The notes beneath the pieces were generated by a model, which saw nothing but the letters and a program-made list of their open reading frames with translations, did not search any database and was not told the origin of the DNA. This document shows, piece after piece, positions 1-64,000 of a stretch of DNA of 64,000 nt. This DNA is from Chitinophaga alhagiae (GTDB lineage Bacteria > Bacteroidota > Bacteroidia > Chitinophagales > Chitinophagaceae). The position numbers and the translations under genes were made by a program. Within the stretch, counting starts at the first letter, position 1. Each line of letters opens with the position of its first letter. The stretch is taken from positions 1,674,001-1,738,000 of the forward strand of contig NZ_QXMH01000001.1 of assembly GCF_003568665.1 (NCBI RefSeq), in the 5' to 3' direction.

Positions 1-1
1 C

Positions 2-166
2 CGCGTAGGCATTGAGCAGGGGCTGCAGGCCTTCCAGGTGGCGCAATTGAAAGGCATCAAAAGCAAACTGGTATATTTTCCCGAAGAGAACCACTGGGTG
101 CTGAGCGCGCAAAACGCCATTGCCTGGCAGCGGGAATTTTTTGGCTGGCTGAAAGAAACCTTGTAA
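2..166 (+). CDS. C-terminal end of an S9-family serine peptidase (partial)
   Basis: The window opens inside a plus-strand reading frame that runs 54 codons to TAA at 164-166. The tail contains PEENHWVLSAQNAIAWQREF, which matches the end of prolyl-oligopeptidase (S9) enzymes of the acylaminoacyl-peptidase/DPP type. There the histidine of the ENHW stretch completes the Ser-Asp-His triad. The nucleophile serine and beta-propeller lie outside the window, so subfamily and localisation cannot be judged. The downstream crotonase gene starts 12 bp after the stop, so the two may be co-transcribed. Confidence 0.75.
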   Translation, partial: RVGIEQGLQAFQVAQLKGIKSKLVYFPEENHWVLSAQNAIAWQREFFGWLKETL

Positions 167-178
167 AAATTACCGACC

Positions 179-955
179 ATGTTTACCACGCTTCTCTTTC
201 ACGTGCAAAACAACGTGGCTACCATTACGCTCAACAGGCCCGATGTGTACAATGCTTTTAATGACACGCTCAGTTATGAGCTGCAAGACGCGCTCAAACA
301 GGCGGAGAAAGACGGGTCTGTAAGGGCGGTAGTGCTCACCGGCGCCGGCAAGGCTTTTTGCAGCGGGCAAGACCTTAAGGCGGCGCAGGAAGGCCACCGT
401 AACCTGGGAGACTCGCTCCACAAGCGGTACAACCCCATCATCCGCGCCATCCGCAACATGCCCAAGCCGGTGATCTGCCGGTTGAACGGCGTGGCCGCCG
501 GGGCGGGCTGCTCCCTGGCCCTGGCCTGCGATGTGATAGTGGCCGCGGAAAATGCCACCCTTATTGAGATCTTTATCAACATAGCCCTGGTGCTGGACTC
601 CGGCTCCTCCTATTTTCTGCCCCGCACCATCGGCTACCACCGGGCGTTCGAGCTGGCTACCAAAGCCACCAAACTCACGGCCGCAGACGCCCTGCAGATG
701 GGCCTGGTGAACAAGGTGGTAAAAGCGGAAGAACTGGACGCCGCCGTGGACACCGAAGCCACCTTCTACGCCCAGGCTCCCACCAAAGCCATTGCCCTCA
801 TGAAAAAAATGCTGACCAAGGGCATGACGGAAGACCTGGACACCGTACTGGACTACGAAGCCTGGTGCCAGGAAATTGCCGGCAATACCCAAGACAACCG
901 GGAAGGGGTGCGGGCTTTCCTGGAAAAGCGGAAACCGGCCTTTAGCGGTAAATAA
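179..955 (+). CDS. Enoyl-CoA hydratase/isomerase family protein, PaaG-like
   Basis: A 258-aa single-domain crotonase fold protein. The oxyanion-hole region is visible as KAFCSGQDL (about residues 58-66) and RLNGVAAGAGCSLALACD (101-118). The catalytic position reads LVLDSGSSYFLPR, with Asp140 where PaaG-type 1,2-epoxyphenylacetyl-CoA isomerases carry their aspartate; classical enoyl-CoA hydratases have glutamates there. This favours an isomerase role in phenylacetate or fatty acyl-CoA degradation. No other paa gene is adjacent. A 3-hydroxyacyl-CoA dehydrogenase lies far away at 60.3 kb. ATG at 179 fits the family N-terminus. The crotonase call is secure; the exact reaction is inferred. Confidence 0.85.
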   Translation: MFTTLLFHVQNNVATITLNRPDVYNAFNDTLSYELQDALKQAEKDGSVRAVVLTGAGKAFCSGQDLKAAQEGHRNLGDSLHKRYNPIIRAIRNMPKPVICRLNGVAAGAGCSLALACDVIVAAENATLIEIFINIALVLDSGSSYFLPRTIGYHRAFELATKATKLTAADALQMGLVNKVVKAEELDAAVDTEATFYAQAPTKAIALMKKMLTKGMTEDLDTVLDYEAWCQEIAGNTQDNREGVRAFLEKRKPAFSGK

Positions 956-994
956 AACGCCAACAGACTTCCCTTTTTTTTCGGCATCAATACG

Positions 995-1104
995 GGGGGC
1001 CGTCTCAAAAGTAATTTTTACCTGATCTTATTCGGGTACCTGATGGAGAGATTTTTCGTTTACGTGATTCTCGGGGCCATCAAATTACTTTTGAGACGGC
1101 CCCC
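995..1104. repeat. 110-bp MITE-like element with perfect 23-bp terminal inverted repeats
   Basis: The arm at 995-1017 (begins GGGGGCCGTCTCAAAAGT) is the exact reverse complement of 1082-1104. The 64-bp interior has no credible reading frame. The G-run plus CCGTCTCAAAA tip resembles insertion-sequence ends, so a miniature inverted-repeat element or collapsed IS is plausible. A second feature overlaps it. The interior stretch 1021-1054 recurs as a diverged direct copy at 1103-1134, just across the right arm; both contain GGTACCTG. No clean target-site duplication is visible. It lies downstream of the crotonase gene and could also fold as a strong RNA hairpin. Confidence 0.6.
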
Positions 1105-1332
1105 TGATTTATTCAGGTACCTGGCGGAGACTTTGGTCAGCCCCGTATTGATTACAAAACCGCAAGACACCTGCAGCGGTCAACATCCACCCGTAATACA
1201 AACTTGTTTGGATCAATGGAATTTTCCGGGCAGGCCGGGGAAGCGATGTACATCCAGGCCGTATCCTGCATTTTCCGCCTGTCCCGGCCGCGCTGCCTTT
1301 GGCCGCTGGCCCATATTTTCATTATTCTCAGG

Positions 1333-1427
1333 TCTATATGAGGTTATCCTGGGGTTATCTTAGGGTTATTTATATAAAATTACCTAGGAAAACCCTAAGA
1401 TAACCCTAGGATGACCCTATAAATATA
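1333..1427. repeat. Imperfect palindrome built on TTATCTTAGGGTT / AACCCTAAGATAA arms
   Basis: The arm at 1333-1367 pairs with 1391-1427 with a few mismatches; the inner part TTATCTTAGGGTT / AACCCTAAGATAA is perfect. Each arm itself contains a repeated GGTTATC / GATAACC module, and CCTAGG occurs twice (1383-1388 and 1405-1410). The element is non-coding and sits between the MITE-like repeat and the terminator of the minus-strand membrane protein gene. It may be another miniature mobile element or a folded RNA. The rest of the 956-1496 gap shows nothing convincing; an apparent ORF at 1043-1363 runs through these repeats and is rejected. Confidence 0.55.
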
Positions 1428-1440
1428 GATCGGTGACCGC

Positions 1441-1474
1441 AACAAAAAAGGCCGACCGTTTTCCGGTCAGCCTT
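1441..1474 (-). terminator. Intrinsic terminator of the beta-barrel gene
   Basis: The stem pairs 1448-1458 with 1464-1474 (one mismatch, 5-nt loop TTTTC). On the minus strand it is followed by TTTTTTGTT. It lies 22 bp past the stop of the minus-strand gene ending at 1497. Confidence 0.75.
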
Positions 1475-1496
1475 GTATTTGTGTATGTGTATCTTG

Positions 1497-2207
1497 TTAC
1501 AGTCCGCTCAGCGCAATGCCCAGGGAATAGGGCCTGATGTCTGATGCGGCGCCTGTATTGTCTTTAAACAGGGGGTTCAGGTTCACCGTGCCAAACACGG
1601 AGAAATTGCCGTACCCTATGCGCGCGGTGCCTGCAAAACGCCAGGGGTTGAAGAAACGTTTGTTTTGTTCCTTGATGATATTCTTTTCACCGCCCAGGGT
1701 GTTTTTACCCTTGGTATGAGCATTGACCAGCATGCCCACCTTTGCGCCAATAGAGGCCTTGAAACCTTTGTTGGCATTGTCTGCCACCTGCCGGTACCTG
1801 AATTCCAGGGGGATTTCCAGGTAGTTGGTGGATACCTTGTACTTTTTATAAGTGTCTGAAGAAACAAACCTCACCTCGTTAGAAGAGGTGTTGTTCATGG
1901 GTATTACCTGTTTGTTCAGGAAAATATTGCTGGAGCTGAAACCCAGGCCGGCCGCTACGCTGAAGTTCGATTTTGAAATGGGAATGTCATACATCAGGGC
2001 TACATGAAAGCCGCGGGATAGTCCTTTTGTTTTAACACTGTCCGGAGCGGAGGCCCACCCGTCGTAAGAAAAACCGATCACCAGGAAGTCCCTGGAGAAA
2101 GAGGCCTTCTCCCGGGCCTTGCCAATGGCCGCGCCCGCCATGTTATCCTGTGCAAAAACACCCGCCGATACCGCGATAAAACCCAGTGTAAAAAGTAATT
2201 TTTTCAT
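1497..2207 (-). CDS. Outer-membrane beta-barrel protein (porin-like, PorT type)
   Basis: A 236-aa protein with a clear signal peptide (MKKLLFTLGFIAVSAGVFAQ, then DN). The mature part alternates short hydrophobic strands with polar turns (RDFLVIGFSYDGW, FHVALMYDIPIS, LEIPLEFRYRQV, RFAGTARIGYGNFSVFGTVNL) and ends in a strand, SLGIALSGL. This is the usual look of small Bacteroidota outer-membrane barrels (OMP_b-brl). No enzyme motif is present. The gene stands alone, with a good promoter just upstream (2243-2271) and a terminator just downstream. Ligand or partner cannot be inferred. Confidence 0.75.
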   Translation of the reverse strand: MKKLLFTLGFIAVSAGVFAQDNMAGAAIGKAREKASFSRDFLVIGFSYDGWASAPDSVKTKGLSRGFHVALMYDIPISKSNFSVAAGLGFSSSNIFLNKQVIPMNNTSSNEVRFVSSDTYKKYKVSTNYLEIPLEFRYRQVADNANKGFKASIGAKVGMLVNAHTKGKNTLGGEKNIIKEQNKRFFNPWRFAGTARIGYGNFSVFGTVNLNPLFKDNTGAASDIRPYSLGIALSGL

Positions 2208-2242
2208 AATATGTTTAAATGCTTGGCAAAAAGAATATCAGG

Positions 2243-2271
2243 CAAATTTAATGGAATGCAAATAAATCAAA
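2243..2271 (-). promoter_or_regulatory. Bacteroidota-type promoter (TTTG - 17 bp - TAAATTTG)
   Basis: Read on the minus strand, a -33 TTTG (2268-2271) is followed after 17 bp by a -7 box TAAATTTG (2243-2250). This matches the primary-sigma consensus TTG/TAnnTTTG of Bacteroidota. It sits 36 bp before the ATG at 2207. It is the best-spaced promoter I can see in the window. Confidence 0.6.
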
Positions 2272-2456
2272 GGGTTAAAATATTGCAAAAATAATACATG
2301 GTAATTAACGAGGCCGTTTTACCGGATTTTAAGTAAATTGTATGATCGGTAAATACCCAGACCAAAATCAATCCCGTTGTACGGAACGCAGCACCCTCCC
2401 GTCCCCTTTACCCCAGTGAAAGCCTTACGTATGGCGTGATTGACAACTATTGTTGC

Positions 2457-5413
<2,957 letters not shown>

Positions 5414-5417
<4 letters not shown>

Positions 5418-7084
5418 GCGGCCGGCAATTCAAACCAGAAGCGGCTGCCCTTGCCCGGCGCGCTGCTGACCCCTATAGTACCGCCCTGCGCTTCAATGAA
5501 CTCCCGCGCAATGGCCAGCCCCAACCCGCTGCCCTTGCTATTCTCAGCGCCCGGCACCTGGAAGAAACGTTCAAATATCTTGCCGCGGAAAGCAGGGTCT
5601 ATGCCGGGGCCCGCATCCTGCACGCTGAACAACAGTGTATTCGTTGCCGTTACTTCCACCGCCAGTTCTACCGCCGCGCCGGCCGGAGAATACCGGATGG
5701 CATTGGTGAGCAGGTTCACCAGTACCCAGGCGCTTTTCTCCGCATCCGCGGCGGCCCTGGGCAGGCTATCCGGCACACGGGCCTGGATGGCCAAATTACG
5801 GCCGGCGGCTTCCTTGCTGACCGTGCCAAGGGCGTACTGCACAATGTCTGCCGGTTCCACGGCCTGTATCTGCAATTGTATGTTACCGCTCTGCTCCCGG
5901 GAAAAATCCAGCAGCTCGCTCACCATGCGTATCATACGCCGGTTATCCTGCCGGAGGCTGTCTACCAGCTCCTGCTGTTCAGGGCTCAGCGGGCCGGAAC
6001 GCTCATCGTCCAGCAGTGTGAGGCTGAGGTCTGTGGCGGCCAGCGGTGTTTTCAGCTCATGAGAAATGGTGGCTATGAACTGGGTTTTGGCGAGGTCAAT
6101 TTCCCGGTAAGTAGTGATATTTTTGAGGATGATGATGTACCCTATTTTTTCCTGTTCGTAATGAATGTCTGCCGTTTCTTTCGTAAAAAAGCTCTCCCGG
6201 CCGTTCACCACGATCTTTATATGCCCGTTGTCTGTTTTGCCGAGCAGGTATTGCATCAGGTCGTTCCGCTGCGCAATTTCCCCGGCGGGCCGGCCGGCCA
6301 CTTCCGCAGCCTGCATATTCAGCAACTGCAGCGCCTGCCCATTGGCAAAAAGTACGTTCCCCTTGTTGTCTATACCAATGGTGGCATCTTTCAGGCTGCC
6401 AATTACGGCTTCCGCCCGTTTCTTTTCAAACAGGATGCGGGCCAGGTTGCTGTGCTCGTATGCATGCAGCTGCTGCGCCATGGTGTTGAAAGCCTCCGCC
6501 AGTTCGCCAAATTCATCTCCTGACCGGAAGTATAGCCGCTGCTCATAGCGGCGCCGGGCTATGCCCTTGATACCCTCCGTCAGCTCACGGATGGGGTTGG
6601 CAATATAACCGGGGAAGTTGTACACAAAAGAAATACCCAGCAGGAAACAAATGCCGCTGATAATGGCAATGTACAACAAAGCCTTGTCTGCCGTGGCCTT
6701 GGTGCGCTCGTTCTTCATCACGATGGCTTTCATGTTCAGCTCCATGATGGTGTAAAGGTCTTGCCGGAGGGCAGGCAGGTCTGGCTTCTCCTGGAAATGG
6801 CGGCGCAGCTGCGCGGTAGCGGCCGCTTCTCCCGCCTCCGTTACGTTCCGCTCCTGCAAGGCCTGGTTCTTCACAAAGCTCAGGCTGTCTACCGGCCTGG
6901 CCTCCAGGGCCATCAGCATGTTTTTGGCGTACTCTACAGACTCGTAGTTGTCCTGCAAAATGGCGCCTGCCTCACGGTTCACCCGGCCAATGTAATAGTA
7001 GCCCAGTATGCTCACCAGCAGCAGCATACAGAAAAGGAACAACACGCCCAATGTGATCTTCGTTTTGAGCTTGAGCCTGGTCAT
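5414..7084 (-). CDS. Membrane histidine kinase (HAMP, PAS, HisKA, HATPase), kinase half of the split Kdp sensor
   Basis: A 556-aa protein: TM1 (about 10-30), short extracytoplasmic loop, TM2 (about 135-155), HAMP (IANPIRELTEGIKGI), PAS, HisKA with ISHELKTPLAATDLS, HATPase with DAGPGIDP and GSGLGLAI. Its ATG overlaps the stop of the KdpD sensor gene by 4 bp (7081-7084), so translational coupling is likely. In canonical KdpD the Usp/KdpD sensor and kinase are one chain; here they are separate proteins, as often seen in Bacteroidota. I infer that it phosphorylates the sigma-54-type regulator at 14564-15907. The 3' end overlaps the convergent hybrid kinase gene. Confidence 0.88.
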
Positions 7085-8187
7085 GACAGTATTACAAGAT
7101 CGATTTCGTGAGAGGATAAAGTTTTCAACAGTTGCGAAAAGATATTTGTTCGCAAGATAATGCCGAACAGGCTGATATGCGGTTTCCCGATGCAGACGGT
7201 GGTAATATCCTTTTCCTGCGCTGTTTGCAGAATGGCCGCCGGCACATCTGAAGCCTGCACGCGCAATACTTCCGCGCCCAGCTCCGTGGCCATTTTCAGG
7301 TTATTGATCAGGTGGCGCTGCTGGGCCAGGGGGATGCGCGCCGCGCTTTCCCGCGGTGTCTGCACATAGAGCACATACCATTCCCCGTAGTAGTAGGCGG
7401 CCAGCCGCGCCGTTTTCCGGATTACCTTCTTGGCCGCGGCATCGTTGCTGGACACGCAGGCCAGAAAACGCTCGTGCCGCATCTGGCGGTTGCGCGGCAC
7501 CGCCGTTTCTACTTTCCGCTCTACCTGCGAAGCCACTTCTTTCAACGCCAGCTCCCGCAGCTGCAGTATCTTTTCCGGGGTAAAAAAGTGCTGCAGGGCC
7601 GTTCCCACCTTGCTCCGATCATAGATCTTGCCTTCCTTGAGCCGGGTGATCAGCTCGTCCGCGGTAAGGTCTATGTTCACCACTTCGTCCGCCAGCTGCA
7701 GCATGCTGTCAGGTACCCGCTCCTGCACCTCCACGCCCGTAATAGCCTTCACCTGCTGGTTGATGCTTTCCATGTGCTGGATGTTGACGGCCGAAATTAC
7801 GCCGATGCCGGCACGCAGCAGGTCTACCACGTCCTGCCAGCGCTTTTCGTTCCTGGAGCCGGGTATATTGGTGTGGGCCAGCTCGTCTACGATCACCCAT
7901 TGCGGCGCCAGCAGCAAAATGGCGTTGAGGTCCATGTCCTCCAGCATCTTGCCTTTGTAAAATACCTGGCGCCGGGGTACTATGGGGAGGCCGTTCAGCA
8001 GGGCGGCCGTTTCTTTCCGGCCATGGGTCTCAATGTACCCTACCTGTACCTGCACCCCCTGGCCCATAAGGGCATGCGCTTCCTGCAGCATACGGTAGCT
8101 CTTGCCCACACCGGCGCTCATACCAATGTATATTTTGAAAGCGCCGCGGCCGGCCCGGTTGTCTGGATGTAAAAATTCCTGCATCAT
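7081..8187 (-). CDS. kdpD: KdpD N-terminal sensor protein (KdpD domain plus Usp domain, no kinase)
   Basis: About 368 aa from ATG 8187 (or 8184); the longer frame to 8223 adds an unlikely WWW-containing leader. KdpD N-terminal hallmarks are present: IYIGMSAGVGKSYRMLQEAH (Walker A GVGKS), GYIETHGRKET, and WVIVDELAHTNIPGSRNEKRW. A universal-stress-protein region follows with ERFLACVSSN and a C-terminal DLVILS. The family senses potassium limitation and turgor and controls kdpFABC. Membrane segments and transmitter domain are absent and are supplied by the overlapping gene 5414-7084. The fusion in proteobacteria and split in Bacteroidota is known; functional pairing here is inferred from the 4-bp overlap. 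Confidence 0.9.
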   Translation of the reverse strand: MMQEFLHPDNRAGRGAFKIYIGMSAGVGKSYRMLQEAHALMGQGVQVQVGYIETHGRKETAALLNGLPIVPRRQVFYKGKMLEDMDLNAILLLAPQWVIVDELAHTNIPGSRNEKRWQDVVDLLRAGIGVISAVNIQHMESINQQVKAITGVEVQERVPDSMLQLADEVVNIDLTADELITRLKEGKIYDRSKVGTALQHFFTPEKILQLRELALKEVASQVERKVETAVPRNRQMRHERFLACVSSNDAAAKKVIRKTARLAAYYYGEWYVLYVQTPRESAARIPLAQQRHLINNLKMATELGAEVLRVQASDVPAAILQTAQEKDITTVCIGKPHISLFGIILRTNIFSQLLKTLSSHEIDLVILS

Positions 8188-8273
8188 GTGTTGCGGGATC
8201 CACCACCACGGGGGCCTGCCCACGGTTTGATAAAACCCAGGCCGGCCCCGCGTGAAAATGGTTTGCTATGGAT

Positions 8274-9347
8274 TTAAAATGAAACTGCCAGTGATGTAGT
8301 TAGTGCCACGTTGCTGTTCTTCACTGCTCCGTTCTTTATAAAAATATCGTCCTTGCTGCTGTATAGCTTCCCTTCCACCCTGAAGAGCACGTTGCTGACG
8401 GGCGCCACGTCAAAGTTCAGGGAATAGCCGCCGGTTTTAAAGCCATTGGGCGTACCGGTAGCTATGATCACGCCATTCTCATCGTTATAATATTCATACC
8501 GCGCCGCCAGTGCAATGTTGCCTGAAAAAGCATACCGGGCTATGGCAATGGGGCTGAACCAGGAGTTCATGTCACTGCTGCCTTTTGCTTTTTGCTCCAG
8601 GCCATAGTCGCAGCCGGCTATGAGGCTAAAACGGTCCGTGATGTTAAAGATACCATATACGTCGTTGAAGTAGCGCATTTGCCGTACGGAGTCCGCCTTG
8701 TCGTTGCCAATAAAAGTGCTCCAGTTAAGCGTTGCTTTACTGCCCGGTTTGAATACCACCTGGGTGCCGAAGCCCGGCGTCTGGTTGCCGTCTACCCGCC
8801 TGATGCGCTGCCAGCCGTTGAGATACATGGCCGCTACCGTCCATTTTTTATTAGACCAGGTTATTTTGGCCCCCGCTTCATAATAGGGCGTGTTTTCTGC
8901 CATGAGGCTGCGGGTGAGGGTAAAACAGTCTTTGGAAACAGCGCTTTCAAACCCGATGTGGGAAGGCATAATGCCCGCATCTATCCACAGGTTTTTGCCT
9001 ATGCGCACGCCCACGTTGGCTTCATACACATGCCGCAGCAGCTCCGGCTCCGCGGCCAGGTTGTATTGGGCGTAGGTACCGGCCATAATGGCCAGGTTGG
9101 CGCGTACACGGTCTGCTGTGTAGCTGCCTTTGAGGTAGGCATGGTTGACGTTCAGCTCATTGTGCCGAGCATGGTTATAGAGAAATGGCGGGCGGGTATG
9201 GTTGGCCGGCTCGTTGAGATCAAAGCCGTAGTAGGCCTCCACATAACCGGACAGGGTGATCTTCGGTGTTTCTTTGGCCGGTCCTTCCTGGGCCATGGCC
9301 TGCATGGTCAGGGCAATGGTAGCTGCCGTTAAAAATATTCCTTTCAT
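8274..9347 (-). CDS. Kdp-associated outer-membrane beta-barrel porin
   Basis: A 357-aa protein with signal peptide MKGIFLTAATIALTMQAMAQ. The mature chain has repeated amphipathic strands (ITLSGYVEAYYGFDL, WTVAAMYLNGWQRI, ATLNWSTFIGND, NIALAARYEYYND) and ends with aromatic Phe (LTTSLAVSF), as barrels inserted by Bam do. It matches the porin-like outer-membrane proteins commonly found inside kdp operons of Bacteroidota. It lies between kdpC and the sensor gene, so it may admit K+ or other ions to the periplasm when potassium is scarce. That role is inferred from position only. Confidence 0.8.
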   Translation of the reverse strand: MKGIFLTAATIALTMQAMAQEGPAKETPKITLSGYVEAYYGFDLNEPANHTRPPFLYNHARHNELNVNHAYLKGSYTADRVRANLAIMAGTYAQYNLAAEPELLRHVYEANVGVRIGKNLWIDAGIMPSHIGFESAVSKDCFTLTRSLMAENTPYYEAGAKITWSNKKWTVAAMYLNGWQRIRRVDGNQTPGFGTQVVFKPGSKATLNWSTFIGNDKADSVRQMRYFNDVYGIFNITDRFSLIAGCDYGLEQKAKGSSDMNSWFSPIAIARYAFSGNIALAARYEYYNDENGVIIATGTPNGFKTGGYSLNFDVAPVSNVLFRVEGKLYSSKDDIFIKNGAVKNSNVALTTSLAVSF

Positions 9348-9551
9348 ATGAGTTGTTTGTTACTGTTTCATGCGGCCGGCCAGTGTGTAATTGCCTGTAC
9401 GGGCGCAATGGTTTATTGTATGTTTCCTTGCTTATGCACAGTTATAGCGCCTGTTGCCATTGTGTACCGCGCACGCCGGCCGCAGCAAGCTGCGGGCCGG
9501 GGTAGCGGGTACAGGGTTTTCACAGGATGCATATAGGGAGGCTGAGTATCT
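9348..9551 (-). other. 204-bp spacer inside the kdp operon with a GC-rich hairpin
   Basis: This is the only long gap in the operon. A hairpin at 9476-9500 pairs CCGGCCGCAG with CTGCGGGCCGG (one bulge, loop CAAG), with no T-run on the minus strand. It could be an mRNA stability or partial-termination element that sets porin and sensor genes at a different level from kdpFABC. No reading frame is convincing here. Confidence 0.4.
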
Positions 9552-10115
9552 TTATTTCATCTCGTCCAACGCCAGGTTCAGCTGCAGCACGTTGACTGTG
9601 GCCGGCCCCAGCAGCCCCAACAGGGGGCCTTTAGTGTGCTGGTCTACCAGTGCTGTCAGCATGGAGGCCGGCAAGCCGCGCAGCATTGCAATGCGGGGCG
9701 CCTGAATTTTTGCGGCGGCGGGGGAAAGGTGAGGGTCCAGCCCGCTGCCGGAAGCCGTTACCAGTTCAGCCGGGATGTTTGCTTTCTGCACACCGGGGTT
9801 GTGTGCCAGGAAGGTGTCTATCCTTTCCTGCACCGTTTGCAGGTAATCAGGGTTGGAAGGCCCTTTATTGGAGCCGCCGGAGCCGGCCCCGTTGTAGTCC
9901 ACCGCGGAAGGGCGGCCCTGGAAATACCTGTTGTCAGAAAACTTCTGCCCGATGTTGGCATAGCCCACTACGGAATCTCCCCGCTTTACGGTAACCCCGT
10001 TGCCACCGCCCGGCGCTACTTTGGCCAGGCCCGCAATCAGCAAGGGGTATAAACCGGCGGTGATCAGCACCAGCACCAGCGTAAGCCGGAGAGCGGGAAA
10101 AAAATACTGTTTCAT
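9552..10115 (-). CDS. kdpC: Potassium-transporting ATPase KdpC subunit
   Basis: A 187-aa protein with one N-terminal membrane helix (LRLTLVLVLITAGLYPLLIAG). KdpC signatures follow: GQKFSDNRYFQGRPSAVDYNG, SGGSNKGPSNPDYL, VTASGSGLDPHLSPAAA and the C-terminal VNVLQLNLALDEM. KdpC is the periplasm-facing subunit that stabilises the KdpFABC complex and raises its K+ affinity. The gene lies 20 bp downstream of kdpB. Length and motifs are normal. Confidence 0.95.
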   Translation of the reverse strand: MKQYFFPALRLTLVLVLITAGLYPLLIAGLAKVAPGGGNGVTVKRGDSVVGYANIGQKFSDNRYFQGRPSAVDYNGAGSGGSNKGPSNPDYLQTVQERIDTFLAHNPGVQKANIPAELVTASGSGLDPHLSPAAAKIQAPRIAMLRGLPASMLTALVDQHTKGPLLGLLGPATVNVLQLNLALDEMK

Positions 10116-10135
10116 CTCTTCTGTTTTTGATGCAT

Positions 10136-12187
10136 TTAAAAGAATAAAGCCACCAGCATGTCTATCAGTTTGATGCCGATGAAGGGTACAATAACACCGC
10201 CCAGCCCGTACACCAGCAGGTTCCGGCGCAGCAGCGCGCCGGCGCCAATAGGCCGGTAAGCCACGCCCCGCAATGCCAGCGGTATCAGCAGGGGAATAAT
10301 TACCGCGTTGAAAATAACAGCGCTGAGAATAGCGGTTTCAGGGCTGTGCAGCTGCATGATGTTGATACCCTGCAGCGCCGGGATGGAGGCCACAAACAGC
10401 GCGGGCACAATGGCAAAATACTTGGCCACATCGTTGGCAATGGAAAAAGTGGTGAGCGTACCGCGCGTCATCAGCAATTGTTTGCCGATCTCAACGATCT
10501 CTATCAGTTTGGTAGGGTCGTTATCCAGGTCAACCATATTGCCTGCTTCCTTGGCGGCCTGGGTACCGCTGTTCATGGCCACGCCTACGTCTGCCTGGGC
10601 CAGGGCGGGCGCATCGTTGGTGCCGTCTCCCATCATGGCCACCAGGCGGCCGTTCTGCTGCTCCTGGCGGATATAGCTCATTTTATCTTCCGGCTTTGCT
10701 TCCGCAATGAAATCGTCTACCCCCGCTTTGGCGGCAATGTATTTAGCGGTGAAGGGATTGTCTCCCGTTACCATCACGGTTTTGACGCCCATTTTGCGGA
10801 GGCGCTCAAAACGCTCCTGTATGCCGGGTTTGATAATGTCCTGCAGCTCAATAACACCGGTTACACGCCCGTTTACGGCTACTACCAGCGGGGTGCCGCC
10901 GTTACCGGATATTTCTTTTACGGTAGCCAGGGTTTCTGCGGGGAAGCCGTTTCCCGCCTGCGCGGTCAGGCTGTGGATGGCATCGTACGCGCCCTTGCGG
11001 ATGCGCGTGCCGTCTGGCAGGTCTATGCCGCTGCTGCGGGTCTCCGCCGTGAATTTTACCAGATGCGCGCCGGTAACGGAAAGGCCCGCGGCCACCTCGC
11101 CGCCCGCCAGTTCTACAATAGACCTGCCTTCCGGCGTATCATCCGCCAGGGAGCTTAATACGCAATGGTGTATAAATTCTTTTGCATCGTAACCGTTGGC
11201 GGCATAAAAATTTGTGGCCTTGCGGTTGCCGATGGTGATGGTGCCTGTTTTGTCCAGCAGCAGCACATCCACGTCTCCGGCGGTTTCTACCGCTTTGCCT
11301 GATTTTGTGATCACGTTGGCGCGCAGCGCCCTGTCCATGCCCGCAATACCGATGGCAGACAGCAGCCCGCCAATGGTGGTAGGTATCAGGCATACAAACA
11401 GGGAAATGAACGCCGCAATGGTGATGGGCGTTTGCGCATAGTCCGCAAAAGGCTTGAGGGTAACGCATACTATGATGAACACCAGGGTAAAGCTGGCCAG
11501 CAAAATGGTGAGCGCTATTTCATTGGGCGTTTTCTGGCGGGTAGCGCCTTCTACCAATGCTATCATCTTGTCCAGGAAAGACTCGCCCGGCTCCGTGGTA
11601 ACACGCACCACAATACGGTCGCTAAGTACTTTAGTGCCGCCCACCACGCTGCTTTTATCTCCGCCTGCCTCCCGTATGACGGGCGCGCTTTCTCCGGTAA
11701 TGGCAGATTCGTCTATGCTGGCCAATCCTTTTACGATCTCGCCGTCTGCCGGTATCACATCGCCGGTTTCACAGAGGAACAGGTCTCCTTTCTTCAGCCG
11801 GGAAGAAGGCACCACTTTCACTTCGTCCGTAAATATCTCGCCCACGGCCAGTATCTTCTTTGCTGGCGTTTCTTCACGGGTTTTACGGAGGCTTTCCGCC
11901 TGCGCCTTGCCGCGGGCTTCGGCAATGGCTTCAGCAAAGTTGCCGAACAGCACCGTGAGCAGCAGTATAATAAAAATGGCGAGGTTATAGCTGAAGCTGC
12001 CCTGTCCGGTGCTGCCGGTGAAAAGAGTGATCAATGTTACCACCAGCATTACCAGCGTACCCATCTCTACCGTGAACATCACCGGGTTTTTGACCAGCAG
12101 GCGGGGATCTAGCTTTATGAACGACTGCCGGAGGCTTTCCCTTACCAGCGCTGCCGGGAACAGGGTATTGTTATTCGATTTTTTCAT
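10136..12187 (-). CDS. kdpB: Potassium-transporting P-type ATPase KdpB subunit
   Basis: A 683-aa P-type ATPase. The phosphorylated aspartate is Asp312 in [13 protein letters not shown]. The actuator motif is TGES (164-167). The nucleotide-binding and P-domain motifs [13 protein letters not shown] and [18 protein letters not shown] are intact. Helices flank these at about 35-85, 225-280 and 570-680. KdpB hydrolyses ATP and works with the channel-like KdpA. The gene is 18 bp from kdpA. Nothing is truncated or unusual. Confidence 0.97.
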
Positions 12188-12205
12188 CCGTTGAGGTTTT
12201 TGTCT

Positions 12206-13903
12206 TTACAGGTACAGGGAAAAATATTCTGCCACCGGCCCCAGTGCCAGCGCGGGAAAGAAAGCCAGTGCGGCAATGATGAGGATCACGGCCATGGTCA
12301 TGACCCCAAACGTGACCGTATCTGTGCTGAGCGTGCCCGCAGACGCAGGAATGTGCTTCTTCTGCGCCAGCAGGCCGGCTATGGCCACCGGCCCCAGTAT
12401 GGGCAGGTACCGGGAGAGTATAAGCACAAAACCGGTGCTCACGTTCCAGAAAATATTATTGTCTCCCAGGCCTTCAAATCCAGATCCGTTATTGGCCGCG
12501 GCGGAAGTATACTCATACAGCATTTCGGAGAAACCATGGTGACCGGGGTTATTCAGCCAGCCAAGCTCCGGCTGCCGGGTAATAACGAAAGAAGACAGGG
12601 CGGTGCCCGCCAGTATCAGGAAGGGGTGCAGCAAAGCCACCAGCGCCGCAATTTTGATCTCCCGCGCTTCTACCTTATGCCCCATGAACTCGGGCGTACG
12701 GCCCACCATCAGACCTGAAATGAACACGGCAATGATGATGAAAACAAAGTAGTTCAGGATGCCCACCCCGCAGCCGCCATAAAAGCAATTGGTCATCATG
12801 GCCACCAGTTGCATCAGCCCGGTGAGCGGCATGGTACTATCATGAAAGCCATTTACAGAGCCGGTAGAAATAATGGTAGTGATGGTGCTCCAGTAGCCTG
12901 TTGCCGCGGGCCCAATACGCACCTCCTTGCCCTCCATGGCCCCGGTGGGCTGGGCAATGCCCATTTGTGCAATAGCCGGGTTGCCGTTCATTTCACTCAT
13001 CATGGAAGGAATAAGCAACAGCAGCATGCCCGCCGTCATAACCCCGAAAATGATATAGGAGAATTTTCTGCGGTTGATGAAAAACCCCAGGGCAAATACC
13101 ATGGCAATGGGAATGATCATCTGGGCAATGGCTTCCGTCATGTTGGTGAGGTAACTCGGATTTTCCAGCGGGTGAATGGAATTGGCCCCAAACCAGCCGC
13201 CGCCGTTGGTGCCCAGGTGTTTAATGGCTATCATGCCGGCGGCCGGCCCACGGGATACGCCAACGGTATCTCCCTGCAGGGTAACAATGGTATCCTTCCC
13301 CGCGTAGCTGGCCGGCGTGCCGTTAAACGCCAGCACCAGCGCTATGATCACGCAAAGGGGCAGCAGCAGGCGGGTATTTGTTTTTACGAGTATTTCCCAA
13401 AAGTTGCCCAGCTTGGTGGTGGTCTTCTCCCTGAAGGCCTTGAACAACACTATCAATGCTGCAATGCCGGTGGCCGCGCTCACAAATTGCAGGAAAGTGA
13501 TCACAAAAAGCTGGGTAAAATAGGTAAGCCCGCTTTCTCCGGAATAGTGCTGCAGGTTACAGTTCACCAAAAAGCTGATGGCCGTATTGAAGGCCAGGTC
13601 CGGCGTTTGGGCTGCATTGCCGTCCGGGTTGAGGGGCAGCCTGTCCTGGAAAACAAGCAGGAAAAAAGCGTATACGAACCAGATCATGTTGATGGTAAGA
13701 AGGGCCTTGAGGTGCTGCTTCCAGTTCATTTCCTCACGCGGGTTAATACCGCAAACGCGGTAGATCAAACGTTCCGCAGGACTTAAAAAATCAAGCAGCG
13801 TTCTTTCGCCCCTGAACACACGGGCAATGTACCTGCCCAGCGGTATGGCAATAAGCAGGGTGATGGCATAAGTGGCAATAACGCCCAATAGTTCGGTATT
13901 CAT
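12206..13903 (-). CDS. kdpA: Potassium-transporting ATPase KdpA subunit
   Basis: A 565-aa polytopic membrane protein of the SKT superfamily, with about ten helices. KdpA filter-region motifs are recognisable: NCNLQHYSGESGLTYFTQ, LGTNGGGWFGANSIHPLENP, TNCFYGGCGVGILNYF and SAAANNGSGFEGLGDNNIFW. It selects K+ and forms the translocation path with KdpB. ATG 13903 follows the kdpF stop by 4 bp. An additional ~25 residues after the first helix are within the range seen for Bacteroidota KdpA. Confidence 0.97.
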   Translation of the reverse strand: MNTELLGVIATYAITLLIAIPLGRYIARVFRGERTLLDFLSPAERLIYRVCGINPREEMNWKQHLKALLTINMIWFVYAFFLLVFQDRLPLNPDGNAAQTPDLAFNTAISFLVNCNLQHYSGESGLTYFTQLFVITFLQFVSAATGIAALIVLFKAFREKTTTKLGNFWEILVKTNTRLLLPLCVIIALVLAFNGTPASYAGKDTIVTLQGDTVGVSRGPAAGMIAIKHLGTNGGGWFGANSIHPLENPSYLTNMTEAIAQMIIPIAMVFALGFFINRRKFSYIIFGVMTAGMLLLLIPSMMSEMNGNPAIAQMGIAQPTGAMEGKEVRIGPAATGYWSTITTIISTGSVNGFHDSTMPLTGLMQLVAMMTNCFYGGCGVGILNYFVFIIIAVFISGLMVGRTPEFMGHKVEAREIKIAALVALLHPFLILAGTALSSFVITRQPELGWLNNPGHHGFSEMLYEYTSAAANNGSGFEGLGDNNIFWNVSTGFVLILSRYLPILGPVAIAGLLAQKKHIPASAGTLSTDTVTFGVMTMAVILIIAALAFFPALALGPVAEYFSLYL

Positions 13904-13907
13904 GATT

Positions 13908-13988
13908 TCAGAATTTTTCCGGCTTCAGCAATACATACAGCATGTAGCAGAACACCAGGATGGCCAGTACAAATAATACATTCATCAT
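13908..13988 (-). CDS. kdpF: KdpF-like small membrane subunit (25-26 aa)
   Basis: A very short frame, ATG at 13988 (or 13985) to TGA at 13910-13908. The product begins MNVLFVLAILVFCYMLYVLL and ends with KPEKF. One hydrophobic helix followed by a short P-E-K-F tail, placed immediately before kdpA, is the standard KdpF arrangement. KdpF stabilises the KdpABC complex by binding at the KdpA-KdpB interface. The call rests on position, length and the LLxPEKF ending. Confidence 0.88.
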   Translation of the reverse strand: MMNVLFVLAILVFCYMLYVLLKPEKF

Positions 13989-13993
13989 AACAG

Positions 13994-14077
13994 TCAGATT
14001 TTTTCAAGAAAGTCAACAGATCTGAAGAACAGCCAGAAGCAAACAAGCCCGGCCAGCAAAAGCAGTGCGATCATCAT
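13994..14077 (-). CDS. 27-aa single-helix membrane ORF upstream of kdpF
   Basis: ATG at 14077 (a second ATG follows) to TGA at 13996-13994, only 5 bp before the kdpF start. The product starts MMIALLLLAGLVCFWLFF and ends RSVDFLEKI: one transmembrane helix with a short charged tail. It mirrors KdpF in size and topology but has a different tail. It could be a second small subunit of the pump, a diverged KdpF duplicate, or a leader peptide. The tight operon spacing (20 bp from the upstream gene, 5 bp to kdpF) supports translation. No function is assigned. Confidence 0.6.
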   Translation of the reverse strand: MMIALLLLAGLVCFWLFFRSVDFLEKI

Positions 14078-14097
14078 ATGGAAAAGGTTTTGATTCT

Positions 14098-14427
14098 TTA
14101 AATAGCTTGCAAGTGTCTGCTGCGTACCTGCTGTAAAGAGGAGGGTAGCAGTTCCTTTACGGGCTGCGCGTCCAGGAAGGGAGACACAGCGTAAACGAAC
14201 ACGCCTTCAATGGCGGTTTTCAGCAGTTGGCTGCCATTCCTGTACAGTACGCCGGCCATCGAAAAACATTTTCTTGCCTCCTGCAATTGCCCCAGCCTGA
14301 TGAGCTGGCGGGTGTAAGTGGAAAAAGCGCTGATGGCGGTAGTAACAGCCGCCGTTGGCGGCATGCTGTACTTCAGCGCGGGAATTTGCAGGGCAATTAA
14401 AAGGGAGACTTTAGCATCCGGTAACAT
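14098..14427 (-). CDS. Conserved-looking 109-aa protein, first gene of the kdp operon
   Basis: A 109-aa soluble, mostly helical protein with no signal peptide. Recognisable stretches are AISAFSTYTRQLIRLGQLQEA and CFSMAGVLYRNGSQLLKTAIE, which look like a TPR-like helical hairpin. I recall similar short proteins at this place in other Bacteroidota kdp operons but cannot name the family with certainty. It is the promoter-proximal gene, 20 bp ahead of the 27-aa ORF. A role in Kdp regulation or assembly is conceivable but unproven. ATG 14427 leaves a 136-bp regulatory gap to the sigma-54-type regulator gene. Confidence 0.65.
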   Translation of the reverse strand: MLPDAKVSLLIALQIPALKYSMPPTAAVTTAISAFSTYTRQLIRLGQLQEARKCFSMAGVLYRNGSQLLKTAIEGVFVYAVSPFLDAQPVKELLPSSLQQVRSRHLQAI

Positions 14428-14450
14428 ATCTATGTTTTTGCCCGGGTAAT

Positions 14451-14467
14451 AACGAGCGGAATGCCAA
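14451..14467 (-). promoter_or_regulatory. Possible sigma-54 (-24/-12) promoter of the kdp operon, imperfect
   Basis: On the minus strand the 17-mer TTGGCATTCCGCTCGTT resembles YTGGCACGrnnnTTGCw. The -24 GG is present, but the -12 element reads CGT instead of TGC. It would start transcription roughly 10-15 nt before ATG 14427. It is of interest because a sigma-54-dependent regulator gene lies immediately upstream. It is a weak match and could be chance. Confidence 0.3.
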
Positions 14468-14521
14468 AAGAGTTAACAATATGGCTGTCAATTAATTAGA
14501 CACATTCGCAGCCATGAAGCA

Positions 14522-14540
14522 CCATGCAGAAATTGCATGG
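14522..14540. promoter_or_regulatory. Palindrome CCATGCA-n5-TGCATGG, candidate activator site for kdp
   Basis: Perfect 7-bp arms separated by GAAAT. It lies about 95-115 bp upstream of the first kdp gene, where NtrC-type activators usually bind, and also just past the stop of the regulator gene. No second copy is visible nearby; TGTC-n9-GACA at 14486-14502 is a weaker dyad. Confidence 0.4.
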
Positions 14541-14563
14541 CACCCTGCAAAAACGGGGTACTT

Positions 14564-15907
14564 TCAGACGGTTATATTGTATTCTTTGATCTTGTTGTAG
14601 AGCGTGGTCAATCCTATCTGCAGCATTTCCGCTGCTTTGGTTTTATTGCCTTTGGCGTATTGCAGCACCCGGGCAATATGCTGTTTTTCCACTTCCGCCA
14701 GGGACAGGGAGGATGGCTCTCCGGCAGGGGCGGCCATATGGAACTCAATGGGCAGCGCGTCTGCATCCAGTTCTGCTGTATTCGTTAAAATAACGGCCCG
14801 CTCAATAACATTGCGCAGCTCCCGTATGTTGCCGCGCCAGTTATGGGCCTGCAGGGCCTTTGCGAAGGCGGGGCTCATGCCGTTTATCCTTTTGTTGTTT
14901 TTAGGCGCCAGCTGGCGGAGGAAGTATTCGGCCAGGAGGGGAATGTCTTTACGCCGTTCGTTCAGTGAAGGCAGTTGTATCTGGAAAGCGGAAAGCCGGT
15001 AATAAAGGTCTGCCCGGAAATGGCCGCTTTCTATTTCACGTTCGGGCGTGCGGTTGGTGGCGGCAATAATGCGGATGTTCACCTGCAGGGGTTTGGCATC
15101 GCCTACCTTGTAAAACTCTTGTGTTTCCAGTACGCGCAGCAGCTTGGCCTGCAGCTCAATTGGCATTTCACCTATCTCGTCCAGGAAAAGGGTGCCGTTG
15201 TGCGCTTCCTCCAGGAAGCCTTTTTTATCTTTCAGGGCGCCTGTAAAAGCGCCCGCTTTATGTCCGAACAGTTCACTTTCCAGCAGCTCTTTCCCGAAGG
15301 CGCTACAGTTCACCGCCACAAAGGGCTGCATTTTGCGAGCGCTGGCGCGGTGAATGGCCTGTGCAAACACTTCCTTGCCGGAACCTGTTTCTCCCAGTAG
15401 CAGCACGGTTACATCGGTGGCCGCTACCTTCCGGGCCAGGGCAATGGCGTTCCTGATTTCGGGAGACTGCCCGATGATATTGTCAAAATCATATTTGCCG
15501 CTGATGCGGTTTTCCAGAGAACGGATGCGAAACTGGAGCAAAGCCTTGTCCATGGCCTTGCTGGTGAGCGGTAGCATGCGGCTGTTGTCATCTCCCTTCG
15601 TAATATAATCGAAAGCGCCGTTCTTGATGGCCTGTACCCCGTCTGCAATGTTGCCGTAGGCGGTGAGCACTATTATTTCTATTTCGGGATAGCGGGCCTT
15701 GATAGCTTGCGTCAGCTCCACGCCGTTGGCATCCGGTAGCTTAACGTCAGATAACACCACCTGCACTTCTTCCTTTTCCAGCAACTTCCAGGCTGCTTTG
15801 GCGTCTTTCGCTTCCAGCACGGCATACCCTTCCCTGCCCAGGAGGCGGGCCAGCAGCTTGCGCAGCTGGTCTTCGTCATCTATAATCAGTATTTGACCTG
15901 TTGACAT
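14564..15907 (-). CDS. Sigma-54-dependent response regulator (NtrC family), probable kdp regulator
   Basis: A 447-aa protein. The receiver has phospho-acceptor Asp54 in VVLSDVKLPDANG. The AAA+ domain has Walker A GETGSGKE, the sigma-54 contact loop GAFTGA and Walker B GTLFLDEIGE. A C-terminal Fis-type helix-turn-helix reads GNKTKAAEMLQIGLTTLYNKI. It should activate RNA polymerase carrying sigma-54. It lies immediately upstream of, and in the same direction as, the kdp operon, separated by 136 bp. It is therefore the likely partner of the split KdpD sensor, replacing the OmpR-type KdpE of proteobacteria. Pairing is inferred from position. Its own -7 box is at 15916-15923. Confidence 0.9.
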   Translation of the reverse strand: MSTGQILIIDDEDQLRKLLARLLGREGYAVLEAKDAKAAWKLLEKEEVQVVLSDVKLPDANGVELTQAIKARYPEIEIIVLTAYGNIADGVQAIKNGAFDYITKGDDNSRMLPLTSKAMDKALLQFRIRSLENRISGKYDFDNIIGQSPEIRNAIALARKVAATDVTVLLLGETGSGKEVFAQAIHRASARKMQPFVAVNCSAFGKELLESELFGHKAGAFTGALKDKKGFLEEAHNGTLFLDEIGEMPIELQAKLLRVLETQEFYKVGDAKPLQVNIRIIAATNRTPEREIESGHFRADLYYRLSAFQIQLPSLNERRKDIPLLAEYFLRQLAPKNNKRINGMSPAFAKALQAHNWRGNIRELRNVIERAVILTNTAELDADALPIEFHMAAPAGEPSSLSLAEVEKQHIARVLQYAKGNKTKAAEMLQIGLTTLYNKIKEYNITV

Positions 15908-15915
15908 AACAGCTG

Positions 15916-15923
15916 CAAAGGTA
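15916..15923 (-). promoter_or_regulatory. -7 box TACCTTTG of the response-regulator gene
   Basis: TAnnTTTG on the minus strand, only 8 bp before ATG 15907, implying a nearly leaderless mRNA. No clear -33 TTG was found at the usual distance. Confidence 0.4.
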
Positions 15924-15934
15924 GGGGAAAGGGC

Positions 15935-16429
15935 CTATCTTGCATCCGTTGTTTTCTGGTTCCTTTTGACGGTAACAGCCCCAATGACAGATGCCAGCCC
16001 GCCCAGCACGGCGTTGGTAACAAACAGGTTGCCCAGTAAGAATATCCAGAAACCTTCTCTTTTGTAGCTGCTATACTCGCTCATGCGTGTACCATCTGAA
16101 GGCAGGTTGCCGGTAGTGCCCGGCGGCGGCTCTGTGGCCAGGTGGAAAATAATATGCGCAGTAGATACCATCACAATAAAGATAGCGGAAGCCAGCAAGC
16201 CCATTACAAACAGGTTGCTCAAAGAAGCTCTTCCGCCCATGGCCTTGTTGACATGTATAATGAACAGCAGCACGCCTACAAACAGCACGCCGTTGGCTAT
16301 ATAGCCGGTCCACAGGTCTGAAGACCACTGGGTCATATAAAACACCATGGTTAGTACGATGCCGATCAATGACATCAATACCCCGTATATCACAGCCAGT
16401 TTCAAAGGTGAATGCAGACGTGTTTCCAT
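15935..16429 (-). CDS. DUF4199 family membrane protein
   Basis: 164 aa from ATG 16429; the frame is open to 16525, but that part overlaps the upstream small gene and looks non-native. There are four predicted helices: LAVIYGVLMSLIGIVLTMVFY, GYIANGVLFVGVLLFIIHV, NLFVMGLLASAIFIVMVST and FWIFLLGNLFVTNAVLGGLAS. The layout, with the polar HVNKAMGGRASLSNLF segment after helix 2, matches DUF4199 proteins, which are almost confined to Bacteroidota and have no known function. It follows the YtxH-like ORF by 26 bp at the end of the ku-ligD transcription unit. Confidence 0.75.
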   Translation of the reverse strand: METRLHSPLKLAVIYGVLMSLIGIVLTMVFYMTQWSSDLWTGYIANGVLFVGVLLFIIHVNKAMGGRASLSNLFVMGLLASAIFIVMVSTAHIIFHLATEPPPGTTGNLPSDGTRMSEYSSYKREGFWIFLLGNLFVTNAVLGGLASVIGAVTVKRNQKTTDAR

Positions 16430-16455
16430 ATGCTGTTTTTTAAGTGAGCAAATAG

Positions 16456-16602
16456 TTATGTTCCTCCCCGCTTCAGTACTCTCTTTGTTATTGCCTTCAT
16501 TTTGCATTCCAGCATTTTCACCCACTCCTCACGGCGGGGCGATGTTAATACAAAGCCAATAAACGTGCCTATCATCAGCCCTTTTATAAAATATTTATTC
16601 AT
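16456..16602 (-). CDS. YtxH-like small membrane protein (48 aa)
   Basis: ATG 16602 to TAA at 16458-16456. The start overlaps the ligD stop by 8 bp (ATGAATAA). The N-terminal helix KGLMIGTFIGFVLTSPRREE has the GxxxG pattern and the Pro-Arg turn typical of YtxH-like stress proteins (usually GLLIGA...FAPKSG). A basic tail follows (WVKMLECKMKAITKRVLKR). It is probably membrane-anchored with a cytoplasmic basic tail. Coupled translation with ligD is likely. The family resemblance is short and should be treated as tentative. Confidence 0.6.
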   Translation of the reverse strand: MNKYFIKGLMIGTFIGFVLTSPRREEWVKMLECKMKAITKRVLKRGGT

Positions 16603-19420
16603 TTTTCACAGTTTTTAATATTGCCCTGAGGTTGTTTTTCACCTTCATAATGCCCGCCCATAGCTCACCTTCGGCTTGCAGACGTTTTACGGTGTTGCCT
16701 ATATGAAAATTGCGGATGCTGAGGTTCTTATTCACCTCTTCCCAATGCAGGGGCGTAGATACGGTAGCACCAGGCCTGGGCCGCACTGAATAGGGAGCGG
16801 CTATGGTTTGCCCTTTGCTGTTCTGTAAAAAATCCACATACACTTTTTTTACCCGGGCGGATTTTGCGCGGGTAACACTGGTAATGTCCGGCAGGCGCGC
16901 ATGCACTTCCCGCGCTACAAACTCTGCAAAAAGGCGGCAGGTCTCATACGGATAACGGGCGCCGGTTGGTATGTAGATGTGCAGCCCGGTGGCGCCGGAG
17001 GTTTTGCAGAAAGAGCGGATGTCAAATTCATCCAGCACGGCGCGTACCGTGTTGGCCGTTGTTACCACATGTTTGAAATCAATTTCACCGGGGTCCAGGT
17101 CTATCACAATATAGTCAGGCGCATCCGGCTTGCCGGTCCTTGACAGCCAGGGGTTCACTTCAATGCAGCCGAGGTTGATCATATAAGCCAGGGTTGCCTC
17201 GTTATTGCAAATGAGATAGTCTACCGTTTTATTGGAAGAGGCGGAGTGTACCGGCAATGTTTTGAGCCAGGAAGGAATAGTTTTTACATCAAGGTCTTTC
17301 TGGTAAAAACTCTGCCCGTTAATACCGTTGGGAAAACGGTGCAGGGAGAGCGGCCGGTCTTTAAGGTGCGGCACCAAGTAATCCGCTATCTCCAGGTAAT
17401 AGTCAATGAGCTGGCCCTTGGTGATCTTTTCATCAGGCCAATAGATCTTTTGCTGGTTGGTGAGTGCCACCTGCTGCCGGTTGAGCGTAAGCGTACGGTC
17501 GTTTTCGGCAGCGCCCTTCCCGGGAGCGGCCATTTTTTTAACGGCGGGGGCGGCTGCTTTGGCCGTTTTTTTGCCGGCGGGGCTTTTGGCGGCCGTAGCC
17601 TTTTTGCCTGCCGCGCTTTTACGGGTGGCCGCTTTTTTTGCGGCGGCGCTGCTGCCCGCTTTGGCCGTTACTGGCGTGCCGTTCACAGTTATTTCTCCTG
17701 AAGATGCTTTTTTGCCTGCCATGGTAATATGTTTAGGGAGTTCTCTTTTTACCTGCTTTGCCGGCTTGTCTTCCCGCAGCGCAATAAAAATGGGCTGCCG
17801 CAGATTGCCGCCGCCCGTCCATTCAGAAAATTTCACCTCGCATACCAATACCGGCTTTACCCAGGTAATAGGCATGTTGGTCGTTACTTTTTTATCAAAA
17901 GGAGAGCCGGCCTGCACATAAGGTTGCAGCTTTGCGTGCACCTCTCCAAGCAACTGTTCATTAAACCCGCCGCCGCAGTGCCCAATATATTCCAGCTTGT
18001 TGCCTTCATATACGCCCAGCACCAGGGCGCCCAGCTTTTTACGGCTGCCGCGCGGCGCGGTAAATCCGCAAACAACTGCCTCCTGCCGGTTGAGCACTTT
18101 TATTTTCAGCCAGTTGAGGCTGCGGTTGCCCTCTGTATAGGCGCTGCTGCCGTTTTTGGCAATAATACCCTCCCAACCGGCCCCGGCGGCCTTTTTAAAG
18201 AGCCGTAGGCCTTTGGTGGCTACGTGGTCCGAGTATTGAACGAGGGGATTATCCAGCTGGGATATGATCTCTTGCAGCAGCGCTTTTCTTTCCAGCAGGG
18301 TCAGCTCTTTCAAATCATGGCCGTTCAGGTACAACAGGTCAAACACCTCATATACGAGGTTGCCTTGTCTGGTGGTCTTATAATTTTGAAGCGATTGAAA
18401 ATCAGAGCGCTCTTTTTTTCCCAGCACAACAATTTCGCCGTCAAGCACCACGTTGTGGGGAATTTCCTCTACAGCTTTCCTGATAACGGCGTATTGTTCA
18501 TTAAAGGATATCTGGTTGCGGGAATAAAGCTCGGCCCTGCCTTTTTCTACATTGGCCATGGTGCGGTAACCGTCCCATTTGGTTTCAAATACCCAGCCCT
18601 CCCGGTCAAAGGGCTCGTCTACCAGCGTGGTGAGCATGGGCTTGTACCACTCCTTCATGGGGGTCAGCTGTTCCGTTGGCTCAGCGGCTTTTTTTTTAGC
18701 GGCTTTGGTGGAAGAGGCGGCGCTTTTGGAGGATGCAGTTTTAGTGGGCCGTTTAGAGGCGGCGCTTTTGGAGGATGCAGTTTTAGCAGGCCGTTTAGCG
18801 GCGGCTTTGGCAGCGCTGCTTTTTGCAGCCGTTTTCGCCGGGGCCTTCTTTTCTCCCGCGCTCCCCCGCTGTTTGTCTATCACCCGTTGCGGGGTATGGT
18901 CTTCACTGTTGTATTTGCCTGTAACCGCGTATTTGTCTTTATGTTTGATGAGGAGCCATGCATTTTCATCCCGGCCTTTCATTTTCACCAGCGCAAATTC
19001 CCCTTTCAGCTTTTTGCCATGCAGCACCACCTTCAGGTTGCCGGAGCGCCATTCCCGCAGGGCTTCCTTGTCAAAGGCTTTGCCGTTGCTTTCCAGCAGC
19101 TCGTAGGTGCCTTTGTCCCAAAGGTAAACATACCCGGCCCCGTAGTTGCCGGCGGGTATCTCTCCCTGAAAGTCTTTATAGTCATACGGGTGATCTTCCA
19201 CTTCCATGGCCAGCCGTTTGTCTTCCGGGTTCAGGGAAGGGCCTTTGGGCACGGCCCAGCTTTTCAGCGCCCCGTCTATTTCCAGCCGGAAATCGTAGTG
19301 CAGGCGGGTAGCGTGGTGGCGTTGCACTACAAAAATGTGCTTCCCGCCTTTAGACTTGCCGGCCGCCGGTTCGCTGGTCTGTTTAAAATCCCGTTTCTTT
19401 TTATACGTACTTAAACTCAT
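16595..19420 (-). CDS. ligD: ATP-dependent DNA ligase LigD (phosphoesterase - ligase - polymerase)
   Basis: A 941-aa three-domain NHEJ enzyme. Residues ~25-170 form the 3'-phosphoesterase (HIFVVQRHHATRLHYDFRLE, HPYDYKDFQGEIPAGNYG). The ligase domain (~255-560) has the adenylated Lys281 in FETKWDGYRTM and motif EGIIAKN. The polymerase/primase domain (~640-935) has the metal-binding stretch YIVIDLDPGE and SGATGLHIYIP. Two Lys/Ala/Ser-rich linkers separate the domains (about 188-250 and 565-640); the first contains a 42-bp tandem duplication. It repairs double-strand breaks with Ku, whose stop codon overlaps this ATG (19417-19420). Domain order is the one usual in Bacteroidota. Confidence 0.96.
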   Translation of the reverse strand: MSLSTYKKKRDFKQTSEPAAGKSKGGKHIFVVQRHHATRLHYDFRLEIDGALKSWAVPKGPSLNPEDKRLAMEVEDHPYDYKDFQGEIPAGNYGAGYVYLWDKGTYELLESNGKAFDKEALREWRSGNLKVVLHGKKLKGEFALVKMKGRDENAWLLIKHKDKYAVTGKYNSEDHTPQRVIDKQRGSAGEKKAPAKTAAKSSAAKAAAKRPAKTASSKSAASKRPTKTASSKSAASSTKAAKKKAAEPTEQLTPMKEWYKPMLTTLVDEPFDREGWVFETKWDGYRTMANVEKGRAELYSRNQISFNEQYAVIRKAVEEIPHNVVLDGEIVVLGKKERSDFQSLQNYKTTRQGNLVYEVFDLLYLNGHDLKELTLLERKALLQEIISQLDNPLVQYSDHVATKGLRLFKKAAGAGWEGIIAKNGSSAYTEGNRSLNWLKIKVLNRQEAVVCGFTAPRGSRKKLGALVLGVYEGNKLEYIGHCGGGFNEQLLGEVHAKLQPYVQAGSPFDKKVTTNMPITWVKPVLVCEVKFSEWTGGGNLRQPIFIALREDKPAKQVKRELPKHITMAGKKASSGEITVNGTPVTAKAGSSAAAKKAATRKSAAGKKATAAKSPAGKKTAKAAAPAVKKMAAPGKGAAENDRTLTLNRQQVALTNQQKIYWPDEKITKGQLIDYYLEIADYLVPHLKDRPLSLHRFPNGINGQSFYQKDLDVKTIPSWLKTLPVHSASSNKTVDYLICNNEATLAYMINLGCIEVNPWLSRTGKPDAPDYIVIDLDPGEIDFKHVVTTANTVRAVLDEFDIRSFCKTSGATGLHIYIPTGARYPYETCRLFAEFVAREVHARLPDITSVTRAKSARVKKVYVDFLQNSKGQTIAAPYSVRPRPGATVSTPLHWEEVNKNLSIRNFHIGNTVKRLQAEGELWAGIMKVKNNLRAILKTVKNE
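18714..18797. repeat. 42-bp tandem duplication inside the ligD linker
   Basis: Two units, 18714-18755 and 18756-18797, differ at only two positions. They encode two near-identical 14-residue Lys/Ser/Ala segments in frame (KRP-A/T-KTASSKSAAS). This suggests recent linker growth by slippage or unequal exchange without breaking the reading frame. Confidence 0.8.
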
Positions 19421-20193
19421 GACACCCGTTTTTTATTACCGCCCAGGCTGGCCTTCAACTGGTCAAACAGCTCTGTGCTCTTGGTATGTACCACCCGCAG
19501 TTTCTTCACGGCCGGGCGTTTGCCGGAGGCCTTGGCCTTGATGATCTTCAGCAGTTCTTTCCGGTACTCGTCTTTATACTGGGTGATGTCAAAAGCCGCT
19601 GTATACTGGTCTACCAGTTTAACCGCCATATCCAGCTCCTTTTTGGCTATTTTGACATTGGACGGCAGGGAAAGGTCTTTCGGGTCCCTGATCTCTTCCG
19701 CAAAGCGCAGGCGGTGCAGTACCAGGTAATCCTCCTTGGGGCGGACAATAGACAGGTGCTCCGCGGAGCGCAGCACAAACAGGCTGATGCCTACCTTGTC
19801 TGTTTTGGCGAGGGTTTGCAGCAGCAGTTCATATGCTTTGTCGCCCCCCTTGTCCGGCTCAATGTAGTACGGCGTTTCAAAATACATGTCGTCTATCTCC
19901 GCCGCGTCTACAAAAGAAGATATTTCTATGATCTTGCTCTTTTTGGGACTGGCATTGGCAAAATCATCCTCCTCCAGCACTACGTATTCATCGTTATAGT
20001 TATAGGCCTTAACGATGTTCTCCCAGGCCACTTCCTTCCCCGTTTTTTCGTTGATCCGCTGAAAGCGGATGTGAGAATGGTCTTTTTTGTCCAGCATGTC
20101 CAGGTCAAGCCTGCTTTCCTGGGTGGCGCTGTACAGTTTAACCGGTATGTTCACCAGCCCGAAGCCGATGCTGCCGCTCCATATTGCTCTCAT
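19417..20193 (-). CDS. ku: Ku protein, non-homologous end joining
   Basis: A 258-aa single-domain bacterial Ku. It begins MRAIWSGSIGFGLVNIPVKL, the family signature, followed by ITEKTGKEV-like NEKTGKEVAWENIVKAY, the YFETPYYIEP strand, and YDLxxLRFAEEIRDP-type VLHRLRFAEEIRDP. Ku dimers ring DNA ends and recruit LigD, encoded by the overlapping downstream gene. The C-terminal lysine-rich extension is short (KAKASGKRPAVKKLR). ATG 20193 begins exactly at the conserved N-terminus. Confidence 0.96.
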   Translation of the reverse strand: MRAIWSGSIGFGLVNIPVKLYSATQESRLDLDMLDKKDHSHIRFQRINEKTGKEVAWENIVKAYNYNDEYVVLEEDDFANASPKKSKIIEISSFVDAAEIDDMYFETPYYIEPDKGGDKAYELLLQTLAKTDKVGISLFVLRSAEHLSIVRPKEDYLVLHRLRFAEEIRDPKDLSLPSNVKIAKKELDMAVKLVDQYTAAFDITQYKDEYRKELLKIIKAKASGKRPAVKKLRVVHTKSTELFDQLKASLGGNKKRVS

Positions 20194-20241
20194 GGTTGCA
20201 AGATTTAGGAGGTATACAACAATGATTATACCACTACCCCT

Positions 20242-20271
20242 TAAAAAAAACCGCCCCGGGACCGGGACGGT
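20242..20271 (-). terminator. GC hairpin with T-run upstream of ku
   Basis: ACCGCCCCGG and CCGGGACGGT (20250-20271) pair with one mismatch around GA. On the minus strand the stem is followed by TTTTTTTTAA. It could insulate ku from antisense transcription coming through 20433-20801. The remainder of the 20194-20432 gap is AT-rich and shows no gene. Confidence 0.5.
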
Positions 20272-20432
20272 AAGTCATTCTATAAATATGCATAACTATG
20301 GGGGAATACATTCTTCTTACGTTCTTCTGCTAAAAATGGGGTATTATTTTTCTTCAAGGCATGGCCAATAATTAGGCCATTTTTCTATGGCATACCTTTT
20401 GAATTTTCAACAGCAGAAACAAACTGTTTTTT

Positions 20433-20801
20433 ATGACTGCAAATACTCCTGATAAATCAGGCCAGATGAACACCCTTTCGCAGGTGATGGCCAAGTTGCA
20501 CTCAAAGGGTTATGACAACGAGTTCAAGATGAGTGACCACGGCAGAATGCAGCCGGCAGAAGGCGATCAGATCTATGATCCGGAAGATCTCAAGATTATC
20601 AAAACCTACCGTTTTGAAGGAGAATCAGACCCCTCTGACAGCTCGGTGCTTTACCTGCTGGAAGACAGGGAGGGCCGCAAAGGCTACATCCTTGACGCTT
20701 ACGGCATGTATACCTCGCATGACGAGACGGGCTTTGACGAGTTTCTCAAAAAAATTCCCGTAGAAGACCGGGAAGAACAGCTGATCTTCGGAGGTTTATG
20801 A
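20433..20801 (+). CDS. Small conserved Bacteroidota protein, often mislabelled PRPP synthetase
   Basis: A 122-aa acidic soluble protein. The N-terminal helix LSQVMAKLHSKGYDNEF, the central VYRFEG-like KIIKTYRFEGESDPSDSSVLY and the KGYILDAYGMYTSHD strand match a family of ~100-aa Bacteroidota proteins that databases tend to call phosphoribosylpyrophosphate synthetase. None of the PRPP synthetase motifs is present, so that name is wrong. The true function is unknown; its neighbours are stress and repair genes. A terminator follows at 20809-20850. Confidence 0.75.
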   Translation: MTANTPDKSGQMNTLSQVMAKLHSKGYDNEFKMSDHGRMQPAEGDQIYDPEDLKIIKTYRFEGESDPSDSSVLYLLEDREGRKGYILDAYGMYTSHDETGFDEFLKKIPVEDREEQLIFGGL

Positions 20802-20808
20802 TGAAAGG

Positions 20809-20850
20809 GCAGGGGCGTTCGTTTAACGGCGTTCCTGCTTTTTTTCTTTT
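20809..20850 (+). terminator. Terminator of the 20433-20801 gene
   Basis: The stem GCAGG (20809-20813) with CCTGC (20834-20838), with extra internal pairing, is followed on the plus strand by TTTTTTTTCTTTT. It overlaps the 3' end of the topoisomerase remnant on the other strand. Confidence 0.6.
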
Positions 20851-21017
20851 GCGGCCAGTATTGTCAGCAGTGCCTTTTCGTTCACCCCGCCCACGGTATA
20901 TTTCTCTAGCGCGCCGCTTTCGTACCACTCAAAAAGCCGGGGATGTATGTAGTATTTTTTACACACTGCGCGGGTATTCCCCAGTTTTTTAGCCACGGTG
21001 TCTGTCACTTCCACCAT
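20823..21017 (-). pseudogene. DNA topoisomerase IB, C-terminal fragment only
   Basis: 64 codons reading VAKKLGNTRAVCKKYYIHPR, the catalytic-tyrosine segment of type IB topoisomerases (typically GNTPAVCRKSYVHP), then a normal-looking C-terminal tail (YTVGGVNEKALLTILAAKEK). The second Tyr of YYIHP should be the nucleophile. Everything upstream (about 280 residues of core) is missing. Going back in frame, a TAG is met within about five codons, and 39 bp above the fragment lies the SDR stop codon. The gene was thus truncated by deletion or rearrangement. The piece cannot act as a topoisomerase. Confidence 0.8.
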
Positions 21018-21056
21018 TTGACAGCAGGTGCTATGGCAGGAGCAGGTACCGCAGGT

Positions 21057-21926
21057 TTATCCGTTAACAATTTCTCCTCCATTGGGATGCAATATTTGAC
21101 CGGTCATATAACTGGCGTCTTCAGCGGCCAGGAACACGTAACACGGCGCTACTTCCGCCGGCTGCCCCGCCCTTTTCAGCGGCACGTCGGAGCCAAACTC
21201 GGCCACATGCGAAGCGGGAAAGGTAGCGGGTATCAGCGGCGTCCAGATGGGGCCGGGGGCCACCCCGTTTACACGGATGCCCTTTTCAGACAGCATGGAC
21301 GAAAGGGAGCGGGTAAAACTTACAATGGCCCCCTTGGTAGCAGCATAGTCTACCAGGTGGGCGCTGCCGCGGTAGGCGGTTACAGAGGTGGTGTTGATGA
21401 TGCTGCTGCCCTTGCGCATATGCGGCAGGGCATGGCGCACCATATAAAAATGCGCAAAGATGTTGACCGAAAAGGTCTTGAGCAGCTGCTCCGGGGTTAC
21501 CGCCTCAAACTTCTTTTGCGGGTACTGCACGGCCGCATTGTTCACCAGAACGTCTATACGTCCAAACTTCTTTACCGTTTGGCGGATGATCTTTTCGCAA
21601 TGTTTATCCCGGGCCACATCACCTGCAACCAGCAGCACCTCCCGGCCGTAAGCCTTCACTTCCGCGGCGGTGGCGGCGGCATCTTCATGTTCGTCAAAAT
21701 AGGCTATCACAATATGCGCGCCTTCCGCGGCAAATGCCAGGGCCACGGCGCGGCCTATGCCGCTGTCTCCCCCGGTGATCACCGCTATTTTTTCCTGCAG
21801 GCGGCCGCCCGCGCGGGTAGTTGCCTTTTGGGCCACCGGTGGGGGTTGCATGCGCCATTCAATGCCCGGCTGGCGGTTCTGGTGCTGTGCCGGGCGGATG
21901 TCTTTTTTGGGTTGCGATTTCTGCAT
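21057..21926 (-). CDS. SDR family oxidoreductase (general-stress / glucose dehydrogenase-like)
   Basis: A 289-aa classical short-chain dehydrogenase with a ~40-residue polar N-terminal extension. The cofactor motif is VITGGDSGIGRAVALAFA, followed by LVNNAAVQYPQ. The catalytic triad appears as Ser in NTTSVTAYRG and YAATK. The C-terminus reads YMTGQILHPNGGEIVNG. The GGDSGIGR form and N-terminal tail are typical of the YhdF/YghA/GSP39 stress-linked group. The substrate is not known. It lies directly upstream of the topoisomerase IB fragment. Confidence 0.9.
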   Translation of the reverse strand: MQKSQPKKDIRPAQHQNRQPGIEWRMQPPPVAQKATTRAGGRLQEKIAVITGGDSGIGRAVALAFAAEGAHIVIAYFDEHEDAAATAAEVKAYGREVLLVAGDVARDKHCEKIIRQTVKKFGRIDVLVNNAAVQYPQKKFEAVTPEQLLKTFSVNIFAHFYMVRHALPHMRKGSSIINTTSVTAYRGSAHLVDYAATKGAIVSFTRSLSSMLSEKGIRVNGVAPGPIWTPLIPATFPASHVAEFGSDVPLKRAGQPAEVAPCYVFLAAEDASYMTGQILHPNGGEIVNG

Positions 21927-22006
21927 GAACGTTATTTATACAGGCAAAGGACCAGGGGTAACATCCCTCTCGGATATTTCCACCGGCCCTTTGCGCTGAT
22001 ATGGAT

Positions 22007-22615
22007 CTATTCTGCTAAAGCCTCTTCATTCACAGAGCTTTCCGCGATCTGCGTAAGCAGGCTGTCTGTTTCTTTCTCTTCATCAAGCGTTTGCTCCAGC
22101 AGGTTGGCGGCATCTGTATGCCCCATGCGGGTAGCGAGGGTACGAAGGCTGCCATAGGCGGCAATTTCATAGTGCTCCACTTTCTGGGCGGCTATGATGA
22201 GGCCGGCATCCAGCACGGCGGATTCCTCTTCTTCTTCTATCAGCTCCTGCGCTTCTGCTACCAGGCCTTCCATGGCCTCGCACTTTTTGGCCACAGGGCG
22301 CATGCCCATCAATTCGAAAATTTCTTCTACCCGGCTTACATGCTCTTTGGTAGCGGTTAGATGGTCTGCGAACGCATTCACCAGCTCCATGGTGGTGGCT
22401 GCTTTCTGCATTTTAGGCAAGGCTTTTACCAGGTGTTTTTCAGCCCAGTAAATGTCTTTCAGTTCCTCCATGAACAAATGGTGGAATTTTGAGCTTTCCA
22501 TATCCCCGCCGTTGCCCTTGCTCTTGTTGCGGGCAGCGCTGGTAGTGGAAGTAGTTTTGCGGCTGGACGTGCCGTTTTTGCCATTGCTTTTCGTGGCTGT
22601 TTTACGGGTTGCCAT
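22007..22615 (-). CDS. DUF892 (YciE/YciF) ferritin-like protein
   Basis: 202 aa. The first ~40 residues are Lys/Thr/Ser/Asn-rich and disordered. From about residue 45 the DUF892 fold begins: FMEELKDIYWAEKHLVKALPKM, with helices ending in VEHYEIAAYGSLRTLATRMG and LLEQTLDEEKETDSLL. The Glu/His pattern (EELKDIYWAEK, EHYE, DEEKETD) would form a di-iron site. Family members are induced by osmotic and general stress. Neighbours are other stress-type genes. Confidence 0.9.
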   Translation of the reverse strand: MATRKTATKSNGKNGTSSRKTTSTTSAARNKSKGNGGDMESSKFHHLFMEELKDIYWAEKHLVKALPKMQKAATTMELVNAFADHLTATKEHVSRVEEIFELMGMRPVAKKCEAMEGLVAEAQELIEEEEESAVLDAGLIIAAQKVEHYEIAAYGSLRTLATRMGHTDAANLLEQTLDEEKETDSLLTQIAESSVNEEALAE

Positions 22616-22649
22616 ATTGCGTTATTTTCAGGTTAAATAATTGGGTGAC

Positions 22650-23009
22650 TTATTTGTTCGGAAAGGGAAAACGGTCCCGCTTGTCTACCAGGCTCTCCGT
22701 GTCCCGGTCATCTTCCACGGTGAGGTCAGGAGATTGCTCCTGCACGTCGTTGTTCTCTTCGCTGCCGCCGGGGTCCGGGATGTCCTGCTTCGGGGCCTTG
22801 TCCGGCTCTTTTTCCGGCTCGGATTGCGGATCAACGGGTTTGCGCTCTATTTCCCTTTTGGGAATTTCCGGGGGGATGTCCGGCGTTTCATAATCCTGGT
22901 CGTTTCCGGGCTTAGGCTGACCACCACCCTGTTCACGGTCTCTTTGTTTGTCCCCTTCGCGCCCCGGTGGTTGGGGAGCTTGCTTGTTCTGATCAGCTTG
23001 GCTTTTCAT
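22650..23009 (-). CDS. Proline- and charge-rich disordered protein
   Basis: 119 aa from ATG 23009 (MKSQADQNKQAPQPPGREGD); a longer frame to 23156 adds an unlike, AT-rich segment. The composition is dominated by Pro, Glu, Asp, Lys and Gln (PDIPPEIPKREIERKPVDPQ) with no hydrophobic core, signal peptide or known domain. It is probably intrinsically disordered, like hydrophilin-type stress proteins. The call as a real gene rests on GC-rich, frame-consistent coding character and on stop spacing to the DUF892 gene (34 bp). The gap 23010-23325 holds nothing I can support. Confidence 0.5.
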   Translation of the reverse strand: MKSQADQNKQAPQPPGREGDKQRDREQGGGQPKPGNDQDYETPDIPPEIPKREIERKPVDPQSEPEKEPDKAPKQDIPDPGGSEENNDVQEQSPDLTVEDDRDTESLVDKRDRFPFPNK

Positions 23010-23325
23010 GACGCGCTGTTTTAAGGTGTAAAAAATGTAAATCTTCTTTTTGGCAATACCGTATATATAGTTCAAACAACATTCCACAAGCCCGGTATCA
23101 CTTTTGCGCACCAATGCGGCAACAGCAATATTATTTGCCGTGATATGGGGTTCCAATGGCTGTTACCCGGCATTTTAGTATTTTCATAGGGTCAAACGGA
23201 AGCCGTGCGCCGGCATCCGGCAGGAGGCGCCGGTGTTGTGCTTGTAGAAATAGGTTTTCACACTGTAGAAAATCTTGCCCAGCAAAGGTATTGGCGTTGT
23301 ACCGGTTTTTTAAATCACTTGAATT

Positions 23326-24744
23326 ATGCACATCAGCGTACACAAGAAGATCAGGATAGGGTTCTTTATTGCTTTCACCGTCATTGTCGGCGCTTCCATC
23401 CTGTCATACCTGATCGCAAAAAACCTGATGCATAACGCCGAACGCCTCAACCATGCGGTAGAAGTGTCCAAACGGCTGGAGCAGATCACCAAGCAGCTGA
23501 AAGATGCGGAAGCTGCCATACGCGGTTACAATATCACCAAAGAGCAAAAGTTTCTGCAGCCCAGCATGAACGAGCGCTCCGTTAAAATAGAAAGAGACTA
23601 CCGCGCGCTTCGCCGCATCACGGACGAGCCCACTCAGATACGCAACCTGGACACGCTGAAACGGCTCCTTGACGTAAAGTACAGCCAGCTGGCCGGCGGG
23701 GAACAGGCCGGTATAAAAGGCAGCCGCATCTCTGTTGGAGAAGGAGAAGTGTCTATGGACAAGATAGACAAAAAGGTGTCCGAGATGATAAAGATAGAAC
23801 AGGCCCAGCTTGACGAAAAGTCCCGCCTGTTCCAGTTCTTTTCCAGCCTGTGGATACCGGTGGTATTCATCATCTCCCTTATTGCCATCCTCATTGGCGT
23901 GTACGCCTACGTAACGCTCACCAGAGAGTTCCGGCTACAGCTGCACATTGAGCACCGCATGAAGGTGTACCAGCGGGAGCTGCAGGAAAACATAGCCCTG
24001 CTCAACAAAACCAACCAGGAGCTGGAACAGTTTGCTTACGTGGCCTCGCATGACCTGCAGGAACCGCTGCGCAAAATATCCACCTTTTCTGACCGCCTGC
24101 AGATGAAGTACCGCAACGAGCTGCCGGATGAAGCGGGGCAGCTGATAGACCGCATGGTGGCGGCCGTTTCAAGAATGCGCGTGCTGATCAACGACCTGCT
24201 GATATTCTCCCGCGCGGGGCGCATGATGCCGGAAAATATTGCGCCGGTAGACATGAACGCGCTGCTGCAGGATGTGATCGGCGACCTGGACGTATCCCTG
24301 CAGGAAAAGAAAGGTTCTGTGTTGTATGACCAGTTGCCCGTAATTGAAGGAAATGATACCGCCTTTCACCAGTTGTTCCAGAACCTGCTCTCCAACTCCA
24401 TCAAATTTGCCTCACCATCCAAACCGCTGGAGGTCCGCATCAGGCGGGAGCTGCTGAGCGGGCGCGAAACAGGCGTGATGAAGGAAGACAAGTGGGAAGA
24501 CACCTTCTGCCGCATCACCATAGAAGACAATGGCATCGGCTTTGACCAGGCCTACGCGGAAAGGATCTTCCTGATATTCCAGCGGCTGCACGGCGTCAGC
24601 GAATACAAAGGCACCGGCATAGGGCTGGCCATCTGTAAAAAGATCGTGGATGCCCACCATGGTCATATTGCCGCCTTCGGCCAACCCGGCAACGGCGCCA
24701 CCTTCGTGATCATTTTACCCCTCAGGCAGCTGAGAGAGGAATAG
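23326..24744 (+). CDS. Sensor histidine kinase with CHASE3 domain
   Basis: 472 aa. TM1 (about 5-27), CHASE3 domain (QLKDAEAAIRGYNITKEQKF), TM2 (about 180-202), a coiled linker, then HisKA with the H-box FAYVASHDLQEPLRKISTFS (HD rather than HE, as in phytochrome-type kinases) and HATPase with DNGIGFDQAYAERIF and GTGIGLAICKKIV. It heads a signalling cluster followed 48 bp later by a receiver-kinase gene. CHASE3 ligands are unknown. No linked DNA-binding regulator is obvious apart from the sigma-54 activator at 28356. Confidence 0.9.
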   Translation: MHISVHKKIRIGFFIAFTVIVGASILSYLIAKNLMHNAERLNHAVEVSKRLEQITKQLKDAEAAIRGYNITKEQKFLQPSMNERSVKIERDYRALRRITDEPTQIRNLDTLKRLLDVKYSQLAGGEQAGIKGSRISVGEGEVSMDKIDKKVSEMIKIEQAQLDEKSRLFQFFSSLWIPVVFIISLIAILIGVYAYVTLTREFRLQLHIEHRMKVYQRELQENIALLNKTNQELEQFAYVASHDLQEPLRKISTFSDRLQMKYRNELPDEAGQLIDRMVAAVSRMRVLINDLLIFSRAGRMMPENIAPVDMNALLQDVIGDLDVSLQEKKGSVLYDQLPVIEGNDTAFHQLFQNLLSNSIKFASPSKPLEVRIRRELLSGRETGVMKEDKWEDTFCRITIEDNGIGFDQAYAERIFLIFQRLHGVSEYKGTGIGLAICKKIVDAHHGHIAAFGQPGNGATFVIILPLRQLREE

Positions 24745-24792
24745 TTTTTGTACACAACATAACACATCTTGCGCGGGGGAAAATATAACCGG

Positions 24793-26247
24793 ATGAAAGA
24801 CACATACAAGCAAATACTCATGATAGATGATGACGAGGACGATTTTTTCCTTGTCAATTCCCTGCTGCAGGACGTAGCCCCGGGCCAGTACCACATTGAA
24901 TGGGCATCTACTTATGACAAAGGCATAGAAGCCATTGAAAAAAAAGATCACGAGCTGTACCTGGTCGATTACCGGCTGGGTAAATACACCGGACTGGATA
25001 TTTTACGCCATTTCAAGGAAATGGACTACGAAGCGCCCGTGATCATGCTCACCGGCAAGGGAGATTATGCTATAGACAATGAGGCCATGATGGCCGGCGC
25101 GTCTGACTACCTGGTGAAAGGCGAAATAACAGGCCCCGAGCTGGAAAGGGCCATCCGCTACGGTATTATGGAGTTTGCGCACCTCCGCGCCATTGCCGAG
25201 AACCGGAAAAAATACTTCGGCATTTTTGAAAAAAGCCACGACCTTATTATTCTTGCAGACTGTAATAAAAATATCATAGACGCCAACCCCATTGCGGAAA
25301 AGAAATTGCAGTACGACCGGGATGAACTGATGACCATGAACCTGAAGCACCTGTTTTTGCAAGAGGTGCAGGCCCTGCAGTTCCTGCTGGAAATTTGTGA
25401 AGATGATGCCATTGTACAAAAAGAATACACCTTTAAAAACAAGCACGGCCAGAAGCTGGACGTGGTGGTGAATGCCAGCAAACTGGATGAGCAGCTGGGC
25501 ACCTTTCTTTGCGTAGCGGAAGACATTACCGAAAAGAAACGTGAAGAGCAGGAAAAAAGGCAGCAGGAAAAATTTGTGGTAAGCGGCCGTATTGCCCGTG
25601 TAATAGCGCATGAAGTACGCAACCCGCTCACCAACATACTGCTGGCCGTAGGCCAGTTCAGGCTGGAAGATGCGCTGAAAGAGGCGGAAGACAGCCAGCT
25701 GTACCTCGATATTATTGAACGTAACTGCACCCGCATTAACCAACTGGTAACAGAGCTGCTGCAATCTACCCGTATGATGGAGCTGCGCCTGCAGGAGCAC
25801 CCGGTAAACCAGCTGGTGAACAAGGCGCTGGCGCTGGCAGAAGACCGCCTGCAGCTCAACGGCATACAATTGATCACACGGCTTGCCGGTGAGCATGCAA
25901 CTGTAATGGCGGATGATGAAAAAATGAACATTGCCCTGCTCAATATCCTGATCAATGCCATAGAGGCCATGGAACCGGGCCAGGGCGTGCTCACCGTGAG
26001 CACGGAAGAAACTGAAGGAAAGATCAATATTTACATCACAGACAACGGGGCCGGCATCCCGGAAGAGAACAAGGCCCGCCTGTTTGACCCCTTTTTTACC
26101 AGTAAAAGCAAAGGCACCGGCCTGGGCCTCACCTCCACACAAAACATTATTATCAACCACCGCGGCAACATAGACGTAGACAGCACTGTTGGCGCAGGCA
26201 CGCAGTTCACCATCACGCTGCCCAGGGCATCCGCCCCTTTACCATAA
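24793..26247 (+). CDS. Receiver-PAS-histidine kinase
   Basis: 484 aa from ATG 24793 (the frame opens at a TTG, 24769). The N-terminal receiver has DDDEDDFFLV and phospho-acceptor Asp in LYLVDYRLGKYTGLD. PAS spans about 145-265. HisKA carries the H-box RVIAHEVRNPLTNIL, and HATPase has DNGAGIPEENKARLFDPFFT and GTGLGLTS. There are no membrane segments, so it is a cytosolic relay kinase likely to be phosphorylated by the membrane CHASE3 kinase just upstream. It is followed by a terminator shared with the convergent DUF5670 gene. Confidence 0.9.
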   Translation: MKDTYKQILMIDDDEDDFFLVNSLLQDVAPGQYHIEWASTYDKGIEAIEKKDHELYLVDYRLGKYTGLDILRHFKEMDYEAPVIMLTGKGDYAIDNEAMMAGASDYLVKGEITGPELERAIRYGIMEFAHLRAIAENRKKYFGIFEKSHDLIILADCNKNIIDANPIAEKKLQYDRDELMTMNLKHLFLQEVQALQFLLEICEDDAIVQKEYTFKNKHGQKLDVVVNASKLDEQLGTFLCVAEDITEKKREEQEKRQQEKFVVSGRIARVIAHEVRNPLTNILLAVGQFRLEDALKEAEDSQLYLDIIERNCTRINQLVTELLQSTRMMELRLQEHPVNQLVNKALALAEDRLQLNGIQLITRLAGEHATVMADDEKMNIALLNILINAIEAMEPGQGVLTVSTEETEGKINIYITDNGAGIPEENKARLFDPFFTSKSKGTGLGLTSTQNIIINHRGNIDVDSTVGAGTQFTITLPRASAPLP

Positions 26248-26285
26248 AAAAGAATGGAGAAGAAAAAAAGATCTCTTCCCCATTC
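26246..26285 (-). terminator. Terminator of the DUF5670 gene
   Basis: GAATGGAGAAGA (26252-26263) pairs with TCTTCCCCATTC (26274-26285), one mismatch. On the minus strand it is followed by TTTTTTATGG. It may also limit plus-strand readthrough from the kinase gene. Confidence 0.6.
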
Positions 26286-26323
26286 CCGTGTATGGATCGA
26301 ATTTTCACCCTTGGTCATTTGTG

Positions 26324-26476
26324 CTATACCGCACGTCCACGAATAATATTTACCAATATGGCAATTATTGCCAGTACCAGCAGGGCATGTATGAGGCCGC
26401 CTGCAGAGTATACAAAGAACCCCAACAACCACCCGATAATAAGGATCACTGCGATCAGATACAATAGATTATTCAT
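26324..26476 (-). CDS. DUF5670 / Lmo0937-family small membrane protein
   Basis: 50 aa, ATG 26476 to TAG 26326-26324. There are two hydrophobic helices: NLLYLIAVILIIGWLLGFFV and HALLVLAIIAILVNII, with a short basic end RGRAV. The WLLGFF...GGLIHxLLVLAIIAIL pattern is characteristic of the very short Lmo0937/DUF5670 proteins, which recur in stress-gene neighbourhoods. Function is unknown. It is divergent from the DUF2383 gene across a 220-bp gap that contains one hairpin (AGGGGCAA 26595-26602 with TTGCCCCT 26615-26622). Confidence 0.8.
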   Translation of the reverse strand: MNNLLYLIAVILIIGWLLGFFVYSAGGLIHALLVLAIIAILVNIIRGRAV

Positions 26477-26696
26477 GGCTTAAGTTATTTGTTCACTATT
26501 GTACAACAGAAATATTGTGCCAATTAAAAAAGGGCCTAAAAACGGTACTGCTACCGGTTTTGGGGCGTAATAGTGTGGAGTGCCTTCCACCAAGAGGGGC
26601 AAATATCCGCATTGTTGCCCCTGGTATCAAAGCTGTTGCCGGTGGCAGTGTTTTTGGAGTTTCAGATATATTATATCACGCTTAAAATAATAGGTT

Positions 26697-27152
26697 ATGG
26701 AACACCAACACAGAACAGCAGACGTGCTGGAAGACCTGGTCAAAATTAATAACGACCGTATTGAAGGCTACCAGAAAGCCATCAAACAGACGGATGACAG
26801 TGATCTGAAAAGCCTGTTTGAAAGGATGCTGGCAGACAGCAGGCAGTACGTGGTACAGCTGAACAAATACCTGCGCGGCATGGGTGAAGAAAGAGAACGG
26901 GACACCACCTTTGCCGGGAAGATCTACCGCACCTGGATGGACGTTAAGGTATCTTTCGGCGGCAAAGACCGTCATTCTATTCTGGCCTCCTGCGAGTATG
27001 GGGAGGATGCCGCCCAGCGCTCTTACCGGGAAGCATTGCAGCAAGACCTGCCGGAAGACCTCCGGGAGATCATCAGCCAGCAGCAGAGGGCCCTCAAGGC
27101 CTCTCATGACGAGATCAGGCACCTCCGCGATGTGGAGGCCGTAAACAAATAG
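26697..27152 (+). CDS. PA2169-family four-helix-bundle protein (DUF2383)
   Basis: 151 aa, all helical, no signal peptide. VLEDLVKINNDRIEGYQKAI opens the family. The repeated acidic/His positions (ADSRQYVVQLNKYL, EYGEDAAQRSYREAL, SHDEIRHLRDV) fit the ferritin-like DUF2383 bundle. It is commonly found with DUF892 and CsbD genes, as here. Metal binding is possible but not shown. A 40-bp perfect palindrome 17 bp after the stop ends the transcript. Confidence 0.88.
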   Translation: MEHQHRTADVLEDLVKINNDRIEGYQKAIKQTDDSDLKSLFERMLADSRQYVVQLNKYLRGMGEERERDTTFAGKIYRTWMDVKVSFGGKDRHSILASCEYGEDAAQRSYREALQQDLPEDLREIISQQQRALKASHDEIRHLRDVEAVNK

Positions 27153-27169
27153 GAAGCCATAACATCCAG

Positions 27170-27209
27170 CATAAAAAACGGCCGGTACATGTACCGGCCG
27201 TTTTTTATG
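27170..27209. terminator. Perfect 40-bp palindrome, bidirectional terminator
   Basis: 27170-27209 is identical to its own reverse complement. The core is CGGCCGGTACATGTACCGGCCG flanked by A6 and T6. It therefore forms a hairpin with a minimal loop and a T-run on both strands. It terminates the DUF2383 gene. Confidence 0.85.
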
Positions 27210-27221
27210 AGCAGAAACAGA

Positions 27222-27255
27222 AAAAAAACTGTCCTGCACAGATCGTGCAGGACAG
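27222..27255 (-). terminator. Terminator of the csbD-like gene
   Basis: CTGTCCTGCAC (27229-27239) pairs perfectly with GTGCAGGACAG (27245-27255), loop AGATC. On the minus strand it is followed by a run of eight T. It lies about 155 bp past the CsbD stop; the AT-rich stretch between (27256-27411) shows no gene. Confidence 0.75.
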
Positions 27256-27411
27256 CGCTGGCAAGCTTTCAGGTTTTAAATATGTTTTGCTGGTCATTTA
27301 ACATTTTATCTGTTTTGATAAATGTTTCAATGCTGCTTGCATTTTAAAACCCATTAAAGCAGCCAATAACTAAAACAACAGCTATGATAAAAGTATAACC
27401 GGTAAAAACGG

Positions 27412-27597
27412 TTATAAATCGTTAATCAGTTTTTTCACTTCGTCTTTGGACTTACCCAGCTTCTTTTGCAATTTTCCATACAGTTCATCTTCCTTTCCTT
27501 CCGTATACAACAGGTCATCGTCTGTCAGGTCTGCGTATTGCTGCTTGAGTTTGCCCTTAATCTCGTTCCAGGCTCCTTTCAGTTGTAATGAATCCAT
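27412..27597 (-). CDS. CsbD family stress protein
   Basis: 61 aa from ATG 27597; the frame extends to 27774, but the extra residues are unlike the family. The sequence LKGAWNEIKGKLKQQYADLT followed by DDDLLYTEGKEDELYGKLQ and a C-terminal DEVKKLI is the full CsbD domain. CsbD was first known as a sigma-B-dependent stress protein in Bacillus; its biochemical role is unknown. It belongs with the neighbouring DUF5670, DUF2383 and DUF892 genes. Confidence 0.93.
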   Translation of the reverse strand: MDSLQLKGAWNEIKGKLKQQYADLTDDDLLYTEGKEDELYGKLQKKLGKSKDEVKKLINDL

Positions 27598-27929
27598 AAA
27601 AATTGTTTTTGGTGTGCTGTAACTGAAAGGACAATTTCTGTACCACCATGCCATCAGCGGGAAACAACCGGCGTTTAGGGGGTGAAGTTTCGCAGAATGG
27701 GGAGCGGCAGGCGGTAAAAGTGTGGAAAGTATTCCACAAAAAAGGCTGTTTAAACAGTTATTATTAAGCGGCAAAATGTTTGCTTTAAGGGAACAAGGAT
27801 TTCAATTATTTGTGCGAAAGATATATGAGCAGCCAATTAAATAAATACTGGAATAAATTGTTTCACGCCGATCACTTAACTCCCGGACCTACAAATAACC
27901 CCGGTGTTGGTAAAGTTCAAAAGCAAACA

Positions 27930-28289
27930 ATGGGAGCGTTAATACTGATAATTGACGATGAGCCAGACATATGCCACCTGCTGCAGCTAAGCCTCAGCAA
28001 GCACGGTTATAAGGTCAAGTACGTGCACGCGCTGAAGGAAGGCATGCAGTTCCTGAAAAGGCAGCAACCAGACATCCTTTTTCTCGATATCCACTTACCT
28101 GATGGCTCCGGACTGGAAGCCCTGCCCGCCATAAAAGCGCAATATCCTGATTTACCGGTAATTACGATCAGTGCCTATGACAATGGCATGGAAAAACAGA
28201 AAGCCCTAACAGCAGGAGCGGCCCGCTTTTTGCCGAAACCTTTTAACGTCGGAGAGTTGCAAGATATCATTTATGAGGTGAAGAGTTAG
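27930..28289 (+). CDS. Single-domain response regulator
   Basis: 119 aa from ATG 27930: a receiver only. Acidic pocket IIDDEPDICHLL, phospho-acceptor Asp in ILFLDIHLPDGSG, and switch Thr/Ser plus Lys in ITISAYDNG and LPKPF. An ATG at 27825 would add 35 Asn/Lys-rich residues. I prefer 27930 because it begins exactly at the receiver and the upstream stretch is AT-rich, but the longer start cannot be excluded. With no output domain it probably shuttles phosphate between the two upstream kinases and other partners. It is followed 66 bp later by a sigma-54 activator. Confidence 0.85.
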   Translation: MGALILIIDDEPDICHLLQLSLSKHGYKVKYVHALKEGMQFLKRQQPDILFLDIHLPDGSGLEALPAIKAQYPDLPVITISAYDNGMEKQKALTAGAARFLPKPFNVGELQDIIYEVKS

Positions 28290-28355
28290 CCTAAAAAGGC
28301 CCGTCAAGTGTATAATTAGTCGTAAATTTAATATCCGTCCAATAGCTGCTTTATT

Positions 28356-29798
28356 ATGAAGAGTATCCTCATTATAGATGATGAAATAAACATATGTACT
28401 TTGCTTACCAGGTTCCTGAGCAAACATGGATTTAAGGTAGATAGTACCATGACCGGGGCGCAGGCTACAAAAATGATGTTGGACAACCCATATGACCTGG
28501 TACTCTGCGATTACCGCCTGAAAGATACCGATGGCGCACAGTTGCTGACCAGTATCCGCCAGCAGCACCCGCAAACCGTAGTGATCATCATTACCGGCTA
28601 TTCCGACGTGCGGATTGCCGTAGATATGGTGAAGAACGGCGCGTACGACTATATTTCAAAACCCCTCTATCCGGACGAGATATTAAGCCTTGTGAACAAG
28701 GCCCTTTCCCAGCCGGCTCCCGCGCCGGCCACCCAGGTAAACGTGGTGGAGCCGCATGCGCATGAAGAAAAACCCGTTCCCGTTTCCGAGCAGCAGAAAA
28801 ACGGCAGCCGGTACGTATATGGGGAAAGCAAGCCCTCCCGGGAGCTTTTCCGGGAACTGACACTGGTAGCGCCCACAGACTATAGCGTGATCATCTTCGG
28901 GGAAACCGGCACCGGTAAGGAATCTGTAGCCCACCTCATACACGAGCACAGCAGCCGCAAAGGGCAGCCTTTTGTGGCGCTGGACTGCGGCAGCCTTTCC
29001 CGCGAGCTGGCGGCCAGCGAGTTGTTCGGTCACGAAAAAGGGGCTTTTACCGGCGCCATCGGCACCAAAATAGGCGCTTTTGAGCAGGCGCACGGCGGCA
29101 CCCTTTTCCTCGATGAAATTTCGAACCTTTCATACGATATACAGGTGGCGCTGCTGCGGGTCATACAGGAAAAGCAGATCCGCCGGGTGGGCAGCATGAA
29201 AGAAATTGCGGTAGATGTAAGGCTGATCGTTGCCTCTAACGAAAACCTGTTTGAGTCCGTGCAGAAAGGCAAGTTCCGGGAAGACCTCTTTCACCGCTTC
29301 AATGAGTTTACCATTCATATCCCCCCGTTACGGGAAAGGATCGAGGACCTGCACCTGTTTGTAGATTCTTTCCTGTCTCAGGTCAGCAAGGAGCTGAATA
29401 AAGGAGAGGTGATGATGAGCGATGAGGTGTGGGAGTGTTTCAGGCGGTACGACTGGCCGGGCAACATCCGCGAGCTGAAAAACGTGATCCGCCGTGCCAG
29501 CCTGCTCACCCCCGCAGGCAAGGAAATATCCATGGCCGCCCTGCCGCTGGAAATGAAGTCCGGCGCCTCCTTTACAAAAAGCCCCATTGCTAACGGAGAT
29601 GAAGTTGACGAAGAAATGCCTGACATGCCGTTGCTGGACGCTAACGACCTGAAGTCTGTTGCCCTCAAGGCCGAGTACAACAAGATCATCAACGTACTGA
29701 AAGCCGTCAAATACAACAAAACCAAAGCGGCCCAGCTACTGAACATTGACCGTAAAACCCTGTACAACAAACTGCGGCTGCTGAACATCAATTATTAA
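28356..29798 (+). CDS. Sigma-54-dependent response regulator (NtrC family)
   Basis: 480 aa. Receiver with Asp52 (LVLCDYRLKDTDG) and SKPLYP; AAA+ domain with GETGTGKESV, the sigma-54 loop GAFTGA and GTLFLDEISN; a linker; and a C-terminal Fis-type HTH, YNKTKAAQLLNIDRKTLYNKL. It is the only DNA-binding regulator in the 23.3-29.8 kb signalling cluster and so is the likely output of the CHASE3 kinase. Targets are unknown. I saw no strong -24/-12 promoter near the small stress genes. Confidence 0.9.
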   Translation: MKSILIIDDEINICTLLTRFLSKHGFKVDSTMTGAQATKMMLDNPYDLVLCDYRLKDTDGAQLLTSIRQQHPQTVVIIITGYSDVRIAVDMVKNGAYDYISKPLYPDEILSLVNKALSQPAPAPATQVNVVEPHAHEEKPVPVSEQQKNGSRYVYGESKPSRELFRELTLVAPTDYSVIIFGETGTGKESVAHLIHEHSSRKGQPFVALDCGSLSRELAASELFGHEKGAFTGAIGTKIGAFEQAHGGTLFLDEISNLSYDIQVALLRVIQEKQIRRVGSMKEIAVDVRLIVASNENLFESVQKGKFREDLFHRFNEFTIHIPPLRERIEDLHLFVDSFLSQVSKELNKGEVMMSDEVWECFRRYDWPGNIRELKNVIRRASLLTPAGKEISMAALPLEMKSGASFTKSPIANGDEVDEEMPDMPLLDANDLKSVALKAEYNKIINVLKAVKYNKTKAAQLLNIDRKTLYNKLRLLNINY

Positions 29799-29810
29799 TA
29801 CCCAAGGCAT

Positions 29811-30257
29811 ATGGCCAATAAAATACCCTTTTTTGAGCGGCTGGCCAGCACCGTTACGGCGGCCACCGGCAGCCCCTGGGCCTTTATCATTGCGTTTGCC
29901 GTCATTATCATCTGGGCGGTAACCGGCCCGCTCTTCGGGTTTTCAGACACCTGGCAACTGGTGATCAATACCGGTACTACCATCATCACTTTTCTGATGG
30001 TATTCATTATCCAGAAAACGCAGAACAAAGACTCCAAATCTATCCAGCTAAAGCTGAACGAGCTGATTGCGGCCACCAAAACCGCCAGCAACCGGCTGAT
30101 TGACGTAGAGTCCCTTTCTGAAGAAGAGCTGAACATCCTGCATAAGTTCTACACCAAACTGGCTGCCAGCACCAAACAGCAGCTGGACCTCAAGCATTCG
30201 CATTCCATAGAAGAAGCGATGGAAAATACGGAGGGAAAACTGAAAGCGCGCAACTGA
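29811..30257 (+). CDS. Low-affinity iron permease family membrane protein
   Basis: 148 aa. Two helices (WAFIIAFAVIIIWAVTGPLF and INTGTTIITFLMVFIIQ) are followed by the family signature KTQNKDSKSIQLKLNELIAA. It ends in a cytoplasmic helical tail. The name derives from yeast Fet4; the short bacterial proteins have no demonstrated transport. It lies 12 bp after the sigma-54 regulator, perhaps co-transcribed, and its stop abuts that of the convergent VOC gene. Confidence 0.85.
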   Translation: MANKIPFFERLASTVTAATGSPWAFIIAFAVIIIWAVTGPLFGFSDTWQLVINTGTTIITFLMVFIIQKTQNKDSKSIQLKLNELIAATKTASNRLIDVESLSEEELNILHKFYTKLAASTKQQLDLKHSHSIEEAMENTEGKLKARN

Positions 30258-30746
30258 TCAGGCCTCCAGCTCCCGCAGCAGCCCTGCCAGGTCAAGGCGG
30301 TGCGTATACATCGTCATTTTGCCTTCGGCATCCAGGGGCCACTGTTCGCGCGGCCTGTCCCAGTACAATTCCAGGCCGTTGCCGTCAGGGTCATTGAGAT
30401 ACAACGCCTCGCTCACCCCATGATCTGCAAAGCCGGTAAACTGCACGCCAGCGCTGCTCAGTCTTTTGTAAATAGCCGCCAGGTCTTTCCTTTCCGGGTA
30501 CAGAATGGCCACATGGTACAGCCCCGCCGTGTTTTCAGGCGCGGGCGGCATGCCTTTGCTGTGCCAGGTATTGAGCCCTATGTGGTGATGGTAACCACCG
30601 GCAGAAATAAATGCCGCCTGTTCCCCATACATCAGCATCAGCTCAAAGCCCAGCAGGCCGCAATAAAAATCAAGGGAACGTTTCAGGTCTGAAACTTTCA
30701 GATGCACATGACCAATGCGGGTTTGTGCCGGAACGGTATAACTCAT
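30258..30746 (-). CDS. VOC-fold protein, catechol 2,3-dioxygenase / glyoxalase-like
   Basis: 162 aa with the betaalphabetabetabeta VOC layout. The first module IGHVHLKVSDLKRSLDFYCG contains a metal-ligand His. YHHHIGLNTWHSKG and LYHVAILYPERKDLAAIYKR follow, and DPDGNGLELYWDRPREQW supplies the C-terminal Glu. This resembles the single-domain CatE-like extradiol dioxygenase group, but the substrate cannot be told. A -7 box (TATCTTTG) sits 19 bp upstream of ATG 30746. Confidence 0.88.
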   Translation of the reverse strand: MSYTVPAQTRIGHVHLKVSDLKRSLDFYCGLLGFELMLMYGEQAAFISAGGYHHHIGLNTWHSKGMPPAPENTAGLYHVAILYPERKDLAAIYKRLSSAGVQFTGFADHGVSEALYLNDPDGNGLELYWDRPREQWPLDAEGKMTMYTHRLDLAGLLRELEA

Positions 30747-30764
30747 GTATCAAGCTATTTGGTA

Positions 30765-30772
30765 CAAAGATA
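30765..30772 (-). promoter_or_regulatory. -7 box TATCTTTG of the VOC gene
   Basis: Matches TAnnTTTG on the minus strand, 18 bp between box and ATG 30746, so the leader would be about a dozen nucleotides. Confidence 0.45.
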
Positions 30773-30935
30773 AGCGAGTCCCTCCTGCCGCTGCTTTTTT
30801 GTCCGCTGAATAAGGCAACCGCAATCGGGACCCGCATTGCGTGTACACTACAATTTCTTGATGCGATAAAAAACCTTCTACCATACCTACAAAAAAGGTA
30901 TGCGGTTTGTTTTATAGGTCTGAAACTATTTGTGC

Positions 30936-32276
30936 CTACCAGAAAAGATGCGCAAACAGGAAACCTGCCGCTACCGCCCCGGACACGGCTACCAGGCCGG
31001 GTACCATAAAGCTGTGGTTGACCAGGTATTTGCCGATGTATGTACTGCCGGTTCTGTCAAAATTGATGGCGGCCAGCAGCGTGGGGTAGCCGGGCAGTAC
31101 AAAATCTCCGTTAGTAGCCGGGAACATGGCTACCAGGTTGTTAGGCGCAATGCCCAGCAACACGCCCAGGGGCATCAGTGCCTTGGTTGTGGCGGCCTGG
31201 CTGAAGAGCAACATGCTCAGTACAAAAAGGGCAATGGCAAACGTCCAGGGGGCGGCCCTTACCATGTCTCCCAATGCGCCTTCAATGGCGGCGGTATTGG
31301 CCAGCATGAAAGTGGAGCTCATCCACACCACCCCGAAAATAGACACCACAGCCTGCGCGCCGGCAGTAAAAAGGCTGGCTTTGGCCACTTCCGCAGTAGC
31401 AGTTTTGGTAAATATCAGCATCAGCGCGGCGGCGGAGAGCATCACCAGCTCTATGACAGCGGCCATCTTTATGCTGCCGTTGGCATTTACAGCAAAACTG
31501 GCCGCGCCTGGTTCAAAGCGGGGCACCATACCGGGAAAAGATCCAACCAGCACTATTAACAAAACCGCCGCGCCAAAAATGATCACGGAAGTTTTGGCGC
31601 CGGGTTTCAGCGGCTTGGCATCGCTGGCGGTAGTTACGTCCAGTTCCCGCGCAAATTCAGGGTCTTTCATTTTTTCCAGGAACACGGGGTCCTTTTCCAG
31701 ATCTTTCCCTTTTTTCCATACTACCGCCACGCCCGCCAGTATGCCTACCAGGCAGGCGGGGATGCACACCCGCAATATCTGCATCAGCTCCACCTGCCCG
31801 GCCAGAATGGTGATCATGGCGGCGGTAGCGGCAGAAATGGGGCTGGCTGTAATGCCTAAATGCGCGGCCACCACAGAAATGCTCAGCGGCCTTTCCGGCC
31901 TGATGCGTTTCTGGGTAGCCACCTCGGCTATGATGGGCAACAGGGAGTAGGTAATATGGGCGGTGCCCGCAAATATGGTAAAGAAAAACGTTACCAGCGG
32001 CCCCATCAGCGTGATCATAGAGGGTTTGCTGCGCAGTATCTTTTCAGCTACGCGCACCAGGTAGTCCATTCCCCCGGCGGCCTGCATGGTGGCGGCGGTA
32101 CTTACTACCGCCAGTATGATAAGCATCACGTCAATAGGCGGCTCCCCCGGCCGCATGCGGAATACAAAAAGATAAATGGCAAGGGCTACCATGCCCATTA
32201 CACCAAGGCCTATGCCCTTCATACGGGCGCCAATGAGAATAGCTGCCAGAAGGATCGCAAATTGAAGCCAGATCAT
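30936..32276 (-). CDS. Anaerobic C4-dicarboxylate transporter, DcuA/DcuB family
   Basis: 446 aa, about ten to twelve helices. Family stretches are FRMRPGEPPIDVMLIILAVV, GTAHITYSLLPIIAEVATQK and LGITASPISAATAAMITILA. Dcu carriers exchange fumarate, malate, aspartate and succinate across the inner membrane. The gene lies 129 bp downstream of aspA on the same strand, so the pair could import aspartate, make fumarate and export succinate in microoxic growth. DcuA versus DcuB cannot be decided by eye. Confidence 0.9.
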   Translation of the reverse strand: MIWLQFAILLAAILIGARMKGIGLGVMGMVALAIYLFVFRMRPGEPPIDVMLIILAVVSTAATMQAAGGMDYLVRVAEKILRSKPSMITLMGPLVTFFFTIFAGTAHITYSLLPIIAEVATQKRIRPERPLSISVVAAHLGITASPISAATAAMITILAGQVELMQILRVCIPACLVGILAGVAVVWKKGKDLEKDPVFLEKMKDPEFARELDVTTASDAKPLKPGAKTSVIIFGAAVLLIVLVGSFPGMVPRFEPGAASFAVNANGSIKMAAVIELVMLSAAALMLIFTKTATAEVAKASLFTAGAQAVVSIFGVVWMSSTFMLANTAAIEGALGDMVRAAPWTFAIALFVLSMLLFSQAATTKALMPLGVLLGIAPNNLVAMFPATNGDFVLPGYPTLLAAINFDRTGSTYIGKYLVNHSFMVPGLVAVSGAVAAGFLFAHLFW

Positions 32277-32405
32277 GGAATTTCTTGTTTATGTACTTTG
32301 GTTTGCCGTGCCCTCGCCGGGACCATATAGGCATAGCCGTACAAGATATCCACTTTTGGTAAAGATTTATATAGCTGGCATCAATTTCTGCTGGCGCCCC
32401 GGTTT

Positions 32406-33812
32406 TTAACTGTTGATGAACTTCGGGCGGATCATGTTCTCGAACGTAAAGATCTCGTCCCATTTTTCCTGGGTAACCAGTTTCTTTTCCTTCACGGCAA
32501 TATCATGTACAGACTTGCCGGTTTCCAACGCTTCCCGGGCAATGGCGGCTGATTTTTCGTAACCGATAATAGGGTTAAGCTGGGTAACGATGCCGATGCT
32601 TTGCATCACCATGTCTCGCGTACGCTCGGCGTTGGCCGTAATGCCGGTCACGCATTTTTCCCGCAGGGTGTTGCAGGCATTGGTCATATAGGTAATGGAG
32701 GTAAAAAGCGAAAAAGCAATAACCGGCTCCATCACGTTCAGCTGCAGCTGCCCCGCTTCCGCGGCCAGGGTAAGCGTAAGGTCCGCCCCGATCACGTAGA
32801 AAGCCGTTTGGTTCACCACTTCGGGTATTACGGGGTTTACCTTTCCGGGCATAATGGAAGAACCGGGCTGCATGGGCGGCAGGTTGATCTCGTTGATCCC
32901 GCACCGCGGGCCTGAAGACAGCAGGCGGAGGTCGTTACAGATCTTGGAGACCTTGATGGCCGTACGCTTCAGCACCCCGGAGAGTTGTACATAGGCGCCG
33001 GTGTCATTAGTGGCCTCAATGAGGTCTGTAGCCAGTACCAGGTCAAGGCCGGTAACGGTGCGCAGATGCCTCACCACCAGCTCCGCGTACCCTTCCGGGG
33101 CGTTTACGCCGGTACCGATGGCGGTAGCGCCCATGTTCACTTCCGCAATCAGTTTTTTGCTTTCTTCTATCCTGGTCAGCTCTTCCCTGATGGTGGTGGC
33201 AAAGGCCCTGAACTCGTCTCCCATACTCATAGGCACTGCATCCTGCAATTGGGTGCGGCCCATTTTAAGTACCTGGTTAAATTCCTCCCCCTTTGCTTCA
33301 AACGCATCACCCAGCGCCCGCAGGCTTTCCTTGTACAGGCTCAGTTTGTTAATGAGCGCAATGCGGAAGGCGGTGGGATAAGCATCATTGGTAGATTGGG
33401 AACAGTTAACGTGGTTGTTGGGGTGGCAATACTGGTAATCACCTTTTTCTTTCCCCTGCATTTCCAGCGCAATATTGGCGATCACCTCGTTGGCGTTCAT
33501 GTTCACGGAGGTGCCGGCGCCGCCCTGTATGAGGTCTGTAATGAACTGGTTGTTGAACTCCCCGCTGATCACCCTGTCACTGGCCTTTATGATGCTGTCT
33601 GCTATTTCCTTTTTCAAGGCGCCCAGCTCGGCATTGGCCATGGCTGCGGCTTTCTTCACATATCCCAGGGCCTGTACAAAAAGCGGCTCCACTTTCAGGG
33701 GGATACCGGTGATGTGAAAATTCTCAATGGCCCGCAGCGTCTGGATGCCATAATACACGTCTTTCGGAATTTCCCGCTCACCCAGGAAGTCATGTTCTCG
33801 TCTTTGCGTCAT
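32406..33812 (-). CDS. aspA: Aspartate ammonia-lyase
   Basis: 468 aa, the usual length. Fumarase/aspartase superfamily signature GSSIMPGKVNPVIPEVVNQ (flexible SS loop with catalytic Ser), TNDAYPTAFRIALINKL and RTQLQDAVPMSMGDEFRAFA. The substrate-binding TSVNMNANEVIAN segment is the aspartase form (fumarases have SSNMNANEV). It deaminates L-aspartate to fumarate and ammonium in the cytosol. The downstream Dcu carrier supports a catabolic aspartate/fumarate role. Confidence 0.95.
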   Translation of the reverse strand: MTQRREHDFLGEREIPKDVYYGIQTLRAIENFHITGIPLKVEPLFVQALGYVKKAAAMANAELGALKKEIADSIIKASDRVISGEFNNQFITDLIQGGAGTSVNMNANEVIANIALEMQGKEKGDYQYCHPNNHVNCSQSTNDAYPTAFRIALINKLSLYKESLRALGDAFEAKGEEFNQVLKMGRTQLQDAVPMSMGDEFRAFATTIREELTRIEESKKLIAEVNMGATAIGTGVNAPEGYAELVVRHLRTVTGLDLVLATDLIEATNDTGAYVQLSGVLKRTAIKVSKICNDLRLLSSGPRCGINEINLPPMQPGSSIMPGKVNPVIPEVVNQTAFYVIGADLTLTLAAEAGQLQLNVMEPVIAFSLFTSITYMTNACNTLREKCVTGITANAERTRDMVMQSIGIVTQLNPIIGYEKSAAIAREALETGKSVHDIAVKEKKLVTQEKWDEIFTFENMIRPKFINS

Positions 33813-33969
33813 AGATAATTGCTTGAAGGATTAGAATTGTTGTTGTTCAGTTTTAACAGTGTAAATCAGGGATTTGTTGTACCAGGCGAATGTAAGCAAA
33901 ACAGCGGTATGTAGAGCAGGTTGCGGCATAGGGGAGAACGCCGGCCTGGCCACCGGCAAGGAAGCGCTT

Positions 33970-34455
33970 TCAGCGCGGAGCGGCCTGTTGCGGCGCAGAT
34001 TGAAGGATCTCTTTCCGTACTTTTTCTCTTTCTTCCTGCCTGTCTTCCACCTGCCGGTACTTGAAGTAAAAATAAATGGCGAGGAAAAGACAGAACTTGA
34101 ACAGGAGAAAAGCGGCGAAGAAGATCCACTTCCACATGCGGTGTACGGTAATATAATCGTTCTGGTTGGGGGCAATGTTAATGAAGGTATAGTTGGGTTT
34201 TTTGCCGCCGGGCTCCTGCGGGTTGGTGTCCGCCCAGTTGTATGGCGCCAGGGTACGGGCACGCAGCTCCATGGGCGGCGGCACGGCGTCTTCCAGCAGC
34301 AGCCGGTGCAGGGTGCGCTCTACTGATTGCAGCTCTGTGCGCAGCTCGGGCGATGCTTTCAGCAACACCTCTATCTCTTCCTTCTCCTTGGGAGTGGAAA
34401 TGCCCAGCACATAGCTTTCAACCAGTCCATTGTCTATGTATTCCTGTACGTTCAA
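33970..34455 (-). CDS. Anti-sigma-factor-like membrane protein, TTG start, no adjacent sigma factor
   Basis: 161 aa. Start TTG 34455 is forced: an in-frame TAA lies directly before it and the next Met is at residue 62. The N-terminus NVQEYIDNGLVESYVLGIST followed by an acidic helix is the N-terminal part of Bacteroidota RskA-type anti-sigma factors. There is one transmembrane helix at about 110-130 (IFFAAFLLFKFCLFLAIYFY) and then a charged coiled coil (EDRQEEREKVRKEIL). Normal family members have a ~100-residue periplasmic domain after the helix; this protein ends after ~30 residues. No ECF sigma gene is next to it, so its partner is unknown. Confidence 0.7.
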   Translation of the reverse strand: MNVQEYIDNGLVESYVLGISTPKEKEEIEVLLKASPELRTELQSVERTLHRLLLEDAVPPPMELRARTLAPYNWADTNPQEPGGKKPNYTFINIAPNQNDYITVHRMWKWIFFAAFLLFKFCLFLAIYFYFKYRQVEDRQEEREKVRKEILQSAPQQAAPR

Positions 34456-35126
34456 TTACAACGGATTCAAGATCAAATGACGGGTACGGATGAAACTACC
34501 TTGTGTTTTCAGGTATACGCATAAATCAGGGAGGCTGCTTTTCAGCAGTATCCACCTTTGCAAAAAAAGAATCATTACCAGTTAATCAGATTCCCGAAAA
34601 CGCTGTATAGTTGTTTTCGGGACATAATCTCATAGTTACGAAAATAAGGATATTCCCCGGTATTGGAAGTACTAATTCCGGTAAAAAAGCGGGGCGCTTT
34701 TGATCAATTCACCAAAGATGTAGTGTTTCAATGTGTTAGGTGACCCGGGCGGGAGACATTTTTTGCCGGATAGCCTTTGTGGGGGATGGGGGAATGTCAG
34801 GCGCGGGGCCCTTCCTCATCTTTCTCTTCAGAAATCTTCATCCAGGACGTCCCATATCAAATTATTGCTTTTTTATTGGAGTTGTGCGATGCGTGATTTT
34901 TGCATTTTTAAACATCATTCCTCTCTTCACTAATCTGGTCATGACATGAAAGCGCTCTGTGTAACTGCATTTCAATCATTCTTTTACCAAATCTATTTCA
35001 GCTTTGTCAAATTCCATTGCGTTTTTACCAGGTTGTTTGGTGTTCATAATGCTACATCTCTATTGCAATTTAGCCCTTTTTTAACCCGCCTGAAAAGTAC
35101 TAAAATCCTTACTTTTAGCCCCTAAC
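34456..35126. other. 671-bp AT-rich gene-free region
   Basis: No convincing gene on either strand; the short frames at 34733-34949 have no domain-like sequence. Visible structures are a hairpin with perfect 10-bp arms (TCCCGAAAAC 34592-34601 with GTTTTCGGGA 34613-34622), and a small dyad CTGCTTTTCAGCAG near 34533-34546. Before the SAM hydrolase gene there is TTACTTTTAGC (35109-35119), one base off a TAnnTTTG -7 box. It may hold a small RNA or the regulatory region of the flanking divergent genes. Confidence 0.4.
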
Positions 35127-35135
35127 ATGCCACCC

Positions 35136-36035
35136 ATGAAGCTGCCTTACTTACTGCTGCTCTTGATTTGTACCTGTATTGCCCCCCAAAGCAAAGCCCA
35201 ACCCCGCGCCCTGGTGCTGCAAACAGACTTCGGCCTGAAAGACGGCGCCGTATCCGCCATGAAGGGCGTTGCGTTTGGCGTATCGCCGGAGCTGAAAATA
35301 TTTGATCTCACGCATGAAATACCGGCTTACAACATCTGGGAGGCTGCTTACCGCCTGCAGCAAACAGCGGCATACTGGCCGGCGGGCACCGTGTTTGTGT
35401 CTGTGATAGACCCCGGGGTAGGCTCTGCCCGCAAGTCTGTAGTGGCGCAAACCCGAAGCGGGCATTATTTTGTGACGCCAGACAACGGCACCCTCACGCT
35501 TATTGCGGAAAGCATGAGCATCAGCGCCGTACGGGAAATAGACGAACAGGTGAACCGCCTGCCCGGCTCCTCGCGCTCCTATACTTTTCATGGCCGTGAC
35601 GTGTATGCCTATACCGGCGCCAGGCTGGCGGCGGGCGTTATCCCGTTCGATTCCGTGGGCCCGTTGCTGGGTACCAGCGTGGTACGCATCCCATACCAGC
35701 GCGCCACTTTCAGGAACGGTACGGTAAAAGGCAACATTCCCATCCTTGACGTGCAGTACGGCAACGTATGGACCAATATTGATGAGCGCACCCTGGCGCA
35801 ACTGCGGCCCGGCTTCGGAGACCAGCTGCAGGTGCGCATCCTGCACCATAACAGGCTGGTGTACGAAGGCACCATGCCATACGCCGCTACTTTTGCCAGC
35901 GTGCCGGAGGGCCGGCCGCTGGCGTACCAGAACAGCCTGATGAATTTATCTTTTGCATTGAACATGGGCAGCTTTGCCGAAAAGTTCAGGGTGAGCAGCG
36001 GCCCGGAGTGGACGGTGGAAGTAAGGAAAAAATAA
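35136..36035 (+). CDS. Exported SAM hydroxide adenosyltransferase (DUF62, SAM hydrolase) family protein
   Basis: 299 aa from ATG 35136 (ATG 35127 adds MPP). The signal peptide is MKLPYLLLLLICTCIAPQSKAQ. The mature protein has DUF62 hallmarks: VLQTDFGLKDGAVSAMKGV (Asp that binds the ribose), FDLTHEIPAYNIWEAAY, VSVIDPGVGSARKSV, FVTPDNGTLT and TFHGRDVYAY, plus a C-terminal barrel. Characterised relatives hydrolyse S-adenosylmethionine to adenosine and methionine. A secretion signal on a SAM-using enzyme is odd, because SAM is cytosolic. The thioesterase gene follows 3 bp later. Confidence 0.85.
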   Translation: MKLPYLLLLLICTCIAPQSKAQPRALVLQTDFGLKDGAVSAMKGVAFGVSPELKIFDLTHEIPAYNIWEAAYRLQQTAAYWPAGTVFVSVIDPGVGSARKSVVAQTRSGHYFVTPDNGTLTLIAESMSISAVREIDEQVNRLPGSSRSYTFHGRDVYAYTGARLAAGVIPFDSVGPLLGTSVVRIPYQRATFRNGTVKGNIPILDVQYGNVWTNIDERTLAQLRPGFGDQLQVRILHHNRLVYEGTMPYAATFASVPEGRPLAYQNSLMNLSFALNMGSFAEKFRVSSGPEWTVEVRKK

Positions 36036-36038
36036 CTG

Positions 36039-36428
36039 ATGATGAACAACGAACTGAGAATACAACAATCGGAAACACGCATCTTTAAAGCCGTGTTCCC
36101 CAATACTACCAATCATTATGATACCCTGTTCGGCGGCACCGCCATGCAATTGATGGACGAGGTGGCGTTCATCACCGCCACCCGCTATGCGCGCAAGCGT
36201 ATGGTAACCGTATCGTCAGACAAGATAGATTTCACCAAGCCTATACCGGCGGGCACTATTGTGGAACTGATAGGCAGGGTGGTACACACCGGCAACACCA
36301 GCCTGAAAGTGCTGGTAGAAATATTCGTGGAGGAAATGTACAGTACGGAAAGGTATAAGGCCATTGGCGGCACTTTTACTTTTGTAGCCATAGATGAGTA
36401 CAAGCGGCCGGTGCCGCTGGAAGCATAA
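36039..36428 (+). CDS. Acyl-CoA thioesterase, hotdog fold (YciA/BFIT-like)
   Basis: 129 aa. The family stretch TTNHYDTLFGGTAMQLMDEV contains the catalytic Asp/Glu region; VTVSSDKIDFTKPIPAGTIV and a conserved C-terminal strand TFTFVAIDE follow. Hotdog thioesterases of this kind hydrolyse acyl-CoAs in the cytosol as hexamers. It is placed 3 bp after the exported SAM hydrolase gene, so the two are co-transcribed, though their functions have no obvious link. The stop abuts the convergent alpha/beta hydrolase gene. Confidence 0.9.
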   Translation: MMNNELRIQQSETRIFKAVFPNTTNHYDTLFGGTAMQLMDEVAFITATRYARKRMVTVSSDKIDFTKPIPAGTIVELIGRVVHTGNTSLKVLVEIFVEEMYSTERYKAIGGTFTFVAIDEYKRPVPLEA

Positions 36429-36430
36429 GA

Positions 36431-37702
36431 TCATTTATGCTTTGCCAGGAAATCTTCCAGCGCCTGCCGGAATTTTTCCGGTACGTCAAACGGTGCAAAG
36501 TGCGTGGCCTTTTCAAATATCAGCAACTCTCCTTTGGGAATAGTAGCCGCAATGAAACGGGTATGTTCGTCCTTGATCATATCATCATCTCCCGCCATTA
36601 CCAGCGTAGGGCATTTGATGGCCTTCAGCTGTTCCGGTGAAATATGCGGCTCTTCGAGACACAGCGTCCACAGGCGTTTGTTGACGGTAGCTTCCGGCTT
36701 CAGTTTGGCTACTTCTGTTTTCAGCTGCGCTATCACAAACGGCTTCACCGCGTTGGTATCCGGCTGCAGGTTGGCGCCCATGGTCATGAGGGTTTTGAAG
36801 CGGTCAGGGTATTTGCTGGCGAGTATGAGGCCGGTGTTGCCACCGTCACTCCATCCGAAGAGGTGGACCTTTTTCAGTTTGAGATGGTCAAGCAGGGCTT
36901 TAACGTCTTCCGCAAACAGCTCGTAGGTGAGGTGTTTCCCATCGTCTCCAGACTTGCCTTGCAGGCGCGTATCTACCGCTATCACCTTATACTTTTTCGA
37001 TAATTCCGGAATGAGGTAGGTGAACACAATAATGGCCTGGCTGTTGCCGTGCAGCAGCACTACCGGCTCGCCCTTTCCGTATACTTCATAATACACCTTG
37101 ATGCCGTTCACATTCGCGTAATGGCCCGCTTTGGGGTTGTTGCCATAAATAGACCTTTCTTCCTTCTTTTCCACCGGGAGGCTCCGTGCGTCTATCACCA
37201 GGTGACCATTATCAAAGGAATGCGCCAGGCCGCGGCCTTTCCCGGGCATGCTCCAGGCACTGAGGGCGGTAGTATCTTTCAGCGCCATGCCGGGCAGCGG
37301 CACGGTTTCCCAGTTACCGGCGGAGGTTTCCACCTGCAGGCTGAAGCTGTCAAAAGCATACCGGCCCGGCCCTATGTACAGGCCGCCAAAGTATATGATG
37401 CTGTCTTGCTCTTTGAAAACGCTTTTTATTTCACAATCCGTCCACTTGTTTTCTTTCAGCGGCCTGTCCTGCATGTTATCAAAAAAGCTGATGGCGCCGC
37501 CGGCTGCGTGGGCACGCAACCAGATGCCCGCCCAGGAACTTTCATCGGCCCCCTGCGGCTTTACGCGGGCCAGCAAACGGTAGGGGTGGCCTTTCCAGCC
37601 ATCATTCACGGTTACAGCGCGGTTAAACGCTCCCCATGCGCGGCCGCCCGTTTGGGCCTGGGCTGCAAAGGGGAATAACAGGCATAAAAGGAGTATGCGC
37701 AT
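36431..37702 (-). CDS. Secreted alpha/beta hydrolase with N-terminal beta-rich domain
   Basis: 423 aa. Signal peptide MRILLLCLLFPFAAQA. Residues ~20-190 form a beta-rich domain (WAGIWLRAHAAGGAISFFDN, IIYFGGLYIGPGRYAF) seen in some Bacteroidota hydrolases and resembling a carbohydrate-binding jelly roll. The hydrolase part (~195-423) has VVLLHGNSQA (oxyanion HG), nucleophile Ser in GWSDGGNTG, Asp in MAGDDDMI and catalytic His in ATHFAPFD. Substrate unknown, periplasmic or secreted. Confidence 0.85.
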   Translation of the reverse strand: MRILLLCLLFPFAAQAQTGGRAWGAFNRAVTVNDGWKGHPYRLLARVKPQGADESSWAGIWLRAHAAGGAISFFDNMQDRPLKENKWTDCEIKSVFKEQDSIIYFGGLYIGPGRYAFDSFSLQVETSAGNWETVPLPGMALKDTTALSAWSMPGKGRGLAHSFDNGHLVIDARSLPVEKKEERSIYGNNPKAGHYANVNGIKVYYEVYGKGEPVVLLHGNSQAIIVFTYLIPELSKKYKVIAVDTRLQGKSGDDGKHLTYELFAEDVKALLDHLKLKKVHLFGWSDGGNTGLILASKYPDRFKTLMTMGANLQPDTNAVKPFVIAQLKTEVAKLKPEATVNKRLWTLCLEEPHISPEQLKAIKCPTLVMAGDDDMIKDEHTRFIAATIPKGELLIFEKATHFAPFDVPEKFRQALEDFLAKHK

Positions 37703-37763
37703 AAGGGTCCATTTGCAAATGAAATTAGGGAAGCAACTCTGAATAGAATGTTAAAAGAAAGGC

Positions 37764-38264
37764 CTAGAAAACTTCACTTTTGGGGTAGTCGAAAAAGAGA
37801 AAACGTTTCTTGGCCCTGTCAAACTCTTCCCAGTGGTCTGTTTCCGCTTCTATGGCAAAAATGCCGGCGGTGGGCACGTTGTCTATCCGGATCTCTTCAG
37901 TAAGGTAATTGGCAAAATCAGTGATGCCGGGGTTGTGGGCAAAAATGGCTACGGCGCTAAAGTCGTCGTCTATTTTGGTGATCACTTTCAGAAAGGTGGA
38001 GGCATAGCAGAGGTACAGTTCTTCTTCCAGCAAAATGGCTTCCTTAGGATATTTCCATTCTTTGGCCATGATGCGGGCGGTAGACCGCGCGCGTTTAGCC
38101 GGGCTGGAGATGATCAGTTCAGGAACGGTACCGCGGGAAAGCAGCCTGTTGGCCATTTCAGGAGCGTTTTCTTTACCCCGTTTATTGAGCGGACGGTCAA
38201 AATCGTCCATTTCAGGGTCGTTCCAGCTGGATTTGGCGTGGCGAATGAGCAACAATGTTTTCAT
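37764..38264 (-). CDS. sixA: Phosphohistidine phosphatase SixA
   Basis: 166 aa from ATG 38264 (ATG 38270 adds MC). Histidine phosphatase superfamily: catalytic RHAKSSWNDPEMDDFDRPLN, then SSPAKRARSTARIM, and the second His in AIFAHNPGITDFANYL. SixA removes phosphate from histidine residues of signalling proteins such as Hpt domains in E. coli. Many histidine kinases are encoded in this window, but none is adjacent. A dyad TTACGG-n7-CCGTAA lies at 38295-38313 upstream. Confidence 0.85.
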   Translation of the reverse strand: MKTLLLIRHAKSSWNDPEMDDFDRPLNKRGKENAPEMANRLLSRGTVPELIISSPAKRARSTARIMAKEWKYPKEAILLEEELYLCYASTFLKVITKIDDDFSAVAIFAHNPGITDFANYLTEEIRIDNVPTAGIFAIEAETDHWEEFDRAKKRFLFFDYPKSEVF

Positions 38265-38294
38265 ACACATCGTAAACCATTGACTACCTCTAAA

Positions 38295-38313
38295 TTACGG
38301 CATTTTACCGTAA
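38295..38313. repeat. Dyad TTACGG-n7-CCGTAA upstream of sixA
   Basis: Perfect 6-bp arms around CATTTTA, 30 bp before the sixA start. It could be an operator or simply a hairpin in the leader; no second copy was noticed. Confidence 0.3.
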
Positions 38314-38378
38314 GTTAATACACGGGTGAAAAACGCGCCCTGAATTAAGGAAAAGTTAACAATGATGAAAGGGATATA

Positions 38379-40226
38379 TCAATACCCTCTTTCGTTCTTG
38401 CCTTCCATATAGTTCATAAAGGCTTTGTTCACCACGCGGTTGCCGCCGGGCGTGGGGTAGTTGCCGGTAAAGTACCAGTCTCCGAGGTTGCTGGGACAGC
38501 TGGCGTGCAGGCTTTCTATGTTCTGGTAGATCACTTCCACTTTTGCGCTGATGCCCGCGGGGGTGATGATCTCGGCAATTTTTGCGGAGATCTCTTCCGG
38601 CGTGAAGGGTTTGTAGACGTTCTTCACCACGTTCTGCGCATTGAGCGTATTGGTGCGTTCCAGCTCTTTGCAGAGGCCGTAGGCTTCCTGGAGGATGTAT
38701 TCCTTACCTTGCTCCCGCAGCAGCGCAATGGCGGCCTGGAAGGCCACAAACTCGCCCATTTTGCTCATGTCTATGCCATAGCAGTCAGGGTAGCGGATCT
38801 GCGGGGCGGAGCTCATCACAATGATGCGTTTGGGCCCCAGGCGGTCCAGCATCTTGATGATGCTTTCGCGGAGGGTGGTGCCCCGTACAATGGAGTCGTC
38901 TATTACCACCAGCGTATCTGTGCCGGGGCGTACGGTGCCGTAAGTGATATCATATACGTGCTGCACCATTTCGTTACGGCTGGAGTCTTCCGTAATGAAG
39001 GTGCGCATCTTCACGTCCTTGATGGCTATTTTGTCTATTCTTACCCGGCGGTTCACCATCTCTGTGAGTTTCTCTTCGTCAAAGTCCTTCCCCCAGCTCA
39101 TGATGCGTTCTACCTTGATCTTGTTCAGGTAGTCTTCCAGGCCTTTGATGAGGCCATAGAAGGCCACTTCAGCGGTATTGGGTATGAAGGAGAAGATGGT
39201 GTTGCGCAGGTCGTTGTCTATGGCTTTCAGCACGGTTTCGGAGAGGTGGTAACCGAGGGCGTGCCGTTCCTTGTAGATCTTTTCATCGTTACCGCGGGAG
39301 AAATAAATTCGCTCAAAGCTGCAGGCACGGCGCTCGCGGGCGGGAATGATCTCTTCTATGCTGTACTCGCCGTTTTCCTTTACGATCAGGGCGGTGCCGG
39401 GCATCAGCTCCATCACCTCATTTTCCCCTACGTTAAAGGCAGTACGGATAGCGGCCCTTTCGGAGGCGGCCACGATCACGTCTTCATTTACATAGTAGTA
39501 GGAAGGGCGGATGCCGTGAGGGTCCCGGATCACGAAGGCGTCTCCCGAGCCGATGAGGCCGCATACATGGTACCCCCCGTCAAACATGGAGAAGGCCTGT
39601 TGAAGGATGGCCTTTACATCCAGCCCGTTCTGGCGCATCTCGTCTTCCTTGGCCAGGAAGTGATGCACCACTTCCAGCATGGCGGCCAGGTCGCTGTTCT
39701 TGTGGGTCTCTCCCGGCTGCACTTTCACGAAGTTGAACAGCTCTTCCACGTTTATCAGGTTGAAGTTGCCGGCCATGGTGAGGTTGCGGGCGGGAATGGT
39801 ATTATACCGTACAAAGGGGTGGCACAGTTCAACGTTGTTCTTTCCCTGGGTGGCGTAGCGGAGGTGCCCCATCAGCAGCTCTCCCAGGAAACGCACATGG
39901 CCTTTCAGGAGGCCGGGATATTTGGTGATCTCAGGCTGGTATTTCTCTATTTCCGATATTTCGTCCCTTATTCTGCCGAATACGTCCCCAATAGGCTGGG
40001 CCTCACTGCTCCGGATGCGGTGCATGAAAGGCACGCCGGGTTCGGTGTGCAATTTTACAGTGGCCACTCCCGCGCCGTCCTGCCCGCGGTTATGCTGCTT
40101 TTCCATGAGGAGGTACAGCTTGTTAAGGCCGTAGAAAACCGATCCATATTGCTGTTGATAATAAGAGAATGGTTTTCTTAATCTTATGAATGCCAAACCG
40201 CATTCATGCTTTATCGCGTCACTCAT
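38379..40226 (-). CDS. purF: Amidophosphoribosyltransferase
   Basis: 615 aa from ATG 40226; the longer start at 40247 lies inside the -7 box and is excluded. It begins MSDAIKHECGLAFIRL, with the nucleophile Cys of the class II glutamine amidotransferase domain near the N-terminus (the Bacteroidota form, not the Met-Cys type). MGHLRYATQG, YHVCGLIGSGDAFVIRDPHG and the phosphoribosyltransferase motif LVVIDDSIVRGTTLRESI follow. It makes phosphoribosylamine from PRPP and glutamine, the first committed step of purine synthesis. It is about 100 residues longer than E. coli PurF, as usual in this phylum. Confidence 0.95.
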   Translation of the reverse strand: MSDAIKHECGLAFIRLRKPFSYYQQQYGSVFYGLNKLYLLMEKQHNRGQDGAGVATVKLHTEPGVPFMHRIRSSEAQPIGDVFGRIRDEISEIEKYQPEITKYPGLLKGHVRFLGELLMGHLRYATQGKNNVELCHPFVRYNTIPARNLTMAGNFNLINVEELFNFVKVQPGETHKNSDLAAMLEVVHHFLAKEDEMRQNGLDVKAILQQAFSMFDGGYHVCGLIGSGDAFVIRDPHGIRPSYYYVNEDVIVAASERAAIRTAFNVGENEVMELMPGTALIVKENGEYSIEEIIPARERRACSFERIYFSRGNDEKIYKERHALGYHLSETVLKAIDNDLRNTIFSFIPNTAEVAFYGLIKGLEDYLNKIKVERIMSWGKDFDEEKLTEMVNRRVRIDKIAIKDVKMRTFITEDSSRNEMVQHVYDITYGTVRPGTDTLVVIDDSIVRGTTLRESIIKMLDRLGPKRIIVMSSAPQIRYPDCYGIDMSKMGEFVAFQAAIALLREQGKEYILQEAYGLCKELERTNTLNAQNVVKNVYKPFTPEEISAKIAEIITPAGISAKVEVIYQNIESLHASCPSNLGDWYFTGNYPTPGGNRVVNKAFMNYMEGKNERGY

Positions 40227-40244
40227 GCCGTAAAATTGAAGTCG

Positions 40245-40252
40245 CAAAGTTA
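40245..40252 (-). promoter_or_regulatory. -7 box TAACTTTG of purF
   Basis: TAnnTTTG on the minus strand, 18 bp before ATG 40226. It fixes the purF start by excluding the upstream ATG at 40247. No PurR-like operator or purine riboswitch was recognised in the leader. Confidence 0.5.
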
Positions 40253-40365
40253 CGCCTAAATATTCAAATCACCCACGGCTTCAGGATTCTGCCAACAGCG
40301 TGCCGGCCGGCCTTGTAAAACAGCCACAGGAGCGGTGTTTCACGCAGATCACGATGGCATAAAAA

Positions 40366-40395
40366 AATCCCGGTTACCTGCAGGTAACCGGGATT
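40366..40395 (-). terminator. Perfect 30-bp palindromic terminator after the SurA-like gene
   Basis: AATCCCGGTTACCTG / CAGGTAACCGGGATT is a perfect palindrome. On the minus strand it runs into TTTTTTT (40361-40367). It lies 26 bp after the stop of the SurA-like gene. Confidence 0.85.
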
Positions 40396-40421
40396 GGTGC
40401 TGTAAATATTTTTTTCCGCCG

Positions 40422-41819
40422 TTAATTGCTTGCTACAGCATCGTTATGGGCCATCCACCGGGTGATGTTGGCGCAATTGCGGTATTCATCTTCAATGTGT
40501 ACGTAGAAGGTGGGCATTTTGTCTACCAGCCATTTGGCCAGGGCGGAAGCCTGTTTTTCCTTCAGGGTACGGGCCTGGATACGCGCGTAGTCGTCATTCA
40601 GGTTTTCGCGGTGCGGCTCGGTGCGGGTTTTAAGGTACACCAGGCGCAGGCCTTTGCGGCCCCGTTCGTCCTCAAAAGGCAGCGGTTTGGAAACGCCGCC
40701 GGGCTTCAAGGAGTCCAGCATCATGACAATGTCTTTGGTGGAGGGGTCGTCCAGCATATCAATGGTCAGGAAGGTGCTGCCCGTTTGCGGGTTTTGCAGC
40801 ATCCCGCCGTTGAACTTGGCCATTGGCTCGTCACTAAACTTGGCTACCGCCTCTCCGAAATTCATTTTACGTGTTAAAACGAGGTTCCTGATGCTGTCCA
40901 GCTTATGGGTGGCAGCTGCAAGGTCCGCGCTTAAAATATTAGGCTCAATGAGGATGTGCTGTACCGTTACCCGGTCTCCCCCGCGTTTGTTCATTTTGAT
41001 GAGGTGATACCCGAACTGTGTTTTCACGGGGTTGGAGATCTCCCCTTCCTTCAGCCTGAAGGCGGCCGCCAGGAAGTCGGGGTCCCAGGTTTTGTCACTC
41101 CTGTTCAGCACGTAAACGCCACCGTTTTCCTTTACGGCGGGGTCTTCAGAGTAGAGGCTGGCATAGGTGCCAAAGTCCCCTTCCTTGTTTTCCACTTTCT
41201 TTTTCAGCTCCAGCAGGCGGTCTACGGCGTATTTATCCATTTCACGGCCGGCTTTGGGCAGCAGTATGAGCTGGCCTATTTCCAGTTCAGACTCGTAGAA
41301 CGGAAGGCTGTCTTTCGGGATGCGTTCAAAGTTGGACTTCACTTCCGTGGGGGTCACTTTTACGGCATTCACCACCTTGTCCCGCATGGCATTGGCCAGC
41401 ATGCTTTCACGGATGGCGCTGCGGAAACGTTCACGGAGCTGGTAAATGGTGTAACCGGTTACTTCGGTCATTTTTTCCCGGCTGCCGTAGCGTTGTTCCG
41501 CCCAGCGTATCTGGCTTTCAATACGGCCGTCCACGTCTGCCTCGCTGATGGGCAAACTGTCCCGTTCCGCCTGCAGCACCAGCACTTTCTGCGCTATACT
41601 TTCTTCAATGGCAAAGCAGGAGGCGTTCGGCGGCAGGGGTTGCCCTTCCAGGGCCCGCTGCTGCATGTCTACCATGGCAGATTCAATATCAGACTGGAGA
41701 ATGATCTTATCTCCTACCTTGGCAACAATCTTGTCAGCCACCATTTTCTGCCCCTGTTGTGCCACTGCCGCCTGGAAGAGCAGCATGGCGCCAAAAGAAG
41801 ATATAAGAAATTTTTTCAT
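40422..41819 (-). CDS. SurA-like periplasmic peptidylprolyl isomerase
   Basis: 465 aa from ATG 41819, which opens the signal peptide MKKFLISSFGAMLLFQAAVA. The N-terminal SurA-type chaperone module reads DKIVAKVGDKIILQSDIESA. Two parvulin (rotamase) domains follow, the first near FGTYASLYSEDPAVKENGGVY and QFGYHLIKMNKRGGDR, the second near VAKFSDEPMAKFNGGMLQNP. The family helps outer-membrane proteins fold in the periplasm. The frame open to 41891 crosses a terminator hairpin and is not used. Confidence 0.88.
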   Translation of the reverse strand: MKKFLISSFGAMLLFQAAVAQQGQKMVADKIVAKVGDKIILQSDIESAMVDMQQRALEGQPLPPNASCFAIEESIAQKVLVLQAERDSLPISEADVDGRIESQIRWAEQRYGSREKMTEVTGYTIYQLRERFRSAIRESMLANAMRDKVVNAVKVTPTEVKSNFERIPKDSLPFYESELEIGQLILLPKAGREMDKYAVDRLLELKKKVENKEGDFGTYASLYSEDPAVKENGGVYVLNRSDKTWDPDFLAAAFRLKEGEISNPVKTQFGYHLIKMNKRGGDRVTVQHILIEPNILSADLAAATHKLDSIRNLVLTRKMNFGEAVAKFSDEPMAKFNGGMLQNPQTGSTFLTIDMLDDPSTKDIVMMLDSLKPGGVSKPLPFEDERGRKGLRLVYLKTRTEPHRENLNDDYARIQARTLKEKQASALAKWLVDKMPTFYVHIEDEYRNCANITRWMAHNDAVASN

Positions 41820-41856
41820 AGTAACGTTACTGAGAACCCAAAATAACCAATAAAAA

Positions 41857-41880
41857 ATTAGCCGCACAAAGTCGGCTAAT
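41857..41880 (-). terminator. Terminator downstream of infB
   Basis: ATTAGCCG (41857-41864) pairs with CGGCTAAT (41873-41880) and is followed on the minus strand by TTTTTTA. A second, stronger hairpin lies 30 bp nearer infB at 41910-41944 (GGCCTTTAC with GTAAAGGCC plus CCTTGC with GCAAGG), so termination of the rimP-nusA-infB operon may be two-step. Confidence 0.6.
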
Positions 41881-41957
41881 CTATTTAACAAAAATTTCGG
41901 GATTGGGCGGGCCTTTACGCCTTGCCGGGCAAGGGGTAAAGGCCGCCTTTTCCTGTA

Positions 41958-44900
41958 TTAGAGCGTTCTTTTTACTTCCACTTCTTCAAAGCCTTCTACA
42001 ATGTCTCCCACTTTGAGGTCATTGTAGTTTTTGATGCTCAGGCCGCATTCCATGCCGGACACTACTTCCTTCACATCATCTTTATAGCGTTTGAGGGACT
42101 GCAGTTCGCCGGTATAGACCACAATACCGTCTCTTACAAGGTTCACGCGCGTATTGCGGGCGAGCTTGCCGTCCAGCACGTAACAGCCGGCCACGGTAGC
42201 CTTGTCGAACTTGTAGGTTTCGCGGATCTCCACGTTGCACACCACCTTTTTCTCGATCTTCGGCTCCAGCATCCCTTCCATAGCGCTTTTCAGCTCGTCT
42301 ATGGCGTCGTAGATGATAGAGTAGGTACGGATCTCGATGTTCTCTTTCTCCGCCAGGCGGGCCGCATTCATAGAGGGGCGTACCTGGAAGCCGATGATCA
42401 GGGCGTCTGAGGCGGTGGCCAGCAGCACGTCTGATTCGGTGATCTGGCCTACGCCTTTCAGCACTACGCTCACCACGATCTCTTCTGTGGAGAGTTTCTG
42501 CAGGGAGTCGCTGAGCGCTTCCACGGAGCCGTCCACGTCACCCTTGATGATGAGGTTGAGCTGTTTGAAGTTGCCCAGTGCCAGGCGGCGGCCGATCTCG
42601 TCGAGCGTGATGTGTTTCTTGGTACGGATACCCTGTTCGCGCACGATCTGTGCCCTGCGGTTGGCGAGGTCTTTAGCTTCGGACTCGTCTTCGTACATCC
42701 TGAACTTCTCACCAGCCTGCGGCGCGCCGTTGAGACCGAGAAGCTGTACAGGAGCGGAGGGGCCTGCTTTTTCAACACGTTGGCCGCGCTCGTTGAACAT
42801 GGCCTTGATTTTCCCGAAGTGCTGGCCGGATACGATGGTGTCTCCCTGCTGGAGAGTACCGTTCTGTACCAGTACGGTGGTCACGTAACCGCGGCCTTTA
42901 TCGAGTGTAGCTTCAATTACGGAGCCGGTAGCCTCACGGTCAGGGTTGGCTTTCAGTTCCAGCAATTCCGCTTCGAGCAGTATCTTTTCGAGCAGTACGT
43001 CTATGTTCAAGCCGCTTTTGGCGGAAATTTCCTGGCTTTGGTATTTACCGCCCCAGTCTTCCACCAGCAGGTTCATGCCGGCCAGTTGTTCCTTGATCTT
43101 TTCAGGGTTGGCGCCGTCCTTGTCTATCTTGTTGATGGCAAACACCATGGGAAGGCCCGCTGCCTGGGAGTGGGAGATGGCCTCACGCGTCTGGGGCATG
43201 ATGGCATCATCTGCCGCCACCACAATAACGGCAATGTCAGCCACCTTGGCACCGCGGGCACGCATGGCGGTAAACGCTTCGTGACCGGGGGTATCCAGGA
43301 AGGTGAGTTTTTTGCCTGTGGAAGTGGTTACCTGGTAGGCGCCGATGTGCTGGGTAATGCCCCCAGCCTCGCCCGCTACCACGTTGGCATTGCGGATATA
43401 GTCCAGCAGGGAGGTTTTACCGTGGTCTACGTGACCCATGATGGTCACAATGGGCGCACGGGGCACCAGGTCTGCCGGGTCATCCACAATTTCTTCCTCT
43501 TCATCTTCCGTAGCGTCATCTATCCCGATAAATTCCACTTCATAGCCAAATTCGCCGGCTACCAGCTCTATCACTTCCGCATCCAGGCGCTGGTTGATAG
43601 ACACCATGATGCCGAGGCCCATACATTTGGAGATCACTTCCGCAAAGCTTACGTCCATGAGGTTGGCCAGCTCGCTAACGGAAACGAACTCCGTTACCTG
43701 CAGCTTGTTATCGTCTCCCGCACGGGCTGCTTCGCGTTCAGCCGCTTCGTGACGTTTGTCTCTTCTGCGGGAGGCCTTGGTATTGCGGCCGGTACGGCCG
43801 GTGCCGCCCAGTTTGGCCATGGTCTCCTTGATCTTGTTCTGTATCTCGTTCTTGTCGATCTCTTTGTCTTCCGTTCTGCGGGGCGCGTTTTGGCCGTAGC
43901 CGCCCTGGCCGGGCCGCTGATCGCGCCGCTGGTGCGGACGGTTGGGACCGGTGCCGGGTGCTCCGCCACGGTTGCCGGGGTGTTGCCCGCCGGGCCGGTT
44001 GCCGCCGTGATGCTGGCCGCCTCCGGGGCGGTTGCCCTGTCCGGGGCCGCGATTGTCTCTGTTGCCGGGGCCGCGGTTCGGGCCCTGGCCGGGACCACGG
44101 TTGTCCCTGCTGGCGGGAGCCTGGCCTTCCTTGGCAAATTCGCCCGGTTTAATAGGCTCCGGCTTCTTTTCTATAACAATGCGCTTGCGTTTACGCTTTT
44201 CGTCTTTGCTGCTGAACCCTTTATTGTCCCTGCGGTCCTGGGACACAGGCAGGTCAATTTTGCCGATTACCTTGGGGCCGGTGAGCTTGGTGGCCTGGAT
44301 ATTTTCGATCACTGCGTTGCTGTTATCGTCTCCTGATTCATCTGTTGATTCGCTGGCCTCCGTTGCAGGAGCAGGTTCTGCCGGGCGGGGAGTTTCCGCT
44401 TTGGCTGCAGGTTTTTCTTCCGCTGCCGGTTCTTTAGCAGGGGGCGGTGTTGCAGCCACGGGTTTTTCTTCCGTTTTGGCTACGGGAGCGGGTTCCGCTT
44501 TTTCCACCTTCACTTCTTTTTCTTTTTCCTTCTTCTCCTTTTCCGGCGCTTTTTCAGCTACCGGGGCGGGCGCTTCCGCCGGCGCCTGTTCAGCTTTTTC
44601 TTCCGGCTGTTCTTTTTTGGCCGCTTTTTTATTGCGATTGGCGGTGTTGAGCGCTTCCAGGTCAATAGTACCCATCACTTTGGGGCCATTGATGCGGGGA
44701 GCTTCCGGTTTCACCACTTCTTCTTCGGCCTTGGGGGCTTCCTCTTTTGCTTTGGGCGCTTCAGGCGCGGGCGCAGGTTTGGCTTCCGCCACCGGTTCCG
44801 GTGCGGGTTCCGGCTTCGGTTCCGGTTTGGGCTCCGGCTTTTCCGCTTTCACTTCCGGGTGCGGGGCAGGCTTGGGCGCCTCCGGCTCCGGTTGCGGTTC

Positions 44901-45251
44901 GGGTTTTACAGGGGCAGCTTCTTCCTTCTTTTTGGCAGCGGCTTCCGCGTCTTCTTTCTCTTTCTTCTTTGCCGCCAGTTCTGCCTCCTCTTTCTCCTTC
45001 TTTTTAGCTGCGTCTAACACCGTTCCTTTGGGCAGGGCAATCTGGTCACTTTTCCTCTTGTTGGCCTTGTCCTGTTGGAATTCCTGCTGCAAGGAGCTGT
45101 ACATCTGGGCTGTAAGACGGGCGTTAGGAGAACCGAATTCACCCATGTCGAAGCCCTTATTGGTCAGGAACTCGACAAGCGTGTCCTTTCCAATATTGAA
45201 TTCCTTGGCCGCAGCCAGCAATCGCGGTGTGTTGTTTGTTACTTCAGGCAT
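41958..45251 (-). CDS. infB: Translation initiation factor IF-2
   Basis: 1097 aa from ATG 45251 ([20 protein letters not shown], the IF2_N start). A very long disordered linker follows: a Lys/Glu/Pro/Ala region (about 75-320) and a Gly/Arg/Asn/Pro/Gln-rich stretch (about 385-470). A second IF2_N-like module ([20 protein letters not shown]) precedes the GTPase: [22 protein letters not shown] and NKIDKD. Domains II-IV complete the protein, with RKTYKFDKxxVAGCYV-like [19 protein letters not shown] near the end. IF-2 places initiator tRNA on the 30S subunit. It is the last gene of rimP-nusA-infB. Confidence 0.97.
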
Positions 45252-45379
45252 ATCGTATTCTCGTCCTTCCCGTTTAATCCCCACCAACCGGCGGAGTAAT
45301 TCTTTTAACATTTTAACAATAACTCAAATATCTCTGCAATTAAAGCCTACCTCATGGGAAGGTGTAGCGGCCGGCTTTA

Positions 45380-46627
45380 TTATTCTTTTTCAAATTCTTC
45401 CTGCAGGATCCTTCTCACATCCTGTATGGTCTCTTCTTCGAGATCTGAGCGGCGGACCAGTTCTTCCACTGTCAGGTCCAGCACGCTGCGGGCAGTATCG
45501 CAGCCAATGCGTTTCAGCTCATCTATCACCCAGGGCTCTATTTCATCTGCAAATTCTTCCAGGTCTATATCGAACTCGGTCTGTTCCTGCTCTTCATCCC
45601 GGAACACGTCTATTTCAAATCCCGTCAATTCGCAGGCCAATTTTATGTTCACGCCTTTTTTACCGATGGCCAGGGATACCTGGTCCGGTTTCAGGTAAAC
45701 GGAGGCGTACTTGTTATCATTGTCAATGTCCATGCGGCTGATGCGGGCGGGCGTGAGCGCGCGCTGTATCAGCAGCTGGATGTTGGCGGTATAGTTGATA
45801 ATGTCTATGTTCTCGTTGCGCAGCTCACGAACGATCCCGTGAATGCGGGAACCTTTCATGCCCACACAGGCGCCTACCGGGTCTATCCGGTCGTCATAGG
45901 ATTCCACGGCCACTTTGGCTCTTTCGCCGGGCTCGCGCACGATCTTTTTGATCACAATAAGCCCGTCAAAGATCTCAGGCACCTCAATTTCAAGGAGTTT
46001 AGCCAGGAAGGAGGGATGCGTTCTGGAAAGGATGATCAGCGGGGAGTTGTTTTTCATCTCCACTTTTTTCACTACCGCCCGCACATTTTCGCCTTTTTTG
46101 AAATAATCCGTTGGTATTTGCTCGGATTTAGGCAATATTAACTCATTCCCTTCATCATCCAATAATAAAACTTCCTTTTTCCACACCTGGTATACCTCGC
46201 CGGTTACGATCTCGCCTACACGGTCACCGTATTTTTTCACCAGGATGTTCTTTTTCAGGTCCCCGATACGGGCAGTGAGCGTTTGTTTGGCTGCCAGAAT
46301 GGCCCGGCGGCCGAAATCTAGGATCTCCACTTCTTCGTAGAGGTCTTCCCCTACCTGATAATCGGGCTCTACCAATATAGCTTCCGAGTAGGCGATCTGG
46401 GCGTTCTCGTCTTCTACGGTGCCGTCTTCCACAATGGTGCGGCGGCGGAGGATCTCCAGGTCACCTTTCTCGGTATTTACAATCACGTCAAAGTTCTCAT
46501 CTGAGCCATATTTCTTTCGCAGCAGGGTCTTGAACACATCTTCCAACACCTTCATCAACGTAGGGCGGTCAATATTTTCCGCCTCCTTAAACTCGGTGAA
46601 TGACTCAATCAGGTTAATACTAGCCAT
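45380..46627 (-). CDS. nusA: Transcription termination/antitermination protein NusA
   Basis: 415 aa. It begins with the NusA N-terminal domain (LIESFTEFKEAENIDRPTLM), then S1 (IVTGEVYQVWKKEVLLLDDE) and two KH domains (AKVAVESYDDRIDPVGACVG, ISRMDIDNDNKYASVYLKPD). The acidic C-terminal repeats of E. coli NusA are replaced by a shorter helical region ending in LRRILQEEFEKE-like sequence. It binds RNA polymerase and the nascent RNA. It lies 16 bp downstream of rimP and 128 bp upstream of infB in the standard operon. Confidence 0.97.
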   Translation of the reverse strand: MASINLIESFTEFKEAENIDRPTLMKVLEDVFKTLLRKKYGSDENFDVIVNTEKGDLEILRRRTIVEDGTVEDENAQIAYSEAILVEPDYQVGEDLYEEVEILDFGRRAILAAKQTLTARIGDLKKNILVKKYGDRVGEIVTGEVYQVWKKEVLLLDDEGNELILPKSEQIPTDYFKKGENVRAVVKKVEMKNNSPLIILSRTHPSFLAKLLEIEVPEIFDGLIVIKKIVREPGERAKVAVESYDDRIDPVGACVGMKGSRIHGIVRELRNENIDIINYTANIQLLIQRALTPARISRMDIDNDNKYASVYLKPDQVSLAIGKKGVNIKLACELTGFEIDVFRDEEQEQTEFDIDLEEFADEIEPWVIDELKRIGCDTARSVLDLTVEELVRRSDLEEETIQDVRRILQEEFEKE

Positions 46628-46643
46628 GTTCTGTTATAGTTTT

Positions 46644-47108
46644 TTAAAACACGATACACACTTTGGTGTGTTTTATTTCGGATAAATTGATATTTGTTTG
46701 TTTAATTTCTTTCTTTTTACCAATGGTCTCCTCCAGGAGCAGCTCCGTGTCTGTAACGGAGAGGAGCTTGCCTTCCGTGACGGTACCGTCCAGCCGGGTT
46801 ACCTCCACCTTGCGGCCAATGTTCTTGGTGAACTGCCGCGGTGTTTTCAAGGGCTCATCCAGTCCGGGAGAGGAAACTTCCAGGGAGAAATCGTTATCAG
46901 GGAACAGCCCGGCGGCTTCCAGCTGCGGGTATAATTGCCTGTTGAGCGATACCAGCTTGTCAATTGACGCTCCGTTATCTGCATCCACAAAGACCTTCAC
47001 ATTATTGGTGGGTTTAATACGTACCTCCACCAGGAAATACTCCGGCTTGTCTGCCAGCAACGCTTCCAGCATTTCCCGGATGCGTGCTATCACTTGTTCA
47101 TTTGCCAT
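46644..47108 (-). CDS. rimP: Ribosome maturation factor RimP
   Basis: 154 aa from ATG 47108; the frame open to 47168 contains the leader hairpin and is not used. It reads EYFLVEVRIKPTNNVKVFVD in the N-terminal alpha/beta domain, then VSLNRQLYPQLE and the family signature LEVSSPGLDEPLKTPRQF. A C-terminal SH3-like barrel follows. RimP assists 30S subunit assembly. First gene of the rimP-nusA-infB operon. Confidence 0.94.
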   Translation of the reverse strand: MANEQVIARIREMLEALLADKPEYFLVEVRIKPTNNVKVFVDADNGASIDKLVSLNRQLYPQLEAAGLFPDNDFSLEVSSPGLDEPLKTPRQFTKNIGRKVEVTRLDGTVTEGKLLSVTDTELLLEETIGKKKEIKQTNINLSEIKHTKVCIVF

Positions 47109-47120
47109 ACCAAAAAGAAG

Positions 47121-47143
47121 AAGGGGACAACGCGCGTCCCCTT
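47121..47143 (-). promoter_or_regulatory. Leader hairpin directly before rimP
   Basis: AAGGGGAC (47121-47128) and GTCCCCTT (47136-47143) are perfect complements with a 7-nt loop. On the transcript the stem is followed by CTTCTTTTTGG and ends 12 nt before the rimP ATG. It can act as an attenuator or as a structure controlling ribosome access to the operon's first gene. Confidence 0.5.
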
Positions 47144-47165
47144 CATTTGAATCATTTTTCCTGTA

Positions 47166-47195
47166 CAAAATTAGTATTTATTTTCATTCCAAAAA
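47166..47195 (-). promoter_or_regulatory. Promoter of the rimP-nusA-infB operon (TTTTTG - 16 bp - TAATTTTG)
   Basis: Minus-strand -33-like TTTTTG (47190-47195) and -7 TAATTTTG (47166-47173) fit the Bacteroidota consensus apart from a slightly short spacer. The start site would be near 47159, giving a ~50-nt leader that contains the 47121-47143 hairpin. Confidence 0.55.
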
Positions 47196-47268
47196 CTATT
47201 TCTTCCAAATATAACACCGCGGAAAGCCCGCACCCAGTCATATTATTAATTAGCTTAATGAAATACGA

Positions 47269-47574
47269 ATGCGCGGATATTGGTTTAACTTAGGGAAGAT
47301 GTTTCCCCGGATCAATATGGAGCTGGCCGCCTGGGTGGCGGGCTTGGCGTACCTGGCGGCAATAGACCCGCATGCCGGCCTGCCGAGCTTTTGCGTGTTC
47401 AGGCTGGCGGGGTTCAGCGGCTGCCCGGGCTGCGGGCTGGGCACCTCCGTGAGCCTGCTGCTGCACGGGGAGCTGCGCGAGAGCCTGGCCCACCATTGGC
47501 TGGGACTGCCGGCGCTGGCGTTACTGGTGGCGCGCATCGTTAAACTGACCAAACTTCAATTCAGATATGAATGA
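47269..47574 (+). CDS. DUF2752 membrane protein
   Basis: 101 aa. The defining motif GFSGCPGCGLGTSVSLLLHG, with its two cysteines followed by a helix, marks DUF2752; flanking helices are ELAAWVAGLAYLAAI and WLGLPALALLVARI. Function is unknown; the Cys pair suggests metal or redox involvement. It is translationally coupled to the TM2-domain gene by an 8-bp overlap, a pairing common in Bacteroidota. Confidence 0.85.
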   Translation: MRGYWFNLGKMFPRINMELAAWVAGLAYLAAIDPHAGLPSFCVFRLAGFSGCPGCGLGTSVSLLLHGELRESLAHHWLGLPALALLVARIVKLTKLQFRYE

Positions 47575-47920
47575 CTTCTATTTTGCCGCACTGCCCGGAA
47601 TGGACCATGAGGAGCTGGTCTGGCTGGAAGAGCTGACCAAGAAATATGATCCGGAAACACGGAAACGTTTCCTGATGCTGTACCAGAACCGGCGGAAAGA
47701 CCCGCAGACCATTCTCATTACCTGCCTGCTGGGTTTTGTGGGAGTAAACGGCATTCACCGTTTCCTGATGGACCAGGTGTTGTGGGGCCTGCTGTTCCTT
47801 TTCACCGGCGGCTTTTGCCTGGTGGGTACTATCATAGACGCCATCAACTACCGCAAGCTGACCTGGGAGTACAACAAACAGGCGTCTATGGAAATTGCCG
47901 CCATGCTGGGGAAATTTTGA
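47567..47920 (+). CDS. TM2 domain-containing protein
   Basis: 117 aa. A cytosolic N-terminal half (about 1-48) is followed by two helices with the TM2 signature: ITCLLGFVGVNGIHRFLMDQ then LLFLFTGGFCLVGTIIDAIN. The DRF-type turn is represented by GIHRF. TM2 proteins have no agreed function; the DUF2752-TM2 pair may form one membrane complex. The start lies inside the end of the DUF2752 gene. Confidence 0.87.
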   Translation: MNDFYFAALPGMDHEELVWLEELTKKYDPETRKRFLMLYQNRRKDPQTILITCLLGFVGVNGIHRFLMDQVLWGLLFLFTGGFCLVGTIIDAINYRKLTWEYNKQASMEIAAMLGKF

Positions 47921-48040
47921 TGCGGGCAGTATGCAACGGCCGGTGAACAGGCCGCCGCTATCCGTTTTTCCGGTGCCGGATACCACGTTCCCATTACGTT
48001 AAAGAAACCTTAAAATGCCTGGTAAAAAGGCAGAGACCGT

Positions 48041-48048
48041 TATCTTTG
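48041..48048 (+). promoter_or_regulatory. -7 box TATCTTTG of the DUF4834 gene
   Basis: TAnnTTTG ending 7 bp before ATG 48056. Transcription would begin at or next to the start codon, so the mRNA may be leaderless. No clear -33 TTG is present. Confidence 0.45.
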
Positions 48049-48055
48049 TGTGATT

Positions 48056-48298
48056 ATGTTAAGGTTACTATTTTATATTTTTATAGGCTGGATACTGTAC
48101 AAACTGGTATTTGACTTCATCATTCCCGTATACCGCGGCACCAAACAGGTGCGCCGCCAGGTGCGGGATATGCAGCAACACATGCAGGAACAGTTCCGCC
48201 AACAGCAACAACAACAGCAAGCTCCGCCACAGCCCACTTCCCCATCCGCACCCAAGCGTGAAAAGGGCGATTATATCGACTTCGAGGAAGTGAAATAA
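48056..48298 (+). CDS. DUF4834 family small membrane protein
   Basis: 80 aa from ATG 48056 (a GTG two codons earlier lies in the promoter). One N-terminal helix, LRLLFYIFIGWILYKLVFDF, then IIPVYRGTKQVRRQVRDMQQ, a glutamine run of seven to eight residues, and an acidic end KGDYIDFEEVK. This is the DUF4834 pattern, restricted to Bacteroidota and of unknown function. Its stop abuts that of the convergent HAD gene. Confidence 0.85.
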   Translation: MLRLLFYIFIGWILYKLVFDFIIPVYRGTKQVRRQVRDMQQHMQEQFRQQQQQQQAPPQPTSPSAPKREKGDYIDFEEVK

Positions 48299-48916
48299 CT
48301 AATTCCTGAATATATCCAGTACGGTTTTCGGCGCCTGCAGGTGAATGACCTGTATACCCAGGTGGCTGGCCGCGTCTACGTTCGGCAGCGTGTCATCTAT
48401 GAACAGGGTTTCTTCCGGGCGCAGGTGGTTCTCGTCCAGGATGACCTGGTAGGCCTCCTTTTCTGGTTTGCGGAAACCGATAAGATGGGAGTAATAACTC
48501 TTGTCGAAGAACGCCCCTAGGGAAGGGATGCCACGGCTGCGCTCCAGTATCTTGTTCACTTCTCTTAAATGGATGGCGTTGGTGTTGCTGAGGAGGTAGA
48601 GGTTGCAGTGCAGCCTCAACTGCTGCAGCAGCTGCAGCCGCGCCAGCGGGAAATCCAGCAGCATGGCGTTCCAGGCATCAATGATCTGCTGGCTGGTGAC
48701 TTCTCCGGGGATGTGGGGCCGCAGTTGTTCGATGAAATCTTCATCTGACACGCGCCCGGTTTCGAGGTCTTCAAAAAGGGCATTGGCATGGAACTGGGAA
48801 TAGAGCTCCGTGAAGTTCTTTACACCCAGGTCTGTGAAGGCCTTGTTGGTAAGCTGGTAGTTGATGTTGAGGAGTACGCCCCCGAGGTCGAAGATGATGT
48901 TTTTGATTCCTTGCAT
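48299..48916 (-). CDS. HAD family phosphatase (YihX-like)
   Basis: 205 aa. Motif I is IIFDLGGVLLNINY (nucleophile and acid Asp; here the second position is Gly-Gly-Val as in the YihX/epoxide hydrolase-type subgroup). Motif II is NLYLLSNTNAIH, motif III Lys in IGFRKPEKEAYQVIL, and motif IV ETLFIDDTLPNVDAA. A helical cap lies at about 18-85. It probably dephosphorylates a sugar phosphate or nucleotide in the cytosol. Confidence 0.9.
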   Translation of the reverse strand: MQGIKNIIFDLGGVLLNINYQLTNKAFTDLGVKNFTELYSQFHANALFEDLETGRVSDEDFIEQLRPHIPGEVTSQQIIDAWNAMLLDFPLARLQLLQQLRLHCNLYLLSNTNAIHLREVNKILERSRGIPSLGAFFDKSYYSHLIGFRKPEKEAYQVILDENHLRPEETLFIDDTLPNVDAASHLGIQVIHLQAPKTVLDIFRN

Positions 48917-48964
48917 GGCGGGGGCAAGTTGAAAAAAATTCTGGTAATTTGTATAAAAAATATT

Positions 48965-48972
48965 TACTTTTG
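48965..48972 (+). promoter_or_regulatory. Possible -7 box TACTTTTG for the tRNA gene
   Basis: Matches TAnnTTTG about 60 bp before the tRNA. An upstream TTTG (48948-48951) is only 13 bp away, too close for a normal -33, so the call is weak. Confidence 0.3.
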
Positions 48973-49031
48973 CCGTCCCTTGAGAAAAGGGCCCAAAAAG
49001 TTTGTTATATATTTTATTGTCCGAAAGGACC

Positions 49032-49105
49032 GGTCCTATAGCTCAGTTGGTTAGAGCACCTGACTCATAATCAGGGGGTCCCAGGTTCAAGCCCTGGTGG
49101 GACCA
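49032..49105 (+). tRNA. tRNA with anticodon CAU (Met, or Ile2)
   Basis: A 74-nt cloverleaf without encoded CCA. The acceptor stem GGTCCTA (49032-49038) pairs with TGGGACC (49098-49104, one G-T), discriminator A49105. D-arm AGCTCAGTTGGTTAGAGC; anticodon stem-loop CTGACTCATAATCAG with CAT; T-arm CCAGGTTCAAGCCCTGG. CAU is read as elongator methionine or, after lysidine modification, isoleucine; sequence alone does not settle it. A terminator follows, and then integrase remnants. Confidence 0.93.
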
Positions 49106-49108
49106 CGA

Positions 49109-49136
49109 AGGCAGCCTTAAACAGGTTGCCTTTTTT
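49109..49136 (+). terminator. Terminator of the tRNA transcript
   Basis: AGGCAGCC (49109-49116) pairs with GGTTGCCT (49124-49131) with one G-T, then TTTTTT. It begins 3 bp after the tRNA. Confidence 0.75.
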
Positions 49137-49257
49137 ATTTCCTATGAACCACTTACTAGTGGCGGGTTTGAGGCTATGCCTCTTTCTAAAGTCTTCATTT
49201 TTATTCTTTATAAGTTTCCCGGCTTCATGACCCTTCACCTTCAATTTGGGTCACGAA

Positions 49258-49449
49258 ATGGGTTACAAGCCAAAAGCCCCTAAAGGGGAAATCAGTATTG
49301 ATAATCACAGGGGGAAAATCAGGTTAAGGTGGCGGCATGAGGGGGTCAGATACCCGTTAAGCCTTCCTTATACCTACTCTCCTGAAAATATGCATCATGC
49401 TACTATTAAAATAGCGGAAATGTGTCATATTGTTAGAGATTGGGTTTGA
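49258..49449 (+). pseudogene. Tyrosine-recombinase integrase, N-terminal arm-binding fragment
   Basis: 63 codons from ATG 49258. APKGEISIDNHRGKIRLRWR then YPLSLPYTYSPENMHHATIK matches the arm-type DNA-binding N-terminus of phage/island integrases (typically xGSVxIexFRGRLRLRWR...YSLSLGLxDTPENR). The core-binding and catalytic domains are gone: the frame stops at 49447, exactly where an IS256-type remnant runs in from the other side. It lies 150 bp after the tRNA and points away from it, as integrases of tRNA-inserted elements usually do. Confidence 0.75.
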
Positions 49450-49687
49450 GTCTGTCTCCAAAGATAATAGATAGCTGTGCAAGAGTCTGATTCCAGTTGT
49501 GGACTGGTTTGTTCCACTTGGCATAGATATTCTCCTGAACAAGGAATAAGAGTTTCATCAGGGCGCCTTTCGATTGGGTTACAGCCCTTAGCTGCCGATG
49601 GAATCCCTCGATGATATTTGTGGTATACATGATCCTGCGAACATCCTTGTATGACGAAATGAATCGTATTACATGATTATCATTTAC
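49433..49687 (-). pseudogene. IS256-family transposase, C-terminal fragment
   Basis: On the minus strand FISSYKDVRRIMYTTNIIEG followed by FHRQLRAVTQSKGALMKLLF and QTLAQLSIIFGDRL is the C-terminal catalytic end of mutator-type (IS256) transposases; the Glu of NIIEGF is the last residue of the DDE triad. The rest of the protein is absent; in frame upstream there is a TAA at 49690-49688. The last 17 bp overlap the end of the integrase fragment. Between 49688 and 50004 there is only a 27-codon frame (49771-49688), not recognised. Confidence 0.8.
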
Positions 49688-50004
49688 TTATGGAAATATG
49701 ATTTCATGGACTTCCTTTACAGTCATGCCGGTAAATTGGGTGGTCATGACAATACGGTATGGTGTTTTCATACTTCAGGGTTTGAGGTTAATATAGCCCT
49801 CTTTCTCGTCTTCAGCCTTGATATATATCAAGAAAATAAAGCTCCTTGAGCAAACGATCAACCCCTGTGAGTATTTTCCCTCCCCCCTTTACCGGAATTT
49901 TGCACCACCATGCTACCTATGCCTCCCCTATGCCGTTTCTCAAACGAGATGCCCCGCTGCATTTAGTCCGGAACGTCAATTTTTGTTTAATAAACCATAC
50001 CCAT

Positions 50005-50511
50005 ATGAAATCAAAAATGACCGCTATCGCCGGCATGCTGGTAGCTTTTTCAATGACCGCTTTTGCCCAATCCTCCGCCGACGCTACTGCCACGGCCACT
50101 ATTATCACGCCCATCAGCATCAGCAAAACCGTTGACCTGAATTTTGGCAATGTTGCCGTAGGCGCAAGCACCGGCACTGTAGTATTAACGCCGGCCGGCG
50201 GACGTTCGGCAACCGGGGGTGTAAGCCTTCCCACAACGGGTGGTACCGTTACCGCAGCATCTTTTGATGTAACAGGTGAAGGCACCTATACCTATTCCAT
50301 CACCCTGCCCTCTTCCGTGACCATTACGCGGAACACCGGCTCGGAAACCATGACGGTAAATACTTTTACCAGCACACCGTCTACAACAGGCGCACTCACC
50401 GCAGGCGCTCAAACACTTACCGTTGGAGCTACGCTGAACGTAGGGGCAGACCAGGTACCGGGCACATATGTTTCCGGCACCACCTTTACCGTAACAGTTA
50501 ACTACAACTAA
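50005..50511 (+). CDS. DUF4402 secreted protein, putative fibre subunit 1
   Basis: 168 aa from ATG 50005 (the frame opens at 49846, but the signal peptide starts here: MKSKMTAIAGMLVAFSMTAF-AQ). The mature chain is Thr/Ser/Val/Ala-rich and all beta. ATATATIITPISISKTVDLN followed by FGNVAVGASTGTVVLTPAGG, the TITRNTGSETMTV strand and the C-terminal PGTYVSGTTFTVTVNYN are the DUF4402 pattern. DUF4402 proteins look like pilin-type subunits in chaperone-usher systems. First gene of the 50.0-54.7 kb surface locus. Confidence 0.85.
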   Translation: MKSKMTAIAGMLVAFSMTAFAQSSADATATATIITPISISKTVDLNFGNVAVGASTGTVVLTPAGGRSATGGVSLPTTGGTVTAASFDVTGEGTYTYSITLPSSVTITRNTGSETMTVNTFTSTPSTTGALTAGAQTLTVGATLNVGADQVPGTYVSGTTFTVTVNYN

Positions 50512-50633
50512 AAGAAGCGGCTGACTGGAAAAGGATACCCTGCATCACGCAGGCAGTGAAGGCATGGCTGTTGTACGCGGCCTCCGGCACTGCTTTTCTA
50601 GTCAGCCTCTTTTTTGCAATCCCTCTACCTGTC

Positions 50634-51512
50634 ATGCAACAACTTCATTTTCCGCGGCGGGGCCTGTTACTATTGGCCATTACAGGCGCCCTGCTGCTTT
50701 CTGCTCTTCCCTTCCGGCAAACAATGGCCCAGGGCAACCTGATGATAATGCCCCGGAGGGTGGTTTTTGAGAACAGTAAAAGACTGCACGAGCTGAACCT
50801 CATCAATACCGGGCAAGACACTGCGCGGTACGCTATTTCACTGAAGCACTACCGTATGAAAGACGATGGTTCTTTTGAAGAAATAGACACCGCCGCTCAC
50901 GATGCCAGTTTTGCCGACAAATACTTACGCTTCTTCCCGAGAAATGTTGTGCTGGGCCCCGGTGAGGCCCAGTCTGTCCGCATCCAGCTGACCCAGACCG
51001 GTAGGTTGCTCCCGGGAGAATACAGGTCTCATCTATATTTCCGGGCTGTGCCAAATGAAGCCCCGCTCGGCCAGGAACCCGCCGGGCAATAAGCTGCCGG
51101 CGTAGCGGTGAAGCTGGTACCTATATTCGGCATTTCCATACCGGTTATTATCCGCGTGGGTACACGTGATACGGAAGTAAGCCTTTCCGCCGCTTCCCTG
51201 GAAATGACAGACCCCGCCACACCGCTCCTGAACCTGTCACTTCACCGAAAAGGCAACATGTCTGTCTACGGCAACATCACCGTAGAGCATGTTTCACCAA
51301 CAGGCGCCGTTACAAAAGTGGGCACCGTACAGGGGCTGGCGGTATATACGCCTAATTCCGTACGACATGTAAAAATTCCGCTTGCCAACGCTGCCGGGGT
51401 GAATTACAACCGCGGCAGGCTGCGTATCGCATACAAGGAACCACCGGAAACAGGCGCCGCTTCTATTGCGCAAACACAGTTGCCGCTGACCGGCAACGCA
51501 CTTCAAAACTAG
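50634..51512 (+). pseudogene. PapD-like periplasmic chaperone interrupted by one in-frame TAA
   Basis: From ATG 50634 a signal peptide (LLLLAITGALLLSALPFRQT) leads to the N-terminal chaperone domain (NLMIMPRRVVFENSKRLHEL, FFPRNVVLGPGEAQSVRIQL, PGEYRSHLYFRAVPNEAPLG). TAA at 51090-51092 stops it. In the same frame, without any shift, reading continues AAGVAVKLVPIFGISIPVII, the G1 strand, and a second Ig-like domain to TAG 51510-51512. The stop falls in the loop before G1. Joined, the halves give ~291 residues, a normal chaperone length. A GTG at 51108 could restart the second half but would lack a signal peptide. Explanations: nonsense mutation, sequencing error, or readthrough. Confidence 0.82.
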
Positions 51513-52013
51513 ATGATGGGCATAACCTGGTTAAAACAAAAGCAGTTGCCGGCAATGATCTGTACGGTGACCTGCTTTCTCTTCAGCACGGCCGCCGCCG
51601 CGCAAATAACGGCCGTCAGCACGGCGCAGCAGCTGAGCTTCGGCGCGTTTTCCCAAGGCAATTCCGGGGGAACGGTAACGGTTAACGCCAGCGGTACCCG
51701 GTCTTCTACCGGCGATGTGATACTGGTCAACATGGGTGTTTCCTATTTCCCTGCCATATTTGAAGTGGAGGCGGCGCAGGGCACTATTATCAATATCGTC
51801 AACGGCCCGGACGTTCCGCTGAACGGCAGCAATGGCGGCAGCATGCAGCTGCACATCGGGAACGCGGACCAGACCCTGCCGTTCGTAACTACCGCAACAC
51901 CGCCGGCACGCACTTCTGTCAAGATCGGCGCCACGCTTACCGTGGGCGCACGCGCCGCCAACCCGCCGGGCAATTACAGCGGCACTTTCTCAGTAACCTT
52001 TATTCAGGAATAA
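51513..52013 (+). CDS. DUF4402 secreted protein, putative fibre subunit 2
   Basis: 166 aa. ATG 51513 directly follows the chaperone stop (a second ATG at 51516 is possible). The signal peptide ends FLFSTAAAAQ. The mature part reads ITAVSTAQQLSFGAFSQGNS, GTVTVNASGTRSSTGDVILV, and a terminal strand NPPGNYSGTFSVTFIQE, again the DUF4402 fold. It differs clearly from the first copy, so it may be a tip or anchor subunit rather than a duplicate. Six bp separate it from the usher gene. Confidence 0.83.
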   Translation: MMGITWLKQKQLPAMICTVTCFLFSTAAAAQITAVSTAQQLSFGAFSQGNSGGTVTVNASGTRSSTGDVILVNMGVSYFPAIFEVEAAQGTIINIVNGPDVPLNGSNGGSMQLHIGNADQTLPFVTTATPPARTSVKIGATLTVGARAANPPGNYSGTFSVTFIQE

Positions 52014-52019
52014 TCACAG

Positions 52020-54659
52020 ATGACTGGCAAACACAGGCAGCACTCAGCCCTATATTCAATGCTTCGCACTTATTGTAAGACGGCTGCCGGCCTGCTGCTG
52101 GCTTTGCTGCTGCCCATTGCAGGCATGGCGGAAGACGAGCCGGCGTATGACGCCATCACCATCCAGCTGACCGTGAAGCAGGTTGGCAATATGGATGTGA
52201 TGGCCGTTATAACCGGGCAGGAGCTTTACCTCCCCGTGTCTGATGTTTTTAACTTCCTGAAGATCAAAAACACCCTGTCTGCGGACATGAACACCGTCAG
52301 CGGTTTTTGGGTAACGCCTGAAGCCCCGTTCGTTATTGACAAAAGCCGCCACCGCATCAGCTACCGCCAGCAGGTGTTTGACCTGCCGCCCGGCGATATG
52401 ATGGTGGTAGAAAACAGCCTCTATCTGAAATCCCATCTCTTCGGTAAAATATTCGGCCTGCCTTGCTCCTTCAGCTTCAGGAACCTCTCCGCAGTTATGG
52501 ACGCCACGCCAGACCTGCCGGTAATACGGGAAATGAAGCAGGAAATGATGCGCCGCAACCTGCGGCAGCTCAGGCAGGAGCCCGAGGCGGACACAACCAT
52601 CACCCGCAACGACCCTTTCTTCCGCTTCGGCATGGCAGACTGGGAAGCCGTAGTAACACGCCCGGGAGAAGGCCCGGTGGGCACCCGGCTCAATTTGTCT
52701 CTCGGGGCCACCCTGGCAGGCGGTGAAGCCACCGTAGCGCTCAATTACCAGAACAATACACCCTTTTCTTCGGCAAGACAATATTTTTCCTGGCGCTATG
52801 TCAATAACGACAACTCGCTTGTACGCCAGGTAAGGGCCGGGCATATAGCCCCGCAGGCCGTTTCCACCATCCTAGACCCTGTTGTGGGCATACAGGTCAC
52901 CAATACGCCCACGCTGTACAGGCGCTCCTTCGGTACCTACACGGTAAGCCAGTTTACCGAGCCGGACTGGATAGTGGAGCTGTATGTGAACAATGTGATC
53001 GTTGATTACACCCGCGCGGACGCTACCGGCTTCTTCACGTTCGACATTCCGCTGATGTACGGCAACTCCCTTATCCAGCTCCGGTTTTACGGGCCTTGGG
53101 GAGAAGAGCGCTCCAGCGTGCAGAACATCGTGATCCCCTTCAACCTTGTTCCTCAGCGGGAACTGGAATACACCGTGAGCGCCGGCGTGCTGACAGATAC
53201 GCTCAACAGCCTGTTTGCCAGGGCCAACTTCAACTATGGCCTTGGCCGGCAGATAACCGTGGGGGGCGGCATGGAATATCTTTCTTCTGTTTTCTCCGAC
53301 AAAGGCATGCCTTTCCTGAATACCACGTTCAAGCCTTTTAACAATATGCTGGTATCCGCGGAATACATGCATGACGTGAGGTCAAAAGCAGTGGCCAGCT
53401 ACCGCCTGCCGTCAGACCTGCAGGCAGAGCTGAATTACACCAGGTACGCCAAAGGCCAGCGGGCCATCAACAACCGCGCGCTGGAAGAAAGGAAGGCCAT
53501 TGTGTCCATGCCATTACGAACGCAGCGCTACGTGGTATTTTCCCGGCTAACGTTCAGTGAGATCATTGCCCCTCGTGTGCTTTATCCCACAGCAACCAAG
53601 TACCGCAACATTCCGAAAACAAAATACACCTCTTCAGACCTGATGCTGTCCGCCTCCTTCCGCCGCTTCAGTACCAATTTTACTACTACCGGTTTGTTCA
53701 TTGCGGAAAACGATCCCTACATGTACAGCCTTCTTTCCCTGGCTTACCGGCTGCCAGCCAGGTTTACGTTCAAGCCGCAGGCCCAGTACCAGTACAACGA
53801 TGGCCGCTTCATTACCATGCGGCTGGAAATGGAAAAGCAACTGGCGGGAAGGGGCTTCATAAACATTGCCTATGAAAAGAACTTTTATACACAAAGCAAT
53901 AATGTGATGCTGGGCGTGTCTTTCGACCTGTCTTTTATGAGAGCGGCGTTTGCAGCGGCCAGGAGCAACAATACCACCACCCTGATGCAGTCTGCCGGCG
54001 GCAGCCTCATCTACGACAACAAAAGCAGCCATGTAACCCTGCGCAACCGCCCGGCGGTAGGCACCGGCGCCATATCCATCCTCCCGTATCTCGATCTGAA
54101 TGGCAATAACCGCCGCGACCGGGGCGAGCCCAGGGTAACCGGCTTGAAGCCGCGCATCAACGGCGGCCGGTTAATGAAAGAGGCCCGGGATACCGTTACC
54201 CGCGTGTTTGACCTGGAGGCCTACAGGAACTACTACCTTGAGCTGGATGACAGCGGCCTGGAGAACATTGCCTGGCAGTTAAAAAAGAAAACCATGAACG
54301 TGGCCGTTGCCCCCAACCAGGTGAAGTTGGTAGAGGTGCCAATTGCGGTAAAGGGCGAAGCATCCGGCATGGTATACCTGCTGAAGAACGGGAAGCAGGC
54401 AGGCCTTGGGCGCATCATTGTCTCCTTCTATGACAGCAACGGCATGCTTGCAGGAAAAACAGTTACCGAACCAGACGGCTTTTTCAGCTACCTGGGGCTG
54501 GCCCCCGGCGCGTATACGGCCCGTATTGACGATCAGCAGCTGGAAAAACTGCGGATGGTGTCTGCTACAGGGGAGGCGCCCTTTACCATAGCAGCAAGTA
54601 CACAGGGCGCCGTGGCGGATGGGCTGGTGTTCAGGCTGAAGCAGGAAGTGGAAAAGTGA
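52020..54659 (+). CDS. Outer-membrane usher-like protein of a chaperone-usher system
   Basis: 879 aa (an ATG at 52062 may be the true start, opening the signal peptide). The N-terminal domain of about 25-150 is beta-rich (LTVKQVGNMDVMAVITGQEL). A long barrel follows with many aromatic-ended strands. A plug-like insert around residues 308-378 reads WIVELYVNNVIVDYTRADAT then GNSLIQLRFYGPWGEERSSV, as in FimD/alternate ushers. The C-terminus has a signature LPYLDLNGNNRRDRGEPRV and a carboxypeptidase-regulatory-like Ig domain (about 780-836, TVTEPDGFFSYLGLAPGAYT). It should translocate and anchor the DUF4402 subunits delivered by the chaperone. Confidence 0.82.
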   Translation: MTGKHRQHSALYSMLRTYCKTAAGLLLALLLPIAGMAEDEPAYDAITIQLTVKQVGNMDVMAVITGQELYLPVSDVFNFLKIKNTLSADMNTVSGFWVTPEAPFVIDKSRHRISYRQQVFDLPPGDMMVVENSLYLKSHLFGKIFGLPCSFSFRNLSAVMDATPDLPVIREMKQEMMRRNLRQLRQEPEADTTITRNDPFFRFGMADWEAVVTRPGEGPVGTRLNLSLGATLAGGEATVALNYQNNTPFSSARQYFSWRYVNNDNSLVRQVRAGHIAPQAVSTILDPVVGIQVTNTPTLYRRSFGTYTVSQFTEPDWIVELYVNNVIVDYTRADATGFFTFDIPLMYGNSLIQLRFYGPWGEERSSVQNIVIPFNLVPQRELEYTVSAGVLTDTLNSLFARANFNYGLGRQITVGGGMEYLSSVFSDKGMPFLNTTFKPFNNMLVSAEYMHDVRSKAVASYRLPSDLQAELNYTRYAKGQRAINNRALEERKAIVSMPLRTQRYVVFSRLTFSEIIAPRVLYPTATKYRNIPKTKYTSSDLMLSASFRRFSTNFTTTGLFIAENDPYMYSLLSLAYRLPARFTFKPQAQYQYNDGRFITMRLEMEKQLAGRGFINIAYEKNFYTQSNNVMLGVSFDLSFMRAAFAAARSNNTTTLMQSAGGSLIYDNKSSHVTLRNRPAVGTGAISILPYLDLNGNNRRDRGEPRVTGLKPRINGGRLMKEARDTVTRVFDLEAYRNYYLELDDSGLENIAWQLKKKTMNVAVAPNQVKLVEVPIAVKGEASGMVYLLKNGKQAGLGRIIVSFYDSNGMLAGKTVTEPDGFFSYLGLAPGAYTARIDDQQLEKLRMVSATGEAPFTIAASTQGAVADGLVFRLKQEVEK

Positions 54660-54740
54660 TCCCGGGGGGCTTCAATTTTCAGCGCCCCTATGATTTCCCC
54701 CAAACTTCCCGTAAATTCATCCCGACCTAAAAAAACCCTC

Positions 54741-56069
54741 ATGGTTCCACGTTATAACTACGCCGTTCGCGTATCTCTCATTGCCGCGCTGGGCGGCTTC
54801 CTCTTCGGTTTTGAAGTAGCCGTTATTTCCGGCGCGGAAAAAACCATTCAGCAGCTTTGGGGCCTTAATTCTTTCTGGCAGGGCTTCACCGTAGCCTCCA
54901 GCCTCATTGGCACCGTAGCAGGCTCTTTGGTGGCGGGCTGGCCGGCGCAAAAGTACGGGCGTAAGAAAGTGCTGGTGGGCATTGCGCTGATGTACCTGCT
55001 TTCCGCGGTTGGCTGTGCGCTCAGCACCGCCTGGTTGCTGTTTGTGCTGTTCCGCTTCATTGGCGGGCTGGCGGTAGGTATTTCCTCCGTGGTGGGGCCC
55101 ATGTATATTTCAGAAATATCTCCCGCGCCTATCCGGGGCAGGCTGGCGGGCTCCTTCCAGGTAAACATCGTATCCGGTATACTGGTGGCCTACCTGGCCA
55201 ACTTCCTGCTCTCAGGCATCGGGGAAGATGCCTGGCGCTGGATGCTGGGGGTGATGGCCATCCCCGCGGCTGTATTTGCCCTGCTGGTACGCACCATTCC
55301 CGAAAGCCCGCGCTGGCTGGTGCTCAACGGGCAGGATGCCGAAGCGGAAAAGATATTCGCAAAAACAGGAGAAACCGGCATCACCGCCCTAATCAGGGAG
55401 GAGCATGCGCTGGCCTCACAGGGCATCAAAGAAAAACTGTTCTCCGGCAAATACAACAAGCCTATTTTCTATGCCGTGCTGCTGGCCATGTTCAACCAGC
55501 TGTCCGGCATCAACGCCATCATTTATTACGCCCCGCGCATATTTGAGATGGCCGGGTTTGATGAGGCCAACGCCTTCCAGCAATCCGTCTACATCGGCGC
55601 GGCCAACCTGCTGTTCACCCTGCTGGCCATGAGCGTGATAGACCGTTTTGGGAGAAAGAAGCTGCTGCTGATCGGCGCGGCGGGCATGATCGTATTCCTG
55701 GCGCTCACGGCCGTTGCTTTCAGCAACCCTGAAAAGGGCGGCGGCGCGGTGATCTTGTACCTTGTTGGTTTCATTGCCTGCTTTGCCTTTTCGCAGGGAG
55801 CCGTGATATGGGTGTTCATTTCCGAGATATTCCCCAATGCGGTACGTTCGCAGGGCAGTTCTCTCGGCAGCTTTACCCACTGGATCATGGCAGCCATCAT
55901 TTCCTGGACCTTCCCGGTAATTGTGGAAGGCAGTCCGCAAGGCGGCTTCTATTCGTTCATCTTCTACAGCATCATGATGCTCCTGTCTTTCCTCTTCATC
56001 TGGCGGGTAATGCCGGAAACAAAAGGCCGCTCGCTGGAGCAGATACAGGAAGAGCTGGGCATCCGCTGA
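54741..56069 (+). CDS. Sugar porter family MFS transporter
   Basis: 442 aa from ATG 54741; residues encoded upstream look non-native. Twelve helices. Sugar-porter signatures are SLIAALGGFLFGFEVAVISG, AGWPAQKYGRKKVLVG, VGISSVVGPMYISEISPAPI-RGR and ISEIFPNAVRSQGSSLGSF, plus the PETKGRSLEQI end. It probably carries hexoses, pentoses or polyols with H+ across the inner membrane. It follows the usher by 81 bp, but nothing ties it functionally to the fibre genes. Confidence 0.92.
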   Translation: MVPRYNYAVRVSLIAALGGFLFGFEVAVISGAEKTIQQLWGLNSFWQGFTVASSLIGTVAGSLVAGWPAQKYGRKKVLVGIALMYLLSAVGCALSTAWLLFVLFRFIGGLAVGISSVVGPMYISEISPAPIRGRLAGSFQVNIVSGILVAYLANFLLSGIGEDAWRWMLGVMAIPAAVFALLVRTIPESPRWLVLNGQDAEAEKIFAKTGETGITALIREEHALASQGIKEKLFSGKYNKPIFYAVLLAMFNQLSGINAIIYYAPRIFEMAGFDEANAFQQSVYIGAANLLFTLLAMSVIDRFGRKKLLLIGAAGMIVFLALTAVAFSNPEKGGGAVILYLVGFIACFAFSQGAVIWVFISEIFPNAVRSQGSSLGSFTHWIMAAIISWTFPVIVEGSPQGGFYSFIFYSIMMLLSFLFIWRVMPETKGRSLEQIQEELGIR

Positions 56070-56121
56070 GGCACTGTAACTTTTCCGTTCTGCCGCCCGT
56101 TTAACAGGAAATGCACGATCT

Positions 56122-56505
56122 ATGAAATACATGCTTTACTTTTCCCTGCTTATCCTGCTGGCCGGCTGCAGCAAGAACAAATCACCATATGTCAATGACA
56201 CCCTCATAGGCAAATGGCGGCTGACCATCAACGCTTATTCACCCGGCGGGCCTATTGAAGAACACCCTGCGGACCCTTCCAAACCGGTGGTGATCTCGTT
56301 CAAAAGTGACGGCACTTTTATCAGTACCGCTCCCGGCAATAAATACAATCATTTTACCATAGACAGTAATACGGTGACCACTACCGGGCCTGACGTTACT
56401 ACCTTTACGTATGAATATACCATTTCCGGCAGTACGCTGACCCTCACTCCCGTCAATCCCAGGTGTATTGAAGGGTGTTATAAAAAATATGTGGCTATAC
56501 GGTAG
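56122..56505 (+). CDS. Small lipoprotein, lipocalin-like
   Basis: 127 aa. Lipoprotein signal MKYMLYFSLLILLAGCS with Cys16. A lipocalin-like beta-barrel pattern follows (LIGKWRLTINAYSPGGP, VVISFKSDGTFISTAPGNK, VTTFTYEYTISGSTLTLTPV). It ends with a Cys-containing RCIEGCYKKYVAIR. Bacteroidota genomes carry many such lipoproteins; no function can be given. The terminator-like hairpin 56531-56566 follows. Confidence 0.75.
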   Translation: MKYMLYFSLLILLAGCSKNKSPYVNDTLIGKWRLTINAYSPGGPIEEHPADPSKPVVISFKSDGTFISTAPGNKYNHFTIDSNTVTTTGPDVTTFTYEYTISGSTLTLTPVNPRCIEGCYKKYVAIR

Positions 56506-56530
56506 CCTTCCCTTTACGTGAATGACAAAT

Positions 56531-56566
56531 AAAGGGCTTCGGGAGCAATTGCTTTTGAAGCCCTTT
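56531..56566 (+). terminator. Hairpin after the lipoprotein gene
   Basis: AAAGGGCTTC (56531-56540) pairs perfectly with GAAGCCCTTT (56557-56566), 16-nt loop, followed by an AT-rich tail with TTATATTT. Confidence 0.55.
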
Positions 56567-56571
56567 ATAGT

Positions 56572-56579
56572 TATATTTG
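56572..56579 (+). promoter_or_regulatory. -7 box TATATTTG of the PH-domain gene
   Basis: TAnnTTTG, 30 bp before ATG 56610. It supports 56610 rather than the in-frame TTG/ATG at 56577-56580, which lie inside or at the edge of the box. Confidence 0.45.
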
Positions 56580-56609
56580 ATGAGGCCGTACCTTACAAAC
56601 GCTCTTGCC

Positions 56610-57005
56610 ATGAAAACCTACCGCTCAAAAATAGATACCTGGCTGGTGCTGTTCGTTTTTTCCCTGCTGCTGGTGGTGGAAATTACGCTCGTAGCGCAGC
56701 GGCTGTGGGTTACTTCCATCATCATCATGCTGGTGATCTTTTTTATTATTCACCTTTTCCTGAATACTTATTATACCCTTACTGCAAACAAGCTGCAGAT
56801 CACCTGCGGGTGGCTGTACAAAAAAGATATTCCCCTGCAAAGCATCCGGAAGATCATGCGCACCAGGAACCCTTTATCTGCGCCCGCCCTTTCCCTGGAC
56901 CGGCTGCTGGTCTTCTTTGACCGCCAGCAGGTCATGATCTCCCCGGCAGACAAGGAAGCATTTCTGCAGGATATTCAAACCCGGAACCCGGCCATCAATA
57001 TCTGA
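56610..57005 (+). CDS. Bacterial PH domain membrane protein
   Basis: 131 aa from ATG 56610 (MKTYRSKIDTWLVLFVFSLL). Two helices are followed by a PH-like fold: TYYTLTANKLQITCGWLYKK, DIPLQSIRKIMRTRNPLSAP, ALSLDRLLVFFDRQQVMISP, DKEAFLQDI. The order and the ISPADKEAFL end match bPH_6/YdjM-like PH proteins. Function unknown. It is followed 46 bp later by purU. Confidence 0.78.
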   Translation: MKTYRSKIDTWLVLFVFSLLLVVEITLVAQRLWVTSIIIMLVIFFIIHLFLNTYYTLTANKLQITCGWLYKKDIPLQSIRKIMRTRNPLSAPALSLDRLLVFFDRQQVMISPADKEAFLQDIQTRNPAINI

Positions 57006-57051
57006 GGCGCTGCTTTTCACTATCCGTTAAAATGTATACATTGGCGGCATT

Positions 57052-57879
57052 ATGGTTGTCCTGATCCAATCCAAAGACCGCATTGGCCTGGTGGCCGATA
57101 TTTCCCGCATTATGGCCGCGGCGCGCCTCAACATTGTATCCCTCCGGGAGCATGTAGACAAAGTGGAGAACCGCTTTTACATCCGCATAGAAACCGAGAA
57201 CGAAGCAGATCCTTCCGCACTGGAACAGGAGATCAGGAAGGTATTGCCGGCAGACGCGCTGATTGCCATCAACCCCCGTCCTGAAAAAAAGATAGTGGTA
57301 ATGGTCACAAAAGAGTACCATTGCCTGGCAGACATACTGGTACGGCACCAGTTCAAAACGCTGGGCGCCACGGTGCAATGCGTCATCGGCAATTACCCTG
57401 TGCTGCAGAATATCTGTGAGCGGTTTGGCGTACCTTTTCACCTGGTAAACCACGAAGGGATAGAGAAAGAAACGTTTGAAGAAAACATCCTGCAACATAT
57501 AGACGCCTGCCAGCCTGACTACATTGTGCTGGCCAAGTTCATGCGCATCCTGAGCCCTGCTTTTGTTGCCCGCTACCCCATGCGCATCATCAACATCCAC
57601 CATTCCTTTTTACCGGCTTTTGCCGGTGCGCATCCCTACCGGCAGGCCTTTGAGCGCGGCGTGAAGCTGATCGGCGCTACCTCCCATTTTGTGACAAACG
57701 AACTGGACGAAGGGCCTATCATTGCCCAGCAGGTCATTCCCGTTAACCATTCCTATTCAGCGGGAGATATGATGAAGGCCGGGCAGGAAATTGAAACTTC
57801 CGTGCTGGCAAAGGCATTGCGGCTGGTGCTGACAGACAGGGTGTTCATGTACCGCAACAAAACGGTGGTATTCGAATAA
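57052..57879 (+). CDS. purU: Formyltetrahydrofolate deformylase
   Basis: 275 aa. The N-terminal ACT domain reads VVLIQSKDRIGLVADISRIM. The formyltransferase-like domain has VVMVTKEYHCLADILVRHQF, MRIINIHHSFLPAFAGAHPY (catalytic Asn/His) and ATSHFVTNELDEGPIIAQQV (catalytic Asp). PurU hydrolyses 10-formyl-THF to formate and THF and so feeds formate-dependent purine synthesis and one-carbon balance. Length is normal. The convergent LytS-like kinase gene ends 5 bp away. Confidence 0.95.
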   Translation: MVVLIQSKDRIGLVADISRIMAAARLNIVSLREHVDKVENRFYIRIETENEADPSALEQEIRKVLPADALIAINPRPEKKIVVMVTKEYHCLADILVRHQFKTLGATVQCVIGNYPVLQNICERFGVPFHLVNHEGIEKETFEENILQHIDACQPDYIVLAKFMRILSPAFVARYPMRIINIHHSFLPAFAGAHPYRQAFERGVKLIGATSHFVTNELDEGPIIAQQVIPVNHSYSAGDMMKAGQEIETSVLAKALRLVLTDRVFMYRNKTVVFE

Positions 57880-57884
57880 GGCGC

Positions 57885-59168
57885 TCACCCCATATGCGCC
57901 ACCCCAATGCCAGGGGCTATTTCAAAAGCAATGTTCACCCGGGTACCCTGGGCCGCGCCGTTTTCATCATACAGGTCTGTAACCCTGATGTTGAAGCTGG
58001 TATTGAAAAGCACTTTGTACAGCTCTACCCGTTCCATGCACAGGCTCATGCCTTTGGAGGCATGTTTGCCTATCCGCTGCCGGGAAGATTCCACGCGGCC
58101 AATGCCGTTATCCTGTATTTCGCAAAGCAGTACGTTTTCCCGCTGGCGGCGCCAGTGTATCTGCAGCCGGCGCTGGCCCTCCTTGTTCATGAGGCCGTGC
58201 CAGATGGCATTTTCCAGGAAAGGCTGTATCAGCATGCCGGGTACGAAATACTCATCGGGGTTAATGCTTTCGTCTATCTCCATATTGAACTCAAAAGGCT
58301 TGTCGCTCCGCAGGGCCTCTATTTTCAGGTAATGCCCCAGCAGGTCTACCTCTTCCCGCAGGGAAATGAAATTTTTCTCCGAATGCATGAGCACCATGCG
58401 CAGCAGGCGGGCAAAGTTGGACACGTAGTCCGCCGCCTTGTCTATATCTGAAGAAAGGATGCAATGGTAAATGCCGTTCAGGCAATTGAAGAGGAAGTGG
58501 GGGTTCATCTGGCTTTTGAGCGTTACCAGCCTGAACTCCGCCAGCTGTTTATGCAGCAGCTGCACCTCCTGTTCCTGCCGGCGGGCCTGTTCCTCCATCA
58601 GCGTACGGCCTATTTTGGAAGAGCAGATGGCGGCTATTTTTTCAAGGAGGTACAGATGGCCGGCATGATAGAAGTTTTTGCGGGAATGTTCGGAATCTAT
58701 TACGCCAATCACCTTATGATGCAGGTAAATGGGCACAGCCAGTTCCGAAAAGCGTTTTTCATCATCTACAATATAACGCGCATCGCGGCTGGTGTCCGGC
58801 ACCAGCTCGGGCTTGCCGTGCAGGGCTACGGAACCTACTATACCACGCCCCAGGGGAATTTCAATTGGGTCACGTATTTCAAAGCGCACCGGGTTTTTGG
58901 GGCCGTAGGCGGCTTTCTGCACCAGCACCCGCCGGTCTTCATCTACCAGGTAGATCACACAATCTTCCAGGTGCAGGCGGGAGATGCAGTTTTTGGCCAC
59001 GTCCCAGAGGATGTCGTCTACCGTGTTTTTGCCGAAAAGTGACGTGGTAAAATAGTTCAGGGTAGCCTCTGCCTTGTACTGACGGCGGTAATGCACCATT
59101 TTCCGGTATAAAACCGCCAAAAGTACCAACAGTAGTATAATGATAATGATGTATGCTATAACCGGCAT
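57885..59168 (-). CDS. LytS-like sensor histidine kinase with GAF domain (His_kinase / YehU type)
   Basis: 427 aa from ATG 59168 (the frame opens at a TTG, 59192). One N-terminal helix, VIAYIIIIILLLVLLAVLY. A GAF domain spans about 40-185. The His_kinase signature is LKSQMNPHFLFNCLNGIYHC (phospho-His in NPHFLFN), followed by an ATPase part with LIQPFLENAIWHGLMN and IQDNGIGR. Such kinases normally pair with LytTR-type regulators; none is encoded within the window. It diverges from pheS across a 64-bp gap. Confidence 0.88.
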   Translation of the reverse strand: MPVIAYIIIIILLLVLLAVLYRKMVHYRRQYKAEATLNYFTTSLFGKNTVDDILWDVAKNCISRLHLEDCVIYLVDEDRRVLVQKAAYGPKNPVRFEIRDPIEIPLGRGIVGSVALHGKPELVPDTSRDARYIVDDEKRFSELAVPIYLHHKVIGVIDSEHSRKNFYHAGHLYLLEKIAAICSSKIGRTLMEEQARRQEQEVQLLHKQLAEFRLVTLKSQMNPHFLFNCLNGIYHCILSSDIDKAADYVSNFARLLRMVLMHSEKNFISLREEVDLLGHYLKIEALRSDKPFEFNMEIDESINPDEYFVPGMLIQPFLENAIWHGLMNKEGQRRLQIHWRRQRENVLLCEIQDNGIGRVESSRQRIGKHASKGMSLCMERVELYKVLFNTSFNIRVTDLYDENGAAQGTRVNIAFEIAPGIGVAHMG

Positions 59169-59220
59169 GGGGAGGCCTTCAATTTCCGCCAAAAATTACT
59201 CATTTTTCTTTACAGGGCGT

Positions 59221-59228
59221 TATCTTTG
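59221..59228 (+). promoter_or_regulatory. -7 box TATCTTTG immediately before pheS
   Basis: The TAnnTTTG box ends 4 bp before ATG 59233, so a start 5-8 nt downstream would fall on the start codon itself and give a leaderless transcript. No -33 TTG at normal spacing was found. Confidence 0.45.
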
Positions 59229-59232
59229 TTGA

Positions 59233-60261
59233 ATGGAGCAGATCGTGCAGCAAATAGAAGCATACAAACAGGAGATTGCCGCCTTCCGGCCTGAGAACGC
59301 GGAGGCGCTGGAGCAATACCGCATCAGGTTCCTCGGCACCAAGGGGCTGGTAAAGGCCCTCTTCGGGGAAATGAAGAACGTGCCTAATGAACGGAAAAAG
59401 GAGTTCGGGCAGGTGCTGAACGCCTTTAAAGTGCTGGCGGAAAGCCGGTACGAAGAGTTTCAGCAGCTGAAAGACGAAGCCGGCAGCGCCACGGGGCAGT
59501 TGGACCTGACCCTGCCTGGCGAGCCCCACCGCCTGGGTACCCGACACCCCATCAGCCTGGTACGCAATAAAGCCATCCGCATCTTTGAACGGCTGGGCTT
59601 TACCATTGCAGAAGGCCCGGAAATCGAGAACGACTGGCACAACTTTACCGCGCTGAACCTGGCGGAAAACCACCCCGCACGGGATATGCAAGACACGTTC
59701 TATGTGCATAACAACCCTGACTGGTTGCTGCGCACCCATACCTCCTCCGTTCAGGTAAGGGCCATGGAAGAAGGCAAACTGCCCATCCGCATCATCTGCC
59801 CCGGCCGCGTTTACCGCAACGAGACCATCAGCGCCCGCGCGCACTGCTTCTTTCACCAGATAGAAGGGCTGTACATTGCGGAAAACGTGTCTTTCGCAGA
59901 CCTGAAACAAACGCTCTACTACTTTGTACAGGAGTTTTTCGGCGAAAACTTCAAAGTACGCTTCCGCCCCTCTTTCTTCCCGTTCACAGAACCCAGCGCG
60001 GAAATGGATATTTCCTGCCTGATCTGCGGCGGCGAAGGCTGTAACGTGTGCAAACATACCGGCTGGGTAGAAATTCTCGGTTGCGGCATGGTGCACCCCC
60101 AGGTGCTGGAAAACTGCGGCATAGATTCCAATAAATATACCGGCTTTGCCTTTGGCATGGGCATTGAAAGGCTGACCATGCTCAAGTACCAGATCAAGGA
60201 CCTGCGCCTGTTCTCTGAGAACGATGCCCGTTTCCTGAAACAGTTCCAGGGCACGGTGTAG
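59233..60261 (+). CDS. pheS: Phenylalanyl-tRNA synthetase alpha subunit
   Basis: 342 aa. N-terminal coiled coil (~1-85), then class II synthetase core: HPISLVRNKAIRIFERLGF, EGPEIENDWHNFTALNLAEN, RTHTSSVQVRAME, CPGRVYRNETISARAHCFFH (motif 2 with the ATP-binding Arg) and FAFGMGIERLTMLKYQIKDL (motif 3). It attaches phenylalanine to tRNA-Phe together with PheT, which is not in the window. No T-box or leader peptide was seen. Confidence 0.97.
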   Translation: MEQIVQQIEAYKQEIAAFRPENAEALEQYRIRFLGTKGLVKALFGEMKNVPNERKKEFGQVLNAFKVLAESRYEEFQQLKDEAGSATGQLDLTLPGEPHRLGTRHPISLVRNKAIRIFERLGFTIAEGPEIENDWHNFTALNLAENHPARDMQDTFYVHNNPDWLLRTHTSSVQVRAMEEGKLPIRIICPGRVYRNETISARAHCFFHQIEGLYIAENVSFADLKQTLYYFVQEFFGENFKVRFRPSFFPFTEPSAEMDISCLICGGEGCNVCKHTGWVEILGCGMVHPQVLENCGIDSNKYTGFAFGMGIERLTMLKYQIKDLRLFSENDARFLKQFQGTV

Positions 60262-60290
60262 GCCTGCTTTTTTATCCCCCAATCAATTCC

Positions 60291-61136
60291 ATGGATGTAA
60301 AAACAATTGCCGTTTGCGGGGCCGGCACCATGGGCGCCGGAATAGCGCAGGTAGCTGCCGCTGCCGGCTACCGCACCTTGCTGTTTGACGCTGATGCCGC
60401 CGCGCTGGAAAAAGGCCTGACCATGGTGCGGCAAAACCTGCAGCAAGGCGTAACCAAGGGAAAACTCAGCCCCGGAAAAATGGAGGCTACCCTGGAGCGC
60501 CTGCAAACCGTGACCGCCGTTGAGGCCTGTGTGGCCGATGTGGTAATAGAAGCCATTGTGGAGCAGGTACCCGCTAAAACCGCCCTTTTCAACAGCCTTG
60601 CCCGGGTAAATAACACCGGCACCATTTTCGCCACCAACACTTCCTCTCTTTCCGTATCCGCTATAGCGGCCGGCATACCGCATCCTGAACGGGTGGCCGG
60701 CATGCACTTTTTTAATCCCGCCCACCTGATGCAACTGGTGGAAATTGTGCGCGGGCAGCAAACGGCCAATACCGCTTTTGACATCCTCTTCCACCTGGCA
60801 AAGGCCATGGGTAAAACGCCGGTCAGCGTAAAGGACTCCCCCGGGTTTATTGTGAACCGCGTTGCCCGTCATTATTACCTGGAGGCCATGCAGGTGGCCG
60901 CGGCCGGTGTGGCGGATATAGCCGTTATAGACCGGCTGCTGGAAGCCGCAGGTTTCAGGATGGGGCCTTTTGCGCTGATGGACCTGATCGGCAACGATGT
61001 GAACTATGCCGTTACCACCTCTCTCTACGAAGCATTCAACCGCGCGCCGCGCTTCAAACCCGGGCCCATGCAGGCAGATAAAGTGGCCAATGGAGAACTG
61101 GGCCGCAAAACCGGCAAAGGTTTTTACAACTATTGA
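60291..61136 (+). CDS. 3-hydroxyacyl-CoA dehydrogenase (HbdA/PaaH type)
   Basis: 281 aa, the length of short-chain 3-hydroxybutyryl-CoA dehydrogenases. NAD-binding GAGTMGAGIAQVAAAAGY at 10-27. Catalytic elements are ATNTSSLSVSAIA and HFFNPAHLMQLVEIV (His-Glu). The C-terminal domain contains KDSPGFIVNRVARHYYLEAM and RKTGKGFYNY. It oxidises 3-hydroxyacyl-CoA to 3-oxoacyl-CoA in the cytosol. It lies 29 bp after pheS, probably read through, without a functional link. It could partner with the crotonase at 179-955. Confidence 0.93.
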   Translation: MDVKTIAVCGAGTMGAGIAQVAAAAGYRTLLFDADAAALEKGLTMVRQNLQQGVTKGKLSPGKMEATLERLQTVTAVEACVADVVIEAIVEQVPAKTALFNSLARVNNTGTIFATNTSSLSVSAIAAGIPHPERVAGMHFFNPAHLMQLVEIVRGQQTANTAFDILFHLAKAMGKTPVSVKDSPGFIVNRVARHYYLEAMQVAAAGVADIAVIDRLLEAAGFRMGPFALMDLIGNDVNYAVTTSLYEAFNRAPRFKPGPMQADKVANGELGRKTGKGFYNY

Positions 61137-61138
61137 TT

Positions 61139-61146
61139 TACATTTG
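61139..61146 (+). promoter_or_regulatory. -7 box TACATTTG of the extended SDR gene
   Basis: TAnnTTTG 23 bp before ATG 61170, directly after the dehydrogenase stop. Confidence 0.4.
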
Positions 61147-61169
61147 CGTTCATCAACTTTCAAAACGTC

Positions 61170-62153
61170 ATGATCCTTGTTACCGGTGGCACTGGTTTTT
61201 TAGGCAGCTACTTATTGCGGGCCCTTGTAACGGCCGGCAAACCTGTACGTGCCCTCTACCGCCGGCACATTCCGGATCAGCTCCTTGATGTGAAGGACCG
61301 GGTGGAGTGGGTGCTGGGAGACGTGCTGGACGTTGGCTCCCTGGAAGAGGCCATGCAGGGCGTAAGCCAGGTGTACCACTGCGCGGCCATTGTATCCTTT
61401 CACCCTGACCGGCGCGCGCAAATGCTCAAGATCAATGTGGAAGGCACCGCCAATGTTGTAAACATTGCGCTGGATGCGGGCGTGAGCAAGCTGGTACACG
61501 TCAGCTCCGTGGCCGCCCTGGGCCGGGCAAGGAAGCAGGCCGCCATCAACGAACAATCTCAGTGGGAAGAAAGCCGCAACAATTCTTACTACGCCATCAG
61601 CAAACACCTTAGTGAAATGGAAATATGGCGGGGTATAGCGGAAGGGCTGCAGGCCGTTATTGTTAATCCCTCCATCATTCTCGGCAGCGGTTACTGGCAC
61701 GATGGGTCTGGCATGCTGCTGAAGAACGCCTGGAAAGAGTTTCCCTACTATACAGAAGGCATCAACGGGTTTGTAGACGTGAAAGACGTGGTGCAGGTAA
61801 TGCTATTGCTGATGGACAGCCCTGTTGCCGCGGAACGGTTTGTGCTTTCTGCCGAAAACTGGCCTTACCGCCGCCTCTTTACCGCCATGGCGGAAGCCCT
61901 GGGCAAAAAGCCGCCCCATATTGCGGCCAAACCCTGGATGGCGGAAATAGTATGGCGCATGGCAATAGTAAAAGGATGGATAACGGGCAAACGGCCGCTT
62001 ATTACCAAAGAGACCGCCCGCACCGCCCAGTTGAAAGTTTTTTATGACGCCGCCCGCATACAGGCAGCATTACCCGGTTTCCGCTTCCGCCCGCTCGAAG
62101 ATACCGTGCGGGAAATATCTGCCGCTTACCTCGCTCACCGGCAGCAGGGCTAA
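61170..62153 (+). CDS. NAD-dependent epimerase/dehydratase (extended SDR, dihydroflavonol reductase-like)
   Basis: 327 aa. MILVTGGTGFLGSYLLRALV is the extended-SDR NAD(P) motif, with VYHCAAIVSFHPD and HVSSVAALGRARK. The catalytic pair is Tyr/Lys in NSYYAISKHLSEMEIWRG, followed by VNPSIILGSGYW. The sequence resembles Bacteroidota NAD-dependent epimerases related to DFR/HSD. The substrate is unknown. Its last 4 bp overlap the convergent lipoprotein gene. Confidence 0.88.
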   Translation: MILVTGGTGFLGSYLLRALVTAGKPVRALYRRHIPDQLLDVKDRVEWVLGDVLDVGSLEEAMQGVSQVYHCAAIVSFHPDRRAQMLKINVEGTANVVNIALDAGVSKLVHVSSVAALGRARKQAAINEQSQWEESRNNSYYAISKHLSEMEIWRGIAEGLQAVIVNPSIILGSGYWHDGSGMLLKNAWKEFPYYTEGINGFVDVKDVVQVMLLLMDSPVAAERFVLSAENWPYRRLFTAMAEALGKKPPHIAAKPWMAEIVWRMAIVKGWITGKRPLITKETARTAQLKVFYDAARIQAALPGFRFRPLEDTVREISAAYLAHRQQG

Positions 62154-62869
62154 CGCGCTCCCAGTTTCTCATTAAATACCAATGCCAGCATGGCCCCGGC
62201 CAGTGTTTGCCGCAAAGCGGCATCGGCTTTCTCATGTACCCAAGCCTGCGGGGTTTCTCCCGGTATAACAGCCGCCACAGGCATGCCTCTTAACTGAAAT
62301 TCGTAACAGGTCTTCTCATAACTGTTGCGGGTACCGTACCGGTTATGTGCTGTTACCCGCAGCTCGTCCGTAGCCGAGCGCAAGATACCCACCTGTTTGT
62401 TCTCGTTCAGCTCAACAAAGGAAAGGTTACGCTTTAGAATAAGCTCCCAGCTTTTTAACGGGGCGGAACTGACCGCGCCAAGCGTTATATACCAAAGCGG
62501 CGTATCGCCGGCCAAAGCGCTTAACGAAGTGGGCAGGGGGCGGTTTGAAAAGGTGATGCGGGGGGTAGACAACACCTGCACCGGGAATTGCTCGGCAGCG
62601 GTCTTTACCGAAAAGTAAAAAGCGTCAGACACGCTTCTCCATTGTTTGGGCGGCGTGTTGGCCGCTACCCCGTTGGTGCGGGAACTGGTGGTGTACTCTC
62701 CAAGCGCCAGGGTTTTAGCCGTAAACCACCCGTCTTTCATGGTGACCGCCACGGAATGCGGCTGAATGTACAGACCGGGGTCTTTTTTTACCGCTACGGG
62801 CTTGGGGGAAGAGCAGGCCATGCATAACATGCCGATGGCCGCTGCACTGCCGAAGATCTTTTTTGCCAT
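62150..62869 (-). CDS. Lipoprotein of unknown family
   Basis: 239 aa with a lipoprotein-type leader (AAAIGMLCMACSSPK; Cys19). The mature part is globular, mixed alpha/beta, with no motif I recognise (KDPGLYIQPHSVAVTMKDGW, SDAFYFSVKTAAEQFPVQVL, NSYEKTCYEFQLRGMPVAAV). It lies 12 bp downstream of the LpxD-like gene and is probably in the same operon, so it may be an envelope protein. Confidence 0.7.
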   Translation of the reverse strand: MAKKIFGSAAAIGMLCMACSSPKPVAVKKDPGLYIQPHSVAVTMKDGWFTAKTLALGEYTTSSRTNGVAANTPPKQWRSVSDAFYFSVKTAAEQFPVQVLSTPRITFSNRPLPTSLSALAGDTPLWYITLGAVSSAPLKSWELILKRNLSFVELNENKQVGILRSATDELRVTAHNRYGTRNSYEKTCYEFQLRGMPVAAVIPGETPQAWVHEKADAALRQTLAGAMLALVFNEKLGAR

Positions 62870-62881
62870 AGGTGATAAATG

Positions 62882-63823
62882 CTAGCTGTTAAGTTTAGCC
62901 CATATTTCAGGAATGCGTTTGGTCCAGGCCAGTTCTTTTTTCTTTTCGCGGGCATCCATGGCCGGAATGCCAAAGTAGGTCTTGCCGCCTTCCAGGGAAC
63001 TGCCCACGCCGCTCTTGGCCAGTACAACGGCGCCCTTGCCAAGGGTAATGTCTTTGTTGATGCCTACCTGGCCCCAGATGATCACATTGTCTTCCACCCG
63101 GGCCTTACCCCCTATGCCCACCTGCGCGGCAAAGAGACAGTTTTTACCGATCACGGCGCCGTGGCCCACATGCACCATGTTGTCAAACTTGCTGCCTTGG
63201 CCAATAATGGTATCGCCGCTAACCCCTTTGTCAATGGTTGTGTTGGCGCCGATCTCCACATCGTTTTCTATCACCACCCTTCCGCAGCTTTCCAGCTTGT
63301 CATACATCACTTCCCGGTCCGCCCTTCTCTTGAAGTAAAAAGCGTCCGCACCGATCACGGCGCCGGCCTGGATGATCACATTATCGCCAATAATGCTATG
63401 GTCGTAAATGGTAACGTTGGGATGTATGATGCAGTTTTTGCCGATTCTCACATGGTGGCCTACGTACACGCCGGGAAACAGCACAGTGCCTTCTCCTACA
63501 ACGGCCGTATCGCTAATGGGGGTGGTAGGAGGTACAAAGGGACGGTAGCGTTTCACCAGGCTTACGTACGCGCTGAAGGGATCTGCGGTTACCAGCAGGG
63601 CCTTGCCTTCCGGCACGTCTACCTTCTTGTTGATGATAATGATGCTGGCCGCGGAAGTAAGGCTGGCGTTGTAGTACTTTTCAAAGTCTACAAACGTGAT
63701 GTCTCCCGGTTCTACCTTGTGTATCTCGTTAATACCGGTAGCCATCAGTGTATCATTACCTTCCAGCGCTGCGCCTATGAGCGTTGCTATTTCTTTTACC
63801 GCAACGGGTGTATCTAACTTCAT
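62882..63823 (-). CDS. LpxD-like UDP-3-O-acylglucosamine N-acyltransferase
   Basis: 313 aa. The N-terminal LpxD-type domain has DTPVAVKEIATLIGAALEGN and DITFVDFEKYYNASLTSAAS. A left-handed beta helix follows with hexapeptide repeats (VLFPGVYVGHHVRIGKNCII onward), QAGAVIGADAFYFKRR, and the catalytic His region NMVHVGHGAVIGKNCLFAAQ. LpxD adds a hydroxyacyl chain to the lipid A precursor. Bacteroidota often encode a second LpxD-like protein of this kind besides the one next to lpxC/lpxA, so this may be a paralogue with another substrate. A -7 box sits at 63846-63853. Confidence 0.82.
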   Translation of the reverse strand: MKLDTPVAVKEIATLIGAALEGNDTLMATGINEIHKVEPGDITFVDFEKYYNASLTSAASIIIINKKVDVPEGKALLVTADPFSAYVSLVKRYRPFVPPTTPISDTAVVGEGTVLFPGVYVGHHVRIGKNCIIHPNVTIYDHSIIGDNVIIQAGAVIGADAFYFKRRADREVMYDKLESCGRVVIENDVEIGANTTIDKGVSGDTIIGQGSKFDNMVHVGHGAVIGKNCLFAAQVGIGGKARVEDNVIIWGQVGINKDITLGKGAVVLAKSGVGSSLEGGKTYFGIPAMDAREKKKELAWTKRIPEIWAKLNS

Positions 63824-63845
63824 ATGAACTTCGTTAAAGTGAAAG

Positions 63846-63853
63846 CAAAGTTA
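63846..63853 (-). promoter_or_regulatory. -7 box TAACTTTG of the LpxD-like gene
   Basis: TAnnTTTG on the minus strand, 22 bp before ATG 63823; no convincing -33 TTG. Beyond it, 63854-64000 is AT-rich with one small hairpin (GGGAAA 63944-63949 with TTTCCC 63954-63959) and no gene. Confidence 0.45.
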
Positions 63854-64000
63854 GGGGGCGTTATCCACAATTTTTTTGTGCTTGTGAATAAAATTTATTG
63901 TAAAATTTTTCTTTTGTGATGAAATTCTTTTTAATATTGTGTAGGGAAATTTGTTTCCCTGTACTTACTAACCCATTCACATAACAAGAAAGTCTGATTG

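Follow-up and report, generated by a model that had tools for sequence, protein, structure and literature searches.

A probable chaperone-usher pilus operon, with an interrupted chaperone gene, from a divergent branch of the Bacteroidota in Chitinophaga alhagiae

The DNA analysed here (the window, 64,000 nucleotides of Chitinophaga alhagiae) probably holds a chaperone-usher pilus operon that belongs to a divergent branch in the Bacteroidota. Open reading frames and Pfam matches place two DUF4402 subunits (D1 and D2), a PapD-like chaperone frame and an usher on the plus strand at 50005-54659. In the preliminary description these were four consecutive plus-strand genes; their coordinates and order stand, whereas the number of genes does not, as an in-frame TAA splits the chaperone into two ORFs. 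That this is a chaperone-usher locus was borne out by the usher fold in an AF2 model and by PapD_N matches in the chaperones of relatives. The gene order was also followed across the Chitinophagaceae, where it recurs: 25 near-full-length ushers are present in 23 of the 294 family genomes, the genome of the window counted and a 99-residue C-terminal stretch matched in G087 not counted as an usher. The usual order in relatives is D1-chaperone-[X]-D2-usher, and among the 24 assessable usher loci a chaperone gene is found in all, D2 in 23 and D1 in 23. Because the same gene set is found again in relatives, the locus does not owe its composition to chance. A scan of genome contigs confirmed no relative. 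The Bacteroidota-type promoter pattern had one match in the window, at 2243-2271 and thus distant from the operon (1.25 expected); around the operon 2 sigma-70-like sites were counted where 3.2 were expected, and 12 terminator-like sites where 6.3 were expected.

The usher (879 aa; 52020..54659, plus strand) was recognized by its fold in Foldseek and VIA; by sequence, the Usher profile matched 1 row (E 0.018) of the 25-row usher alignment. Its AF2 model (pLDDT 81.5, pTM 0.59) placed FimD/PapC at ranks 1-17 in Foldseek (E 4.9e-27) and at ranks 1-15 in VIA, where the PapC pore was matched with Z 20.7 at 4.3 A over 385 residues; the next, unrelated barrel reached Z 14.6 at 7.4 A over 255 residues. 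The match extends over about residues 185-875 and spans the plug and the C-terminal domains. The model thus fits the earlier proposal of an usher with plug and C-terminal domains, the plug falling inside the matched range, and it speaks against an unrelated barrel devoid of a plug, since FimD/PapC came ahead of all other barrels. As to the N-terminal chaperone-binding domain of ushers, residues 44-165 are modelled as strands and helices, but the VIA matches listed span 195-872.

Both subunits passed the PF14352 (DUF4402) cut-off of 25.2 bits. D1 (168 aa with a signal peptide; 50005..50511, plus strand) did so with 111.6 bits (E 5.5e-32). Its AF2 model (pLDDT 87.4) shows an Ig fold like that of pilins. 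The N-terminal stretch that follows the signal peptide is free in it, and, the signal helix aside, no strand is modelled before residue 38. In VIA, chaperone-usher subunits made up 48 of the 50 matches listed; the best had Z 7.3 at 3.5 A over 105 residues, in a range (Z below 8) that may reflect just a common arrangement, and VIA is silent on families absent from its lists. Most of these matches begin to align at residue 33-37. Foldseek returned mostly chaperone-usher pilins, at weak E-values (best 2.3e-3, none at or below 0.001). The suggestion that DUF4402 proteins are fibre subunits is supported by this fold, and the structural check on D1 points to a subunit of the incomplete-Ig type with a free N-terminus. 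The likely donor strand is formed by D1 codons 23-36 (50071..50112, plus strand), in which Ala, Thr and Ile alternate, as judged from the model, VIA and the D1 rows; an N-terminal extension is present in 22 of 22 of these rows. D1 is the likely shaft pilin, and the lack of a FimA-type pilin, put forward earlier as an anomaly, dissolves because D1 itself shows such a fold. Searches of the PDB with D1, by sequence and by profile, found no pilus protein and no solved relative.

D2 (166 aa with a signal peptide; 51513..52013, plus strand; PF14352 with 76.7 bits, E 3.4e-21) is a profile relative of D1 (probability 99.0) and is without the N-terminal extension; its profile matched no pilus protein in the PDB. 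From the AQ to the FG motif D1 has 24 residues and D2 has 11, by a crude count that starts at the first AQ, GQ or SQ and stops at the FG motif, does not parse the D2 of L032 and overcounts the D1 of L046 and the D2 of L039. Donor strands had been proposed for the N-termini of DUF4402 proteins in general; judged by sequence, this seems to apply to D1, which of the two window subunits alone appears to carry one, and not to D2. Its short AQ-FG length is also the ground on which D2 is placed as the likely tip subunit. Donor strands at the N-terminus are what the chaperone-usher pathway ordinarily uses, so that the assembly rule, presented earlier as new to test, would be an ordinary one here too. 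Neither D1 nor D2 has a cysteine where its signal peptide, ending in AQ, is cleaved. Type V pili, the lipoprotein pili of the Bacteroidota, are defined by a lipoprotein signal with a cysteine at the cleavage site and were rejected for this locus on account of its absence.

Taking the relatives and known pili as a guide, the intact form of the system would work as follows. The chaperone would keep D1 and D2 in the periplasm and the usher would export them by threading. D2 would enter first, because it could accept a strand and could not donate one, and D1 would polymerize behind it through donor-strand exchange via its N-terminal extension. This would put D2 at the tip of a fibre with a presumably adhesive function.

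As sequenced, the operon is not intact, contrary to the first impression. The chaperone frame (about 50556..51512, plus strand; the ATG at 50634 being the likelier start) contains a single in-frame TAA (51090-51092), which divides it into one ORF of 178 aa and another of 134 aa. An alignment with the chaperones of 19 relatives, one of them partial, places the TAA in a linker that joins two conserved blocks, the frame being homologous before and after it; no other damage to the frame was seen. In the chaperone alignment 13 of 21 rows matched PapD_N when E values up to 1 were admitted, the best being 8.8e-6, the two halves in the window matched no relevant Pfam or NCBIfam family, and the chaperone profile found no pilus protein in the PDB. 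G+C per codon position gave no help on the chaperone question. One chaperone copy, with the one TAA inside, and no second chaperone gene were found in the genome. With a nonsense codon in the only chaperone gene found, no fibre would be expected from the sequence as it stands. The system is thus probably dead in the sequenced genome, unless the TAA is a sequence error; the operon would either have been broken recently or look broken through a wrong base in the assembly.

That the TAA stems from faulty sequencing or assembly, and that the organism itself has a whole and functional operon, is a possibility to be reckoned with, if not the one we favour. The error would concern one base position in a frame that is otherwise open and conserved, and the frames of D1, D2 and the usher are all open. 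Against it stand the quality of the assembly, which has large contigs and is 99.99% complete, and a second locus (G050/L048) whose chaperone is frameshifted, possibly itself through an error. As to the nature of the product, a thin capsule-like polyadhesin instead of a stiff pilus is unlikely. Caf1, which forms a capsule-like fibre, is first among the D1 rows in Foldseek, and a single likely shaft subunit is encoded in the window; CfaB, likewise among the first rows, and CsuA/B come from pili, however, and stand in the same match list, so that the rows do not discriminate. That an unrelated outer-membrane barrel lies beside unrelated Ig-like secreted proteins is highly improbable and already contradicted. 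Such a reading could draw on the window's usher having no match to PF00577 (Usher) or to any relevant Pfam or NCBIfam family, and on the solved ushers going unmatched: a sequence search of the PDB found no pilus protein, and the usher profile matched just SdrD B and NOMO2 there, via the C-terminal domain. The fold match to FimD/PapC nevertheless lies well above that to other barrels, and a PapD-like chaperone and pilin-like subunits are constantly alongside.

A chaperone-usher operon being the preferred reading, it can be set against known systems. The window usher shares its overall fold with FimD/PapC of type 1 and P pili, but has about 10-13% identity to them in structural alignments and a C-terminal domain with weak SdrD_B/CarboxypepD_reg-like matches. 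Caf1, CfaB and CsuA/B resemble D1 in fold and N-terminal extension, whereas D1 is a DUF4402 protein by sequence. EcpA-C and FimC of E. coli represent the same kinds of genes, yet have no significant relation to the window proteins in hhalign with single E. coli sequences; the Ecp locus also differs in its annotation, with two chaperone genes and an adhesin encoded separately. The fold lists mix classical, alternative and archaic systems and the hhalign comparisons were uninformative on subclass. Usher loci in other classes of the phylum have subunits, chaperone and usher that match the same profiles, but often several subunits and a chaperone gene immediately upstream of the usher. One usher from another class carries SPOR domains (74.2 bits). 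The usher profile was matched at E 1e-5 in 95 of 395 genomes, not confined to a single class of the phylum, partial and single-domain matches counted.

At 14 of the 22 assessable loci the gene that precedes D2 codes for a large protein whose tail is T9SS-like; L027 and L034 (contig ends) and L036 (no D2) were left out of this count. The window operon has no such gene. Nine of the 14 proteins exceed the cut-off (23 bits) of TIGR04183, the C-terminal domain of T9SS type A substrates, four score 18.9-22.7 bits, and one has no match and is BLAST-similar to the others. They fall into two unrelated classes, which pair with two types of D2 N-terminus: the protein accompanies an extended D2 in 14 of 17 cases and a short one in none of 5 (Fisher 0.0021, kinship ignored). 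L044, L045 and L046 have an extended D2 without a T9SS-tailed protein, which counts against the link to D2. The tail is common: counts in 20 genomes run from 15 to at least 150 each, and 27 proteins exceed the cut-off in the genome of the window, so that adjacency alone tells less in the relatives than it would in the window's genome; searching the latter with one T9SS-tailed protein gave no match, in a search that had no positive control. The D2-body tree rejects a grouping of the window and L028 with L030, L031 and L042 (AU p 0.019), whereas the converse grouping is not rejected by the usher tree (p 0.175), tested without the ushers of L027, L036, L038 and L044; together these results show no clear tree conflict. 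Shared descent could by itself account for the pairing of D2 type and T9SS-tailed protein. It is a rather remote prospect that fibre and T9SS protein form one surface structure, in which a very large adhesin exported by the T9SS, its gene lying between those of chaperone and D2, would dock onto a donor-less tip D2 whose N-terminal type matches the adhesin class, and the window would represent a minimal form that lost the adhesin or never had it.

The passages of PMC4654587 and PMC4827864 that list archaic systems or usher porins name Proteobacteria, Cyanobacteria and Deinococcus-Thermus, to which one of the two adds Spirochaetes; Bacteroidetes are absent from these passages. No paper on a divergent Bacteroidota chaperone-usher branch was found. 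An usher family that is missed by the standard profile and spread in this phylum would extend the chaperone-usher pathway, and DUF4402 would gain a likely function. The loci of the relatives would moreover make it possible to test if export machines of two unrelated kinds work together on a single appendage.

The plus-strand operon comprises the gene of a DUF4402 subunit (D1, 50005-50511; Pfam, 111.6 bits, over the cut-off), a chaperone reading frame (about 50556-51512), the gene of a second DUF4402 subunit (D2, 51513-52013; 76.7 bits, over the cut-off) and an usher gene (52020-54659), and is followed from 54690 by a sugar transporter gene (Pfam PF00083). Just upstream of D1 lies the remnant of a transposase C-terminus (49436-49687, minus strand), matching PF00872 (Transposase_mut) below the cut-off (16.5 bits, E 0.0041). 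For the usher and both chaperone halves no relevant family match was found in Pfam or NCBIfam, and searches of the genome itself returned one usher and two DUF4402 proteins over the cut-off. An AF2 model of the usher (pLDDT 81.5, pTM 0.59) was built on an alignment with 24 relatives. FimD and PapC, matched over residues about 185-875 of the model and so mostly behind its N-terminal domain, filled ranks 1-17 in Foldseek (best E 4.9e-27) and ranks 1-15 in VIA (Z 17.4-20.7; best match 4.3 Å across 385 residues), ahead of unrelated barrels, which scored Z 14.6 and lower in VIA. The chaperone-usher locus claimed in the preliminary description is borne out by this model and by the recurrence of the gene set in relatives. 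This is a real, divergent chaperone-usher operon, and its mechanism is likely to be ordinary.

Usher matches were present in 24 of 294 Chitinophagaceae genomes, the window's own included; 25 ushers in 23 genomes were near full length (38-59% identity), and genome G087 held a fragment only. Flanks were compared for all ushers other than the window's. With locus L027, an entire short contig, left out, 24 loci including the window were assessed. A chaperone gene was present in all 24, and D1 and D2 each in 23: L036 lacks D2, and no D1 was evident in the sequence retrieved around L041, where the chaperone lies downstream on the opposite strand. The gene-order search proposed earlier thus revealed a usual order D1-chaperone-[X]-D2-usher, X being a large protein discussed below, with exceptions that include L034, L041, L045 and L047. 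An additional chaperone stands behind the usher in L043 and L049. Three or four D1 copies occur in L049 (379-2039) and L095 (5646-9208), as would result from duplication of the shaft subunit.

D1 and D2 are related by profile comparison (probability 99.0). The AF2 model of D1 (pLDDT 87.4) contains only the signal helix, and no strand, before residue 38. Its best Foldseek rows were Caf1, CfaB and CsuA/B, consistent but weak (best E 2.3e-3, no row at 0.001 or below); chaperone-usher subunits made up 48 of the 50 VIA rows listed, the best (3.5 Å, 105 residues) having Z 7.3, below the tool's safe level of 8. Because most VIA alignments begin at residue 33-37, residues from about 23 to 36, in which Ala, Thr and Ile alternate, are left as the likely donor strand. 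The proposed N-terminal donor-strand rule therefore holds for D1, with its free N-terminus, and is the pathway's ordinary one. It does not appear to extend to D2, which in the window begins just before the FG motif, 11 residues past AQ as against 24 in D1. The AQ-to-FG distance is 23-29 residues in 22 of 22 D1 proteins of relatives and 10-23 in 20 of the 21 D2 proteins parsed; the longer D2 forms are proline-rich and, by eye, not strand-like. We infer that D2 would accept a strand without donating one and would therefore sit at the tip.

The locus had been described as four consecutive genes, but the chaperone frame is split by a single in-frame TAA (51090-51092). Aligned to the chaperones of 19 relatives, the halves run on into each other and the TAA falls in the linker separating two conserved blocks, which we take to be the F1-G1 loop. 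The TAA may be either a real nonsense mutation or a sequence error. Chaperone frames are open in G177 and G006, genomes of the same genus (about 300 codons from stop to stop), and frameshifted in locus L048 of genome G050 (12790-13655, minus strand), so that 2 of 24 loci have broken chaperones. The own-genome search yielded a single chaperone (E 6.8e-122), with one TAA within, and hence no second one to substitute for it. A functional two-piece chaperone appears unlikely, since the sequence of the downstream half shows no signal peptide of its own. The operon is thus probably broken in this genome.

The gene preceding D2 could be judged at 22 loci, and at 14 of these it encodes, on the same strand, a large protein (X) whose tail is T9SS-like. 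The spacing from X to D2, with mechanically assigned starts, ranged from an 8 nt overlap to a 12 nt gap at 13 measured loci. Of the 14 tails, nine matched TIGR04183 over the cut-off, four fell just below it (18.9-22.7 bits) and one lacked it. BLAST of the last 430 residues separated two unrelated classes of 11 and 3 members (more than 300 bits inside classes, at most 50 across); the larger pairs with D2 proteins starting PPRP-like, the smaller with those starting PTDSLP-like. X was absent from all five loci whose D2 lacks the extension (the window, L028, L029, L035 and L051). Counting against a link between D2 and X, L044, L045 and L046 have an extended D2 and no X; the pairing of D2 type and X class may also reflect plain descent, with which the trees are compatible. 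A repetitive protein of 876-1155 aa, tail-fibre-like, lies between chaperone and X in L031 (1953-5420), L043 (12839-15826) and L049 (3006-5636).

Across the phylum the usher profile matched 95 of 395 genomes at E 1e-5, many of the weak-end matches covering a single C-terminal domain only. Twenty loci were fetched, 13 from the strongest matches and seven from weaker ones or other families; in most of them an usher and a chaperone are accompanied by at least one subunit-like protein. Tails were tested in three of them (L076, L080 and L082), where a large protein ahead of the subunits has a TIGR04183 tail (38-48 bits). L076 (1-11976) and L082 (7620-19174) belong to another class of the phylum; in these operons the T9SS-tailed protein measures about 1750-1870 aa and is accompanied by an usher, a chaperone and four subunit-like proteins. 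A usher-like protein of 1132 aa in L072 (3599-6997) carries C-terminal SPOR domains (PF05036, 74.2 bits).

No mention of DUF4402 was found in the open literature searched, nor was a paper on a chaperone-usher system in Bacteroidetes or Chitinophagaceae among the matches listed, subscription papers lying outside this scope. Bacteroidetes are absent from the phyla listed for archaic systems or ushers in the parts consulted of PMC4654587 and PMC4827864, and the survey in PMC4793230, as far as consulted, omitted chaperone-usher systems. The branch to which the window operon belongs is apparently undescribed, and its T9SS link, seen in relatives and not in the window itself, is possibly important.
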